Assembly: GCA_018335585.1 (NCBI GenBank)
Contig: JAGXRZ010000054.1
Span: 1 to 52,637 of the forward strand
Origin: Selenomonadales bacterium
Lineage (GTDB): Bacteria; Bacillota; UBA994
Length of the DNA: 52,637 bases
Direction: 5' to 3'
In this document: one piece after another, positions 1 through 52,637 of the stretch
Layout: the number at the start of each line of letters is the position of its first letter
How positions within the stretch are numbered: position 1 is the first letter of the stretch
The notes under the pieces: generated by a model
What the model saw: only the letters and a program-made list of their open reading frames with translations
Database searches by the model: none
Told to the model about the DNA's origin: nothing
Position numbers and translations under genes: made by a program

Positions 1-1
1 C

Positions 2-745
2 CTGCCGCTCGCTTCTTTGGTGGTGCTCGCCTGCAGTGCGCAGTGGCCTTTCCCGCGTCTCCTGCCCTCCGTCTTTACCGTGGACCACATCGCGCGACTC
101 CTCTTCACTCCCCGCCTAGCGGAGGCAGTTAGGACCAGTTTGGCAATGGCCCTGTGCTCAACAGCGTTGACACTGCTGTTGGTGTTCCCAGCCGCAAAGG
201 CAGCCGGGCTTTACAGTTTTCGGGGCAAAGAGGCGCTTAAGCTCTTAGCCTTACTGCCGGTGATGGTGCCGGCGGCGACCGTTACCATGGGTCTGCACTA
301 CGTTATGATTAGAGCCAGTCTCGCCGGGACTATGCTCGGCGTAGTCATCGTGCACACCGTCTTCGCGGTGCCGTACGCCTTTAGAATCCTGATGCATGTT
401 TTCGAGCTCACGGGCGAGCGCCACGAGGAGCAAGCGGCGATGCTGGGCGCAGGCCCTTGGTTGGTGTTCTCCGCAATTACTTTGCCCTTGGTAATGCCTG
501 GGATGGTGGCTGCAGCGACCATGAGCTTCATCATCTCGTTCTCGCAGTACATTACGACCTTTATGATTGGCGGTGGCCGGCTCCTGACTGTCCCCCTGCT
601 CCTGGTACCGCATGTGCAGGGAGGCGAGCTGCATGTTGCCTCGGTCTATAGTCTCGTTTTCATCCTTACGGCACTGGTAGCCCTGATTTTACTGCAGGCC
701 TTGGTGCGCCGATACTACCGCGAGACATACTTCCTTAACCCGTGA
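2..745 (+). CDS. ABC transporter permease (binding-protein-dependent, inner-membrane), 5' end outside window
   Basis: The reading frame is already open at the window edge, so the start lies upstream; about 247 residues are visible. The protein is strongly hydrophobic with about six membrane segments. It carries the cytoplasmic EAA-type loop of importer permeases (around 'EEQAAMLGAGPWLVFSAITLP'), which docks on the ATPase. It resembles the second permease domain of spermidine, iron or thiamine importers (PotC/ThiP-like). The ATPase gene follows after a 15-nt gap, so the two form one operon. The substrate-binding protein is not in the window, so the substrate cannot be named. Confidence 0.85.
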   Translation: MPLASLVVLACSAQWPFPRLLPSVFTVDHIARLLFTPRLAEAVRTSLAMALCSTALTLLLVFPAAKAAGLYSFRGKEALKLLALLPVMVPAATVTMGLHYVMIRASLAGTMLGVVIVHTVFAVPYAFRILMHVFELTGERHEEQAAMLGAGPWLVFSAITLPLVMPGMVAAATMSFIISFSQYITTFMIGGGRLLTVPLLLVPHVQGGELHVASVYSLVFILTALVALILLQALVRRYYRETYFLNP

Positions 746-760
746 CAAGAGGAGTGCGCG

Positions 761-1786
761 ATGTCTAAGATAAATCTGGTGGGAATCACAAAGTCATATG
801 ACGCCAAGTTGGTCCTAGATAACTTAGCGTTATGCATAGACAACGGTTCTCTGGTAGCTCTACTCGGGCCTTCCGGAAGCGGCAAGTCTACCTTGCTAAA
901 GCTTATCGCGGGACTTGAGATGCCAAGCGCCGGGCAGGTGCTCTTTGACGACTGCGATGTTACCTTATTGCCGGCGAGGCATCGGCAGGCTGTAATCGTG
1001 TTTCAGGACCACTGCCTGTTCCCGCACTTAACAGTGAAAGAGAACGTCGCCTTTGGGCTGCGTGCGCGGGGCGAGAGCAGGGGAGTCATCGACAAGAAGG
1101 TCGGCGAAATCTTGGAAGTGGTGCGGCTGCCGCAGCGCAGGAATAGCTTGCCGCACGAGCTTTCCGGCGGAGAAAAACAGCGGATTGCCCTGGCTCGTGC
1201 CTGTGTGCTGCAACCTCGCGTACTGCTCTTAGACGAACCTTTTTCGAACTTAGACGTTAACCTGCGGCTCAGCATGCGCGAGTTTGTCGTCGCCCTACAG
1301 CGCGAGCTTAAGCTCACCTGCGTTTTGGTCACACATGACAAAGAAGAGGCGTTTGCTATGGCCGAGCGCGTAGCCGTGCTACTTGACGGTCGTTTGGAGC
1401 AAGTCGACACACCGGAAAGTCTATACGCGCGGCCCATCAGCCGGAAAGTAGCGACATTTCTCGGGGACTGCAACTTTCTGCCGGGCACCATTCTAGACGG
1501 CAAATTTGTCTGCACACTCGGCGCCTTCCCAAACAAGCATTCCACAGGTAACGGCAGACGGGCCATCGGCATGTTGCGCTATGAACATGTAGACTTAGCA
1601 CGAGGCACCTGCCCGACAAATGGTCGAATTACAGGCAGAGTTTTCGCCGGCCGACAGACGACTTATAGTGTCGAGCTCGCAGACGGAACCATGCTCACTG
1701 CGGCCACGTGCAAAGAATTCTTCGCCGTCGGCGATGGGGTTTTCGTCACCTGTGCAGAGCGTGCCATGCAGGTTTATGTGGATTGA
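761..1786 (+). CDS. ABC transporter ATP-binding protein (PotA/FbpC type)
   Basis: 341 residues, the usual length for an importer ATPase with a C-terminal TOBE domain. Visible motifs: Walker A GPSGSGKST (36-44), Q-loop FQDH (about 81), signature LSGGEKQ (134-140), Walker B LLLDEP (155-160) and the H-loop in VTHDKEEA. Residues from about 255 on fit a TOBE regulatory domain. The protein would energise uptake with the permease just upstream. The ATG is preceded by AAGAGGAG. PotA, FbpC, CysA and ThiQ relatives cannot be separated by eye, so no gene symbol is given. Confidence 0.9.
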   Translation: MSKINLVGITKSYDAKLVLDNLALCIDNGSLVALLGPSGSGKSTLLKLIAGLEMPSAGQVLFDDCDVTLLPARHRQAVIVFQDHCLFPHLTVKENVAFGLRARGESRGVIDKKVGEILEVVRLPQRRNSLPHELSGGEKQRIALARACVLQPRVLLLDEPFSNLDVNLRLSMREFVVALQRELKLTCVLVTHDKEEAFAMAERVAVLLDGRLEQVDTPESLYARPISRKVATFLGDCNFLPGTILDGKFVCTLGAFPNKHSTGNGRRAIGMLRYEHVDLARGTCPTNGRITGRVFAGRQTTYSVELADGTMLTAATCKEFFAVGDGVFVTCAERAMQVYVD

Positions 1787-1793
1787 AGAGTGG

Positions 1794-1820
1794 GCCACCA
1801 GCCGCCAGCCGCCAGCTACC
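1794..1820. repeat. Heptamer-period repeat (CCGCCAG units)
   Basis: About three to four copies of a 7-bp unit, CCGCCAG, sit just after the ABC ATPase gene. Read on the other strand the unit is CTGGCGG, the same unit found beside the IS at 2258-2280. It is followed by CTACCCTCTCC, the complement of the GGAGAGGG..TA.C motif that borders such arrays at 30.9 kb. It belongs to the mosaic repeat family described in the findings. Confidence 0.75.
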
Positions 1821-1844
1821 CTCTCCACATCTCGTTCCACGCAG

Positions 1845-1873
1845 TTGACTCCTCCCCTCGCACATGCTAAGAT
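1845..1873 (+). promoter_or_regulatory. Promoter of the T-box leader
   Basis: TTGACT (1845-1850) and TAAGAT (1868-1873) are separated by exactly 17 nt, a good housekeeping sigma-factor promoter. Transcription would begin near 1880, just ahead of the T-box structure. No coding gene lies between this promoter and the IS, so it evidently served the leader and, originally, proS. Confidence 0.75.
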
Positions 1874-1879
1874 AGCTCA

Positions 1880-2083
1880 AAGCTTTGATGGGGCCAAACC
1901 AGGCAGGCAAGCAGAGAGTTAGCGGTTGGTGCAAGCTAACGAGGCGCCTGGCACCCACCCCGGAGCTGGCGGCGATGAGCCGCACCGGACCCACCGTTAT
2001 CGGGCTTGAGTGGACTGCGCGCTGCGTAGTCAATCAGGGTGGTACCGCGAGCTTACTCGTCCCTTGCATGGGGCGAGTTTTTT
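1880..2083 (+). ncRNA. T-box leader with proline (CCC) specifier
   Basis: T-box leaders sense uncharged tRNA and stop transcription early when the tRNA is charged. The canonical T-box sequence AGGGTGGTACCGCG is at 2036-2049; its TGGT (2040-2043) would pair with a tRNA ACCA end, as expected for an A discriminator such as that of tRNA-Pro. Stem I features include AGAGAG...GGTTGGTGCAAGC (1913-1935) and pairing of CCAGGC (1899-1904) with GCCTGG (1946-1951). Before the usual ACC-CCGGAGC the specifier position reads CCC (1954-1956), a proline codon. An intrinsic terminator follows. The natural target is proS, now 2.1 kb downstream behind an IS1182 element. Confidence 0.92.
2056..2083 (+). terminator. 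T-box regulatory terminator
   Basis: CTCGTCCC (2056-2063) pairs with GGGGCGAG (2070-2077) and is followed by six T's. The left arm directly follows the T-box sequence, so terminator and antiterminator are mutually exclusive, as in all transcriptional T-boxes. Confidence 0.9.
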
Positions 2084-2094
2084 GCTTTCAAGAA

Positions 2095-2117
2095 GCTCCG
2101 TGCTCCGTGCTGAGCAG
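2095..2117. repeat. Heptamer-period repeat (CTCCGTG units)
   Basis: Two exact CTCCGTG units followed by a diverged CTGAGCA unit, immediately after the T-box terminator. The rest of 2118-2257 holds no ORF with a credible ribosome binding site and no other structure I can name. Confidence 0.5.
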
Positions 2118-2257
2118 CATGAGGTACGGGAAGAATTCTGCGGGATGGGGCGGATTTTTTGGATAGTGCGGGACAGGGTGGCTGCCGTCACTTCTTGCTT
2201 AATCAGCGCCATCATGCTAATCAAACCTAATCCGGATTAAACCGTTCCCCGCCCAAA

Positions 2258-2280
2258 GCTGGCGGCTGGCGGCTGGCGAG
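2258..2280. repeat. Heptamer-period repeat (GGCTGGC units), left flank of the IS
   Basis: Three copies of GGCTGGC end exactly where the IS1182 element appears to begin. The right flank of the IS continues with CTGGCGGCCGGCGG, so the IS seems to sit inside one mosaic repeat. Confidence 0.7.
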
Positions 2281-2451
2281 CCTGTCTGAGAAAAGGCCTT
2301 TGAAAGGGGCGGCAGCCCACCGTTTAGCCGTGCTTTTCCAATAGGTGGATGGTAGCTGAAATTTGAGCCTGTTGTAGGGAGTAAGTCTACCACTCACCCC
2401 CCCTCTAGCGGGGTTTCGTGCCCCCGTTCTGCAAAATGAGACAAAGATACC

Positions 2452-4011
2452 CTAGACCATTCTCGGCAACACTTCAGCCCTGGCGCGCCGTAGGTGGCAT
2501 AGAATGTTCGTAATGGCCGAGATAAGGTTTAGTGTGTACTCGACATTGCGTTTGCCCCAGCGTCGTAACTTGCGCATTCCGGAGGCAACAGCGATTCCGT
2601 AGAAAGCACGCTCCACCACGTAACGATCCTTCATTACGACCTTGTACTCTTCTGTACTACATCTGTTGTGCGCTGCCTCGTTTAACGAGTAGAATCTGCT
2701 GATCTCGATGCGTTTTCGTTGGTCCTTGCCACGACAGGTGGAGAACCTTTCACAACCTCTGCAGTTTTCAACCAGAAAGGAGTAGTGCGTCTTGTTGTTC
2801 ACTTCCTTGCCCGGCTTACCGTGAACCCCATTGGGACAAACTATGGTCTTCTTGTCTGAGTCATACGTAAATCCCTCTGGCAGGGGCTTGAAATTGGTCG
2901 GTTTTGCATAAAGATCAAACCCATTGGTCTTGGCAAACTCCTGGTTCTCACCCCAACCGTAAGCGCTATCTGTGCCCATGATTTTTGGCTTAAGCTCGTT
3001 CTCTGCTAGCTGTTCTGAAATTGCTGGAAGCTCATTGCCATCTGCAACGTTGCCGGGACTTACGGTGGTGGCGGTGATGACCCCCTGCTTAGTTACCGCA
3101 ATGTGTGCTTTGTAGCCATTGAAGGTTTTTAGCTTACTCTTCCGCCCATATCTCGCTTCTGGGTCTGCTACAGAAACTATCCTATCTTGGCTTTCATGGC
3201 GCTTCAGAGTTTCTACGCCACCCTCGGTCTTCTTTAGGCTCTGGCTAAGGACGGTACGCAACACGGCGACTTCTTCTGCAGCGTCTCCGATGGCCGCACC
3301 CTCTACGAGTTCGAGCAAGGTTGTTGCCTGTCTGTATACTTCCCGCAGCACTTCCGCACGCTTCACCTCGCTAAGCTTGCCCTCATCAAAGCGCCCTGCC
3401 TTTTCTTGTCTGGTGATGTGCTGTAAGTAATCCCCAAGCCCGATGTCTCGCAGCTCTTGATGAGAAACTTGCTCAGATTTATCTAGTGCGCGAACAACGT
3501 TAGAGATAGCGCGCCTAGTGAGGGCCACCGGACTGACGATGGTGATTGCAGGCTCAATGTGTGTTGCGTCTACGAACATGGTCTCACTACTCTTGACCAA
3601 GCCCGAATCAACCATGTGTCTAAGAACCAAGGCGAATAGCTCCTTGTCTTTACCGTGTTTGCGCAGCCTGTTCCGATGGGCGTCAAAAACGCTATGATCA
3701 AAGCCCTTATGAAAGGCTGGGAGCCCCAAGGCAAACTTAATCTCTAGGTTGTAGCGAACGCGTCTTTCCAGTTCGCGATCTGAGAGGTGTAGGTACTCCT
3801 GCAGAGCCAGGGCAGCAGTGAGGATAACAGGATCGTTCGCGGGGCGGCCCAACCGCTCGTGGTACATGCCATCAAAAAAGTCTTTTGGGAGAAGGTTAGC
3901 AAAGAAAGACCTAAAGGCCCGCGCCCAATGGTTTGGCGGAATCATCTCTTCGAAAACCATGTCCCCATCGAACATGTCTAATTGCGCAAACTCCCGACCC
4001 TTACGTATCAT
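2452..4011 (-). CDS. IS1182-family DDE transposase
   Basis: 519 residues and apparently intact. It catalyses cut-and-paste or copy movement of the host IS by an RNase H-fold DDE active site. Candidate catalytic residues are D148 (in FVDATH), D348 (in GTDSAYG) and E467 (in RYVVERAF). A cluster of cysteines at about 417-426 (C-x2-C...C) matches the zinc-like insertion common in this family. The N-terminal helix-turn-helix-like region (to about 130) includes the ALxLQEYLHLSDRELERRV segment typical of IS1182. The ATG at 4011 is preceded by GGAGGTGC, which lies in one arm of a hairpin. Confidence 0.95.
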   Translation of the reverse strand: MIRKGREFAQLDMFDGDMVFEEMIPPNHWARAFRSFFANLLPKDFFDGMYHERLGRPANDPVILTAALALQEYLHLSDRELERRVRYNLEIKFALGLPAFHKGFDHSVFDAHRNRLRKHGKDKELFALVLRHMVDSGLVKSSETMFVDATHIEPAITIVSPVALTRRAISNVVRALDKSEQVSHQELRDIGLGDYLQHITRQEKAGRFDEGKLSEVKRAEVLREVYRQATTLLELVEGAAIGDAAEEVAVLRTVLSQSLKKTEGGVETLKRHESQDRIVSVADPEARYGRKSKLKTFNGYKAHIAVTKQGVITATTVSPGNVADGNELPAISEQLAENELKPKIMGTDSAYGWGENQEFAKTNGFDLYAKPTNFKPLPEGFTYDSDKKTIVCPNGVHGKPGKEVNNKTHYSFLVENCRGCERFSTCRGKDQRKRIEISRFYSLNEAAHNRCSTEEYKVVMKDRYVVERAFYGIAVASGMRKLRRWGKRNVEYTLNLISAITNILCHLRRARAEVLPRMV

Positions 4012-4018
4012 AGTGCAC

Positions 4019-4079
4019 CTCCAAAGAAGTAGCTTGCATTAATATTCGCCATTTATAGATGCAACTCCTTCTTTTGGAG
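4019..4079 (-). promoter_or_regulatory. Hairpin over the transposase ribosome binding site
   Basis: An imperfect inverted repeat of about 21 nt per arm (4019-4039 with 4059-4079) lies just inside the right end of the IS. The arm next to the gene contains the Shine-Dalgarno sequence of the transposase. Transcripts entering from outside the IS would fold and hide it, while transcripts starting within the loop would not. This is a known protective design in several IS families; here it is an inference from sequence. Confidence 0.55.
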
Positions 4080-4105
4080 ACTAATTCGTCAAGTTTCTAG
4101 ACAGG

Positions 4106-4176
4106 TTCCCTGGCGGCCGGCGGCCTCTCCCCAAGCGACAAGCGACAAGGGACAAGGGACAAGCAACAAGCTACAC
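4106..4176. repeat. Heptamer-period repeat (GGCGGCC and AAGCGAC units), right flank of the IS
   Basis: After CTGGCGGCCGGCGG comes CTCTCCCC and then six units of period seven: AAGCGAC twice, AAGGGAC twice, AAGCAAC, AAGCTAC. On the other strand these are the TTGTCGC/TTGTGGC units seen at 18.6, 30.1, 30.9 and 45.3 kb. The array ends about 20 nt before the proS start. Confidence 0.8.
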
Positions 4177-4197
4177 CAAAATAAAGGAGTGACTACC

Positions 4198-5652
4198 ATG
4201 TCCGAACAACGCAAACTAACCTCCCAGAGCGAGGACTTCTCCGCGTGGTATCTTGAAGCTATACAGAGAGCTGAACTCATGGACTACGCGCCCGTGCGCG
4301 GCTGCATCGTCTTTCGTCCCGAAGGGTACGAGCTCTGGGAGCGCATCCAAGCAGGGCTCGACGCGCGGTTTAAGGCCACCGGGCACAGGAACGCCTACTT
4401 TCCCATGCTTATCCCAGAGAGCTTTATGCAAAAAGAGAAGGAGCACGTCGAAGGCTTTAACCCCGAGCTCCCTTGGGTGACAGAGGCCGGCGGCGAGAAG
4501 CTAGAGGAGCGCCTAGCACTGCGTCCTACATCCGAGACCATTATCGGGCATATGTACAGCAAGTGGATTCAGAGCTACCGCGACCTGCCGGTGCTCCTGA
4601 ACCAGTGGGCCAACGTCTTTCGCTGGGAAAAGCGCACCCTGCCGTTCTTGCGTACGTCGGAGTTCTTATGGCAGGAAGGCCACACCGCTCATGCCGATGA
4701 AAGCGAAGCACGCGAGGAAACCATGCGCATGCTCGACATCTATGCCGAGTTTGCCGAGCAGGAAATGGCTGTACCTATGGTCAAAGGGCAAAAAACGCCG
4801 TCCGAGCGTTTCGCCGGTGCAGTCGACACTTACTCGATTGAAGGCATGATGAAAGACGGCAAAGCGCTGCAAGCAGGCACTTCGCACTATCTAGGGCAGA
4901 ACTTCGCCGCAGGGTTTGACATTAAGTTTCTGGACAGGGACAACCAGCTTAAGCTAGTCCATACGACCTCGTGGGGGGTCTCCACCCGCCTGATTGGCGC
5001 GCTGGTGATGGTGCACGGCGACGAAAAAGGCGTTGCGCTGCCGCCGCGCCTAGCCCCAACCCAAGTAGTCATGATTCCGATTGGGCCGCCCAAGCTCCGC
5101 GAAAAGGTTATGGAAAAATTCGACGGAGTGTTTACGGCACTTAGACAGGCGGGGGTACGCGTAAAGAGCGATATCAGCGACGCAACGCCCGGGTTTAAGT
5201 TTAACGAGTGGGAAATGCGCGGTGTGCCGCTGCGCCTTGAGCTTGGCCCGCGCGATGTCGACAGCAACCAGTGTGTTCTCGTGCGGCGTGACACCGGCGA
5301 AAAGACAACGGCCAGCCTAGAGAACATCGTGGCACGCGTCAAGATGCTGCTTGACGAGATTCAGCTTAACATGTACCAGCGTGCGCTTGCCTTCCGCTCT
5401 GCTAACAGCCACACGCACATTGAGTCACTGGCCGACCTCACGAACCATATCTCCGCCAAAGAGGCATCAGGCGAGCTAGCCGGCTGGGTGCTGGCCGGCT
5501 GGTGCGGCAAAGAGTCGTGCGAGTCCGCCATCAAGGAAGAAACGAAGTTCACCTCGCGCAACATCCCCTTCGACCCCCCGACGACCAAGACCCACTGCAT
5601 AACCTGCGGCGCACCGGCCTCGACCACTCTCTGGCTAGCCCGAGCCTACTAG
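4198..5652 (+). CDS. proS: Prolyl-tRNA synthetase, archaeal/eukaryote-like type
   Basis: 484 residues from the ATG at 4198, chosen because AAGGAG lies 8 nt upstream; an in-frame GTG at 4189 overlaps that site. It charges tRNA-Pro with proline. The sequence lacks the large editing insertion of the long bacterial form and follows the short archaeal/eukaryote-like form: FSAWYLEAIQRAELMDYAPVRG at the N-terminus, class II motif 2 around NVFRWEKRTLPFLRTSEFLW, and motif 3 in the LGPRDVD region. The C-terminal domain has a C..C...C-x2-C set and ends in the characteristic RAY. The proline T-box at 1880-2083 is its expected regulator, now separated by an IS. Confidence 0.96.
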   Translation: MSEQRKLTSQSEDFSAWYLEAIQRAELMDYAPVRGCIVFRPEGYELWERIQAGLDARFKATGHRNAYFPMLIPESFMQKEKEHVEGFNPELPWVTEAGGEKLEERLALRPTSETIIGHMYSKWIQSYRDLPVLLNQWANVFRWEKRTLPFLRTSEFLWQEGHTAHADESEAREETMRMLDIYAEFAEQEMAVPMVKGQKTPSERFAGAVDTYSIEGMMKDGKALQAGTSHYLGQNFAAGFDIKFLDRDNQLKLVHTTSWGVSTRLIGALVMVHGDEKGVALPPRLAPTQVVMIPIGPPKLREKVMEKFDGVFTALRQAGVRVKSDISDATPGFKFNEWEMRGVPLRLELGPRDVDSNQCVLVRRDTGEKTTASLENIVARVKMLLDEIQLNMYQRALAFRSANSHTHIESLADLTNHISAKEASGELAGWVLAGWCGKESCESAIKEETKFTSRNIPFDPPTTKTHCITCGAPASTTLWLARAY

Positions 5653-5672
5653 AAAGAACAAAAGAAAAACAA

Positions 5673-5709
5673 AAGGGACGGTTCTTCCTGTATTGAAGAA
5701 CCGTCCCTT
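5673..5709. terminator. Large palindrome / terminator after proS
   Basis: A perfect 15-bp inverted repeat, AAGGGACGGTTCTTC (5673-5687) and its complement (5695-5709), with a 7-nt loop. It lies 20 nt after the proS stop. A-rich sequence on the left and TTGTGTT on the right mean it could stop transcription from either side. Its length and perfection suggest a dispersed repeat used as a terminator. Confidence 0.75.
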
Positions 5710-5783
5710 GTGTTCATGACCCACATGCTCTCGTGCTTTCCTTCAAGATGTCAGGGCATCCTCGCAAAGCAATAGACACTAAA

Positions 5784-6287
5784 TTATTGCCCCCCAAGCA
5801 GTCGTCTTTCGATTGCGATGCTGTCTTCGCGACTGGTTGCCGGGGCCGCGAAGTTCACGTTATGCTCAGGGAAGAGGCCCTCTACTTGCTGCAGCCACCC
5901 GGAGAGAGCACTTAGATCGCTGGCCAAATAGAATCCGCCCTTAAGCTGGATCAAGTGATCGGCATTGACTATCCCGACAAGAGTGGGGCTACTCTGCCCG
6001 CGCCAGCGCTCCCGAATCCAATGCCAGCGCATGGCCATATTGCCGGCAGAGCTGCCTATTGTGCCTATGCGAACGCCATTGACTATAATTGAGCCTGTGT
6101 AACGGTGGTGAGAGATAAGGCTTCTGTGCAGGTATCCCTGCAGTCGTATCTCGGCAGCTTGATCGACTGCGCCGTCGTGGGTGTATAGCCAACCCTGGTA
6201 AGTGCGGTCGACCATCACCGGGTTCCAGTATTGAAACAACGCTATCCCGAGCAGGACTCCAATCACAGAGACAATTAGACGTTTCAT
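5784..6287 (-). CDS. Hypothetical membrane-anchored protein
   Basis: 167 residues from the ATG at 6287, which follows GGAGGAGG; the longer frame to 6326 has no ribosome binding site. An N-terminal hydrophobic segment (KRLIVSVIGVLLGIALFQYW) is a signal anchor, so the rest is probably outside the membrane. I do not recognise the soluble part, which has alternating strand-like segments (GSIIVNGVRIGTIG, LIQLKGGFYLASD). It follows the DUF368 gene by 57 nt on the same strand and may be cotranscribed with it. Confidence 0.7.
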   Translation of the reverse strand: MKRLIVSVIGVLLGIALFQYWNPVMVDRTYQGWLYTHDGAVDQAAEIRLQGYLHRSLISHHRYTGSIIVNGVRIGTIGSSAGNMAMRWHWIRERWRGQSSPTLVGIVNADHLIQLKGGFYLASDLSALSGWLQQVEGLFPEHNVNFAAPATSREDSIAIERRLLGGQ

Positions 6288-6344
6288 CCAGTACCTCCTC
6301 CCGAGCCCGTTATGCGCTGCGAACACTGGCGTCCTCCCCCGTCC

Positions 6345-7145
6345 TCAGGCACGCGCGCAGAATTTTAGCAGCAGAGCGCTTAGCATGATGCCGGCAACGA
6401 AGACGCCCGCATCGAGAAAAAGCATCCAACCGAGTGTGATATCTGGCCATATGAGCAGGGCCGAACCTAGCAAGAAGCCGAGGATAGAGTAATAAGCCAG
6501 CCCGTGGTAGCGCGCAAATACCTGTTCGACGGCGCGCACAAGGAGCACTATCCCTAAGCCAAAGCCAAGCCCGGCCGGGACTAGCACGGGGATGTCGACG
6601 GTAGCGATTGCGCGCAGGAGGTCGTCATACGACCCGATATGGATAAGGACAAAGGAGGAACTAATCCCAGGGATAATCGACCCTATGGCATATATGAAGC
6701 CAAAGTAAGTGTAGTGCAGAGCGGAGAACGCCCCGTCCGTCACGCGCGGCCACGCCAACAGCTCGGCTCCGCGGTACATAACTGTGAGCGCAGTAATCGT
6801 CGCCAACACGTAGCGCAAGCGAAACCCGGTGCTGTTGGCCTCGCGGATAAGGGCAGGCAGGCTCCCTGCTACAAGGCCGAGAAACAGGAGTTTAACTTGG
6901 CTGGGATAAGCGAGCATCAGCCATTCCATAATGCGGGAGAAGGCCAGCACGCCTACCAGCCCGCCACAGGCTAAAGGCAAGAGAAAAAGTGCGTTCTTGC
7001 GGAAGCTTCGCGAAAGCGAACTCAGCGCGCGGATAATCGGTTCGTATATGCCCATGGCCGCCGCCAGAGCTCCGCCACTTAGCCCCGGCGTTATCCCAGC
7101 GATTCCAATCACTAATCCCAAGACAATGTCGCGTGCAAAACGCAT
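6345..7145 (-). CDS. DUF368 family membrane protein, probable undecaprenyl-phosphate (C55-P) transporter
   Basis: 266 residues with about eight membrane segments. The N-terminal glycine-rich signature ITPGLSGGALAAAMGIYEPI and the repeated SIIPGISSSFVLIHIGSYDDLL are the two inverted-repeat signatures of DUF368. Members of this family (PopT) have been linked to flipping the lipid carrier C55-P back across the membrane for wall synthesis; that role is taken from the family, not shown here. The ATG at 7145 follows GAGGGA. It is the first gene of a likely two-gene minus-strand unit. Confidence 0.85.
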   Translation of the reverse strand: MRFARDIVLGLVIGIAGITPGLSGGALAAAMGIYEPIIRALSSLSRSFRKNALFLLPLACGGLVGVLAFSRIMEWLMLAYPSQVKLLFLGLVAGSLPALIREANSTGFRLRYVLATITALTVMYRGAELLAWPRVTDGAFSALHYTYFGFIYAIGSIIPGISSSFVLIHIGSYDDLLRAIATVDIPVLVPAGLGFGLGIVLLVRAVEQVFARYHGLAYYSILGFLLGSALLIWPDITLGWMLFLDAGVFVAGIMLSALLLKFCARA

Positions 7146-7283
7146 GCCGTTCCCTCGCTTCGCTGATGTTTCTTAAGTCTATTCGCTTATGGGTTATCCG
7201 AGTCCTGCGCGCGGATGGAAACTAGCAGGAGACAGTTAGCCTTGCGCAGAAATATACCTTATCGCAGAGGAAGGAGGTAGAGC

Positions 7284-7532
7284 ATGTTAAGCGCAGTAAT
7301 CGCCGTTTTGATTTCTCAGCGCACTGATGATGCACCGAAGTTTCAGGAGGTGCTGACGAAGCACGGTTGCATCATTAGAACAAGGCTAGGGCTACATGAG
7401 GTAGACAATTGCCGTGAGGACGGCCTAATCATCCTACACGTGTCGGGAACCGACGAAGACGTGACATGCTTGGCAGCTGACATTAACGCTCTTAAAAATA
7501 TCAGAGCTAAAGTCATGAAGCTCGATTTCTAA
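7284..7532 (+). CDS. TM1266-like ACT-fold protein (iron-only hydrogenase system regulator family)
   Basis: 82 residues with the pattern of a small ACT/ferredoxin-like domain: a beta strand (SAVIAVLISQR), a helix (DAPKFQEVLTKHG), then IIRTRLGLHEVDN and a second strand-helix-strand half. This matches the TM1266 family, often found beside [FeFe]-hydrogenase genes; no hydrogenase is in this window. The ATG follows AAGGAGGT. A bacteriohemerythrin gene starts 23 nt downstream on the same strand, so the two are probably cotranscribed. Function is inferred from family only. Confidence 0.65.
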   Translation: MLSAVIAVLISQRTDDAPKFQEVLTKHGCIIRTRLGLHEVDNCREDGLIILHVSGTDEDVTCLAADINALKNIRAKVMKLDF

Positions 7533-7555
7533 CTATGAAGTAGGGGGATGCGAAC

Positions 7556-7960
7556 ATGCCGGTTAAATGGAACGATACCCTAGCCGTCGGTGTAGCCCAA
7601 ATTGACGAACAACACAAGGAGCTGTTTGAGCGGATGAACAATCTGCTCGAGGCCTGCAATAAAGGCAAGGGAAAGGAAGCAGTACGCCCAATGATTGCCT
7701 TTCTTGAGGAGTATGGCTTAGAGCACTTCAGCGACGAAGAGAAACTGCAGAAAGCCGCAGGGTACCCACAGTACGAGCAACACAGACAGCTACATAGCGA
7801 TTTCTTGCGCAACGTACGCATGTTGAATGCTAAGCTTGAGGAGCACGGGCCCACGCTACCTTTTGTCATTGAGGTTAACACGACAGTGGTTAACTGGCTG
7901 ACCGCTCATATTAGTAAGACCGATAAAGAACTCGGGGCATTCCTGAAAGCAAAAAGGTAA
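7556..7960 (+). CDS. Bacteriohemerythrin (first copy)
   Basis: 134 residues, a complete single-domain hemerythrin. The di-iron ligands are all present: His in IDEQHKELF, His and Glu in EHFSDEEK, His pair in HRQLH, and His/Asp in HISKTDKE. The protein reversibly binds O2 (or NO) and in anaerobes is thought to act in oxygen storage, sensing or detoxification. It shares most of its sequence, including a GKGKE turn and EEHGPTLPF, with the second copy at 9711, so the two are paralogs. It lies 23 nt after the TM1266-like gene. Confidence 0.93.
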   Translation: MPVKWNDTLAVGVAQIDEQHKELFERMNNLLEACNKGKGKEAVRPMIAFLEEYGLEHFSDEEKLQKAAGYPQYEQHRQLHSDFLRNVRMLNAKLEEHGPTLPFVIEVNTTVVNWLTAHISKTDKELGAFLKAKR

Positions 7961-7977
7961 GGTATAGGTCGTGGGCA

Positions 7978-8883
7978 CTAACATGCAGCTTGGGGCGGCA
8001 CTTGCCTATGTTCGTAAATCGCTAGCCATACGCCGGAGATAATTAGCCCACCCCCAACTAACATGGCGGGCGTTACGTTCTCGCCAAGGAGCACAACAGC
8101 CCAGATAATGGCGAAAACCGGGATGAGAAAGAGCGAGGTGGCGGCCTGCGAGGCTTGCACTCGCTGCAACAAGTAGAAGTAAACCACGACGGATACGGAT
8201 GTTGGAACGACAGAGAGATAGAAAGTGATTAGCTTGTGGGAGACCGATAGGTCTCCCCAGTTTACATGGCGGTCTAAGACTAGACTTGCGGCACACAGGA
8301 GAACAGCCCCCACACTGGTGGACCATGCCACTACGATGGGGGGCTCTTCGTGGTGGAGAACTTGTTTACTCAATACAGTATAGATGCTAAAGCCCATGGC
8401 TGCTGCTACAATCAGCAGGTTGCCGACGCTATTTCCCCAATCGGTAATGCCGCGTCCGTCGGTCGTAACGAGGTAGACACCCACAAAAGCGAACACGAGC
8501 CCGACAGCTTTGTGCTTGCTGAGCTTCTCTCCCAGAAACAAAAGTGAGAGCACGACTGTAAAGAGCGGGTCAATAGTACTGAGCAGGCTGGCACTGCCGG
8601 CTGCCGTACGCGCTAAGCCTAAGTTTTGTAACAGATTATTGCTGAAGATCCCCACAAATCCAAGCAGCACATAAGTCCTGTAACGACGACAGAAAGACCC
8701 ATAGACTGCAGGCCAGCCGAAAGCATAGATGGCATAACCTAACAGGCACAGCGCTCCGATGCTAAAGCGCAGTGCGGCAAGCGAGGTGGGTGGGATATGC
8801 TCCAGCACCAGTTTTGAAAGCGGAAAGACGGTAGACCATATCACTACCGGGGTTAGGAGAAGTAAGTGAAGCGGTCGAGCCAT
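7978..8883 (-). CDS. EamA/DMT-family transporter
   Basis: 301 residues with ten predicted membrane segments made of two EamA repeats (VVIWSTVFPLSKLVLEHIPP near the start, and the second half from about residue 145). Drug/metabolite-type exporters of this family move amino acids or metabolites; the substrate cannot be read from sequence. The start is the ATG at 8883 because it overlaps the stop of the upstream gene by one base (TAATG), indicating translational coupling. Confidence 0.88.
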   Translation of the reverse strand: MARPLHLLLLTPVVIWSTVFPLSKLVLEHIPPTSLAALRFSIGALCLLGYAIYAFGWPAVYGSFCRRYRTYVLLGFVGIFSNNLLQNLGLARTAAGSASLLSTIDPLFTVVLSLLFLGEKLSKHKAVGLVFAFVGVYLVTTDGRGITDWGNSVGNLLIVAAAMGFSIYTVLSKQVLHHEEPPIVVAWSTSVGAVLLCAASLVLDRHVNWGDLSVSHKLITFYLSVVPTSVSVVVYFYLLQRVQASQAATSLFLIPVFAIIWAVVLLGENVTPAMLVGGGLIISGVWLAIYEHRQVPPQAAC

Positions 8884-9557
8884 TAAAACCCGAAGCGGCG
8901 ATCGTGTAGCCAAAACACCGGCAGAGCCACAAGCGAAACCGTAAGCTGGTCGACTACTTGCCTATTGCGGGACGACTGATGGGCCTCTGCCTCTTTGCGC
9001 TGTGTCTCGAGATTGCGCCTGACTTCGTCTACATCGACGGTGCGCGGTGTTTGCTGCCCCTCTGGTCTAGGGCCATGGAAGCGGTGCATGTCGTAGTGGA
9101 AGTAGGACCACTCCACGTTCACCGCTTGCTCCACTAGGGTAGCGATACCGGCCGAGAGGGAGTAGAACAAAATTAGGAAGGAGATGCCGCTGACCAGGAA
9201 AAAGTAGAAATTGCGGACAGTCGGCTCCATCTCGAGCTGCTGGGAGCGCCCCGTTCGTTTCCAGAACCAAGCGAAGCTGCCAAGCGAGACAACGAGCAGA
9301 ATCAGGCTGCGAATTAAGCCTGCTGTAGTAGTTCGCCTTGCCTGCTCTGCCGTTAAGTCGTTTAGGAATTCCTCGGCGGCGGGCGTAAAGGTGACTATAT
9401 CGGTTGAGAATTTGGCGGGCCGCACGTTGTCGTTTAGGTCAAGCAGGAGGTAGAGCCCTTGCCTGACGAAGGCCGCGGCGTGAAACACCGACGTGACAAG
9501 TAGCACCGCAGCCAACAGGTAGACGTACAGCGCGGGCAGGTGGAAAAATTTCTGCAT
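8883..9557 (-). CDS. Hypothetical membrane protein with four hydrophobic segments
   Basis: 224 residues from the ATG at 9557, preceded by GAGAGGA. Hydrophobic segments lie near residues 8-30, 85-105, 118-145 and the C-terminus; a charged stretch rich in Glu/Arg/Gln (TVDVDEVRRNLETQRKEAEA) precedes the last one. I do not recognise the family, though the layout resembles DUF5671-like or inner-membrane stress proteins. It overlaps the EamA transporter start by one base, so the two form an operon. Confidence 0.7.
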   Translation of the reverse strand: MQKFFHLPALYVYLLAAVLLVTSVFHAAAFVRQGLYLLLDLNDNVRPAKFSTDIVTFTPAAEEFLNDLTAEQARRTTTAGLIRSLILLVVSLGSFAWFWKRTGRSQQLEMEPTVRNFYFFLVSGISFLILFYSLSAGIATLVEQAVNVEWSYFHYDMHRFHGPRPEGQQTPRTVDVDEVRRNLETQRKEAEAHQSSRNRQVVDQLTVSLVALPVFWLHDRRFGF

Positions 9558-9710
9558 TAAAACTATCCTCTCTCGGGAGAGTTGCCCCCAGTACAATTAT
9601 ACTACGCGCGGCGCCGTTTTCCTGCGCAGCAGTTTCTGCCAGTGTGTTTAGCTGGGGCAGGACTTGCGCCTAGCGACGGAGAATTGCCTAGAGAGAAGAG
9701 GAGGTGCCCT

Positions 9711-10112
9711 ATGGCAATAAAATGGCATGAATCACTATCTGTCGGGGTTCCAGAGATTGACCAACAACACCAAGAGCTTTTCCGGCGGCTTAATCAACTG
9801 CTTGAGGCGTGTAATCAGGGAAAGGGCAAAGAGTCGGTACGAGAGTTGGTTAATTTTCTGCAGGAGTATGTGGTCGAGCATTTTGCCACCGAGGAGAGAC
9901 TGCAAAAGCAACACGGGTTTCCGGGCTACGCCGAGCACCGCGCCAAACATGCGGAGTTTATGAGGGCTGCGGGGGAGCTCAAGTTCACCTTAGAAGAACA
10001 AGGCCCGACTTTGCCGTTTATTATCGCTGTCAACAAGGTCGTTGTAGACTGGCTCGCCCAACACATCAGCAAAATGGATAAGGAGTTTGGCCGCTTTTTG
10101 GCGACAAAGTGA
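9711..10112 (+). CDS. Bacteriohemerythrin (second copy)
   Basis: 133 residues from the ATG at 9711 after GAGGAGGTG; the longer frame from 9582 has no ribosome binding site. Metal ligands can be placed: H20, H57, E61, H76, H80, H118 and D123. Binds O2 at a di-iron centre, as the first copy. The two copies flank the minus-strand membrane-protein pair. The TGA stop (10110-10112) lies inside the first unit of a heptamer repeat array, so the extreme C-terminus is set by the repeat. Confidence 0.94.
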   Translation: MAIKWHESLSVGVPEIDQQHQELFRRLNQLLEACNQGKGKESVRELVNFLQEYVVEHFATEERLQKQHGFPGYAEHRAKHAEFMRAAGELKFTLEEQGPTLPFIIAVNKVVVDWLAQHISKMDKEFGRFLATK

Positions 10113-10348
10113 GTGAGCTGTGAGCTTTGAGCTGTGAGCGGTGAGTGGTGAGCGGAGAGCAATCGTGAATCATGAATCAGGAATCGTGAACTAGGGAGCG
10201 GGCCCGGTCAGGGCTTTCCGCTTTCCGCTTTCGGCTCTCCGCCGTAAGCTTCGCCTTCTACCAGCAGCCAGGAGCTAGGAGCCAGCGCCCCTCATTCCAC
10301 GAAGTGCTAAGTGCGCAGTGCCAAGTGCCAAGTGCCAAGTGCCAACAT
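10110..10348 (+). repeat. Long heptamer-mosaic element (copy at 10.1 kb)
   Basis: About 240 bp built from successive arrays, each with a 7-bp period: GTGAGCT/GTGAGCG (10110-10160), GTGAATC variants (10163-10190), then CTAGGGAGCGGGCCCGG, CTTTCCG units (10212-10240), a CCGTAAG unit, a less regular stretch of CCAGGAG-like units, and TTCCACGAAGTGC leading into AGTGCCA units up to 10345. The order matches the elements at 18.4 kb (inverted) and 30.9 kb. It fills the whole gap between the hemerythrin and the M55 peptidase genes. Confidence 0.88.
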
Positions 10349-10368
10349 TACCCCAGGGGAGTGATACT

Positions 10369-11178
10369 GTGAGCAATGAACTCAAGATCTATATATCCGT
10401 AGACATGGAAGGCGTTACCGGTGTAACGCGCTTTGAAGACGTAGAGGTCGGGAAGCCTAGGTATGAGCACTTCCGACAATTGATGATTCGTGAAACAAAC
10501 GCCGCCATAGAAGGTGCGCTTGCCGCCGGGGCTACGCAGGTCGTGGTGCGCGACGCGCATGATTCTGCCTGTAACCTCCTGCCGGAGGAGCTTCACCCGG
10601 CGGCGCTCTTAATCAGCAACTGGTCAGGGGGCGTTTTTGGCATGATGGAGTGCATCGACAGCTCGTTTGCCGCAGCAGTCTTCATCGGCAACCACGCCAA
10701 AGCCAACGCACCGCATGCCATCCTTAAGCACACCATGAGCCTCGCGATTAGCGACTTGCGAGTTAACGGCATGTCCTTGTCCGAGGCGGGGTGGAATGCC
10801 CTTATCGCGGGATACTACGGTGTGCCGGTAGTCTTTGTGTCGGGCGACAAAGCGGTGTGCGAACACTGCCAGAGTCTGTTCCCCAATGTCTATACCGTAG
10901 CCGTGAAGGAAGCGGTAGGGTCGGCATCAGTTAACCTGCACCCCGCAAAAGCGCGCGAGTTGATTCGTGCCGGGGTCGAGCAGGCCGTGCGCGAGCGCGC
11001 CAAGTGCACCCCCTTTGTCTTGGCTCAGGGCTACACGGTAGAGATTGAGTTCACCAAAGAAGACAAAGCCTACCGCGCACAGTGGTATCCAGGGGCAGAG
11101 CGCGTGAACGAGCGGACGGTGCGCTTTATGTCCGACGACTTTTTGGCTTGCCTGCGCTTCTTTGATTTCGTGAGTTGA
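10369..11178 (+). CDS. M55 family D-aminopeptidase (DppA-like), first copy
   Basis: 269 residues from the GTG at 10369, preceded by CAGGGGAG. The metal-binding start ISVDMEGVTGV, the DAHDSACNLLPEEL stretch and the NHAKANAPHAILKHTMS stretch match DppA peptidases, which are zinc enzymes that cleave D-amino-acid dipeptides such as those from peptidoglycan. It probably recycles wall peptides in the cytoplasm. No dpp transporter genes are adjacent. A second copy lies at 46040-46852. The 5' end abuts a heptamer array. Confidence 0.88.
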   Translation: MSNELKIYISVDMEGVTGVTRFEDVEVGKPRYEHFRQLMIRETNAAIEGALAAGATQVVVRDAHDSACNLLPEELHPAALLISNWSGGVFGMMECIDSSFAAAVFIGNHAKANAPHAILKHTMSLAISDLRVNGMSLSEAGWNALIAGYYGVPVVFVSGDKAVCEHCQSLFPNVYTVAVKEAVGSASVNLHPAKARELIRAGVEQAVRERAKCTPFVLAQGYTVEIEFTKEDKAYRAQWYPGAERVNERTVRFMSDDFLACLRFFDFVS

Positions 11179-11246
11179 ACACAATGCGTGGAACATTTTT
11201 CCCCTACCTGCGTCTAAAAGCGGAACAATGTTTTAGGAGGGGTCTT

Positions 11247-13421
11247 GTGAAACGCATTTTCGTTCTGGTGCTGGTAGCCATCGTGTGTCTCACCTCTGCT
11301 TTGCCTGCGGCGGCGCGGGTGGATGAGAGGCTGACGGCGGCCGTACAGCTTGCCAAGCAGTTTTTCCCGGAGACCGACAACTTCCGCAACTTCCGCTCGG
11401 GCCTCGATACGCGCGGCGATAGGGCAGTCTTTAGCCTACATTGGTCGGGCGCAAATACCGACCCGGCAGGCCATAACCCGTCTAGCCTGTGGGTGAGCGT
11501 GGATATCAGCCGGAGACTGGTAGTCTCTTTCCGGCACGAGCCGTCAACTCCCCGCACGACGCCGCCGAGCCTTACCGCCATACCGCAGTTTGACCGTGCG
11601 CATGCGGAGAGAGTCGCGCGCGAGTTTGCACAGCGCTTGGCTCCCACGCAGTTTGGCACCATGCGCCTGCACCACGTAGACGAACCGGCGATAAGAATCG
11701 GCAGGCGTCACTGGCCGCACTTCTACACGCTAAGCTACATCCAGTTTGTAAACGGCATCCCATTCGCCCCAAACTCCGTGCGTATTGCTGTTAATGCCGA
11801 CACCGGCGCGGTGCAGATGTACGACCTAGCCTGGGAAGACTACACCTTCCCCCCGGCGACAGGTGTCATTTCGCAGGCAGAACTTGAGCGCGTGTTTGGG
11901 CAGGTTGGGCTTAAGCTTGTCTATCAGCGCGTGCAGTGGTGGCGCCCCATGCAAGATAAAGAGAGTGAGCCATTTCTGGCTTTTGTGCTTGAGGATGGCT
12001 CCTCGTTGGCCATTGACGCTTTCACCGGCAAGGTGACGCGCATCGGGTGGCATGGGGCTTTCCCGCCGCGAGCCATAGTCGAAGGCATGGCACAACAAGA
12101 TGCCCGGCAAGGACTTACTCCCGCGGAGCTAAAGGAAATTGAGTTCGTGGCCGGCTTATTGCCGCTTGAGCGGGCCGAAATTATTGCGCGGGAAATAACT
12201 GCGCTCCCGCCCACGGTGCCGCTGACGAGTAGCCAGCTGTACGTGCGGGGAGACGGTGAAATGCGCCTGTGGCAGCTGCACTTCTCTCAGCACGATAGAG
12301 ACGTGCAAGTTTGGGCGCAGGTGACGCTAGACGCCAAAACAGGTGCGCTCATTAGCTTCCACTACTCCGATGACGAGAAAGCCGAGCCCAAGCCAAGTCT
12401 TACGGCTGCGGAGGCGCAGCAACTCGCGCAGGCTTTTCTGCAACAATGGGCCGCCGACAAGTTCCCGAATGTAAGGCTTGAAGTAAGCGGCTCAGGGGGC
12501 GTGGAGCCCCATTGGTTTACATTCCGCCGCTACGTCAATAACATTCCGGTGGCAACCGACCAACTTGGCGTGACAGTGCGCCACGACCGGCGCGTGACGA
12601 GCTTTCACTCCAACTGGTATGAAGGCAAGTTCCCCTCTCCGGCAGGCGCGCTTACTCCTGCGCAAATGACGGCCTTGTTCCTACGGGAGCACGGTCTTCA
12701 CCTCGAGTATGTGCTTGACCATCAGGCAGACGACGTAACCGCCGAGGCAAAGGCGTCTTCGCCCATGCCTATGCCTATGCCTATACCAAGGCCCGAGCCC
12801 GTGCCCGGACCGGTAGTAAGGCTGGTGTTTAGACCCAAGGCCTTGCCTTCGTATTCCTTTGATGCCTTCACCGGTAAGAATATCGACCATACAGGCGAAG
12901 AGATAAAGCCGGTTGTTAAGCCCGTTTACACAGACATTGCCGGCCATTGGGCAGAACGCGATATAGCTCAGCTGGTAGGTCTCGGACTCCTGCGGCTGCC
13001 GGGCCCGGCGTTTAAGCCTGACGCAGTCATAACCGTGGGCGAGTTCCTGCGTGTTTTGGCGGATGCCTCCGGCATGAGCGGCGACTTTACGACTATGACT
13101 CGCTCGTTTGCCGTGCAAAGCGGCATACTAGAGCAGCCCGAGGCCGAAAAAGTCGACCTCAATCTACCTCTTACCCGCGAGTTGATGGCCTATTACCTAG
13201 CTCGCCAACAGGGACATGGCCAAACGGCCGCCTTAAGGGGCATTTGGGCGACTCCGTTTAGGGACTTTGCCCAAGTGGCACCTGAGTACCAAGGCTCGGT
13301 AGCCGTAGTGCACGCCTTAGGCCTCATGGCTGGCGACACGGCGGGCAACTTCCTGCCGCAGCAGCAAACTACACGGGCCCAAGCCATAGTCATTATTGGG
13401 CGTATGCTACACATGAAGTAG
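11247..13421 (+). CDS. Secreted YcdB/YcdC-repeat protein with SLH anchor
   Basis: 724 residues from the GTG at 11247 (AGGAGGGG 5 nt upstream); a signal peptide (KRIFVLVLVAIVCLTSALPA) ends near residue 25. Three to four repeats of the PepSY-like YcdB/YcdC unit follow, each with a strand pair like GTGAVQMYDLAWED or DAFTGKVTRIGWHG. A proline/methionine-rich linker lies near residues 505-520. Two SLH motifs close the protein (DIAGHWAERDIAQLVGLGLL and the FRDFAQVAPEYQGSVAVVHALG region), so it should be held on the cell wall. Its activity is unknown; PepSY domains often inhibit peptidases. Confidence 0.85.
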   Translation: MKRIFVLVLVAIVCLTSALPAAARVDERLTAAVQLAKQFFPETDNFRNFRSGLDTRGDRAVFSLHWSGANTDPAGHNPSSLWVSVDISRRLVVSFRHEPSTPRTTPPSLTAIPQFDRAHAERVAREFAQRLAPTQFGTMRLHHVDEPAIRIGRRHWPHFYTLSYIQFVNGIPFAPNSVRIAVNADTGAVQMYDLAWEDYTFPPATGVISQAELERVFGQVGLKLVYQRVQWWRPMQDKESEPFLAFVLEDGSSLAIDAFTGKVTRIGWHGAFPPRAIVEGMAQQDARQGLTPAELKEIEFVAGLLPLERAEIIAREITALPPTVPLTSSQLYVRGDGEMRLWQLHFSQHDRDVQVWAQVTLDAKTGALISFHYSDDEKAEPKPSLTAAEAQQLAQAFLQQWAADKFPNVRLEVSGSGGVEPHWFTFRRYVNNIPVATDQLGVTVRHDRRVTSFHSNWYEGKFPSPAGALTPAQMTALFLREHGLHLEYVLDHQADDVTAEAKASSPMPMPMPIPRPEPVPGPVVRLVFRPKALPSYSFDAFTGKNIDHTGEEIKPVVKPVYTDIAGHWAERDIAQLVGLGLLRLPGPAFKPDAVITVGEFLRVLADASGMSGDFTTMTRSFAVQSGILEQPEAEKVDLNLPLTRELMAYYLARQQGHGQTAALRGIWATPFRDFAQVAPEYQGSVAVVHALGLMAGDTAGNFLPQQQTTRAQAIVIIGRMLHMK

Positions 13422-13431
13422 CACGTAAAGA

Positions 13432-13463
13432 AACCACCCCGTAGGAGAGCCTACGGGGTGGTT
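13432..13463. terminator. Bidirectional terminator between convergent genes
   Basis: A perfect 14-bp stem (13432-13445 with 13450-13463) with an AGAG loop sits between the SLH protein gene and the convergent zinc-ribbon gene. The stem ends in AA/TT on both sides, fitting use in both directions. Confidence 0.85.
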
Positions 13464-13466
13464 ATC

Positions 13467-13742
13467 TTAGAAGTCAAACAGGTCGCCAAGCAGTGACTTG
13501 CGGCGGCGAGGGTCGCGCCTGTCGTCATCGAAGCGTTCCGAGCGAGGTTCGCCGCGCTCTTGGCGCTCATTGCGTTCCTGACGCTCGCCGCGCTCCATGC
13601 GCTCCGGCCCGGATAGCTCGATAATCTTATCGAGTTCCCCCCGGTCAAGCCAAACACCGCGGCACTTAGGGCAGTAGTCTATTTCCACACCTTTGCGTTC
13701 AGACATCTTAAGCTCGACGTTCGGGCAGACAGGGCATAGCAT
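13467..13742 (-). CDS. TFIIB-type zinc-ribbon protein
   Basis: 91 residues from the ATG at 13742 behind GGAGGT. Two CxxC pairs (CPVC at 3-6 and CPKC near 25-28) followed by RGVWLDRGELDKI are the hallmark of the zf-TFIIB family. The second half is highly charged (runs of Glu/Arg such as ERGERQERNERQERGE) and probably disordered. The family's role is unclear; it probably binds zinc and nucleic acid or protein. Confidence 0.85.
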   Translation of the reverse strand: MLCPVCPNVELKMSERKGVEIDYCPKCRGVWLDRGELDKIIELSGPERMERGERQERNERQERGEPRSERFDDDRRDPRRRKSLLGDLFDF

Positions 13743-13829
13743 GGCAATTACCTCCAATCAGCAGTAACTAAGCTTATCATACTATAGTCTGGCATGACCT
13801 TCAAGGTAAGTACATGCAGGAGGCGCAAC

Positions 13830-15380
13830 TCAATTAGATGGTTGGCCCGTCTTGGCTGTGAAGTTATCGGCGAAACGCTGAGCTAGGTTTTGTGCGGTGC
13901 GGTCGTAGGCAGCTTTGTCGGCCCACGCATCACGTGGGCGCATAAGTTCTTTTGGGATGCCGGGAACATCCTCCGGCACAAACCCGTGGAACAGTGGGTC
14001 TTCCCTGTAGCTGCACCTCTCTAGGTCGCCGTTTAGCACCGCAGTGATGATCGCCCGCGTGTAGGCGATAGAGATGCGCCTGCCCACGCCATATGGCCCA
14101 CCCACCCAACCGGTGTTAACGAGGTATACTCGCGCTTTACTTTCGGCGATGCGTTTGCCCAAAAGCTCAGCATAAACGCCAACAGGCAAAGGCAAGAATG
14201 GGTCGCCAAAGCAGGCGGAGAAAGTGGCCTCCGGCTCTGTTACGCCGCGCTCGGTACCGGCCAGCTTACTCGTGTAGCCGGAAACAAAGTGATACATGGC
14301 TTGTGCGGGTGTGAGTTTGGCTATGGGAGGCATGACGCCAAAGGCGTCCGCCGTAAGGAAGATAATGTTTTCGGGAATGCCACCCACACCGGAACGCGAG
14401 GCGTTAGGAATAAACTCCACCGGGTAGCAGGCGCGCGTGTTTTCGGTTATGGCCTGACTATCATAGTTTGGCAGGCGAGTGTCGTCCGCAACAACTACGT
14501 TCTCTAACAGGGCGCCGAACCTGAGCGCGTTATAGATCTGCGGTTCGTGTTCGGGCGATAGTTTGATCGTCTTGGCATAACAGCCACCTTCAAAGTTGAA
14601 CACACCGGCATCGCACCAGCCGTGTTCATCGTCACCAATCAAAGTGCGGTCCGGATCAGCGGAGAGCGTGGTTTTGCCCGTGCCGGACAAGCCAAAAAAG
14701 AGGGCTACGTCGCCATACACGCCTTGATTGGCCGCACAGTGCATTGGGAGAATGCCACGCTTAGGCAACAGGTAGTTCATCACGGAGAATGCGGATTTCT
14801 TAATTTCACCGGCGTACTCGGTGCCGCCGACTAGAATTACGCGCCGCGCAAAACTAATGATAACAAAAGCCTCCGAGTTGGTGCCGTCCTCACTAGGGTT
14901 AGCCTTAAACTCGGGCGCGGAGATAACAGTGAACTCAGGTTTGAAGTCTGCCAGTTCATGCTCACTCGGGCGACGGAAGATCTGCTTGGCAAACAAGTTG
15001 TGGTAGCTCAGTGAGTTAACCACCCTAACGCATAGGCGCGAGTCGCCTGCCGCTCCGACAAACCCATCGCAGACAAAAGCCGCCTTGCCCACAAAGTGAG
15101 ACGTCACTTTGTCGTACAAAGCGTCAAAGCGTCTCGGACAGAACGGCTTATTCACTTTGCCCCAGTCAATTTCGGCGCGAACAGCCGCATCGTCGACGAT
15201 AAACCTGTCGTTAGGGGAGCGGCCGGTATACTTGCCGGTGTAAACAGCCAGTGCGCCTGTGGCGGTCAGCATGCCTTCGCCGCGTTTTAGTGCATGCTCC
15301 ACCAGCTCCGGCACGGTCAGGTTGTAGTGCAGTGCGGCTAAACCCGTAATCCCCAAATAGGCGAGCGAGTTATTCTCCAT
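13830..15380 (-). CDS. pckA: Phosphoenolpyruvate carboxykinase (ATP)
   Basis: 516 residues from the ATG at 15380, chosen for AAGGAG upstream and for the family length; the frame runs further upstream only through repeats. It interconverts oxaloacetate plus ATP and PEP plus CO2, for gluconeogenesis or fermentative CO2 fixation. Visible motifs: the kinase P-loop [14 protein letters not shown], the metal-binding LIGDDEHGW, and [12 protein letters not shown]. The early [13 protein letters not shown] segment binds substrate. It is transcribed alone, and a 21-bp direct repeat lies in its upstream region. Confidence 0.97.
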
Positions 15381-15408
15381 CGTCTCTAGCTCCTTGCCTT
15401 GTTGCATG

Positions 15409-15495
15409 TAATACACGATACAGAATACAAGATACAAGGGCGAGAGGCAAGAGAGGGGAACGGAGGAGTGAGAGTTAGGGACGGAGGAGTGCGAC
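15409..15495. repeat. Heptamer-period repeat upstream of pckA
   Basis: Units of period seven (CGATACA, GAATACA, AGATACA) merge into a stretch where ACGGAGG-AGTGAGA-GTTAGGG is followed by ACGGAGG-AGTGCGA, a 21-bp (three-heptamer) direct repeat. It lies between the divergent pckA and polysaccharide deacetylase genes, so it is in or near the promoters of one or both. Confidence 0.65.
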
Positions 15496-15583
15496 ATCGA
15501 CACTATAGCAGGATTGCGCCGAAAATTGTCGAAAATGAAAGAGAAGACTTTGGTCGGCGTGCTGAAGGAAGGAAGGGTCGCCT

Positions 15584-16327
15584 TTGAAACGTATCCATAA
15601 AGTGCTTGTGATAGCAGGCTGCCTTGCGTTAGCGGTTCTTGCGTACGGGTTTAGCGCGGAGCCCCAAGGCATACCGATACTAATCTATCACGAGGTAGGC
15701 CCCGTCTGGGGTGGAGACGCACAGATGTTTGTGGAGCCTTCCGTGTTTAGAGCGCAGATGCAGTACCTGCAGGAGAATGGCTTCACCACGATTTCACTAC
15801 AAGACCTGTACAATCATTTTTCGCGCGGCTACTCCTTGCCGCCGCGCCCCGTAGTCATAACTTTTGATGACGGATACGCGGGCGTCTACCGGCACGCTTG
15901 GCCCATCATGCGTGAGTACGGCTTCAGGGGGACGCTGTTCGTGACAGACTACATAGATGATTACCTCTACATGACCAAGGAGCAGGTGGCCTCCCTAGTT
16001 GAGGATGGGTTTGAACTAGGGAATCATAGCCGCTCCCACAGAGACTTGCGCGCTAAAGATGACCACGAGCTAGTACACGAGGTCGCACATTTCAATGAAG
16101 AGCTCGAAACTACGTTCGGCGTGGAGGTCATCGCTTTCTGTTACCCCATGGGCTTCTACGATGAACGTGTGGTGAAGGCTGTAGAGCAAGCGGGATTGCG
16201 CATTGCCGTCACGGTGAGACAGGGGAGAGCCGCTCCAGCGCAAGGCCTGCTAACCCTGCATCGCATACCGATTTTTAGGCACGATTGCGTGCGAAGCTTC
16301 GCCCGCAAAATCGGCGGAAGACCGTAA
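15584..16327 (+). CDS. Exported polysaccharide deacetylase (NodB-type)
   Basis: 247 residues from a TTG at 15584 with AAGGAAGG upstream. An N-terminal signal segment ([18 protein letters not shown]) precedes a NodB fold: [11 protein letters not shown], catalytic/metal motif [10 protein letters not shown] with the Asp pair, and NHSRSHRDL with the HxxxH metal ligands, then [10 protein letters not shown]. Such enzymes remove acetyl groups from chitin-like or peptidoglycan sugars outside the cell. The length suits a simple catalytic domain. Divergent from pckA. Confidence 0.88.
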
Positions 16328-16338
16328 ACGGGGAGGTG

Positions 16339-16609
16339 TCAGCGCATGAATCTGGCTACGGACACCCCAATATCTTTAGCTATTTGACGAAGTAAGATAG
16401 GTGAAACATCTCTCCCCGGGTGAAATGGTACAGTCGTGCGGCGACCGTTTTCCCCCGTCTTCCAGTAGCATTTCAATTACTTCTCTAAGGTTCTTGTTTA
16501 ACTCCTCAAGCGTATCGGCTTGTGAGTGTGCGCCTGCAAACCCTGGAACGTAGCCCACATAAAGGCCCGTGTCGGAGCACTTCTCTATTACTGCGGTGAA
16601 AGACCTCAT
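16339..16609 (-). pseudogene. Broken hicB-hicA toxin-antitoxin locus
   Basis: The minus-strand frame starting at 16609 is HicB-like for about 55 residues (CSDTGLYVGYVPGFAGAHSQ, then LEELNKNLREVIEMLLEDG). After that it departs from the family. The other frame from about 16455 to the TGA at 16339 reads as the HicA C-terminus: GRRTTVPFHPGRDVSPILLR then QIAKDIGVSV. A deletion has therefore joined the front of the antitoxin to the end of the toxin out of frame. No active toxin can be made. The ATG is preceded only by a weak GGGG. Confidence 0.75.
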
Positions 16610-16705
16610 GCTTCATACCCCCTATACCGTCTGGTCGCAGATAAGTGGCTGCGGCGTTGTAGTTGCCATAAGTGTAGCATATGCAGAAACTGACGGCAAT
16701 TGCCT

Positions 16706-17932
16706 CTAGCCTCCCCAATCAGGGTTCTCGTTGCTGCCGCGCGCGGTGATTTGGATTGGCCGCGTGTGTGGACTGACGACGGTGAGCTGAGGCGCGATAG
16801 CTAGGCAGTTGCTGTAGGCAATGCTGCGTGAGTCCGGGCTAAACACCAGCCGCCCGGCAAAACAAGCGGTGTCGGTGAGGTCGTGCTCTTCTGCGCCCTC
16901 ACGATTCACCACGCGCACGATACCGCGCAGCCCCATCGGCCCGGCATCAGTAGAGGCGTTATAGGCAAGATGCTGACTGTCTGGCGACCAAGCTGGATTA
17001 AAGTCATGGCCGAGCGGACCGGGTGGCGTCTTGGTTACTGCACCCGTAGCGAGATCCACGATGTATACCCCCGCTGCACTTACCGCCGGAAAGGCGTACG
17101 CGCCCTTCGTGCCATCGGGAGAAACCACCAAAGAGTGAATCTCGCCAGGCTCCGTGAGATGCGTTATTTGTCGCTTGTCGGTACCGTCAATGTTTATGGC
17201 GTAGAGCTGGCTTTGACCGTTCTCGGTGCGCACGAAGACAATGCGCTTGCCGTCTGGCAGGTAATTTGGCCAAGTGCCTTCGGTAATAAAGTTCGTGTGC
17301 CCCGTGTGGACGTTAATCGTAATAATAAAGGGCACAACCTCCCGGCGACTAAAGGCAATGGTGGTGCTGTCCGGCGACCAGTCGAAGTCCGTGTAGATCT
17401 GCAGGTTTTCGATCAGGCGATCAGACCTAAGCGTCTGCACGTCCGTAGTCCACAAAGCGTTGCCTCGGCCTAGGAAGGCCACCAAGCGGCCGTCAGGCGA
17501 CCAGCGCGGGACGGAGGATTCAAGCGCCAATCTGAACGTGATGCGCCGCGCGCGGGGATCCCCGGGGCTTCGCACAAAGAGGTCCGGTCGACCCCTGCGT
17601 GTCGAAAGCCAAACGAGCGAGCCTTGCGCTCTAGGCAATAGCGCGGGAATGACGAGCGCCTGCCCTGGGAAAATGGTGTAGGGCGGGCTCAAGCTGTTGG
17701 CCGCGGCTATGACCTCTACTGGTAAGTCATAACGCTCGGCAAAAACCCAAAGGCTGTCTCCCGGCTGCACGCGCACCCGAATCGGCCCAACTGCCGGCAC
17801 CAGCAAATGCCGGCCAACCTCTAGCGGCTCCGCCAACTGCGGGTTAGCTGCCCGGATTAGATCGACAGAGGACCGAAACTGCTCGGCGATAGAGGCTAGC
17901 GTATCGCCCTCTTGTGCGGTATAAATGTACAA
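16706..17932 (-). CDS. LysM-domain protein with TolB-like beta-propeller
   Basis: About 408 residues. Two LysM domains (YIYTAQEGDTLASIAEQF and RVQPGDSLWVFAERYDLP) span residues 1-95 and would bind peptidoglycan or spore cortex. The remainder carries repeated WSPDG-type blades (VPRWSPDGRLVAFLG, FDWSPDSTTIAFS, PAWSPDSQHLAYN, VFSPDSRSIAYSN), a TolB/PD40 propeller. There is no clear signal peptide, as in several LysM spore-coat proteins. I prefer a TTG at 17932, as GGGGGTGG precedes it; an upstream TTG at 17947 is possible. Confidence 0.82.
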   Translation of the reverse strand: MYIYTAQEGDTLASIAEQFRSSVDLIRAANPQLAEPLEVGRHLLVPAVGPIRVRVQPGDSLWVFAERYDLPVEVIAAANSLSPPYTIFPGQALVIPALLPRAQGSLVWLSTRRGRPDLFVRSPGDPRARRITFRLALESSVPRWSPDGRLVAFLGRGNALWTTDVQTLRSDRLIENLQIYTDFDWSPDSTTIAFSRREVVPFIITINVHTGHTNFITEGTWPNYLPDGKRIVFVRTENGQSQLYAINIDGTDKRQITHLTEPGEIHSLVVSPDGTKGAYAFPAVSAAGVYIVDLATGAVTKTPPGPLGHDFNPAWSPDSQHLAYNASTDAGPMGLRGIVRVVNREGAEEHDLTDTACFAGRLVFSPDSRSIAYSNCLAIAPQLTVVSPHTRPIQITARGSNENPDWGG

Positions 17933-18067
17933 TCCGACCACCCCCAAACTGACTGCTACAGCATATGCCAGCTGTCAGTATTCGGACAGTTGTCCAAGAG
18001 GAATGCGGGTGGGGGAGGGCGAATAAGTGCTCAGTAGAGCGGTGTCGTGTTGGCGCAGCTAGTGGAC

Positions 18068-18101
18068 AAAACCCCTGCGCTTCTAAGTGCGCGCGGGGGT
18101 C
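18068..18101 (-). terminator. Terminator of the orphan hicB gene
   Basis: On the minus strand ACCCCCGCGCGC...GCGCAGGGGT forms a GC-rich stem of about nine pairs followed by TTTTG, just after the hicB stop. Confidence 0.65.
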
Positions 18102-18105
18102 CATA

Positions 18106-18309
18106 CTAGACGCGACCTAAGTTGCGTGCGTCCATAAACGTTTCGGGGGAGACAGCGAGGGGGAACTCTTCGAGATAGAGCTCAGTCGCCTCGCGCAGGT
18201 TGGCCAAGGCTTCCTCTATAGTTTCGCCTTGAGTGGTTGTGCCCGTCTCGGGGTTAAAGGCCACATAGCCTCCCTCTTGCGCTGGCATTATTACTGCGGA
18301 AAGTTCCAT
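18106..18309 (-). CDS. HicB-family antitoxin, without a visible HicA partner
   Basis: 67 residues from the ATG at 18309, after GGTGGGTGAG. The partial RNase H-like HicB fold is clear: AVIMPAQEGGYVAFNPETG, then TTTQGETIEEALANLREATE. Both sides were searched for the small HicA toxin (a double-stranded RNA-binding-like domain with a GSH motif), without success; the terminator directly follows. It is therefore an orphan antitoxin or a solo regulator. Confidence 0.8.
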   Translation of the reverse strand: MELSAVIMPAQEGGYVAFNPETGTTTQGETIEEALANLREATELYLEEFPLAVSPETFMDARNLGRV

Positions 18310-18390
18310 AAGCTCACCCACCATCTAGAAAATCTTTCGAAAATACTTTACCCTAATGCGCTATAAAACTCAAGGCAGAGCGATTTGGCC

Positions 18391-18640
18391 GTGCTTCGTG
18401 CTTCCGTGGAAAGCCGGTTCCCCTTTGACCTTTTACCTTGTACCTTTCCACCCTCCTACTGATAGCTGATAGCTGAGCTCTGATAGCTGACATTTTCCCG
18501 GTCCACTCCCTAGTTCACGGTTCATGATTCATGATTCCTGATTCATGATTACCCACCGCCCACCGCTCACCGCTCACCGCCGGCGGTCGGCAGACCTCTC
18601 CACAAGCGACAAGCGACACAAGCCACAAGAGACAATCCAA
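18391..18640 (-). repeat. Long heptamer-mosaic element (copy at 18.4 kb, inverted)
   Basis: About 250 bp. Read on the minus strand it runs: TTGTGGC/TTGTCGC units, GGAGAGG, a CGCCGG motif, GGTGAGC/GGTGGGC units, CATGAAT units (18510-18550), CTAGGGAGTGGACCGG, TATCAGC units, AAAGGTA-like units, then TTCCACGGAAGCACGAAGCAC. The outer modules equal those at 10.1 and 30.9 kb while the inner ones (TATCAGC, AAGGTAC) replace CTTTCCG and CCGTAAG. It fills most of the 347-bp gap between hicB and addB. Confidence 0.88.
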
Positions 18641-18655
18641 AGAAGGAGGTCCCCC

Positions 18656-21600
18656 ATGTCCTTGCGCCTTATCCTTGGCCGCGCCGGCAGCGGCAAGAGC
18701 GCCTTTATCGAGAACGAAATTGCGGCTGAGGTAGCAGCCGACCCATTGGGCGCGCCGCTTTGGGTCCTAGTGCCCGAGCAAGCGACCTTTCAGGTGGAAA
18801 GAGCGCTGTGCGATAAGCTAGGGGGCCTGATGCGCGTACGCGTCGTGAGCTTTCAGCGCCTGGCGCACATCGTCATGAACGAGGTGGCCGGCGCGGCGCT
18901 TACTCCGATTGGCGACCTTGGCAGACTAATGCTTATGCGCAAAGTCATAGAGGAGAACAAGAGCAGCTTGCGTCTGTTTGGGCGCGCCGCGCGTGGGCCC
19001 ATGTTCGCCGGCAAAGTGGTGGAGCTTGTCTCCGAACTAAAGCGCTATCGCATTACGCCGGAGGCGCTATCCGTTGCCCTAAGCCTTAATCTTCCGGCGG
19101 CGCTAAGCAACAAGCTGCACGACCTGCACTTGTTGTACAGCGCCCTGACAGAAAAGTACGGCCAAGTGTCCCTCGACAGCGACGACCGCCTGGCCTGGCT
19201 AGCCGACCACGTCAGCAGTTTCGCACCTTTACGCGGAGCGCGGCTCTACATAGACGGATTTACCAGCTTTACACCGCAAGAGGCCAGTGTGCTCCGCCAC
19301 TTGTTTCGCTTTATGCAGGCTTCGCTTGCCCTCACCTTACATCCTTCGCTCTTAGATGCCAGCCTTGACCAAAGCCACCCCTTCTTCTCGCCGTGGGAGA
19401 CGGCGCGACAGTGTCGACAACTCGCTCTCCGCCAAGGTGCCCAGGTAACCGTGCAGCCGCTCTATCCGCCCGAAGTACAGGGCGATGTCACCCCGTTAGC
19501 TTACCTCGAAGCGAACTACTTCGACATTACAGCTAAACCGTGGGAGGGAGCGGCACCCGAAATATCCTTTACCGCGGCCGAGACGCGCCGGGCCGAGGTC
19601 GAGTTTGTGGCGCGCGAGATTATCGCCCTCTGCCGGGAGCAGAAGCTGCGCTACCGCGACATTTCCGTCGCCGCCCGCGACTTGTCGCTGTATGAGCCCT
19701 TACTCACCGAGGTGTTCTCAGTCTACGACATACCCTTCTTCCTAGACCAAAAGCGCGCCGTGCCGCACCACCCGCTGTTTGACCTGCTCACCTCAGCTTT
19801 AGAGGCCGCTCTCCTCGGCTTCCCCTATGAGCCGACCCTACGCTGTCTGAAGACCGACCTGTGGCCGCTCGCGCGCGATGTCGTGGACCGCCTCGACAAC
19901 TTCGCCCTAGCGATTGGGGCCCGCGGCGCGTGTTGGACTGGCGAAGCCGACTGGCACAGCCTGCAACACGTAAGCGAGGAGAGCTTAGCAGAGCTCAATT
20001 CGGCTCGGCGCGAGGTGGCCGCGCATTTCGCACCACTAGCAGATAAGCTCAAGAACGGGACACAGGTGCGGCACTACGCCGAAGCTCTAATCTCCTTCTT
20101 AAGTGCCCTAGCGGTCGAAGATCGACTGACGCAGTGGGCGCTTTCACTGCGCTCTAGCGGCGACATAGAAAGCGCACGCGTGCACAGCCAGGTGTGGCAA
20201 GCGGTAGATCAGCTCCTAGCAGAACTCGTAGCCACACTCGGCCAAGAGCAGTTGCCGCTAGAAGATTTCGCGCGCGTGGTGGAGTCGGGCCTCGAGGGAG
20301 TTAGGCTCGGGCTTATCCCGCCTTGCCTCGACCAAGTGCTAGTTTTAGAGCTAGGCCGCTCCCGCAGCATCGCCACGCGCGCAAGCTTTCTTCTTGGCGT
20401 CAACGACGGCGTATTGCCGGCGCGGCAAGGCTCACCCGGCCTCCTTACCGACGAGGAGCGCGCCCTGCTGCACCACTCATGCGCGATTGTGCTCGGGCAG
20501 TCCGCCCAGCGCCAGCTCTTTGAAGAAGAGTTTCTCGCCTATGTCGGGCTTACGCGCGCCGCCGCAAGGCTCTTTCTCTCTTATGCGCAGGCCAACGAGG
20601 ATGGGACGGCGCTCCGCCCTTCCTCGGTGATGCGCCGCCTACAGCAGCTCTTCCCCGCAGTGAAGCTAAAATTCGCCGGCGCGGAGGCACCGCTAGCCGC
20701 GAGCGAAGCGCTAAACTATCTGGCCCATCCGGTCAGTGCGGCAGGATATTTGGCCGCAGAACTACGCAAGATGCGCCTTGGCGGCGAAGTCTCGCAGGTG
20801 TGGTCAGACGTGTACAACTGCCTGCGAGCCGACACGCGCTCGCACGCACTCGTCGAGACATTAGCGCGCGGGTTGCGCCACCGCGTCAGCGTCCAGGATT
20901 TGCCGCGCCAGCTAGTAAGGCGCCTTTACGGCGGGGTGTTGCGCGGCAGTGTATCGCGGCTGGAAAGGTTTAGGGCCTGTCCCTTTGCCCACTTCGCCTG
21001 CTATGGCTTGCGGCTACGCGAGAGGCCGCTGTATAAGCTTGCCGCCGTCGACATCGGCAACTTCTTTCACCTCGCGCTTGACCGCTTTGTCGGGCACATG
21101 CAGGAAAAACGCCTCGACTGGGCAGAAGTTACCCGCGAGGATTGCCGCAGTATATCCCAGGGAATCGTGGCGGGATTGGTCCCGCAAATGGGCATTCTCG
21201 CTAGCAGCGCTAGGCACAAGTATCTTACAGAGCGGCTGCAGCGCGTCGTGGAGCGCTCGGCGCGCGCAATGGGCGAGCACGCTAAGCGGGGCAAGTTCCG
21301 CCCCGTGGCCGTGGAGCTAGCTTTCGGGCAAGACGGCGCAAGTCTGCCGGCAGTCAAAATTACGCTGCAAGACGGCACAGAAATGGAGCTATCCGGACGC
21401 ATCGACCGAGTAGATGCAGCTACCGCGGAAGAGAAAGTCTATGCGATGGTGGTGGACTACAAGTCCGGCGCCAACAAATTGACACCGCTTGAAGTCTATT
21501 ATGGGCTGAAGACACAGCTGTTGACGTACCTTGACGTCGTGCTTCGCTACGCCCCGCAGTTGTTTAACCAAGCGGCACGCCCGGCTGCGGCCGTCTACTT

Positions 21601-22066
21601 TCGCGTGCAAGACCCGGTGTTAACCCTGCCGGGCCCGCTCGCGCCGGCAGAGGCCGAAGCGGAGAGCCAACGCAAATTTCGCTTAGAGGGCATGGTAGTA
21701 GCGGACCAAACCGTCGTCAGTTTGTTAGACAATACCATAGCCGACCGTTCCGAGATAATCCCGGTAAAGTTGTCGGCTAAAGGTGAACTGAGCGGCAGCG
21801 GCTTGTGGACGGAAGCACAGCTAGAAAGCATGCTCTGTCACCTTAGGCAAAGCCTCGCGGAAGCGGGGGAGGAGATTATGGCGGGTAGGGCAGCCGTCGC
21901 CCCTTTTCGCTTGGACAAAGACACTGCCTGCACCTACTGCGAGTTCTTGCCTGTCTGCCAGTTTGACACGCTACATCCCGACAGCCAATATCGCCGCTTA
22001 GAGAAGCACGACGAAGCGACGGTGTGGAACTTAGTGTGCGAGAAAGGGGGTAGCGGCAATGTCTAA
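18656..22066 (+). CDS. addB: ATP-dependent helicase/nuclease subunit B
   Basis: 1136 residues from the ATG at 18656 (AAGGAGGT upstream). With AddA it resects double-strand breaks and loads RecA. It begins with the Walker A GRAGSGKS of the AddB pseudo-helicase; the C-terminal nuclease has the conserved VVDYKSG motif. Four iron-sulfur-cluster cysteines are expected: candidates are those in RACPFAHFAC and in CTYCEFLPVC near the end. Full family length. It overlaps addA by 8 nt, so the two are translationally coupled. Confidence 0.96.
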   Translation: MSLRLILGRAGSGKSAFIENEIAAEVAADPLGAPLWVLVPEQATFQVERALCDKLGGLMRVRVVSFQRLAHIVMNEVAGAALTPIGDLGRLMLMRKVIEENKSSLRLFGRAARGPMFAGKVVELVSELKRYRITPEALSVALSLNLPAALSNKLHDLHLLYSALTEKYGQVSLDSDDRLAWLADHVSSFAPLRGARLYIDGFTSFTPQEASVLRHLFRFMQASLALTLHPSLLDASLDQSHPFFSPWETARQCRQLALRQGAQVTVQPLYPPEVQGDVTPLAYLEANYFDITAKPWEGAAPEISFTAAETRRAEVEFVAREIIALCREQKLRYRDISVAARDLSLYEPLLTEVFSVYDIPFFLDQKRAVPHHPLFDLLTSALEAALLGFPYEPTLRCLKTDLWPLARDVVDRLDNFALAIGARGACWTGEADWHSLQHVSEESLAELNSARREVAAHFAPLADKLKNGTQVRHYAEALISFLSALAVEDRLTQWALSLRSSGDIESARVHSQVWQAVDQLLAELVATLGQEQLPLEDFARVVESGLEGVRLGLIPPCLDQVLVLELGRSRSIATRASFLLGVNDGVLPARQGSPGLLTDEERALLHHSCAIVLGQSAQRQLFEEEFLAYVGLTRAAARLFLSYAQANEDGTALRPSSVMRRLQQLFPAVKLKFAGAEAPLAASEALNYLAHPVSAAGYLAAELRKMRLGGEVSQVWSDVYNCLRADTRSHALVETLARGLRHRVSVQDLPRQLVRRLYGGVLRGSVSRLERFRACPFAHFACYGLRLRERPLYKLAAVDIGNFFHLALDRFVGHMQEKRLDWAEVTREDCRSISQGIVAGLVPQMGILASSARHKYLTERLQRVVERSARAMGEHAKRGKFRPVAVELAFGQDGASLPAVKITLQDGTEMELSGRIDRVDAATAEEKVYAMVVDYKSGANKLTPLEVYYGLKTQLLTYLDVVLRYAPQLFNQAARPAAAVYFRVQDPVLTLPGPLAPAEAEAESQRKFRLEGMVVADQTVVSLLDNTIADRSEIIPVKLSAKGELSGSGLWTEAQLESMLCHLRQSLAEAGEEIMAGRAAVAPFRLDKDTACTYCEFLPVCQFDTLHPDSQYRRLEKHDEATVWNLVCEKGGSGNV

Positions 22067-25000
22067 CTGGACCTTAGCACAGCGCGCAGCCATCGACCTG
22101 CGCGGGTGCAATCTCCTGTTGTCGGCGGGTGCCGGTGCCGGCAAAACAGCCGTGCTGGTAGAGCGCATTATCCGGCGCATTCTCGACCAAAACAACCCGG
22201 TTGATGTCGACCGGCTACTGGTTGTTACGTTCACAAACGCCGCAGCAGCCGAAATGCGCGAGCGCGTGGCAGGTGCGCTGCAGCAGGAACTAGCCAAACA
22301 ACCCGACAACGACCGCCTGCGGCGGCAAATCACGCTGTTAGGTAGAGCAACGATAACTACATTGCATTCGTTTTGCCTGGAAATTCTCAGGCAAAAGTTT
22401 TATCTCGTAGGGCTTGACCCGGCCTTTCGCGTCGCCGACGCCACGGAGTGCGCACTAATGCAGGTTGACGTCTTGGAAACGTTACTCGAAGAAAGCTATA
22501 CGACGCTTGACAGCGCTTTTGTCGCTTTGGTCGAGGGGTTTGGCGGCCGTAACAGCGACGAGGGCCTACAGAAAATAATCTTTGAACTTGCCGACTTTGC
22601 CCTCAGCCAACCTAAGCCGGAGCAGTGGCTAAAGGACGCTAGTGCCGCCGTGGCCGTTAATGATATGGCCGACGTCCTGCAGAAGCCCTGGTTTGACGGT
22701 GTGCTGCGGCAAGTGCGCGGCAAACTCGCCGTTGCCCGCGACCACCTCGAAAGTGCCCTCGCCATTGCCGAGGTCGGCCCGACGCACTACTGCGCAGTAA
22801 TTAGCTCTGAACTAGCCGCCTTGGAAAGTCTAATTGCAGCCGACTTCACCACTTGGAATAACATGCGTGAAGGCATCCTGAATATGGCTTTTGGGCGGTT
22901 GCCATCGAAGCGCGGTTACGACGCGCCTGACAAAGATGCTTGCCAAAACGCGCGTAACGCTGCCAAAGAGGCCATTAAGGACTTAGCCGGGGGCTACCTC
23001 GCGCCGAGCGAGGACGAGGTCGTAGCCAGCCTAAAGCTAGCAGAGCCGCAGGTAGCCATGCTGACCGAGCTAGCGCTTGATTTTCTGGCACGTTACCGGG
23101 CGGCTAAGCAAGCTAAGGGCATCGTCGACTTTAGCGACCTTGAGCACCTAGCCTTAGCCATTCTCACGGACGCCAGCGAGGACTCAGGTGCGGCGGGCGA
23201 GTTGCGAGCTCGCTTCGTCGAGGTGTTAGTAGACGAGTACCAAGACATTAACGCCGTGCAAGAGACAATTCTTCGTGCCGTGGCGGCCGAAAACAACATG
23301 GTTATGGTGGGGGACGTCAAACAAAGCATCTATCGCTTTCGCCTAGCCGACCCAAACCTGTTCCGCGCCAAGGAGCGCGAGTTTGCGACGCCTGCGCGGG
23401 GACAGTGCTTATACCTCGCCGACAATTTTCGCAGCCGTCCGGCCGTTATTGCCGCCATAAACTTCATCTTCAGGCAGCTGATGTCCGCGAGCTCGATTGG
23501 TGAAGTCGACTACGACGCGCGCGCAGCGTTAGTGGCGGGGGCCAAATATCCGGCGGGAGAAAACCTCGCCCCGACCGAAGTTGCCGTCTGTTTGCTCGAG
23601 CGCAAAGAGTCCGACACGGCACTAGCCGACCTTGACGCTAACACCCGCGAGGCGCGCGTCGTGGCACAGGAAATAGCTCGCCTCGTGGAAGGAGCGTGCG
23701 TCTCTGTCTGGGACAATAGCGCGCAGGCGTATCGCCCGGTGCGCTACCGCGACATAGTGGTGCTCCAGAGGGCTACCGCCGGCCGCGCCGACGTTTTTGT
23801 CGATGTCTTTGCCGAACACAATATCCCTTCCTATACCGATGCAGTGGGAGGGTATTTCCGCGCGACGGAGGTGCATGTCTGCCGCAGCCTGCTTAAGCTT
23901 ATCGACAACCCGCGCCAAGACATACCCCTGGCGGCCGTATTGCGCTCGCCGCTTGTGGGGCTCGACGCAAGCGAATTAGCAGAGATTCGCCTAGCGCAGA
24001 GTGGGAGCTACTGGGATGCAGTCGTCGCCAGTGCGCCCCACCACGCCAAACTGCAGTTGTTCTTAACGAGGCTTGAGAATTGGCGCGATATGGCGCGGCG
24101 CGGCGGCCTGCCGGAGCTAATCGGGCAGATATACCGCGAAACGGGCTATTATCTCTATGTCGGCACCCTGCCGGGCGGCAGACAGCGCCAAGCGAACCTG
24201 CGGGCGTTACTCGACCGCGCGCACCAGTTTGAGACTACTGCCTACAAAGGCCTGTTCCGTTTCCTGCGGTTTATCGAGCGCTTGGAAGAACAAGAAGGCG
24301 ACCTCGGCAAGCCCAATACTTGCGGCGAAAACGACGACGTCGTCCGGATTATGAGCGTGCATAAGAGCAAGGGACTTGAGTTCCCGGTAGTCTTTGTGGC
24401 GGGCTTGGGTAATAAGTTTAACTTGCGCGACCTCTCCGGGCAGGTGCTGGTACACAAAGAGACCGGTATCGGGCCTAAAGTCGTAGACGTAGAGGCGCGC
24501 TCTGTCTATCCGACGCTCGTGCACCGATACTTAAGCGACGTGCTGCGGCGCGAGAGCTTATCCGAGGAACTGCGAGTGCTCTATGTGGCACTTACCCGCG
24601 CGCGCGAAATGCTGTATTTAGTGGGCGCAATAAACAAGCGTGACGAAAAAATCGCAGAGTGGCGGCAGTTTGGCCAGAGCGGGCCTAGGCTAGTCGCTGC
24701 GCATCTTATGGAGGGTGCGGGCAACTACTGGGATTGGCTCGGGCCGGCCGTGTTCTCGCACGCCCCCGAGGTAGCTTTTGCCCGGCTGAGCGAGACGGCG
24801 CCGCTCGTTCTCGCCAGCAGCCAAGTAGACACGCCGTCGGCGTTCCTCGCTGCTGTGACGCAGTTGGGCGAACTGCCAGACGGTCCATACAGCGCCGAGG
24901 TTGCGCGCCGTTTAGGCTATCGCTATCCTCACACGGAGAGCACCCGCGTGGCCGTGAAGACCTCGGTATCCGAGCTTAAGCGCCGTCGCCTCGCGGAAGA

Positions 25001-25592
25001 GCAAGAAGAAGAAGCCCACACCGCACCTGCGGTCGCCGCGTTTCGCCGCAGCCGCCAGCAGCTCGTGCAGGAGCCAGGCGCGCTGACTGCCGCCGAAATC
25101 GGCACAGCCATGCATATGCTTTTGCAGCACGTCGACCTTAGCGCAGAGCTTACGGAGGACTACTTTGTAGCCCTAAAAGCCACTATGGTAGCCAAGCACC
25201 TGCTCACGCCAAGAGAAGCCGAAAGCTTCTCGCACCTGCCGATCGCCGCGTTTTTTGCCGGGGATTTGGGCCGAAGGCTCTTGGCGTCGCCGCGCGTCTG
25301 GCGCGAGCTTCCCTTTAGTTGGCGGGTCCCCGCGCAAGAAGTGCACCCTAACGTGCGCGACGAATTCGTCTACGTGCAGGGAGTAATTGACTGCCTATTT
25401 AGCGAAGGCGATGCTCTGATTCTGGTTGATTACAAGTCCGACCGCGTCACAGAGGACACAGCGCAAGCCGCAGGCGAGCGCTACCGCCCGCAAATTGAGC
25501 TCTACGCCCGCGCCGTCGAGTCTCTCTTCAAACGCCCAGTCGCCGAGCGGTACATCTACTTCTTTGCGCTGGGGCGGGGGATGCAGGTGTAG
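22059..25592 (+). CDS. addA: ATP-dependent helicase/nuclease subunit A
   Basis: 1177 residues. UvrD/Rep-type helicase motifs are in order: motif I SAGAGAGKT (22-30), motif II DEYQD (near 391), the MVGDVKQSIYRFR motif III, and VMSVHKSKGLEFP-like motif V (RIMSVHKSKGLEFPVVFVAG), with VALTRAR (motif VI). The C-terminal RecB-type nuclease shows LVDYKSD. It is the motor and one nuclease of AddAB. The start ATG overlaps the end of addB. Confidence 0.97.
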   Translation: MSNWTLAQRAAIDLRGCNLLLSAGAGAGKTAVLVERIIRRILDQNNPVDVDRLLVVTFTNAAAAEMRERVAGALQQELAKQPDNDRLRRQITLLGRATITTLHSFCLEILRQKFYLVGLDPAFRVADATECALMQVDVLETLLEESYTTLDSAFVALVEGFGGRNSDEGLQKIIFELADFALSQPKPEQWLKDASAAVAVNDMADVLQKPWFDGVLRQVRGKLAVARDHLESALAIAEVGPTHYCAVISSELAALESLIAADFTTWNNMREGILNMAFGRLPSKRGYDAPDKDACQNARNAAKEAIKDLAGGYLAPSEDEVVASLKLAEPQVAMLTELALDFLARYRAAKQAKGIVDFSDLEHLALAILTDASEDSGAAGELRARFVEVLVDEYQDINAVQETILRAVAAENNMVMVGDVKQSIYRFRLADPNLFRAKEREFATPARGQCLYLADNFRSRPAVIAAINFIFRQLMSASSIGEVDYDARAALVAGAKYPAGENLAPTEVAVCLLERKESDTALADLDANTREARVVAQEIARLVEGACVSVWDNSAQAYRPVRYRDIVVLQRATAGRADVFVDVFAEHNIPSYTDAVGGYFRATEVHVCRSLLKLIDNPRQDIPLAAVLRSPLVGLDASELAEIRLAQSGSYWDAVVASAPHHAKLQLFLTRLENWRDMARRGGLPELIGQIYRETGYYLYVGTLPGGRQRQANLRALLDRAHQFETTAYKGLFRFLRFIERLEEQEGDLGKPNTCGENDDVVRIMSVHKSKGLEFPVVFVAGLGNKFNLRDLSGQVLVHKETGIGPKVVDVEARSVYPTLVHRYLSDVLRRESLSEELRVLYVALTRAREMLYLVGAINKRDEKIAEWRQFGQSGPRLVAAHLMEGAGNYWDWLGPAVFSHAPEVAFARLSETAPLVLASSQVDTPSAFLAAVTQLGELPDGPYSAEVARRLGYRYPHTESTRVAVKTSVSELKRRRLAEEQEEEAHTAPAVAAFRRSRQQLVQEPGALTAAEIGTAMHMLLQHVDLSAELTEDYFVALKATMVAKHLLTPREAESFSHLPIAAFFAGDLGRRLLASPRVWRELPFSWRVPAQEVHPNVRDEFVYVQGVIDCLFSEGDALILVDYKSDRVTEDTAQAAGERYRPQIELYARAVESLFKRPVAERYIYFFALGRGMQV

Positions 25593-25701
25593 TGTGGGGG
25601 GAGCAATGGATTAGTTTTGCCAACTAAGGAATTAAGCCCATGGATTAAGTTATTAGCCAGGTTAATTATCAGAACACAACAAAAAATATGTTAAAATGCA
25701 C

Positions 25702-25732
25702 TTGACGGTCTGGGGGGGGGGATGTGTAAAAT
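25702..25732 (+). promoter_or_regulatory. Promoter with a ten-G tract in its spacer
   Basis: TTGACG (25702-25707) stands upstream of TAAAAT (25727-25732) with a 19-nt spacer, or of the weaker TGTAAA (25725-25730) with 17 nt. The spacer contains an uninterrupted run of ten G (25712-25721). Gain or loss of G by slippage would change the spacer length and so promoter strength; loss of two G would put the better -10 at the ideal 17 nt. Confidence 0.6.
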
Positions 25733-25764
25733 ATAGCTAATATTGATAAGGGGGTTGCGAGTGA

Positions 25765-26454
25765 ATGAAAGCGTTTTTGGTTGTCGTCCTGTCGTTAGTG
25801 ATGGTAGCAAATGCTGTAATGGTTCCTGTTGCCAGCGCTGAGTCAGCCGTAGGTGCGGCCGAGTGCCTTATAGCGTCTCTGATCGAGAACAGTACATACC
25901 TGGCTGTTAGGGATTCGCTCAGCCGTCAGGGTACAATGTTGATGGATCCACGTGTTGCACACCGAGGCGAAGTTGACATCGTAGCGTTTAACACTAATAA
26001 CCCGGATATGCCTACGGTGTTGGTGGTTCTTGATCCCGCCCGTCAAGTACGGGATGTAGTCGCAGTGCAAAGGGGTGGAATGCAATCAGGAAATGAAGTA
26101 AGCGTAAGCAGCGCTACCAGCGGAGTAACAGCGGTTAGTCTGCTCACTGGAACTCCCAAGGAGGTCATAACTATGACCCCGGAGTTGGAGGGTGCTCATG
26201 CTGGGTTTCTGATTGTCGTCTTTGGGGCAGTATTATGGCAATCCACGCAGTGGATGTTGCTTGCTCACATAGGTATGCATAATTGGCAGGCAGCTGCGGT
26301 GCTAACTATTTTATGGGGTACCGCGCACTGGTACATCGACCAATATGGCAACATTTGCCCTAATATAATATGGACATTCCATACCGAACAGATCTTGCTA
26401 GAGTATGCCGTTGTGCATGTGTGCCCGCATACTGGACTGATCACTGTGCCATAA
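25765..26454 (+). CDS. Unrecognised exported protein with C-terminal hydrophobic segments
   Basis: 229 residues. A signal peptide (KAFLVVVLSLVMVANAVMVP, cleaved after ASA near 27) is followed by a soluble part of about 120 residues with a strand pair (TVLVVLDPARQVRDVVAVQR). Two hydrophobic stretches then appear (AGFLIVVFGAVLWQSTQWML and QAAAVLTILWGTAHWYI), rich in Trp and His, and a tail with three Cys/His sites. I do not recognise the family. The ATG at 25765 follows AGGGGGTTGCGAGTGA. It leads the cassette of paralogous membrane proteins and may be under phase-variable control. Confidence 0.75.
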   Translation: MKAFLVVVLSLVMVANAVMVPVASAESAVGAAECLIASLIENSTYLAVRDSLSRQGTMLMDPRVAHRGEVDIVAFNTNNPDMPTVLVVLDPARQVRDVVAVQRGGMQSGNEVSVSSATSGVTAVSLLTGTPKEVITMTPELEGAHAGFLIVVFGAVLWQSTQWMLLAHIGMHNWQAAAVLTILWGTAHWYIDQYGNICPNIIWTFHTEQILLEYAVVHVCPHTGLITVP

Positions 26455-26488
26455 GTACGAGGCCGAGTTTTAGGGGGTGACTTCATCA

Positions 26489-26863
26489 ATGGCAATTGGT
26501 ACGGGGCCCATGGAGTTAGAATTATGGCAGATGTTGCTAATGGCGATAGGTGCTGGGGCTATCCTCCTGTTGGTAGTCATGATCATAAGGGATCTGTTGT
26601 GCCGGGGTGCTGGGCAAGACGTAGGCGCTGCCAAGAAATTCGAGATAATGAGAAGGGGGGCAAGGATTGGCACCTCATGTTGGGTGGCAGGCATTGTGAT
26701 GGCTATAGCTATCGCAAAGGATTTAGTCGAGGCAGCCGTTCCTTGGCATGAGCTATTAATGATCCTTGGTGTTGGCGCGGTGGCATTCACTGTAACTGAG
26801 CTGATATGGGCGTTGTGCCGCAAGGCACTTGCGAAGCTAAGGGCACCCATTTCAAAGGCATAA
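26489..26863 (+). CDS. Small membrane protein, paralog 1 of 3
   Basis: 124 residues with three hydrophobic segments (about 13-34, 63-78 and 84-108). A motif AVPWHELLMILGVGAVAF leads into the last one and is shared by all three tandem paralogs. The ATG at 26489 was chosen because the same ATG and leader (GGGG..GACTTCATCA) recur before paralog 3. An in-frame GTG at 26477 overlaps the ribosome binding site. I do not recognise the family. A holin- or sensor-like small membrane role is possible, but unsupported. Confidence 0.75.
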   Translation: MAIGTGPMELELWQMLLMAIGAGAILLLVVMIIRDLLCRGAGQDVGAAKKFEIMRRGARIGTSCWVAGIVMAIAIAKDLVEAAVPWHELLMILGVGAVAFTVTELIWALCRKALAKLRAPISKA

Positions 26864-26872
26864 GCATCTCAG

Positions 26873-26895
26873 GGCCCCACTGGTGGGGCCTTTCT
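26873..26895 (+). terminator. Terminator after paralog 1
   Basis: GGCCCCAC (26873-26880) and GTGGGGCC (26883-26890) with a 2-nt loop, followed by TTTCT. The rest of the 279-bp gap to paralog 2 has degenerate heptamer units (GAGCAGT, TTGAGCT, CTGAGCG at 26898-26919) and no other gene. Confidence 0.8.
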
Positions 26896-27141
26896 AGTGA
26901 GCAGTTTGAGCTCTGAGCGTAGGCGTGGGAGGAAGGTGCAAGGGAATAGGTCAAAGTGGCACCGAGGCTCCCTGCCCAGGTGCGAAGTGCCGGTGAATTT
27001 GCGTGTTTGTGCAAATTCATAAAGTGCACAGCGAAGGCCTCCACCGCGCACTGGCCTAACGCAAAAAATAGTAGACATTTCAGTTAATAGCGAATAGAAT
27101 TGCGGTAGACACGTGGAAATTCAGTGGAAGGAGTGGGCGTC

Positions 27142-27573
27142 ATGCTCTTGCATATCAACATAGGACGCATGGAGGCAGAGCTCGCGTGGCAGGGCTTGTT
27201 CTTGCTGATAGGAGCAGCGACTATTGTGGTTATATTCGCTTGGCATGCAAAGGGTCTGGTACGCTTTGCCCGAACTCAGTTGAAGGCCATCCGTGACTGT
27301 GGTGGGATGCGGGAGTATATAAGCACTGTTAAGTGGCATGAGAAGCGAGAGGAGACCTGCAAATCACCACCGAGGTCCGGCGTCTCTGTATGGGCGGCTG
27401 TTATTGTGACACTCATCGTTATTGAGCGCGACGTGTTCGAGACGGCTGTTCCTTGGCACGAGCTAATAATGGTGCTTGGCGCGAACTCTGTTGCATTCAC
27501 GGCAACCGAGCTACTCGAGGCGTTATGTCGCAAAGCGTATGCTAAGGTAAGAGCTCCGCATTTACAGGGGTGA
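27142..27573 (+). CDS. Small membrane protein, paralog 2 of 3 (diverged)
   Basis: 143 residues from the ATG at 27142 (GAAGGAG upstream). Same layout as paralogs 1 and 3 but longer in the central loop: a first membrane segment (GLFLLIGAATIVVIFAWHAK), a basic loop with EKREETC, then a second segment and the shared motif ETAVPWHELIMVLGANSVAF. The C-terminus (ALCRKAYAKVRAP) matches paralog 1. Divergence is high in the first half, so it is an older copy. Confidence 0.75.
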   Translation: MLLHINIGRMEAELAWQGLFLLIGAATIVVIFAWHAKGLVRFARTQLKAIRDCGGMREYISTVKWHEKREETCKSPPRSGVSVWAAVIVTLIVIERDVFETAVPWHELIMVLGANSVAFTATELLEALCRKAYAKVRAPHLQG

Positions 27574-27597
27574 GTTTTTCAGGGGGGGACTTCATCA

Positions 27598-27987
27598 ATG
27601 GCAATCGGTACGGGGCCCATGGAGTTAGAAATATGGCAGATGTTGCTCATGGCGATAGGTGCTGGGGCTATCCTCTTGTTAGCAGTCGTTATCATAAGGG
27701 ATCATCTGTTACGTCGGGGCACGGGGCTAGACGCGAGCGATGCCAAGAGATTTGAGACTAGGAGAAAAGGAGCAAGGCTTGGCTCCTCGTTTGGGGTGGC
27801 AGTCGTTGTGATGGGTTTAGCTGTAGAGAGGAGTTTAATCGAGGCGGCCGTTCCTTGGCATGAGCTATTAATGATCCTTGGTGTTGGTGCGGTCGTTTTT
27901 GCCGCAGCTGAGCTCGTGTGGGCGTTGTCTGGCAAAGCGATTTCTTGTATACGGGCAATGCGACCAAAAGGACCAGCCACAAACTGA
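27598..27987 (+). CDS. Small membrane protein, paralog 3 of 3
   Basis: 129 residues. The first 30 residues and about 30 nt of leader are nearly identical to paralog 1 at DNA level, with many fewer matches in the central basic loop (DASDAKRFETRRKGARLG), then again near-identity through AAVPWHELLMILGVGAVVF. This patchy identity suggests recent duplication or gene conversion. Its ribosome binding site is a run of seven G, versus five G and a T in paralog 1. Confidence 0.75.
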   Translation: MAIGTGPMELEIWQMLLMAIGAGAILLLAVVIIRDHLLRRGTGLDASDAKRFETRRKGARLGSSFGVAVVVMGLAVERSLIEAAVPWHELLMILGVGAVVFAAAELVWALSGKAISCIRAMRPKGPATN

Positions 27988-28042
27988 GCTATCGGATAAA
28001 GCGCTACTAGAAAGCCTTACCATAGTGAGCGGACTTTCGGGG

Positions 28043-28108
28043 GCGTTGTGTAGCAGAGCGATTTCTCGGCTACGCGAACTGTGTCATAGGAGGTCAAATA
28101 CTAACTGA
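28043..28108 (+). pseudogene. 3' remnant of a fourth paralog
   Basis: In frame with a TGA at 28106-28108, this stretch reads ALCSRAISRLRELC, matching the C-terminal ALCRKALAKLRAP of paralog 1 and ALSGKAISCIRAM of paralog 3. The preceding WHEL motif and membrane segments are missing, so only the tail of a copy survives. Confidence 0.65.
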
Positions 28109-28154
28109 CCGAGAGGAGCAACGACCATCGTGGCCATATTCAAGGAGTCTTGGC

Positions 28155-28790
28155 GTGAATAAAGCTAGTAGGGTTGGTCTTTTCGACGATTGGGCGGATA
28201 CATATGATGCTTCGGTGCAAGAGGTTGATTTCCCATTTGATGGTTATGAGCTAGTGCTAGATGAGGTTGCTCGGCTAGCTGCCGTTCAGCCAGGCATGCG
28301 CATCTTGGAGTTGGGCATAGGCACAGGCAACTTAACCAAGCGGCTGGTGAACTCGGGATGTGAAATTTGGGGCGTGGACTTTTCCGCAGAAATGCTTGCT
28401 CTAGCACAAGTCAATCTACCTCAAGTTATTCCAGTTCAGGCTGATGTTCTGGGAGATTGGCCTAGTGAGTTGAATAGGCGCTATGACAGGATTGTATCAG
28501 CATATGTGTTCCACGAGTTTGATACGCCCGCCAAGATAGCCTTACTGGAGCGGCTAAGGGAACAATATCTCACTCCAGACGGATACATAGTCATTGGTGA
28601 TATTTCGTTCGCGACGGTAGAGGATCATAGCCTGGCGCATCGGCTGTGTGATCATGAATGGGATGAAGATGAGTATTACTGGGTAGCCGAGGAAGCAACA
28701 GAAGCCTGTCTTCAGACAGGATTAACTGCTGAATATAGGCAAGTGTCCCAATTTGGCGGGGTCTATGTAATTGGTGCACTAGGGGCCTAG
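28155..28790 (+). CDS. Class I SAM-dependent methyltransferase (YrrT-like)
   Basis: 211 residues from a GTG at 28155. SAM-binding motif I is ILELGIGTGNLTKRL (about 50-64), the acidic motif after strand 2 is WGVDFSAEMLALA, and YDRIVSAYVFHEF is the motif IV-like region. It starts FDDWADTYDA, typical of the YrrT group. The substrate is not known. Its stop codon TAG overlaps that of the convergent AI-2E gene in the palindrome CTAG (28787-28790). Confidence 0.88.
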   Translation: MNKASRVGLFDDWADTYDASVQEVDFPFDGYELVLDEVARLAAVQPGMRILELGIGTGNLTKRLVNSGCEIWGVDFSAEMLALAQVNLPQVIPVQADVLGDWPSELNRRYDRIVSAYVFHEFDTPAKIALLERLREQYLTPDGYIVIGDISFATVEDHSLAHRLCDHEWDEDEYYWVAEEATEACLQTGLTAEYRQVSQFGGVYVIGALGA

Positions 28791-29887
28791 CTCGGCTTCA
28801 CCGGCTCGCGGAACAGACGCACGAGCATGTAGGAGTGACTTAGAACTACGCGCAGCACAGCGTAAGCGGGGATGGCGAGCAAAATGCCGAGCACCCCGGC
28901 GAGCTTTCCGGCCGCGAGGATTACCAGGATGATGATAACGGGGTGGCTCGCGAACCGCCTGCCCATAATGCGCGGCGAAATGAGCAGCCCTTCTAGTTGT
29001 TGCACGACGATCATCACCAGTAGGGCTCGCCAGGCCATGCCGGGTGAGTGAATGATGCCTACAACCAGCGCCGGCAAGGTGCCTATAATGGGACCGACAA
29101 AAGGCACGACGTTAGTGACGGTAGTTATAATGGAGAGGATAAGCGGATAATCCAGCCCAATAAGCATGTAGCCGATAAGCGCCAGCACCCCTACACTTAG
29201 ACTCACTAAGGCCTGGCCTTGGATGTAGGTGCTGAGCGCTTTATCCATGCCGTAAAGCACGGATTTTGCCTCGTTGCGGTGACGGCGCGGCAGCCAGCTC
29301 ACCAGCGCATCGGGTAGGCGGTGACCGTCGAGGAGCATATAAAACAAGAGAAAAGGGATAAGCAAGAGTGTAGTGACAACGCTGGTGGTAAGTTCAATGA
29401 GCGGCGTAATCTGCCTGCCGATGGAAAGGAGCGCGTCGTTGACTACAGCAGTCACTTCTTCGACTAAGTCTTCTAGCGTGACCTCGCCATAAGCAAACAG
29501 GCGGGCAATCCACTCGTGCTCCTCAAGGGCCAGGAGGCGCACGCGCAGCGATTCAGCCAGCAGCGGCGCGTTGCCGATGAGACTGGCCAGCTGTTCGCGT
29601 AGTAGCGGAATAAGTGAGGTGGCTAATAAACCGAGCAGGGTGGCGACTAGGACATAGACGAAGAGAATGGCCACGGTGCGCGAGAGCTTGCGCGAGGTCA
29701 GCCAGTCCACCACGGGACAAAACCAGTAGTAGAGCAACCCGGCTAAGATAATAGGCCAAAAAAGAGCTCTTGCTACCAGCACGAGCGGCGTAAAGATAAA
29801 GGAAATTTCGCTCCCCACCAAGATAATGAGAAATACCAGCAGTATCCACACGGCAGCGCGGAAGGCGCGTGACCCAAACACAAGCAT
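28787..29887 (-). CDS. AI-2E family transporter (PerM/UPF0118)
   Basis: 366 residues from the ATG at 29887, preceded by GGAGGAG. Eight membrane segments in the usual PerM arrangement: two pairs at the N-terminus, a helical loop (VEEVTAVVNDALLSIGRQIT), and the C-terminal group including VPFVGPIIGTLPALVVG and the conserved GLLISPRIMGRRFASHP. The family contains autoinducer-2 exporters and sodium/proton antiporters; the substrate is undecided. Confidence 0.9.
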   Translation of the reverse strand: MLVFGSRAFRAAVWILLVFLIILVGSEISFIFTPLVLVARALFWPIILAGLLYYWFCPVVDWLTSRKLSRTVAILFVYVLVATLLGLLATSLIPLLREQLASLIGNAPLLAESLRVRLLALEEHEWIARLFAYGEVTLEDLVEEVTAVVNDALLSIGRQITPLIELTTSVVTTLLLIPFLLFYMLLDGHRLPDALVSWLPRRHRNEAKSVLYGMDKALSTYIQGQALVSLSVGVLALIGYMLIGLDYPLILSIITTVTNVVPFVGPIIGTLPALVVGIIHSPGMAWRALLVMIVVQQLEGLLISPRIMGRRFASHPVIIILVILAAGKLAGVLGILLAIPAYAVLRVVLSHSYMLVRLFREPVKPS

Positions 29888-29934
29888 CACTCCTCCATAT
29901 GTGAAGATGACCAAGGCAAGCCTTGGTCAAAAAA

Positions 29935-30015
29935 CTAGTACACCTTTTTTTCCTTCTTGGGCTTATCTTGCTTGGGCTTCTTGGTTTCTTTCTTGACGAC
30001 CTTTTCCTTACCCAC
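29935..30015 (-). CDS. Lysine-rich miniprotein (26 residues)
   Basis: A GTG at 30015 sits six bases after AAAGGAGGGCC and opens a 26-residue frame that is about half lysine, beginning MGKEKVVKKETKK and ending KKEKKVY. Behind the gene, upstream on the minus strand, is an extended -10 promoter in a duplicated sequence (30037-30069). The frame is short, so coding is an inference from the strong ribosome binding site, promoter and composition. A similar lysine-rich miniprotein is at 45370-45468. Confidence 0.55.
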   Translation of the reverse strand: MGKEKVVKKETKKPKQDKPKKEKKVY

Positions 30016-30036
30016 GAAACGGCCCTCCTTTCTATT

Positions 30037-30103
30037 GTCAGCGGGAGTTAGGTATAGTATACCACGACGTGTGTCGCTTGTCGCTTGTGGCTTGGGGGGA
30101 CGG
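30037..30103 (-). repeat. Duplicated promoter sequence plus heptamer array (copy 1)
   Basis: About 33 bp (GTCAGCGGGAGTTAGG, then TATAGTATACCACGACGTG) match 30843-30877 almost exactly and run into TGTCGCT units of the mosaic family. On the minus strand it reads TGGTATACT, an extended -10 promoter element, 44 nt before the miniprotein start. Confidence 0.75.
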
Positions 30104-30130
30104 GGGTACCGTTACTGCCCTGACAAGACG

Positions 30131-30532
30131 TTATCCGTTTTCGGTGGACACCATTGTCAAGTATTGTGCGGCAGTCATGACGCACGGACGCTCCATACTC
30201 AGCTCCAAAAAATGCCTATCTCCGCTAATGATGATGTCGACCTCCCCAACTATAGCCGCATCTAAAATCGGCTGGTCTTTAGGATGCCTTATCAGCTTTT
30301 GTGGGTTTTCTGGAGCAGGCACCAATTCATAGGAAAGCTCAGCCAGGAAGACGTCTACATCTGCCAATATGTGTGGCGCTTTACGCGCTAGGACTGTGCG
30401 GAGCTCAGAGATATTGCGGTCGCATAGCACTAGCTCGTGATAACGTGCAGCGTGAAGCAAGGCAGTGGCCGGCTTCGAGTGGGGCCACAGCAATGCTGAA
30501 ACAAGAATATTTGTGTCAGTAAGAACTTTCAT
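30131..30532 (-). CDS. PIN-domain toxin (VapC-like)
   Basis: 133 residues. PIN RNase: acidic D6 in LTDTNILVSALL, E43 in NISELRTVL, and aspartates in HPKDQPILDAAIVGEVDIIISGD match the active-site pattern. Such toxins cut specific RNAs, often initiator tRNA or rRNA loops. Its ATG overlaps the end of the AbrB-type gene by 4 nt, the usual antitoxin-toxin order of vapBC. Confidence 0.9.
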   Translation of the reverse strand: MKVLTDTNILVSALLWPHSKPATALLHAARYHELVLCDRNISELRTVLARKAPHILADVDVFLAELSYELVPAPENPQKLIRHPKDQPILDAAIVGEVDIIISGDRHFLELSMERPCVMTAAQYLTMVSTENG

Positions 30533-30792
30533 TGACGAGGAGTATTCCCATAGCGGACCTCGTTGATAAGGTTCTGTACGTCATTTTCATCTTCTACGCC
30601 CATTGACTCTGCCACACCTTCAAAGGCCTTTTGGGCACGCAAAATCGCCGTGGCCGAAGCATTGTTGATGACGATTTCGCCGTTTTCGCGCTGAATAAAG
30701 AGCACTTTGTCCCCTTCCTTCAACATGAGTTTACGGCGTATTTCGATAGGCACAGTAATCTGCCCGTTTGCGGACACCTTCGCGAGATTCAC
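30529..30792 (-). CDS. AbrB/MazE-type antitoxin (VapB-like)
   Basis: About 87 residues from the GTG at 30792, placed seven bases after GGAGGGG; the upstream ATG at 30807 overlaps that site. The swapped-hairpin DNA-binding fold is shown by AKVSANGQITVPIEIRRKLM and LKEGDKVLFIQRENGEIVI. It should neutralise the downstream PIN toxin and repress their shared promoter, of which TGGTATACT at 30861-30869 (minus strand) is the likely -10. Confidence 0.88.
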   Translation of the reverse strand: MNLAKVSANGQITVPIEIRRKLMLKEGDKVLFIQRENGEIVINNASATAILRAQKAFEGVAESMGVEDENDVQNLINEVRYGNTPRQ

Positions 30793-30842
30793 CAATGTCC
30801 CCTCCATGATTTCTTGAGTGCTACGCAGCTCTCCTCTTTCCT

Positions 30843-31122
30843 GTCAGCGGGAGTTAGGTATAGTATACCACGACGTGGGTCGCTTGTCGTGTGTCGCTTG
30901 TGGCTTGGGGAGAGGGCTACCGGCCGCCAGGCGCCAGCCGCCGGCTGTGAGCGGTGAGCGTTGAGGGGCAAACATGAATCGTGAATCGTGAATCGTGAAA
31001 CGAAGAGTCGCTTTCCGTCTTCCGCCGTCCGCTTTGGGCTGTAAGCCGTAAGCCGTAAGCATAGCAGGGGTGCCTTCCACGAAGTGCAAAGTGCAAAGTG
31101 CGAAGTGCAAAGTGCGAAACAC
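30843..31122 (+). repeat. Long heptamer-mosaic element (copy at 30.9 kb)
   Basis: The fullest copy, about 280 bp. In order: GTCAGCGGGAGTTAGG and palindrome GGTATAGTATACC; TTGTCGC/TTGTGGC units; GGGGAGAGGGCTACC; GCCGCCAG-type units; GTGAGCG units; CGTGAAT units (30972-30998); CTTTCCG/TCCGCCG units; CCGTAAG units (31043-31060); CCTTCCACGAAGTGC; AAAGTGC/GAAGTGC units to 31119. All have a 7-bp period. It fills most of the 324-bp gap between VapB and RluD genes. No gene is seen in it. Confidence 0.9.
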
Positions 31123-31130
31123 ACTCCCAC

Positions 31131-32033
31131 TCACACTCGGGCAGCCCCCAACTTCTCCAGCAGTTCGACCACGTCCCTAGGCAGCGGCGCCGTCAAGCTC
31201 ATGCGCTGACGCGTTATGGGGTGAGTGAACGCGATTTCGCTGGCGTGCAAGGCTTGACGAGCGATCAAAGGCGACGGTTCGCCGTAGACATCGTCGCCGA
31301 TCAAGGGGTGACCGATGTGGGCGAAATGCACGCGAATCTGATGTGTGCGACCTGTGACTAGTTGCGCTCTAACCAGACTAGCACCCGACAAGACCTCTAG
31401 CCTTTGCCAGAGGGTAAGCGCAGCGCGACCCTCCGCGGCGACCACGCGTGCGCGGCTGCCGTTACCGACACGCGCAATGGGCGCGTCAATTCTCCCGGCA
31501 GACGAGGCGAGCTCACCTTTGACGACCGCAAGGTAATGCTTCTCCCACTCGCCGCTCTGCTGCTGATTCGTCAGCACAGCCTGCACATGCGGGTTCTTGG
31601 CAATGACTACGAGCCCTGATGTATCCCTGTCTAAGCGGTGGACGGGGCGAAAGACCTGTGGCAGTCCCTGCACCTGCCAGTGAAAGGCCAGCGCATGGGC
31701 CAGTGTACCCGTCATGTACCCTTTGGTTGGGTGCACTACCAGCCCGGGCGGTTTGTTGACGACCGTCAGGTAGTCGTCTTCGAAGGCTATATCTAATGGT
31801 ATGTCCTCGGCGTCAACGGTAGGCGTTTTTTCTTCGCGCAACGTGACCGTCAAAACGTCGCCGACTCGAGCCAAGGCCTTGAGGTAAGCGGGCTCATCGT
31901 TTAGCAGCACTTCGCCGCTGCGCTTAAGCCGGATTAGCACTTGCCGCGACATGGCGAGCTCACTTCTCAGTATGCTGCCGATGCTTGCGCCGCCCTGCGT
32001 CACGCGGTGAACGTAGGTATGTGTGGCCGTCAT
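31131..32033 (-). CDS. RluD-family 23S rRNA/tRNA pseudouridine synthase
   Basis: 300 residues. An N-terminal S4-type RNA-binding stretch (VLIRLKRSGEVLLNDEPAY) precedes the synthase domain: VNKPPGLVVHPTKG, the catalytic-Asp motif HRLDRDTSGLVVIAK, and TGRTHQIRVHFAHIGHPLIGD. It isomerises uridine to pseudouridine in RNA; which site cannot be told among RluC/RluD/YlyB members. It starts 4 nt after the ABC exporter permease, thus the last gene of that operon. Confidence 0.92.
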   Translation of the reverse strand: MTATHTYVHRVTQGGASIGSILRSELAMSRQVLIRLKRSGEVLLNDEPAYLKALARVGDVLTVTLREEKTPTVDAEDIPLDIAFEDDYLTVVNKPPGLVVHPTKGYMTGTLAHALAFHWQVQGLPQVFRPVHRLDRDTSGLVVIAKNPHVQAVLTNQQQSGEWEKHYLAVVKGELASSAGRIDAPIARVGNGSRARVVAAEGRAALTLWQRLEVLSGASLVRAQLVTGRTHQIRVHFAHIGHPLIGDDVYGEPSPLIARQALHASEIAFTHPITRQRMSLTAPLPRDVVELLEKLGAARV

Positions 32034-32037
32034 GCGG

Positions 32038-33702
32038 CTACGCGGTCACTTCTAGCCGGTCGTAGTACTCGGCCGCTTTACGCAAGGTGAAGCTGACGCT
32101 AGCAGTTGCCGCGACGAGGTGGAGCACCAACAGCGCAGGTACAAACAGCGTGCCCAAAGGCTCGTGTAGCCAAAGGTAGAGATAGTAGCTTACAACCCCA
32201 AGGGGTACGCAAGCGAGAAGCGCGGTAAGCGCGTTTAAGTTGTTCTTTACGGCGTGCTGCGGGGTAGTCCACTTAAGGAAGGGTCGCCAGATGTCAAAGG
32301 CGAGGCCTAACGCTTGCGGCGCAATGCTCGCCACAAACCCGAGCGCGACCGCGACCAAGAGGGTCGAGACGCTAGGCGAGAACAGCACCGCAAAAAAGAC
32401 TGCAAGCAATATACCCGTTAACGCCGTGCATAACAGTGCAAAGATTAGCTTTGCTTTTACTTGGGTAACCGGCATAACCGGGATAGATTTAGAGATCCAC
32501 AAGTACTTGCCCTCGCGAGAGACGGCAGTGCAAGCGACCGTGTTCATAGACGACATGGCGGTCACAAAGGCTGCTATGGCAAGCATCAGGATAGTTTCGC
32601 CTTGCGGGTTCTCCGCCAGGAGCGCTGTCAACTGGCGTAATCCTCCGTTTCCGGTAAGGGCGGGGAACAACGACATGAGGGGTACTATCACTACCGCCAA
32701 GAAGCCGTTTAGCACCCAGATAGGCATGCGCATAAACAACCTGATTTCGCGTAAGACTAGCGCGGTTAAGGAAGGGGTGCGCACTACCTGCGCGAGCGAT
32801 TTGCCGTCAAGTCTGGTTCGCTGCCGTAATCTCTCTTCTCCTCCTACTAGGCCGCGGTAGAACACCCTTTGCCCCACCAGCAAGAAGGCGCCCACAGACG
32901 CAAGCGAAGCAAAGGTGAGATACATTAGATTCGCCAAGCCAATAGGGTTTCCCGCCCCGGCAATGGCGCGCGTCGCCCACACGCTAGGCGGAAATCTGCT
33001 CCCAAGAGCCGCCACCAAGTCGATGCGGCCCTCTAGTACAGCGCCGATGTCGAGACTACCCATGGCCATGGACTGAATAAAGTATTGTAGTGCCAGCATC
33101 CCCACAACCAAAACTAAGCTCGCCACTACCACCAGTATGTCGCGGTGGCGGCGGCCGACGCCACGCATAAGGGTGAGTGTGGCAATCCCGGCGAGCGATA
33201 GAGGAATGGCCGGCAGCAAGACAAACACCAGCAGTGCGGACAGTATGCCAAGGACGCCCAGCGGCACATGCCGATTGTAGGCGATAAGCACCGGTAGCAA
33301 GATGACGATAGGCAGCAAGTACTCCGTAATCGAAGCCACGACAAACTTCGCCGCGAGAATTGTCCATTCCCTAAGGGGCAGAGGCACTAGCACCGAGAGG
33401 TCTGTCGAGAAGTAAAACAGCGAGATTAAGCTGGCCAGACCAAAGCCAAGCATCAAGAGCTGTGTGGCGAGTATAGCCAAAAGCAGGACGAGGTCGGAGA
33501 AGGCCAGAGGCAGTACGGCAAGTAGCGAACGCGCGGCGAAAAAGAGCATGCTGCCGAAGCTTCCCCCGCCGACAATTACCGCGAGTCCAAATACAAGCGG
33601 CTCCCACTGTCGTTCCCGCTTCTCGAAGTAAGTTTCCTGCATGACGGAGATGTGAAAGTGGTTAAGCAGTGTTACTTTAAGTAGACGCCAAAAGCTCTTC
33701 AT
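32038..33702 (-). CDS. ABC exporter permease (ABC-2/YtrC-like, large)
   Basis: 554 residues and about twelve hydrophobic segments in two groups, separated by a charged stretch (GGEERLRQRTRLDGKSLAQ). Layout and length match the putative ABC exporter family seen next to bacitracin- or copper-type ATPases (PF16949-like). It overlaps the ATPase gene at 33699 by 4 nt and should be its membrane partner. The substrate is unknown. Confidence 0.82.
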   Translation of the reverse strand: MKSFWRLLKVTLLNHFHISVMQETYFEKRERQWEPLVFGLAVIVGGGSFGSMLFFAARSLLAVLPLAFSDLVLLLAILATQLLMLGFGLASLISLFYFSTDLSVLVPLPLREWTILAAKFVVASITEYLLPIVILLPVLIAYNRHVPLGVLGILSALLVFVLLPAIPLSLAGIATLTLMRGVGRRHRDILVVVASLVLVVGMLALQYFIQSMAMGSLDIGAVLEGRIDLVAALGSRFPPSVWATRAIAGAGNPIGLANLMYLTFASLASVGAFLLVGQRVFYRGLVGGEERLRQRTRLDGKSLAQVVRTPSLTALVLREIRLFMRMPIWVLNGFLAVVIVPLMSLFPALTGNGGLRQLTALLAENPQGETILMLAIAAFVTAMSSMNTVACTAVSREGKYLWISKSIPVMPVTQVKAKLIFALLCTALTGILLAVFFAVLFSPSVSTLLVAVALGFVASIAPQALGLAFDIWRPFLKWTTPQHAVKNNLNALTALLACVPLGVVSYYLYLWLHEPLGTLFVPALLVLHLVAATASVSFTLRKAAEYYDRLEVTA

Positions 33703-34424
33703 TTTTCGGTCAGCCCCAAGAAGATGCTCTCCAGGCTAGACTGCGCAGTGGCGGAGCGGCGCAAGTCTTCCATCGTACCGCAGGCGATGAGGCTCCCTTG
33801 TCGGAGGATCCCCACACGGTGGCACAGCCGCTCTGCGACGTCAAGAATGTGGGTAGAGAAGAACACGGTCTTCCCCTGGCTGCAGTGCTCATTCATCAGT
33901 TCCTTAAACAGGTGGGCAGAGCGCGGGTCAAGCCCGACCATGGGTTCATCTAGAATAAGCAGGGGAGGTTCATGAATCAGGGCAGCTGTTAAGGCAAGCT
34001 TTTGCTTCATGCCGTGCGAGAAAGAGCCGATAAGGTCGCTCATGGCGTCGTGAATCTCAAACATTCGCGCGAGCTTAAGCAGGCGCCGTTGTCTTACCGA
34101 AGTCTCCACACCGTAGACATCGGCGACAAAGTTAATGTACTCGATAGCCCGCAGCTTTTCGTAGAGGTCGGGGTTATCGGGGACATAGCCGATGCTAGCT
34201 TTAGCCGCAAGCGGTTCGCGCCGTGTGTCGTGGCTGTTAACTACAATTTGTCCTGCGTCCTGTCTAAGGAGCCCAACCACCATCTTAATGGTGGTAGTTT
34301 TGCCTGCCCCGTTAGGCCCGAGAAACCCAAAGATTTCACCCGGCCTCACTTCTAGGTCTAGTTTGTCGACTGCTTTTACACCAACGCCGCTATAAGACTT
34401 GGACACGCCTGTAATTGTCAGCAC
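33699..34424 (-). CDS. ABC exporter ATP-binding protein (second pair)
   Basis: 241 residues from the GTG at 34424, preceded by GGGGAGGC; the frame upstream has no start site. Walker A GPNGAGKTTTI, signature GSFSHGMKQKLALTAAL, Walker B LLILDEPMVGLDP and the H-loop STHILDVAERL are all present. Fits the CcmA/NatA-type exporters. It energises the 554-residue permease next to it. Confidence 0.92.
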   Translation of the reverse strand: MLTITGVSKSYSGVGVKAVDKLDLEVRPGEIFGFLGPNGAGKTTTIKMVVGLLRQDAGQIVVNSHDTRREPLAAKASIGYVPDNPDLYEKLRAIEYINFVADVYGVETSVRQRRLLKLARMFEIHDAMSDLIGSFSHGMKQKLALTAALIHEPPLLILDEPMVGLDPRSAHLFKELMNEHCSQGKTVFFSTHILDVAERLCHRVGILRQGSLIACGTMEDLRRSATAQSSLESIFLGLTEK

Positions 34425-34452
34425 AAAACTGCCTCCCCTTCTCCCTGCCTGC

Positions 34453-35250
34453 CTACAAAGGCAGCCTTTTCCTGCAAAATACAGCCGTTCCGGCAGCAAA
34501 CAACGCGGCAACAAGGCCGATATAGATAACATTAGTGACTAACACCGGTTCTCCTGCTGCAACTTTTAAAGGATCGTAAAAGCCGAAGATTGAAGCTCTA
34601 GCCAAGAATCCTAGGCCAGGGGCAGATTCGCTTAGCATTTTCATTAACAGGAAGGTAATCGGAACGCCTGAGCCAAAGGCGAGTGCCAGCCGCGACTCAT
34701 TAAAGACACACGAGAAGAAGAACGAAATCATCAACACGACGGTGTTGACGAGCATAGTAGTGACGTTAAGCCTGAGGAACCCTGCTATGTCAAGTTCGCC
34801 CGGGAAAAGCGCCTGTGCGCTGAGCATGCCGACCACAAAGACGGCGGTAAACAGAATGAGCATGGACGAGACGGCGTACACGCCTTGCGTAATAATGAGC
34901 TTGCGACGCGAATGTGGGGTAGATAACAGGAAGGCAAAGGACCCACTGTCCACCATTGCGGCTACCAAGCGATTGCCGAGGATTATGCTGTAAACAAGTG
35001 GGAAGCCAATCATCAGCATGCCGTAGAGCCAGCTAGCGAGGTATCCCGTCAGATCTAGCGGTATGGCGTCAAAGCCCATGGCGGCACTCAATGCTTCTGG
35101 GAATGCTTCGATCATAAGCATTAGCCCCTCCATATTGGCAGGGTCGTACATCGCCAACATGGAACTCATGTACATGACCAAAACGCCGAAGAAGATAAGG
35201 AGCAGCACCCAGTTTTGCTTTAGCGTCTTCTGGAACAGGGCGGGTATCAT
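34453..35250 (-). CDS. ABC exporter permease (ABC-2, NatB-like)
   Basis: 265 residues from the ATG at 35250, immediately after the stop of the upstream ATPase (TAGCATG), with AAGGAGG inside the end of that gene. Six membrane segments in ABC-2 order; N-terminal QKTLKQNWVLLLIFFGVLVM and C-terminal VIYIGLVAALFAAGTAVFC. Partner of the ATPase at 35252-36139. Substrate unknown. Confidence 0.85.
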   Translation of the reverse strand: MIPALFQKTLKQNWVLLLIFFGVLVMYMSSMLAMYDPANMEGLMLMIEAFPEALSAAMGFDAIPLDLTGYLASWLYGMLMIGFPLVYSIILGNRLVAAMVDSGSFAFLLSTPHSRRKLIITQGVYAVSSMLILFTAVFVVGMLSAQALFPGELDIAGFLRLNVTTMLVNTVVLMISFFFSCVFNESRLALAFGSGVPITFLLMKMLSESAPGLGFLARASIFGFYDPLKVAAGEPVLVTNVIYIGLVAALFAAGTAVFCRKRLPL

Positions 35251-35251
35251 G

Positions 35252-36139
35252 CTACTTCGCCTCCTTGCCATAGTACTCGATAAAGATATCTTCAAGCGAC
35301 TGGTGTTTTTCGCTAAAACCGAGCACAGTGAACTGGGACGCAGTCTTTAGGAAATTATCTATGCGCCCGCCGGCGACAAAGACAGTGAGCGTGCCGTCGG
35401 ATTCCCTCCGCAAGCCGTATCCCTCGCGGCCAAGCCTTTCCGAGAGCGCAGCGTTGTCGCTCGTAGCAAGAGAAAACACCCGCCGCTGCGTGCTGCGCAG
35501 CTGCTCCACGCTAGCTTGTCTAATGATTCTCCCGTTTTTAATAATAAGTACGCTGTCGCAGGTCTTCTCAACCTCCTCAAAGTTATGGCTAGACATAAGT
35601 ATGGTCTTGCCTCTAGCTTTTTCGCTAAGTACGAGCTCGACAAAGCGGTTTTGCATCAGCGGGTCGAGGCCGCTAGTGGGTTCGTCCAGAATAAGCACCT
35701 CTGGGTCATGCATAAAGGCAGCTACTATCGCGAGCTTTTGCTTAGTACCCTTAGAGAATTTGCGGATTCTGCCCTTTGGCGAAAGCTCGAACATGTCTAG
35801 CAACTTGGCTTGTAGCCCCAAGTCTCTGCTTCCGCGCATATCGTTCATAAAGGAAAGGAACTCGTCGCCATCCATCCCCACAGGAAAAGCGATTTCGCCC
35901 GGGATATAGCCGAGTTTCTTTTGTATGGCGGGAGCACTTCGCTGGCAGTCAAGGCCTAAGATGGAGCAACTGCCGCTGTTTGGCCGCATAAAACCGAGCA
36001 GCGCGCGGATAGTAGTGGTTTTGCCGGCTCCGTTCGGCCCTAGGTAACCGGTAACTACTCCCTTGGGCACGGCGAAACTAAGGTCAAATACCCCCTTGCC
36101 GCTAGGGTAGGTGAGAGTCATCCCCGAAACAGCGATCAT
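35252..36139 (-). CDS. ABC exporter ATP-binding protein (first pair)
   Basis: 295 residues, longer than the minimum by a C-terminal extension of about 80 that often contacts the permease. Walker A GPNGAGKTTTIRALLG, signature RKFSKGTKQKLAIVAAF, Walker B VLILDEPTSGLDPLM, H-loop SSHNFEEVEKT. First gene of a five-gene minus-strand operon (two ATPase-permease pairs and an RluD-type synthase). The ATG at 36139 follows GAGGAGGTC. Confidence 0.93.
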   Translation of the reverse strand: MIAVSGMTLTYPSGKGVFDLSFAVPKGVVTGYLGPNGAGKTTTIRALLGFMRPNSGSCSILGLDCQRSAPAIQKKLGYIPGEIAFPVGMDGDEFLSFMNDMRGSRDLGLQAKLLDMFELSPKGRIRKFSKGTKQKLAIVAAFMHDPEVLILDEPTSGLDPLMQNRFVELVLSEKARGKTILMSSHNFEEVEKTCDSVLIIKNGRIIRQASVEQLRSTQRRVFSLATSDNAALSERLGREGYGLRRESDGTLTVFVAGGRIDNFLKTASQFTVLGFSEKHQSLEDIFIEYYGKEAK

Positions 36140-36244
36140 TAGCAGACCTCCTCATTTCCTGTTGGGTTAGTGATAACAGCAGGGATTTTGCCCTTGGTCG
36201 TGAATACTGTACGCATAAAGGAACTAGGGTAGGGGGAGCAGGCC

Positions 36245-36730
36245 GTGATTAGACTAGCCGAGATGTCGGATATTCCTAGCATTCAAATGGTGGCGCGGGT
36301 GGCGTGGGAACACACCTACCGCGAGATTATGCGCCCCAAAACGCGCAGCATGTTCCTTGATGAATTCTATAACTACGAAGCGCTAAGCAAGGCCTTGGTC
36401 GTACGGCCGGGCGGGGTATGGGTTGCCGCAGAGGACGAGCTGGTGTTAGGCTTTGTGCAGGTAGTGCCCATGCTAGACGGCACGGGATTAGAGATAGCCA
36501 GGCTTTATGTATTGCCCAACTACCAGAGACAGGGGTTAGGCAAGCTCCTGCTGTCGGCGGCGCTAAGCAGTTACCCAAACACGAAGTGGTGGGCGCTCGT
36601 CGAACGCGACGATGATAAAGCGGTGCAGTTTTACCGCCAGCAAGGGTTTCGCAAACAGCGCGACCTTACCTTAAACCTCTTTGGCGAGGAGCTAGGCTTT
36701 GTCGAATATAGTTTGAGCTGTGAGCTGTGA
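36245..36730 (+). CDS. GNAT-family N-acetyltransferase
   Basis: 161 residues from the GTG at 36245 after AGGGGGAGC. Acetyl-CoA-binding motif A: LYVLPNYQRQGLGKLLLSAA (near 87-106), then WWALVERDDDKAVQFYRQQGF, the classic motif B. It transfers acetyl to an unknown amine. The final residues (SLSCEL and TGA) are encoded by heptamer-repeat sequence (TTGAGCTGTGAGCTGTGA), so the end of the gene has been overwritten or fixed by the array. Confidence 0.88.
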   Translation: MIRLAEMSDIPSIQMVARVAWEHTYREIMRPKTRSMFLDEFYNYEALSKALVVRPGGVWVAAEDELVLGFVQVVPMLDGTGLEIARLYVLPNYQRQGLGKLLLSAALSSYPNTKWWALVERDDDKAVQFYRQQGFRKQRDLTLNLFGEELGFVEYSLSCEL

Positions 36731-36757
36731 TTTGTGATTTGTGATTTGTGATTTGTA
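36714..36757. repeat. Heptamer-period repeat (GAGCTGT and GATTTGT units)
   Basis: Two GAGCTGT units then four GATTTGT units. The first lie inside the last codons and stop of the GNAT gene. Next comes a short GC stem (GGGCC...GGCCC, 36759-36781) followed by CTCTTTTCTTTT, a likely terminator for the GNAT gene. Confidence 0.75.
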
Positions 36758-36762
36758 CGGGC

Positions 36763-36933
36763 CTAGCCTTTCGGGCGGCCCTCTTTTCTTTTGCGTACAC
36801 ACTCGTGTAGCAGGTACTCGATTTGGCCGTTAATAGAGCGAAAGTCATCTTCCGCCCAAGCTGCTAGCTCTTTCCACAGCGCGGGCGACAGACGGAGCAG
36901 CAGCTGTTTCTTACCGGCTTCCTTCTCACTCAT
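36763..36933 (-). CDS. Arc-like ribbon-helix-helix protein
   Basis: 56 residues, not over 60 and easily overlooked. ATG at 36933, 17 nt after the SPFH stop; AGGAGC precedes it. Strand KKQLLLRLSPALWKELAAWA then SINGQIEYLLHECVRKRK form a ribbon-helix-helix DNA-binding fold. The tail is basic. Its tight linkage with the SPFH gene is a recurrent arrangement in Bacillota; its role is unknown, perhaps as an autoregulator. Confidence 0.8.
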   Translation of the reverse strand: MSEKEAGKKQLLLRLSPALWKELAAWAEDDFRSINGQIEYLLHECVRKRKEGRPKG

Positions 36934-36949
36934 GGCATCTGTGCCGCTC

Positions 36950-37963
36950 CTAGTAAAGAGATCCGCTGTTAACTACGGGCTGCACATCCCGATTGCCACA
37001 CAGAACTACCAACAGATTGCTGACCATGGCAGCCTTGCGCTCTTCATCGAGCCTAATCATGTCGTTTTCATTGAGTTTGGCTAGGGCCATCTCCACAATG
37101 TCTACCGCGCCTTGCACAATAAGTTGGCGGGCGTCGATAAGGGCTGCGGCTTGCTGCCTTTGCAGCATGGCGGCGGCAACTTCCGGCGCGTAGGAGAGAT
37201 GCGTAATGCGAGTTTCAAGCACCTCGAGACCGGCTACTTCAACCTTGTCTTGTAGTTCTAGGCGCAGCTTTTCCGCCACCTCTTGGCTGCTGCCGCGCAG
37301 CGACATCTCGCTGTCTTCATTCGGTAGGTCGTAAGGGTAGTTGCGCACGATATTGCGCAGTGCCGCGTCACACTGAATGGAAAGATATTCTTGGTAGTTC
37401 TCTACATTAAAGACGGCCTTAGCGGTGTTAACGACTTTCCAAACCACCATTACACCAATGATAATGGGGTTGCCTAGCTTGTCATTTATCTTCTGCTTGT
37501 CGTTGTTTAGCGTAATCGCTTTAAGCGAGATGGCTCTGTTCTGAAAAGGTGAGACTACGCCCTTTTCCATTTTGCCCGCTACGACTCCGGTGGTAAGTGC
37601 AACCCCTGCCGTAGGATTGACGGCCGAGACGAAGGGATTTACGAAATAGAATCCTTCGTGCTTGAGCGTGCCGTGGTACTTGCCAAAGAGGGTCAAGACC
37701 AAGGCTTCATTGGGGCGAACGATTTTCAAGCCGATGAAGATAATTGGTCCCTTGACGAGCAAGTAAAACAAACCCATTACCAGGAAGACGATAGCCGGGG
37801 TGCGGTTTATGCCGGCTTCGAACCAGATTGCCGCATACACCACCATTGTCACGGCGACGAGCATAAAGGCGATGTTGAGTATAAGTACAGGCATGCCGGG
37901 CAAGGACGACGGCAAGACTTCCGTTTGGGGAGCCAGGCGGACTAGCTCCTTAGGCTTAGACAT
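36950..37963 (-). CDS. SPFH/Band 7 domain membrane protein
   Basis: 337 residues. Two N-terminal membrane segments (VLILNIAFMLVAVTMVVYAA and PAIVFLVMGLFYLLVKG) are followed by a Band 7 domain (LKIVRPNEALVLTLFGKYHG ... GFYFVNPF) and a helical region with EMSLRGSSQEVAEKLRLELQ. Members scaffold membrane microdomains and often associate with proteases. The ATG at 37963 follows GAGGAGGTTCG. It begins the SPFH-RHH unit. Confidence 0.9.
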   Translation of the reverse strand: MSKPKELVRLAPQTEVLPSSLPGMPVLILNIAFMLVAVTMVVYAAIWFEAGINRTPAIVFLVMGLFYLLVKGPIIFIGLKIVRPNEALVLTLFGKYHGTLKHEGFYFVNPFVSAVNPTAGVALTTGVVAGKMEKGVVSPFQNRAISLKAITLNNDKQKINDKLGNPIIIGVMVVWKVVNTAKAVFNVENYQEYLSIQCDAALRNIVRNYPYDLPNEDSEMSLRGSSQEVAEKLRLELQDKVEVAGLEVLETRITHLSYAPEVAAAMLQRQQAAALIDARQLIVQGAVDIVEMALAKLNENDMIRLDEERKAAMVSNLLVVLCGNRDVQPVVNSGSLY

Positions 37964-38133
37964 GGTACGAACCTCCTCTGCGATCTCGATATCATAGTGA
38001 TATCACCACAATACTACTACCATTGTGCCCCAGTGTCAACGCTTAGTTCGTGACTTAGCGCAGTTTAACGTTTCTCTAATGGTGGCTTAATGCAGAAGCA
38101 ATATCGATTATGCACGATAATTTGGGCGTGTGA

Positions 38134-38139
38134 TATAAT
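38134..38139 (+). promoter_or_regulatory. Extended -10 promoter for the phosphatase gene
   Basis: TGATATAAT contains a perfect extended -10 (TGnTATAAT). No good -35 is seen. It lies 46 nt before the GTG start of the alkaline phosphatase. Confidence 0.6.
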
Positions 38140-38185
38140 CGCTATGGCAAGTCCCTACCAAAATTATAGTAATGGAGGAACGATA

Positions 38186-39931
38186 GTGAAAGCCAACAAG
38201 ACTGTCAGTCGCATCTTAATTGCCGTTGTGGGCCTTATTCTGCTCGCGACAACTCCACTCCTGGCCTCTCCCCCCGCGCCACAGACTATTAGCATGTCGT
38301 TAGATGGACGCAATTTTGCCCTTGCGACACCACTCGTCAGGCTGGGCGACTCGGTTATGGTGCCCTTCCGCCTAGTCAGTGAAGCACTTGGGTTTAGCCT
38401 GCAATGGATTGACAGCACCAATACAGCAGTGGCCGAGCGCGCCGGTCAAAGCATTAGGGTACGGCTCGACGACGCGACTGCCTTCGTTAACGGACGGGCA
38501 TTAGCGCTCGATGCGGCACCGCAAATTGTGGGCGGTCGCCTTGCCGTGCCTCTGCAGCTCTTTGGGGCCCAGCTTGGCGTGCGTGTAAGCTACAACAGCG
38601 AGACGAGGCATGTGGCGATTTTCACCGACAATGGCCCGCGCAACGTCATCTTTATTCATCCCGACGGCACGTCACCTACGTTCTTTGCCGCGGCGAGAAT
38701 GCTCCATTATGGCCCCGACGGCGAAACCCACTGGGATAGGCTGCCGGCTACTGCCGTGTACAAGGGACATATGCTAGATAACTTAACGGGTACTTCAAAC
38801 TCAGGTGCGGTAACGCATGCTTACGGCATTAAAGCCTGGGACGGCTCGTTTGGCATGGATCAACAGAACGTGCAACTCACAGCCCGCTCGGGCCAACCCC
38901 ACACCATCCTCGAAGAAGCAAAGCTAGCTGGCTTCTCCGTGGGCATGATTAATACCGGCACAATCACGGAGCCCGGTTCCGCCGTGTGGGGCGCAAGTGT
39001 GCCTAACCGCAACGACCACCTCGGCATCGCGCATCAGTTAATCGTACGTCCCGAGGGCCAGGCCATTGACGTTATCTTTGGCGGCGGCGAAGTGTGGTTC
39101 TTACCTAATACCGTTGTAGGACGCCACGGCGTACGCGGTCGCAGGACAGATGGAGTCAACCTGATTGACGAAGCAATTGCGCGCGGCTACCGTGTTATCT
39201 ACACGCGTCAAGAGCTGCTTAACCTCCCGGCTGACACGACACGCGTACTTGGGTTGTTTGCCGCGCATGACACCTACAATGACAACAACGAAGAGGCCAA
39301 CCCGCGCTATACATACACAGAAGAGCAGTTGCGCGCCGAGAACCTCCCAGACTTTGACCCGAACGCTCCCACCTTCGCGCAGATGATGGACGTGGCCATA
39401 AGGCTGCTTTCCCGCAACCAGACCAAGGGCTTCTACTTGGTAGCCGAAGAAGAAGGCACAGATAACCTAGCTAACTTCTCACTTAACGCGCGCGGCACCA
39501 TCGAGGCGACGAAGCGAGCAGACGATGGCATCGGCGTAGCGCTAGCTTTTGCCAGAACCCAGCTTAACACGCTCATTATCACGGCTGCTGACAGCGAGGC
39601 CAGCGGCTTTAGCATTATGGGTAATCCCCCCGTCGATGCCGCCGGCAACGTATTGGCCACGCAGGTGCTACGTGACCGCGCCGGACAAGTCTATTACACC
39701 GAGTTCCTCGATGGACGCGACGGCACCGGCACGCCGCCTTTCCTCTCCGCACCGGATCGCAACGGCCGCCGTTGGCCCTTTGCCGTAACTTGGTCTATGC
39801 GTGCCGACCACTCCGGCAGCATTGTAGCGCGCGCGTTTGGCCTGCACTCGGATATGCTTAGCGGCACTATCGATAATACCGATATTTACCGTATTAAGTA
39901 CCGCGTGTTGTTTAACCGCCTACTACCATAA
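38186..39931 (+). CDS. Exported alkaline phosphatase with N-terminal copper-amine-oxidase-like domain
   Basis: 581 residues from the GTG at 38186 (AATGGAGGAACG). A signal peptide (SRILIAVVGLILLATTPLLA) is followed by a domain of about 100 residues of the Cu_amine_oxidN1 type (SMSLDGRNFA ... DSVMVPFRLVSEALGFSLQW) used for cell-surface association. The phosphatase fold starts at NVIFIHPDGTSP. The nucleophile is probably the Ser in GTSNSGAVTHAYG; FAAHDTYN and WSMRADHSG hold metal ligands. Releases phosphate from organic esters outside the cell. Confidence 0.86.
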   Translation: MKANKTVSRILIAVVGLILLATTPLLASPPAPQTISMSLDGRNFALATPLVRLGDSVMVPFRLVSEALGFSLQWIDSTNTAVAERAGQSIRVRLDDATAFVNGRALALDAAPQIVGGRLAVPLQLFGAQLGVRVSYNSETRHVAIFTDNGPRNVIFIHPDGTSPTFFAAARMLHYGPDGETHWDRLPATAVYKGHMLDNLTGTSNSGAVTHAYGIKAWDGSFGMDQQNVQLTARSGQPHTILEEAKLAGFSVGMINTGTITEPGSAVWGASVPNRNDHLGIAHQLIVRPEGQAIDVIFGGGEVWFLPNTVVGRHGVRGRRTDGVNLIDEAIARGYRVIYTRQELLNLPADTTRVLGLFAAHDTYNDNNEEANPRYTYTEEQLRAENLPDFDPNAPTFAQMMDVAIRLLSRNQTKGFYLVAEEEGTDNLANFSLNARGTIEATKRADDGIGVALAFARTQLNTLIITAADSEASGFSIMGNPPVDAAGNVLATQVLRDRAGQVYYTEFLDGRDGTGTPPFLSAPDRNGRRWPFAVTWSMRADHSGSIVARAFGLHSDMLSGTIDNTDIYRIKYRVLFNRLLP

Positions 39932-39944
39932 GGCGGCGGCTGTT

Positions 39945-39985
39945 GCTACGAGCCGTAAGCCATAAGCGGTAAGCTGTGAGCTGAG
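39945..39985. repeat. Heptamer-period repeat (GCCGTAA units)
   Basis: GCCGTAA, GCCATAA, GCGGTAA and GCTGTGA in tandem, the CCGTAAG class also present in the long element at 30.9 kb. It sits between the phosphatase gene and the terminator. Confidence 0.7.
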
Positions 39986-39987
39986 AA

Positions 39988-40017
39988 AAGAGGCCTGTCC
40001 TTTGGGACAAGCCTCTT
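39988..40017. terminator. Bidirectional terminator between phosphatase and tyrS
   Basis: AAGAGGCCTGTCC (39988-40000) pairs with GGACAAGCCTCTT (40005-40017) with one mismatch. It is placed for use by both convergent genes and is followed by CTTGCTCTT. Confidence 0.75.
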
Positions 40018-40028
40018 CTTGCTCTTAG

Positions 40029-41255
40029 CTATTCAATCTTTATATGCGTAAACTGCTTCTTCCCGCGGCGTACAACGATTACACCGTCGCGCAAATCCTC
40101 TAGGCCGACGGTTTGGTCTGGCGAGTCGACCCGTACTTCGTTAATGTAGAGGCCGCCCCCTTGGATAAGGCGCTTGACTTCGCCTTTGCTGGACATGATG
40201 CCGCTTAGGACCAAGAGGTCGACTACGGCAAGGCTCGGGACGAGAAGGGAGCGAGCGAGTAGCACCGTAGGTATACCTCCGGCGTTTTCACCGCCACTAA
40301 ACAGTGCCCGCGCGGCTTTCTCAGCTTCTAAGGCAGCAGCCTCACCGTGCACTAGGCGCGTCACCTCGAGAGCTAGCACTTCCTTGGCGACGTTTAGCTC
40401 GCGCCCTGTTAGCACTCCTAGTCTGTCGACCTCAGCTAGCGGCAGGAAGGTAAACATAGCGAGTGATTTCTTAACGTCGGCATCGTGGGTGTTGCGCCAG
40501 TACTGGTAGAAATCGAAAGGCGTGGTGCGCGCGGGGTCTAGCCATACCGCACCGGCTTCTGTCTTACCCATTTTGCTCCCGCTCGCGGTAGTCACAAGCG
40601 GCCACGTAATGCCATAAGCCTCAACTTGCTCTACGCGGCGGATAAGGTCGGCACCCGCTAAGATATTTGACCATTGGTCGTCCCCGCCGATTTGTAGGCG
40701 ACACCCGTAGTGCCTATAAAGGTGTAGGAAGTCATAGGCCTGCAGCAACATGTAGTTAAACTCAATAAAACTAAGGCCTTTCTCCATTCTGCCCTTATAA
40801 CACTCAGCTGTAAGCATGCGATTTACGGAAAAATGCACCCCGACATCACGCAGAAACTCTATGTAGTTGCACTCGCGCAGCCAATCGCCGTTGTCGAGGA
40901 CTATGGCTTCGGAAGTTATTGTACTAAAGAAGCGCTTTACCTGGCTCTGGATGCCGGCGACATTTCCCGCAATTTGCTTTAGGGTCAGCATGTTGCGCAT
41001 TTCCGTCTTGCCGCTCGGGTCGCCAATCATGGCGGTGCCACCGCCCAACAGCACGATAGGGCGGTGACCGGCGCGAGCTAGGTGTGCTAGCGCCATAAGC
41101 GACACTGCGTGCCCGGCGTGCAGGCTGTCAGCCGTCGGGTCAAGCCCCACATAGACAGTCGCCTGCCCGGCAGACAAAAGACTGCGCAGCGGCTCGTCGT
41201 GCGTCGCTTGTCTGACAAAACCTCTTTCTCTTAGCACATCTAGCGCGTTGACCAC
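40029..41255 (-). CDS. tyrS: Tyrosyl-tRNA synthetase
   Basis: 408 residues from a GTG at 41255, preceded by AGGAGTGG. Class I motifs: HAGHAVSL (HIGH-like) in DPTADSLHAGHAV and KMGKT (KMSKS-like) in GSKMGKTEAG; the tyrosine-specific DQWSN lies in GGDDQWSNILAG. The C-terminal S4 domain (GEVKRLIQGGGLYINEVRV) binds tRNA. No T-box was found in the 95-bp region upstream, in contrast to the proline system. Confidence 0.96.
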   Translation of the reverse strand: MVNALDVLRERGFVRQATHDEPLRSLLSAGQATVYVGLDPTADSLHAGHAVSLMALAHLARAGHRPIVLLGGGTAMIGDPSGKTEMRNMLTLKQIAGNVAGIQSQVKRFFSTITSEAIVLDNGDWLRECNYIEFLRDVGVHFSVNRMLTAECYKGRMEKGLSFIEFNYMLLQAYDFLHLYRHYGCRLQIGGDDQWSNILAGADLIRRVEQVEAYGITWPLVTTASGSKMGKTEAGAVWLDPARTTPFDFYQYWRNTHDADVKKSLAMFTFLPLAEVDRLGVLTGRELNVAKEVLALEVTRLVHGEAAALEAEKAARALFSGGENAGGIPTVLLARSLLVPSLAVVDLLVLSGIMSSKGEVKRLIQGGGLYINEVRVDSPDQTVGLEDLRDGVIVVRRGKKQFTHIKIE

Positions 41256-41350
41256 AGTCGTCCACTCCTAGCAAAAGTTTGCCTTATCTTAACACAGCAC
41301 TTGAGAGACGGCAACCGAAGTGGGGTAAGCTAAAACGGGAGGTGAGCAAT

Positions 41351-41527
41351 ATGAGATTGCGGGCAAAAATGAACCACAGGACGACAGGTTTAATTGTGGC
41401 CGGACTAGGCGCAACAGTGGCGGGCGCAGCGCTCTTTATGAAGAAAGGCCCCCTGCGGGACGGTGCGGTTGGCTTTGGACTCGCGCATCTAGTTCTTGGA
41501 GCCTTAGACGCAGTGGCGCGGGATTAG
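41351..41527 (+). CDS. Small hypothetical protein with hydrophobic hairpin
   Basis: 58 residues from the ATG at 41351 after GGGAGGTGAG; a longer in-frame ORF has no ribosome binding site. A basic start (RLRAKMNHR) precedes two short hydrophobic stretches rich in Gly/Ala (GLIVAGLGATVAGAALFM and GAVGFGLAHLVLGAL). Possibly a small membrane peptide. I do not recognise it. Confidence 0.65.
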   Translation: MRLRAKMNHRTTGLIVAGLGATVAGAALFMKKGPLRDGAVGFGLAHLVLGALDAVARD

Positions 41528-41531
41528 ATTT

Positions 41532-41552
41532 AGGCCCCTACGGGGGCCTTCT
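41532..41552 (+). terminator. Terminator after the 58-residue gene
   Basis: AGGCCCC (41532-41538) and GGGGCCT (41543-41549) form a 7-bp stem with loop TACG, then TCTGTT. Confidence 0.75.
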
Positions 41553-41553
41553 G

Positions 41554-41582
41554 TTAACCCTTAGAGCCGGGTGTGTTATAAT
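41554..41582 (+). promoter_or_regulatory. Promoter of the guanylate-kinase-like gene
   Basis: A perfect TATAAT (41577-41582) with a weak -35 TTAACC (41554-41559) at 17 nt. It starts 5 nt past the preceding terminator stem. Confidence 0.6.
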
Positions 41583-41610
41583 GTCTCCACTAAGTGCGGG
41601 GGGACGAGCG

Positions 41611-42234
41611 ATGCAGGAATCAATACTTTTTGTGGTGACGGGCCCGTCAGGGTCAGGTAAGGGGACGATTATGCGGGCAATTGTTAAACGCTACTCTGAC
41701 ATCATAAAAATTGCTACATTTACGACGCGTGCACCGCGGGCCAACGAGGAGCACGGCTTTGACTATAACTTTGTTCCCCAAGCACGTTTCTTAGAGAAAG
41801 TTCAGGCCGGAGAGATTGCCGAATGGGAACAAGTCTATCAGGACCATTACTATGGTTCCCCAAGCTTCGATCCAAATGCCGGGCCCGACCGCTTGATGGA
41901 GTTAGACTATAAAGGCATGTTTAAGTACAAGAATCTAGCGAAACGCTTAGTTAGCATCTTCGTTGCGCCACCCTCGCTTGACGAGATGGTAGAGCGCATA
42001 CAAAAGCGCAGCACCGAAGCTAATTTGGCTAATCGCGTAAACAACGCCATAGAGCAGCTGTGTTACGCGCAGCACTACGATTACATAATTATAAACGGCG
42101 AGATGGAGGAAGCGTGCGCAGAAGCCGTGGCCATTGTCGGCGCCGAGCGGGCGCGACGCGACCACGGCGCAAGAATAGCCGCGCTAAATGCCTTATGCCT
42201 TAACTCGCCTCAGTCAATAAGTGCGCGGCGGTAG
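41611..42234 (+). CDS. Guanylate kinase-like nucleotide kinase (divergent)
   Basis: 207 residues from the ATG at 41611, normal guanylate kinase length. P-loop GPSGSGKGTI and the GMP-binding TTRAPRANEEHGFDYNFV and EWEQVYQDHYYGSP are present. The segment that normally reads LDIDVQGA is replaced by MELDYKGMFKYKN, and the lid segment is unusual (QKRSTEANLANRV). It may phosphorylate GMP or a related nucleotide, or have another role. It overlaps the convergent HD-GYP gene by 25 nt. Confidence 0.75.
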   Translation: MQESILFVVTGPSGSGKGTIMRAIVKRYSDIIKIATFTTRAPRANEEHGFDYNFVPQARFLEKVQAGEIAEWEQVYQDHYYGSPSFDPNAGPDRLMELDYKGMFKYKNLAKRLVSIFVAPPSLDEMVERIQKRSTEANLANRVNNAIEQLCYAQHYDYIIINGEMEEACAEAVAIVGAERARRDHGARIAALNALCLNSPQSISARR

Positions 42235-43313
42235 AGAGAAAACTCTGCTTCCGACAAGATGCGGCTTACGACTAGCGTAGGATGTTCCGACGTGTTTACT
42301 TCCTGCGGCACGCGGTAGGGCTGCCCTTGTTCGTCATAGAGCATTCTGACGCGTGGGTACTTATAGAACCCTTTGGGCGTGTCTACGACAATGCCGACGC
42401 GGTTATCCGAAAACTTGACGATGGAACCCGTAGGATAGGCAGCCACGTTTTCGAGAAACTTGGCGATTAGGTCGAGCGAGAAGCTTTGGTTGCCGGAACC
42501 AGCGATTAGCTCTAACGCTTCATGCGGTGGGAAGGCGGGGCGGTGTACTCTCGCTGCCGTTACCGCGTCGTAAACGTCGCAGATAGATACTATTTGTGCG
42601 TGCAGCTGAATTTGGCTGCCCTTTTTTCCGTATGGGTAGCCTGAACCGTCGTAGCGCTCGTGGTGCTCGTGGGCTACATCTCTGGCTTGCGGCAGGGCTT
42701 CCAGTATCTCATAACCTGCCGTGGTATGCGTCTTGACGGCCTCAAACTCCTGTGGGGTGAGCAAGGCAGGTTTGCGCAGAATAGTTTGTGGGACTACACT
42801 CATACCGACATCAAGCATTATGGCCCCAATCCCGAGGTGGCTTAACTGCTCTTTGGTCAGCCCGCAGCTAATGCCGGTAATCAGTGCCAGCACACATACA
42901 TTCACGGAGTGGCCGAAAAGATAATCGTCCTCTAGGCGTATGTCGGTCAGGTTGACCATAAGCTCGCGTTGGCGCAGCAGTTCCTCGACAATGGTGTCCA
43001 CCGTGCGCGCCACTTCCTTAGAGCGCATTAACACGTAAGAAAGTGGGTTTGGCGTCTCCATTGCAGCTACTAAGTTGCGCACTCTGTGCACGGCGCCGGC
43101 GCGCGTCTCGTCGGTGATGACGTCTTCCACGCGAAAACCGTCCATGAGGCTGTCTTCAATGTAGAGAAACGGCACTCCTAGACTCCGAAGTTGCGATATG
43201 TAGCGGTGTGTCAACATCACATTGCGCTGCAGCAAAGCTTGTCCGGCGCTGCCGTAAACCGGACGCGCCACGCACATGCCAGGTTTGAGGGAAGTGATAG
43301 GTACTCTGCGCAT
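42210..43313 (-). CDS. HD-GYP domain protein with altered HD motif
   Basis: 367 residues from the ATG at 43313 (AAGGGG upstream); an upstream ATG at 43340 is possible. An N-terminal region (about 1-125) carries no named domain. The HD-GYP domain, a cyclic-di-GMP phosphodiesterase fold, keeps HSVNVCVLA, HTTAGYEIL, HEHHERYDGSGYP and ICDVYDA. Where the family has LHDIGK, this reads MLDVGMSVVP: the histidine of the HD dyad is a leucine (codon CTT, one base from CAT). It may be a binding protein rather than an enzyme. Confidence 0.85.
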   Translation of the reverse strand: MRRVPITSLKPGMCVARPVYGSAGQALLQRNVMLTHRYISQLRSLGVPFLYIEDSLMDGFRVEDVITDETRAGAVHRVRNLVAAMETPNPLSYVLMRSKEVARTVDTIVEELLRQRELMVNLTDIRLEDDYLFGHSVNVCVLALITGISCGLTKEQLSHLGIGAIMLDVGMSVVPQTILRKPALLTPQEFEAVKTHTTAGYEILEALPQARDVAHEHHERYDGSGYPYGKKGSQIQLHAQIVSICDVYDAVTAARVHRPAFPPHEALELIAGSGNQSFSLDLIAKFLENVAAYPTGSIVKFSDNRVGIVVDTPKGFYKYPRVRMLYDEQGQPYRVPQEVNTSEHPTLVVSRILSEAEFSLYRRALID

Positions 43314-43386
43314 ACTTAACCCCTTATCCGTGCTAGTCATGTCTATTTCGACACGCAGTGAGATAATCCTCTATTCAAAATGCAGG

Positions 43387-43406
43387 GGGGAGGCAGTTGC
43401 CTCCCC
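43387..43406 (-). terminator. Terminator of the 72-residue gene
   Basis: A perfect 9-bp stem, GGGGAGGCA with TGCCTCCCC, and a 2-nt loop, just after the stop of the minus-strand small gene. The T-run is weak (ATTTTG, 8 nt later). Confidence 0.55.
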
Positions 43407-43419
43407 GTGTGGCCGTGAA

Positions 43420-43638
43420 CTAGAGCATGGTGTTATTCCGCAGCAAACAATGCAGGTTTTCCATCCTGCGCAAGGCCCGCAGCGAGGTGCGTGCGTTGCC
43501 GGCTAGTGCGAGCATGAGGGCGGCTGCGTCCATGTTAGGAGAGAGCGTTGCCAAAGCCCGAAAGCCGCGCACTGTGCTCTGCTGATGCAGAATGCCTCTC
43601 CGCACTAGAGCGCAGAAGCGTTCTTGACGAGTTGCCAT
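43420..43638 (-). CDS. Small hypothetical basic protein
   Basis: 72 residues. The ATG at 43638 is preceded by AAAGGGGGG, a good ribosome binding site. Basic and rich in Arg/Ala/Leu, probably all helix (CALVRRGILHQQSTVRGFRA ... ALMLALAGNARTSLRALRRM). It has one Cys near the start and one near the end. I do not recognise it. It is convergent to none of its neighbours and transcribed on its own. Confidence 0.6.
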   Translation of the reverse strand: MATRQERFCALVRRGILHQQSTVRGFRALATLSPNMDAAALMLALAGNARTSLRALRRMENLHCLLRNNTML

Positions 43639-43748
43639 CTCGAATCCCCCCTTTCATTTCACCATACGACGCGTCAGGCGAGAAAGTCACAAATAGGACG
43701 AGCTAGGAAAATAGTATATTTTTCAATTGGCTTATATCAGCAGGAAAA

Positions 43749-43785
43749 CCTCCTGACAGCAAGAATATTTCTTGTAGTCAGGAGG
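43749..43785 (+). promoter_or_regulatory. Hairpin that hides the amidase ribosome binding site
   Basis: CCTCCTGAC (43749-43757) pairs perfectly with GTCAGGAGG (43777-43785), and within it CAAGAA (43760-43765) pairs with TTCTTG (43769-43774). The right arm contains the AGGAGG Shine-Dalgarno site of the amidase, 10 nt before its ATG. If folded in the mRNA, translation would be blocked; an RNA thermometer, a factor-dependent switch or protection from read-through are possible. Confidence 0.7.
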
Positions 43786-43795
43786 CGTTAGTTGT

Positions 43796-45271
43796 ATGCA
43801 TAAACACATCGCATTTTGGCTAGCTTTCATGGTGTTGACGGTCTTTGTGTCTTCGGCATGGGCAGCCACCCCAAGCGTAGTCAATGTCAACCAGCTAAAC
43901 CTGCGCAGTGGCCCGGGCCAAGCCTTTAGGGTGCTATCCACCTTGGCGCGGAACACCGAACTGGTAGTAGTTGGTTTGTCGGGTGAGTGGCGGCAGGTAG
44001 TTACCGCAACCGGCAATAGCGGATGGGTGTTCGGGCCCCATCTTGCGGAGGACTCGCGGTTCGTAGCCAAAGAGAGAACTGCTGTTGTCAGCGTAGCGAG
44101 GCTCAATGTCCGGCAGGGGCCGGGAACGGGTTATCCTGTAATTGCGGTGGCCGAGCGCGGGCAGTCGCTTCAGGTTAGAGGCGACGTAGGTGTGTGGCTC
44201 AAAGTACAGTCGCCAAGCTTTCTAGGCTATGTGCATAGCGACTTTGTCACGGAACAAGCCGCTCCGCCAGCTGCGCCGGATGCGGCGAGCGTACCGTTAG
44301 CGCGTGTGACCGCAAGCGCACTAAACCTGCGCTCCGGTGCTGGCACAGAGTCTTCGATAATTGCACGCCTCCCCCAGGGAACCCTAGTAGCCGTACTGGC
44401 GCCTGGCGCATGGTCACAGGTTATGCTTGAGAACGGCACGATAGGGTTTGTGTCAGAGACCTACATCGCACGGGTCGAGGGTCAAGCGACTGCGCGCGTG
44501 GATGCTAACGCCGTGAATCAACGGCGCGGCCCTGGCACAAGTTTTCCGGTCATGACTACTCACCCTGCCGGACAAGTTGTGGCGCTTGGCGGCCGCGAAG
44601 GTGATTGGGTGCGCGTGTCGTCTTCAGTCGGTGAGGGGTTCATTTTGGGTAGCCTGCTGTCTTTTGGCTTCTTGAGCCCGGAAGTCCCCACGCGCGAGAC
44701 ACCTGTTAGGCAGGACTTAGTAGGGTTTAGGGTAGCCATTGACGCCGGACACGGCGGTACAGACCCCGGCGCTATCGGTGTCAACGGTCTTAGGGAGAGC
44801 GACGTAAACTTAAGAATGGCACTTAAGCTGCGTACCCTGCTACAGGAGGCCGGAGCCGAAGTGTTTATGACGAGAACGGCTGACGTTCGCCCATCGCTTG
44901 ACGAGCGCATTGCGGTAGCCCACGACAATCGGGCAGATATTTTTGTGAGCATTCACAACAACGCTCATCCACTAACCGAGGTTTCCGGAACGCAGACGTT
45001 CTTTGGCATCACTCCGAGTAGCTTCCGGCTTGGACAAGCCGTCCATCGCCGCCTTGTTGCCTTGGGCCTTACCGACAGAGGTGTGCACTCCGCTAACTTC
45101 AGGGTTCTGCAGTCGACCATGGTGCCTGCTATCCTCACCGAGACAGCGTTCTTGTCTAACCGGGGAGACGCGGCCTTGCTCGCTGACGAAAACTTTATTA
45201 ACCGCGCCGTAGAGGCGCACTTCGAAGGGATTCGCGAGTTTCTGCTCGCACGGCGCTCTCCGGGGTCGTAG
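43796..45271 (+). CDS. N-acetylmuramoyl-L-alanine amidase with SH3-type repeats
   Basis: 491 residues. Signal peptide (IAFWLAFMVLTVFVSSAWA) then four bacterial SH3 repeats (each with the LNLRSGPG-type motif: NQLNLRSGPGQ, ARLNVRQGPG, SALNLRSGAG, NAVNQRRGPG) that bind the wall. The C-terminal Amidase_3 domain, from about residue 308, shows the zinc ligands DAGHGG, GLRESD and SIHNNA and the catalytic Glu in LTETAFLSN. It cuts the amide between muramic acid and the peptide, in cell separation or sporulation. Confidence 0.95.
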   Translation: MHKHIAFWLAFMVLTVFVSSAWAATPSVVNVNQLNLRSGPGQAFRVLSTLARNTELVVVGLSGEWRQVVTATGNSGWVFGPHLAEDSRFVAKERTAVVSVARLNVRQGPGTGYPVIAVAERGQSLQVRGDVGVWLKVQSPSFLGYVHSDFVTEQAAPPAAPDAASVPLARVTASALNLRSGAGTESSIIARLPQGTLVAVLAPGAWSQVMLENGTIGFVSETYIARVEGQATARVDANAVNQRRGPGTSFPVMTTHPAGQVVALGGREGDWVRVSSSVGEGFILGSLLSFGFLSPEVPTRETPVRQDLVGFRVAIDAGHGGTDPGAIGVNGLRESDVNLRMALKLRTLLQEAGAEVFMTRTADVRPSLDERIAVAHDNRADIFVSIHNNAHPLTEVSGTQTFFGITPSSFRLGQAVHRRLVALGLTDRGVHSANFRVLQSTMVPAILTETAFLSNRGDAALLADENFINRAVEAHFEGIREFLLARRSPGS

Positions 45272-45350
45272 GCTACCGGCCGCCGGGAGATTGTCGCTTG
45301 TGGCTTGTCGCTTGGGGGGGCTGTGAGCCCCTACGGCTCACGGCTCATAA
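45271..45350. repeat. Heptamer-period repeat (TTGTCGC/TTGTGGC units) after the amidase
   Basis: CTACCGGCCGCC (the border of the long elements), then TTGTCGC, TTGTGGC, TTGTCGC, TTGG and seven G's, then CTGTGAGC..GCTCACGGCTCA, which can fold back on itself. It begins at the amidase stop codon. Confidence 0.75.
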
Positions 45351-45358
45351 CAAGGAGA

Positions 45359-45383
45359 AGGCTGACTCATTAGTCAGCCTTCT
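45359..45383. terminator. Hairpin at the end of the amidase / miniprotein pair
   Basis: AAGGCTGACT and AGTCAGCCTT flank a CATT loop, followed by CTTC. It may end both the amidase transcript and, in reverse, that of the miniprotein, whose stop codon is inside the loop. Confidence 0.65.
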
Positions 45384-45468
45384 TCGCCTTTGTGGCAGAT
45401 AGAGATGCTTGCACCTTTTTCTCAAATGGTTTTCCAATCTTAAAGATCTTGCGACACTTTGCGCCCAC
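45370..45468 (-). CDS. Lysine-rich miniprotein (32 residues)
   Basis: A GTG at 45468 follows GGGAGGTGACG. The frame reads MGAKCRKIFKIGKPFEKKVQ and ends in a lysine-rich tail (TKAKKAD). The start is chosen by the ribosome binding site; the frame is open further upstream. Similar size, start codon and lysine richness as the miniprotein at 29935-30015. Coding is likely but not proven. Confidence 0.5.
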   Translation of the reverse strand: MGAKCRKIFKIGKPFEKKVQASLSATKAKKAD

Positions 45469-45554
45469 GACCGTCACCTCCCGCAAGATTATAGCATGCC
45501 CTTGGCGTATCGTCACGCCTGCTTGGCGGTACTCTATGCGAGAGGTGGGAAACA

Positions 45555-45995
45555 GTGACGTGGTTGAGCGCGCTGTTAGCGGCATTGTCGGGAGCGCTTA
45601 TGGCGGTGCAAGGTTCGATAAACTCGAGCTTGGGCAAGCAGGTGGGGGTGTTGCTGGCTACCCTGATCGTGCATGCGGTCGGCACCGGTTTTGCCTTGTT
45701 GCTATATTGCCTGCCCTTCCTGCGCGGACAGCGAGGCGGGAGCCCCGGGAATGTCCCTTGGTATCTTTATGTGGGGGGCGTGCTCGGCGTAGGTATTGTC
45801 TATTTGGTGGCGATAAGCATCGCTCGCTTAGGTGTAGCCGTAACCACTACGCTAATTATCGTGGGGCAGGTCGGAACGGCACTCTTGATTGACGAGTTAG
45901 GCCTCTTTGGCCTGCAGCGCACGCCGTTCACATGGCTGAAAGGTGCCGGGCTGCTACTTTTGGCCGCCGGAGCGGGACTACTACTCCGTAAGTAG
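45555..45995 (+). CDS. DMT-family membrane protein (YdcZ/DUF606 type)
   Basis: 146 residues, five membrane segments, the half-size five-helix form of the drug/metabolite superfamily. Starts from GTG at 45555 after GAGAGGTG. Typical motifs: LLAALSGALMAVQGSINSSL at the start, VYLVAISIARLGVAVTTTLI in the middle, and IDELGLFG before the last segment. Such proteins may work as dimers to export small compounds. Substrate unknown. Confidence 0.85.
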   Translation: MTWLSALLAALSGALMAVQGSINSSLGKQVGVLLATLIVHAVGTGFALLLYCLPFLRGQRGGSPGNVPWYLYVGGVLGVGIVYLVAISIARLGVAVTTTLIIVGQVGTALLIDELGLFGLQRTPFTWLKGAGLLLLAAGAGLLLRK

Positions 45996-46044
45996 GGACG
46001 TGCGTTTCGCACGTCCGCGGACGTGCCACAGGCACGTCCCTACT
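45991..46044. repeat. Tandem double-hairpin palindrome between convergent genes
   Basis: GGACGTGCG-TTT-CGCACGTCC (45996-46016) followed by GGACGTGCC-ACA-GGCACGTCC (46019-46039); the whole also pairs end to end (AGTAGGGACGTGC with its complement at 46032-46044). The stop codons of both flanking genes lie in its outer edges, so it likely serves as a two-way terminator and may be a dispersed repeat. Confidence 0.75.
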
Positions 46045-46852
46045 TGCTCGCTAACGTGATCATGGCGCGGAGCCCTTGGAAAGCCGTAATATAGTCGTCG
46101 GCAGTATACTCTACGATGCTGCCTTCTACGCGCAGCGAACCCGGCAGAAAAGCTGCCGCATCTGCCATGCCAGCATTTAAGAACTCTATGCGCATGGTAA
46201 CCGGGGGACGAAAGACAAGCGGCTGCCACGCGGGTCGCTTACTCATGGCGTGTTCAGCCCGTGTGCGAATCAAGTCTGCGGCCGCTCTTGGGTGTAGGTT
46301 CTTGGCGCTGTAGCGGGTAATGGCCTCTTTTACGGCAGCCACTTCGACGCTTGGGAGCAGTGCTAACGCTTCCTCGGTCGCATCTTTATCACCGGTCGTC
46401 AAAACCACGGGAACACCGAAGTGACCTGCTAAGCCGGCATTGATACCGATTTCGCCGCACAATACCCCATTGACCCACACGTTACTCACCACGCCACCGC
46501 TGATAGTGTGCGAGAGAATCCCACGCGCGTGCATGCGCGAGTGATAGCCGACGAACATGCAGGCGTCGCACTCAGCGTCGACCCCCTGCATCATCATCAG
46601 CGGCTTAGGCGTGCCAAGAATTACCTCGGCTAAGGGGTGAAGCTGTTTGGGGAGAAGGTTGTTCATTCCGCCGTGGCTGTCGTTTACTACAATCTTTGTG
46701 GCACCGCCAGCTATGGCGCCCTCTACGGCGGCATTGACTTCCTCGGTCATCTGCAGACGCGCCTCATCGTAAGTCTTCCCACCGGGGCCGGTGCTGTCGC
46801 TGTTTACTACGCCGCATACGCCCTCAATGTCCACACTGATAAATACCTTCAC
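46040..46852 (-). CDS. M55 family D-aminopeptidase (DppA-like), second copy
   Basis: 270 residues from the GTG at 46852, after AAGGAGCG; a longer frame to 46894 lacks a site. VFISVDIEGVCGVVNSD carries the Asp/Glu zinc ligands, VNDSHGGMNNLLPKQLHP and YHSRMHARGILSHTISG continue the family pattern. Same zinc D-peptide hydrolase family as the copy at 10.4 kb. The two are paralogs rather than recent duplicates. It is convergent with the YdcZ-type gene. Confidence 0.88.
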   Translation of the reverse strand: MKVFISVDIEGVCGVVNSDSTGPGGKTYDEARLQMTEEVNAAVEGAIAGGATKIVVNDSHGGMNNLLPKQLHPLAEVILGTPKPLMMMQGVDAECDACMFVGYHSRMHARGILSHTISGGVVSNVWVNGVLCGEIGINAGLAGHFGVPVVLTTGDKDATEEALALLPSVEVAAVKEAITRYSAKNLHPRAAADLIRTRAEHAMSKRPAWQPLVFRPPVTMRIEFLNAGMADAAAFLPGSLRVEGSIVEYTADDYITAFQGLRAMITLASK

Positions 46853-46962
46853 TCTTGCACGCTCCTTTACACTCGCTATCACAGATATATTCAATGCTCT
46901 GCCCTCTGCTCCTGCCGTGACTTGTAACCAGTCTGTAACTTAGTTTAGAGCGCGTCATGCCT

Positions 46963-46968
46963 TATAAT
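46963..46968 (+). promoter_or_regulatory. -10 element before the first GerMN gene
   Basis: A perfect TATAAT with no good -35 (TTAGTT at 17 nt). It lies 19 nt before the start codon, so the leader must be very short. Confidence 0.5.
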
Positions 46969-46987
46969 TAACTTGGAGGTGGCGAAA

Positions 46988-47959
46988 GTGCGTATGCGGA
47001 AGTGGTTGCTTGTCTTAGTGCTAGTCGCTCTCTCCTTGGCTGTCAGTTGTACAAATGAACCGAGCCGGGCCCCGCTTGTGCCCCTTGTGGCCCATAACGC
47101 ACACAGCCAGCGGGCCCATTACACAGCTTCCGGTGAGTCACCGTTTGTCGTAGTATATGTTTTGGAGAGGGCAACCGGCTGGATTGTTCCGCTTAGCGTG
47201 GCGCGCGAGCCGGGACAAACGCCCCTAGAGCAAGCGGTCCGTCTCTTAAACGACGGCGCTTGGCCGGAGGATTTTAGGACCTTAGGCGCAGGTCAGTCTC
47301 GCATTCAAGGAACGACCCTTAGGGATACGGTGTTGACGGTAGATATGCCGCCTGCCTTTCAGGCATGGGTCACTCGCAATCTAGCCGAGGAGCGCTCCTT
47401 TGTTAAGGCAACGGTGCTTACGCTTACGAGTTTTCGGGACATTACGGCAGTGAGATTCACGATTAACGGACTCCCCATGCACGGTGCGGTCGGTCCTTTT
47501 CAGCTCGCCGAACCCATAGGACGACCCACAGCCGTTAACTCGCTGCTAGCGACCGGCAATTCAGTGGTGCTTTACCTTAGGCTACGAGACGCAGATTTGC
47601 TGGTGCCTTGGGCGGTGCCTGCCGCGCGCCGGGACCCTGCAGTCGCCTTGCAGGAGTTAATTAGATTTCGCGGACATGAGAAGCTTGTCTCCCCCGTCCC
47701 CAACAATCTCTCGGTTCAGTCTGTGCGGGTAGGAGAGGGACTGGCCATAGTCAATCTCGATAAGGCCTCCGTTTCCCTGTTTTTGCAGGGAGCTGTTAAC
47801 CAGCAACTCGTTCTCGATGCCCTCGTCTATACTCTCTTAGAGTTTCCCGACATAAAGGAAGTCCAATTCCTAGTTGACGGGCGCGTGCTTGCTCCGCTAG
47901 GGTCGAACCTAGACCTCAGCAGACCGATTGGGCGGACGGAGATTAACCGAGTGCGATAG
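46988..47959 (+). CDS. GerMN-domain lipoprotein (first)
   Basis: 323 residues from the GTG at 46988 (GGAGGTGG upstream; an ATG two codons later is possible). Lipobox VSC near residue 20 (LVLVALSLAVSC). Two GerMN domains follow, each with the LEQAVRLLNDG-type helix and a TVDMPPAFQAW / IVNLDKASVSLF strand, then a TEF or LEFPDIKEVQFLVDG end. GerM-type proteins act in spore formation, germination and peptidoglycan. A second copy lies at 49487-50536, across MarR and murI. Confidence 0.86.
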   Translation: MRMRKWLLVLVLVALSLAVSCTNEPSRAPLVPLVAHNAHSQRAHYTASGESPFVVVYVLERATGWIVPLSVAREPGQTPLEQAVRLLNDGAWPEDFRTLGAGQSRIQGTTLRDTVLTVDMPPAFQAWVTRNLAEERSFVKATVLTLTSFRDITAVRFTINGLPMHGAVGPFQLAEPIGRPTAVNSLLATGNSVVLYLRLRDADLLVPWAVPAARRDPAVALQELIRFRGHEKLVSPVPNNLSVQSVRVGEGLAIVNLDKASVSLFLQGAVNQQLVLDALVYTLLEFPDIKEVQFLVDGRVLAPLGSNLDLSRPIGRTEINRVR

Positions 47960-48043
47960 CGCTCATCGTCGCACTATTGACCCGTCTACTGCTACTCTGG
48001 TAGACTTTACTTGGGTTAGCGGATACGCGAGGGGGAAGATGGA

Positions 48044-48496
48044 ATGAGCGATGCCGACTTTCTGAAGACTGTCGACGACGTCGAAAGGCTTTTGCGCACC
48101 GTCAGTGTTATTATCAAGAAGCGAGGCAGGGAGATTCTCGCTGACTTTGGGATTACCCCTCCGCAGTTTAGCGCACTCCTCACCTTGATTCAAAACGGCG
48201 ACATGACCATTGGCGAGTTAGGCGAGAAGTTGTACCTAGCCTGTAGCACCGCTACCGACCTAGTGGATCGCATGGAACGAAACGGCCTTGTAGCACGTGA
48301 GCGCGACACTAATGACCGACGTGTGATTCGGTTGCGAGTGCTTGAGCGCGGGCATCAAATGCTAGAGGAAGTAATGCAGGCGCGGCGGAGGTATTTGTCC
48401 GGTGTGCTTGAGCGCGTCTCGCGAGAGGAGACAGCCAACATGGTTGTGGCCCTTGACCATCTCGCCGCACTTATGACGCAGGAGGAAGTTACTTAA
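48044..48496 (+). CDS. MarR-family transcription regulator
   Basis: 150 residues. Winged helix-turn-helix: PPQFSALLTLIQNGDMTIG, ELGEKLYLACSTATDLVDRM (recognition helix), then RDTNDRRVIRLRVLERGHQM (wing). It should bind DNA as a dimer and respond to small ligands. ATG at 48044 behind GAGGGGGAAG. Followed by a terminator, so it forms its own transcription unit; the target is unknown. Confidence 0.93.
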   Translation: MSDADFLKTVDDVERLLRTVSVIIKKRGREILADFGITPPQFSALLTLIQNGDMTIGELGEKLYLACSTATDLVDRMERNGLVARERDTNDRRVIRLRVLERGHQMLEEVMQARRRYLSGVLERVSREETANMVVALDHLAALMTQEEVT

Positions 48497-48501
48497 ACGT
48501 C

Positions 48502-48527
48502 AAGACCTGCCGCGGGCGGGTCTTTTG
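48502..48527 (+). terminator. Terminator after the MarR gene
   Basis: AAGACCTGCC and GGGCGGGTCTT form a GC-rich stem around a GC loop, followed by TTGT. Confidence 0.8.
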
Positions 48528-48599
48528 TCTGGTTAGCAGCGCGCGCTAGTTACCGCCGTCAGAAGTAGCGCATACTATGAAGCATCACAGAAAGAGGCG

Positions 48600-49418
48600 G
48601 TGGTGGATTTGGGCCCAATCGGCCTGTTTGACTCCGGTGTCGGCGGCCTTTCGGTGTTGCGGCAGCTGCAGAAGGTAATGCCGCAAGAGGATTATGTGTA
48701 CTTTGCCGACACCTTGCATATGCCCTACGGGTTGCGTAGCCAGGCAGAGCTTGAACAAATTGTTTTTGGCATCTGCGACTTCTTACTGCGTGAGCGCTGC
48801 CGCGCGATTGTAATGGCCTGCAACACCTCGTCCGCCTTAGTATTACCGCTAGCCAGACAACGCTACCGAGTGCCGCTATTTGGTATGCTGTTGCCGGGAG
48901 CGCGTGCCGCCGCTCAAGTTACTCTAGAGGGCCGGGTCGGCGTGCTTGCTACCGAGGCCACGATTAGGTCGCAGGCCTACACGAAAGCTCTAAAGGCCAT
49001 CTCGCCCTGCACAGAGGTTTTCGGGCAAGCGTGCACGGCTCTCGCCCCGTTAGTAGAGAACGGTGAACTCGCGGGCGCACAGGTGAGTGATGCGGTACAT
49101 GACTGCGTGGCACCGGTGCTTCTGCAGCACGTTGACACTTTAGTTCTTGGCTGTACGCACTATCCGTTCTTGCTGCCTGTGTTTAATCAAGTGGTTCCCC
49201 CTAACGTGAAACTAGTCGACCCAGCGGAAGAAGCAGCGCGGGATGTGCAGGCACATCTGTCACCGGCACTTTCCGGCGGCGGCAATACCACCTTCTACGT
49301 TTCAGGCGGCGTCCGGCAGTTTGGGCAAGTGGCAGGGAGCTTGCTTGGTGTCGCCATAGAACCTCGGCAGGTAAAGTTTGGGGCAGGAACAAACGGTTTG
49401 AGCGTGGAAGTTGTTTGA
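48600..49418 (+). CDS. murI: Glutamate racemase
   Basis: 272 residues from a GTG at 48600. Makes D-glutamate for peptidoglycan. Catalytic Cys pair: CNTSSA (about 73) and GCTHYPFL (about 183); FDSGVGGLSVL near the N-terminus and DTLHMPYG hold the substrate. The gene lies in a series with GerMN and RNase PH, a usual neighbourhood in Bacillota (murI-gerM-rph-rdgB-yfcE). Confidence 0.96.
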   Translation: MVDLGPIGLFDSGVGGLSVLRQLQKVMPQEDYVYFADTLHMPYGLRSQAELEQIVFGICDFLLRERCRAIVMACNTSSALVLPLARQRYRVPLFGMLLPGARAAAQVTLEGRVGVLATEATIRSQAYTKALKAISPCTEVFGQACTALAPLVENGELAGAQVSDAVHDCVAPVLLQHVDTLVLGCTHYPFLLPVFNQVVPPNVKLVDPAEEAARDVQAHLSPALSGGGNTTFYVSGGVRQFGQVAGSLLGVAIEPRQVKFGAGTNGLSVEVV

Positions 49419-49486
49419 CCGGGGAAACTGAATAAGCAGTGCGCGCCTCGCATATCGTGTAGGGAGATAGCTTAAAGGAGGCGCAC

Positions 49487-50536
49487 ATGAGCATTCACCG
49501 CTGCACCCGCTGGGTACTCGTTTTGGTGCTGTTGTTATCTGTCGGTGTGCTGCTAGGCTGCATTCCGGCTTGGCTGCGGCCTACCGCCGCGCCGCCTAGG
49601 AATGATGAGCCTAAGCGGCAGGGGGTGTTTGTGCCACGCGCACTGCCGGTGCTGCAGCAAAGGGAAGTGCGGCAACGCGTGCTGTGGGTACTTGACCATA
49701 CGGGCAAATATGTTGTTCCCTTCGTGGTGATGGTGCCCAGAGTTGAAGGCATGGCTAGGGACGCAGTGGGCAGGCTCATTGACAATCCTACTAACGTAGA
49801 ACATATGGGAGAGAGCGGCTTAAAACTTCCGCTGCCCGCAGGCACGGCCGTGCGCGGGCTGACTATCCGTGACGGTCAGGCTACGCTTGACCTTAACGAG
49901 GCCTTCCTGCAATATAATGTTGGAAGCGAACGACTGATAGTAGATGCCTTGGTGCTGACGCTGACGGAGTTTGACAACGTAGAACGCGTGCAACTGCAGG
50001 TTGGCGGCAAGAGATTGGCCCGCTTGCCGGGTGGCACTGCCGTTTGGCAGCCGCTCATGCGCAAGGACCGGCTCGTAAACGAAGAGAACGCCACAGCGCG
50101 CACAGCCGCAACCGTGCCGTTGACGCTGTACTTCAGCAGTGCCAGCCAGGAGGAGTATGTCTATTTTGTGCCGGTGACACGCCACGTGCCACAGACGGAG
50201 GACCTACTGCTGGCGACGGTTAATGAGCTTATCCGGGGTCCGCTGGCAGGCACTTCTCTCTTGCGGGACGTCCCTGCGGCCACTAAGGTGCGCTCTCTGC
50301 GCGTAAACGCCATGGGAGTGGCCGAAGTCGATTTCTCGCGCGAAATATACGACCATGTGCGAGGCGAGACGGCCGAAGTGGCATTGATGGGGTCTCTAGT
50401 GCTAAGCCTGACAGAGCATGAGGGAGTTAAGGGCGTGAGGGTTACCGTCGAAGGGCGGGCTCCGCGGTTTAATGCCGGGACTGATATTACCAGGCCCATA
50501 CTGCGTCCGGTATTTGTTAACCCGTTTATTCTCTAG
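49487..50536 (+). CDS. GerMN-domain lipoprotein (second, GerM-like)
   Basis: 349 residues from the ATG at 49487 after AAAGGAGGCG. Lipobox LLGC near residue 25 (LLLSVGVLLGC). Two GerMN domains: the first around DAVGRLIDNPTNVEHMG and LTIRDGQATLDLNEAF, the second around LLLATVNELIRGPL and VNAMGVAEVDFSREIY. GerM-type proteins are involved in sporulation and germination. Directly ahead of rph, as in the classical B. subtilis order (racE-gerM-rph). Confidence 0.93.
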   Translation: MSIHRCTRWVLVLVLLLSVGVLLGCIPAWLRPTAAPPRNDEPKRQGVFVPRALPVLQQREVRQRVLWVLDHTGKYVVPFVVMVPRVEGMARDAVGRLIDNPTNVEHMGESGLKLPLPAGTAVRGLTIRDGQATLDLNEAFLQYNVGSERLIVDALVLTLTEFDNVERVQLQVGGKRLARLPGGTAVWQPLMRKDRLVNEENATARTAATVPLTLYFSSASQEEYVYFVPVTRHVPQTEDLLLATVNELIRGPLAGTSLLRDVPAATKVRSLRVNAMGVAEVDFSREIYDHVRGETAEVALMGSLVLSLTEHEGVKGVRVTVEGRAPRFNAGTDITRPILRPVFVNPFIL

Positions 50537-50593
50537 TGTTGTGGGAACCGCTGACGTGGTTCCTGCGCCTGGGACAAGCTAAGGAGGGTTTTT

Positions 50594-51358
50594 ATGCGCA
50601 TCGACGGCCGAAAAGAGACCCAGTTGCGTCCGGTGAAGTTTCACCGCAACTACATAAGTCATGCAGAGGGCTCGGTTCTCGTGGAGATGGGGAAAACCCG
50701 CGTTATCTGCACTGTGACGCTAGAGGATAAGGTGCCGCCCTTCCTCAGGCACACCGGCAGAGGTTGGATTACCGCCGAGTATGCGATGCTACCGCGCGCG
50801 ACCATCGAACGCAGTCAACGTGAAAGCACGCGAGGCTCGATCGGCGGCAGAACACACGAGATTCAGCGACTCATTGGCAGGTCGCTGCGTGCCGTGGTTG
50901 ACTTAGCTGCCTTAGGTGAGCGTACCGCGTGGGTGGATTGCGATGTCATAGAAGCTGACGGCGGCACGCGCACGGCTTCTATTACCGGCGCGTTTGTGGC
51001 GTTATGTGATGCCTTACACCACTTGTACCGCAAGAAGAACATGTCGGTGTTCCCTGTAACCGATTACCTTGCCGCCGTCAGCGTTGGGCTAGTGCAGGGC
51101 ATGCCGCTCCTAGACCTGGCCTATACCGAGGATGTTGCGGCAGAGGTAGACATGAATGTCGTGATGACAGGGAGCAAACGACTAGTAGAAATCCAGGGCA
51201 CGGGCGAGGAGGCCACATTTTCTCATACGGAGCTTTTGGACATGCTGGCGTTAGCGGAATCAGGCATTGTGACTTTAATCGGTCTGCAGCAGCAGAGTCT
51301 AGGCGACGTGGCGCGGTTGATTGGGGGCAGCCCGCATGGAACCAATCGTCCTAGCTAG
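50594..51358 (+). CDS. rph: Ribonuclease PH
   Basis: 254 residues from the ATG at 50594 (AAGGAGGG). Phosphate-dependent 3' trimming of tRNA precursors. [19 protein letters not shown] near the start, [14 protein letters not shown], the phosphate-binding RQESTRGS-like [20 protein letters not shown] and [16 protein letters not shown] match the family. The end overlaps the start of the XTP pyrophosphatase gene by 23 nt, so translation is coupled. Confidence 0.96.
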
Positions 51359-51935
51359 CGGCAACAAGGGCAAGCTAGCGGAGTTTGCTGCCATGTTCGC
51401 GGCGTTTGGCGTGCAGACTATCCCTATCCAAGCGCTGCTGCCGGCGTGGCAGGTTGAGGAAACCGGCAGCACGCTGTACGAAAATGCCCTGATCAAAGCT
51501 CGCGCAGCTGTGCAGGCTACAGGTAAGGCGGCGCTAGCGGATGATTCCGGTCTCTTTGTTTACTATTTAGGCGGAGAGCCTGGGGTTTTCTCGCAGCGTT
51601 ACGCCGGCTTAGAGGCCACCGACGCGGAGAACAATGCCCTGCTGCTGCAGAAGTTGTCGCGTGCAGGAAAAAGGCGGCAAGCGCACTTCGCTGCGGTGTT
51701 GACGTTACTCTGCCCTGACGGAAAGTGCGTAACCGCTACCGGACGCTTGTTTGGCCGCATCACTGACGCCCCGCGCGGGAGCTTGGGCTTTGGCTATGAC
51801 CCCATTTTTGCGGTGCGAGGGAGTGACCTTACGCTAGCTGAAATGCCTCTACACGAAAAAAACAAAATCAGTCATCGGGCTATGGCTTTGCTTGCGCTAC
51901 GCGATAGCTTAGGCTTAGCTTCCCATGTCCGCTGA
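51336..51935 (+). CDS. XTP/dITP pyrophosphatase (RdgB/Ham1)
   Basis: 199 residues from the ATG at 51336. Removes non-canonical purine triphosphates to protect [20 protein letters not shown] binds the nucleotide; [38 protein letters not shown], and LGFGYDPIF (C-terminal) are diagnostic. The product of a coupled gene, between rph and the phosphodiesterase gene. Confidence 0.95.
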
Positions 51936-52410
51936 AAGCTATCGCTGCGGCATACTGGGCGATACGCACGGGGACCAAGCGTCTATAGAAGCTGCGCTGC
52001 AAAAATTTGGGTGCGTCGAGGCAATAATTCACGTAGGCGACCATTACCGCGATGGGGAAGCATTAGCTCACAGGCTCGGCATACCTGTGATCGCCGTAGT
52101 GGGGAACTGCGACGCTCGACGTCAGCCTGAGCGAGAGATAATAGAGCTTGGCGGCAAGCGTTTTTTCGTGACACACGGACACTTACAGGGCGTCAAACTA
52201 GGTGTGGGGAACCTTGTGCGCGAAGCCAAACTGTACCGAGCTGATATCGCTGTGTTTGGTCATACGCATGTCCCGACAGTTTTTAGTCAGCAGGGGATTC
52301 TCTTTGTTAATCCTGGGTCAACCCATGCCGGCAGAAAAGTAACGGCGCGCTCCTGTGCTTTGCTCGTCATTGCCGGAGGAGAAGTACATGTTTCACATTT
52401 TTCACTCTGA
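51925..52410 (+). CDS. YfcE/MJ0936-type metallophosphoesterase
   Basis: 161 residues, ATG at 51925 overlapping the previous gene by 11 nt. Metal ligands of the calcineurin-like fold in order: GDTHGD, HVGDHYRD, VVGNCD, THGH and FGHTHVP. It hydrolyses phosphodiesters in vitro in relatives; the natural substrate is uncertain. The last gene of the run from murI. Confidence 0.94.
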   Translation: MSAESYRCGILGDTHGDQASIEAALQKFGCVEAIIHVGDHYRDGEALAHRLGIPVIAVVGNCDARRQPEREIIELGGKRFFVTHGHLQGVKLGVGNLVREAKLYRADIAVFGHTHVPTVFSQQGILFVNPGSTHAGRKVTARSCALLVIAGGEVHVSHFSL

Positions 52411-52637
52411 GACCTAATTGCGATGTCCAGAAAGGACGGTAGATAGGGCGTTTTGAGGCTGTGGTAGATTTATTTTACCCCAGCACAACCTAGCGTTAGC
52501 GAGGGTTTTTGGGGCAAGGACGTTTAGCTACAGTAAAATTGACCCCAAGGCAAAAATCAGAAGAAAAGGGAAATAATATTCGAAATATGAAGGGAAACCC
52601 CCTACCTCTGGCGAATACTTTCTTGTCAAACAAAAAG
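52411..52637. other. Unassigned tail of the window
   Basis: No ORF with a credible start is seen. The DNA is more A/T-rich than its neighbours. It may be the leader of a gene or mobile element beyond the window: TGGCGAATA near 52609 also occurs just inside the end of the IS1182 element (complement at about 4045-4053). Confidence 0.3.

Follow-up and report, generated by a model that had tools for sequence, protein, structure and literature searches.

A ten-G promoter spacer before an exported-protein gene and a candidate class of length-variable promoters in an uncultured Bacillota family

The stretch of DNA analysed here (the window; 52,637 nucleotides) comes from an uncultured Bacillota organism and carries, ahead of a gene for a predicted exported protein, a promoter with ten consecutive Gs between its -35 and -10 hexamers. 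Sequence comparison across the family suggests, as the best reading, that this promoter belongs to a multi-locus, length-unstable class, which would be a known kind of promoter in an unexpected lineage. With a probability of roughly 0.55, we infer that the G tract is slippery and that it tunes transcription of the exported protein; slippage within the population, the effect on transcription and the benefit are all parts of that inference.

The window promoter, its gene and its orthologue

The features discussed below are as follows:

25702-25707, + strand: -35 hexamer TTGACG, read directly; the orthologue has TTGACA there
25708-25726, + strand: 19-nt spacer GTCTGGGGGGGGGGATGTG, read directly; the orthologue counterpart is GTCCGGAGGGGGGTGAGG, 18 nt
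25712-25721, + strand: G10 homopolymer, the proposed slippage site; sole G/C run of at least 8 in the window
25727-25732, + strand: -10 hexamer TAAAAT, read directly; same letters in the orthologue
25748-25754, + strand: AAGGGGG, probable ribosome-binding site, judged from sequence, 10 nt 5' of the ATG
25765-26454, + strand: gene for a 229-aa predicted exported protein, ATG at 25765; open reading frame list, no Pfam match
26477-26863, + strand: small membrane protein gene, first copy; open reading frame list, start likelier at ATG 26489
27124-27573, + strand: small membrane protein, second tandem paralogue; promoter-like site TAGACA-17-TAGAAT ahead
27598-27987, + strand: small membrane protein, third tandem paralogue; open reading frame list and paralogue comparison

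The elements read, from 25702 to 25732, TTGACG, GTCT, ten Gs, ATGTG and TAAAAT. The sequence-only reading had described TTGACG and TAAAAT 19 nt apart around ten Gs and had reasoned that loss of two Gs would give a 17-nt spacer; the description was exact, and the arithmetic holds on the read sequence. It had also named this the longest G run noticed in the window, and indeed the next longest G/C run is 7. First- to fourth-order Markov estimates gave 0.04-0.07 runs of at least 10 expected in 52.6 kb, so that the G10 alone is just mildly unusual; what goes beyond chance is its position between two good hexamers and the family-wide repetition of this layout. The site has two features of the spacer-homopolymer class, namely flanking sigma-70-type hexamers and a homopolymer of at least about 7 inside the spacer, and it was omitted by an automatic promoter scan because that scan was restricted to spacers of 16-18 nt. 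Inspection of the spacer GTCTGGGGGGGGGGATGTG revealed no inverted repeat, and it does not correspond to a MerR-type long-spacer promoter (19-20 nt with a dyad operator). An alternative promoter using the TAAAAT at 25692-25697 was rejected, as no -35 hexamer stands 17 nt from it and the orthologue has C in place of its first T.

The orthologous locus lies in G004, a genome of another genus in the same family. Its promoter reads TTGACA, GTCCGGAGGGGGGTGAGG (18 nt), TAAAAT and then TTAGCTAAT, with the flanks kept too. Both hexamers are thus retained, which makes the window promoter call a good one and upholds the promoter proposed earlier. The spacer there contains the interrupted tract GGAGGGGGG (G2-A-G6) without a long homopolymer, and at 18 nt it shows that the window G10 itself is not conserved. 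Directly 5' of the orthologue promoter is a group II intron remnant (L048, 1601-2037, minus strand), with RF01999 above and RF00029 below the cut-off; a search of Rfam for a leader RNA family returned just this remnant and spurious miRNA matches.

The 229-aa protein begins with a signal-like helix, MKAFLVVVLSLVMVANAVMVPVASA, and has a hydrophobic stretch near residues 146-165. A Pfam search gave zero matches, and its earlier description as an unrecognised exported protein is therefore retained, export being predicted. Its sole PHROG match was a marginal one to a tail protein (E 0.095), and an AlphaFold model made without an alignment (pLDDT 43) was too poor for use. Full-length relatives occur only in G004 (74% amino acid identity), with a fragment in G006; none was found in named genomes, plasmids or viral contigs. 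The first small membrane protein gene probably shares a transcript with the 229-aa gene, and this partner is also kept beside the G004 orthologue, where the locus has one copy versus three tandem paralogues in the window (26477-27987). The neighbours are an addA-type gene upstream, whose product has its nearest named counterpart in Firmicutes bacterium UBA994 (63% identical), and a methyltransferase gene downstream.

Related promoters across the family

The pattern TTGAC-N-G6-N-TANNNT gave 29 raw matches in 7 of the 8 family genomes, several of them inside genes and hence chance matches; the reversed control gave 0. When the tract was required to be G8 or more, 7 distinct sites were found among the 8 family genomes versus 17 among 291 other genomes of the phylum, with 4 control matches in the rest of the sampled phylum and 0 in the family when reversed. 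Furthermore, TTGAC stood 1-10 nt 5' of 11 of the 230 G8+ runs in the family, against 2.2 expected under a uniform-base null (P about 2e-5). A profile built from 14 sites returned about 18 good sites in the eight family genomes, most in G004, with about a dozen in one genome and four on one G004 contig. Most of these were also profile inputs and their recovery is not independent; the sites outside the building set were G001:C137, G004:C25, G006:C87 and G004:C53:27776. In the window, the profile found the G10 site alone (22.7 bits; next 7.7). Spacers across the related sites span 14-21 nt, with weak choices of -10 hexamer at some of them, and an A/T-rich ATAAATATCC or a variant lies just 5' of several -35 boxes. 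Promoters of this kind from separate assemblies resemble each other.

Where the downstream gene is readable, the set mostly precedes genes for predicted exported proteins with signal-like starts, export having been called by eye and with a crude hydrophobicity measure. Among these products are the window protein, its orthologue and a PHP-like protein whose match to Pfam PHP falls below the cut-off. A matrixin-like metalloprotease, likewise below the cut-off, is accompanied by a second exported protein; further products are a C39-like peptidase (PF13529, 2e-15) and exported proteins of unknown type. The exception is G004:C25:12488 (L155, minus strand), where a promoter with a G9-T-G6 spacer precedes a 19-residue, Lys-rich peptide open reading frame, MVHVFGCDAAKKSKKKKKK, and a radical SAM protein (PF04055, 4e-20); judged by its sequence, the locus is probably a RiPP cluster whose precursor is Lys-rich. 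A promoter and upstream flank like those of L155 also occur in L023 (G004:C11), at a contig end.

Contig ends recur in the set and leave the downstream gene unreadable. Five of the about 18 sites lie within about 45 nt of one, or of junk sequence at one, versus 0.12 expected, with the contig stopping 22, 38, 40 and 43 nt past the start of the -35 hexamer in four cases; in the fifth, G001:C137, a G16 is followed by poly-A junk. These breaks are no more than suggestive: the sampled population may have contained tracts of several lengths, or the G runs may have been sequenced poorly.

Tract length between related promoters

The promoters of the PHP-like exported genes were compared in G000, G006, G007, two G004 copies and G046, the last being a distant copy from a different family that was found independently; G007 was placed in this set on promoter similarity alone, because its contig stops 38 nt past the first base of the -35 hexamer. 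In the order G000, G006, G007, G004 and G046, the tracts are G9, G6, G9, none and G12, and the spacers 16, 14, 17, 17 and 20 nt. Both hexamers are kept, the lead is 4-5 nt, the tail is 3-4 nt and the distance from the -10 hexamer to a leader motif is constant within one base, with the length change confined to the G run. As a control, 25 speD promoters across the phylum have spacers of 16-18 nt. The pattern in the PHP-like promoters is what slippage would leave.

Two sets of G004 promoters behave differently. Three paralogous promoters on G004:C53 all have exactly 16 nt, with tracts broken by substitutions (GGTGGGGGG, GGGGGGGGG and GGTGGCGGG), so that here length has been held while the run was broken or made by substitution. 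The two G004 PHP-like copies have a 17-nt spacer with GGAGAGGTGG and without a G run. Taken together, these cases indicate that spacers can stay G-rich in the absence of a slippery run.

Spacer slippage, alternative readings and known systems

In the proposed mechanism, a sigma-A-type promoter would carry a slippage-prone G tract in its spacer, replication slippage would add or remove Gs, and each gain or loss would shift the distance between the hexamers around the 17-nt optimum. The genes for the exported protein and for the small membrane protein that accompanies it would then be transcribed strongly, weakly or not at all, differing between cells. The window copy, a member of a set of such promoters spread across the family, would be expected to be weak at G10 (19 nt) and strong at G8 (17 nt). 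The phase-variable promoter suggested by the sequence-only reading is thus supported in part: the promoter, the recurrence of G-run spacers before exported-protein genes and the difference in tract length between orthologues speak for it, whereas the G10 is absent from the direct orthologue. The G-run promoters of the family probably act as random switches, either on/off or of strength. The broader proposal, that independent poly-G spacer switches diversify exported-protein genes in this family (about 18 promoters in eight genomes), is tentative, with somewhat less than even odds. If it is true, exported proteases, exported unknowns and a RiPP-like cluster would vary combinatorially from cell to cell, outside the classical pathogens.

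The main rival, a fixed G-rich cis element, is possible but on the unlikely side. A regulator, or a property of RNA polymerase such as low basal activity needing an activator, would read G-rich or A-form-like DNA; the homopolymers would then arise by substitution, with their instability as a by-product. Such an element would account for the several members that are G-rich but interrupted, for the G004:C53 paralogues that hold 16 nt with substituted tracts and for the G004 PHP-like copies with GGAGAGGTGG at 17 nt; moreover, the set stands mostly before one kind of gene, as in a regulon, and the similar A/T-rich ATAAATATCC and its variants lie upstream of several -35 boxes. A fixed operator, or a spacer under constraint, would however hardly tolerate the 14-20-nt span of the PHP-like promoters, in which only the G run changes, and the window spacer lacks a MerR-type dyad operator. 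Slippage and a fixed element are not exclusive and can both hold. The conserved G8 of speD (S-adenosylmethionine decarboxylase) promoters was considered as proof of a fixed element and rejected, as the other speD loci inspected all had no such promoter run; speD promoters with a G8 spacer were seen in L112, L123 and L126, from three other families of the phylum.

It is improbable that the layout reflects chance or drift, with G8+ runs arising from other causes, such as G-rich ribosome-binding sites or mutation bias, and some of them landing unselected in promoters. Runs of this length occur in the family at several times the density seen in its class neighbours, many of them coincide with ribosome-binding sites or fall within coding sequence, and sporadic cases such as the three speD promoters occur outside the family. 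Nevertheless, TTGAC precedes G8+ runs about fivefold over expectation, and far more so when TANNNT is also required; the reversed control is zero in the family, and most of the downstream genes are of a single kind. That this draft assembly is in error, through faulty assembly or sequencing, either in the number of Gs or in showing a run at all, is very improbable. The window assembly does contain a contig that opens with 20 C (G000:C3:1-20), probably an artefact and with no TTGAC directly beside it, and the G16 of G001:C137 runs into poly-A junk; the window G10, by contrast, has clean unique sequence on both sides, its alignment to the orthologue leaves a spacer difference of one nt, and like promoters occur in separate assemblies.

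By analogy, the window site and the family set fit spacer-length phase variation of the porA and tp0126 type, which is familiar mainly from spirochaetes and from Gram-negative pathogens adapted to a host (PMC3899988, PMC7864442). In Neisseria meningitidis, the PorA transcript level follows the G count in the spacer (PMC3899988); the window promoter shares with porA the G run in the spacer, a tract length that sets the hexamer distance and a product that is at the cell surface or, here, predicted to be exported. Unlike porA, which belongs to a Gram-negative pathogen and whose transcriptional dependence on tract length is demonstrated, the window promoter belongs to an uncultured Bacillota organism and is read from sequence. 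In tp0126 of Treponema pallidum, an OmpW homologue, a G tract lies between the hexamers and 17 nt is best; support came from E. coli reporters, and several genes of the one genome have poly-G promoters (PMC7864442). The class described here likewise has poly-G between the hexamers, the 17-nt arithmetic, predicted exported products and multiple loci in one genome; it is known from comparative sequence, whereas tp0126 is supported by reporters. The TA repeat in the promoter spacer of hifA/hifB of Haemophilus influenzae (PMC3899988) also alters the -35/-10 distance, but it is a dinucleotide repeat in a divergent promoter pair.

A partial literature search returned no report of spacer-length phase variation for Bacillota beyond mycoplasma-type relatives, and the analysis turned up nothing that points to a pathogen or to immune evasion. 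A multi-locus set in an uncultured Bacillota family, if true, would suggest that promoter slippage as a means of bet-hedging in exported products reaches beyond these systems and is untied from immune evasion.

Two further observations concern sequences ahead of coding regions. The leaders of the PHP-like genes (L024, L026, L133, L135 and L171) have GGCAAC...GTTGCC-type complementary segments in common, which could pair into an extended stem, as predicted for L133 and L135; no Rfam family matched these leaders. Additionally, G8-G9 runs in the family often directly precede start codons, apparently as ribosome-binding sites (for example G006:C99:819, G007:C209:3284-3419 and G004:C44:39047), and these might likewise vary in length and thereby tune translation.
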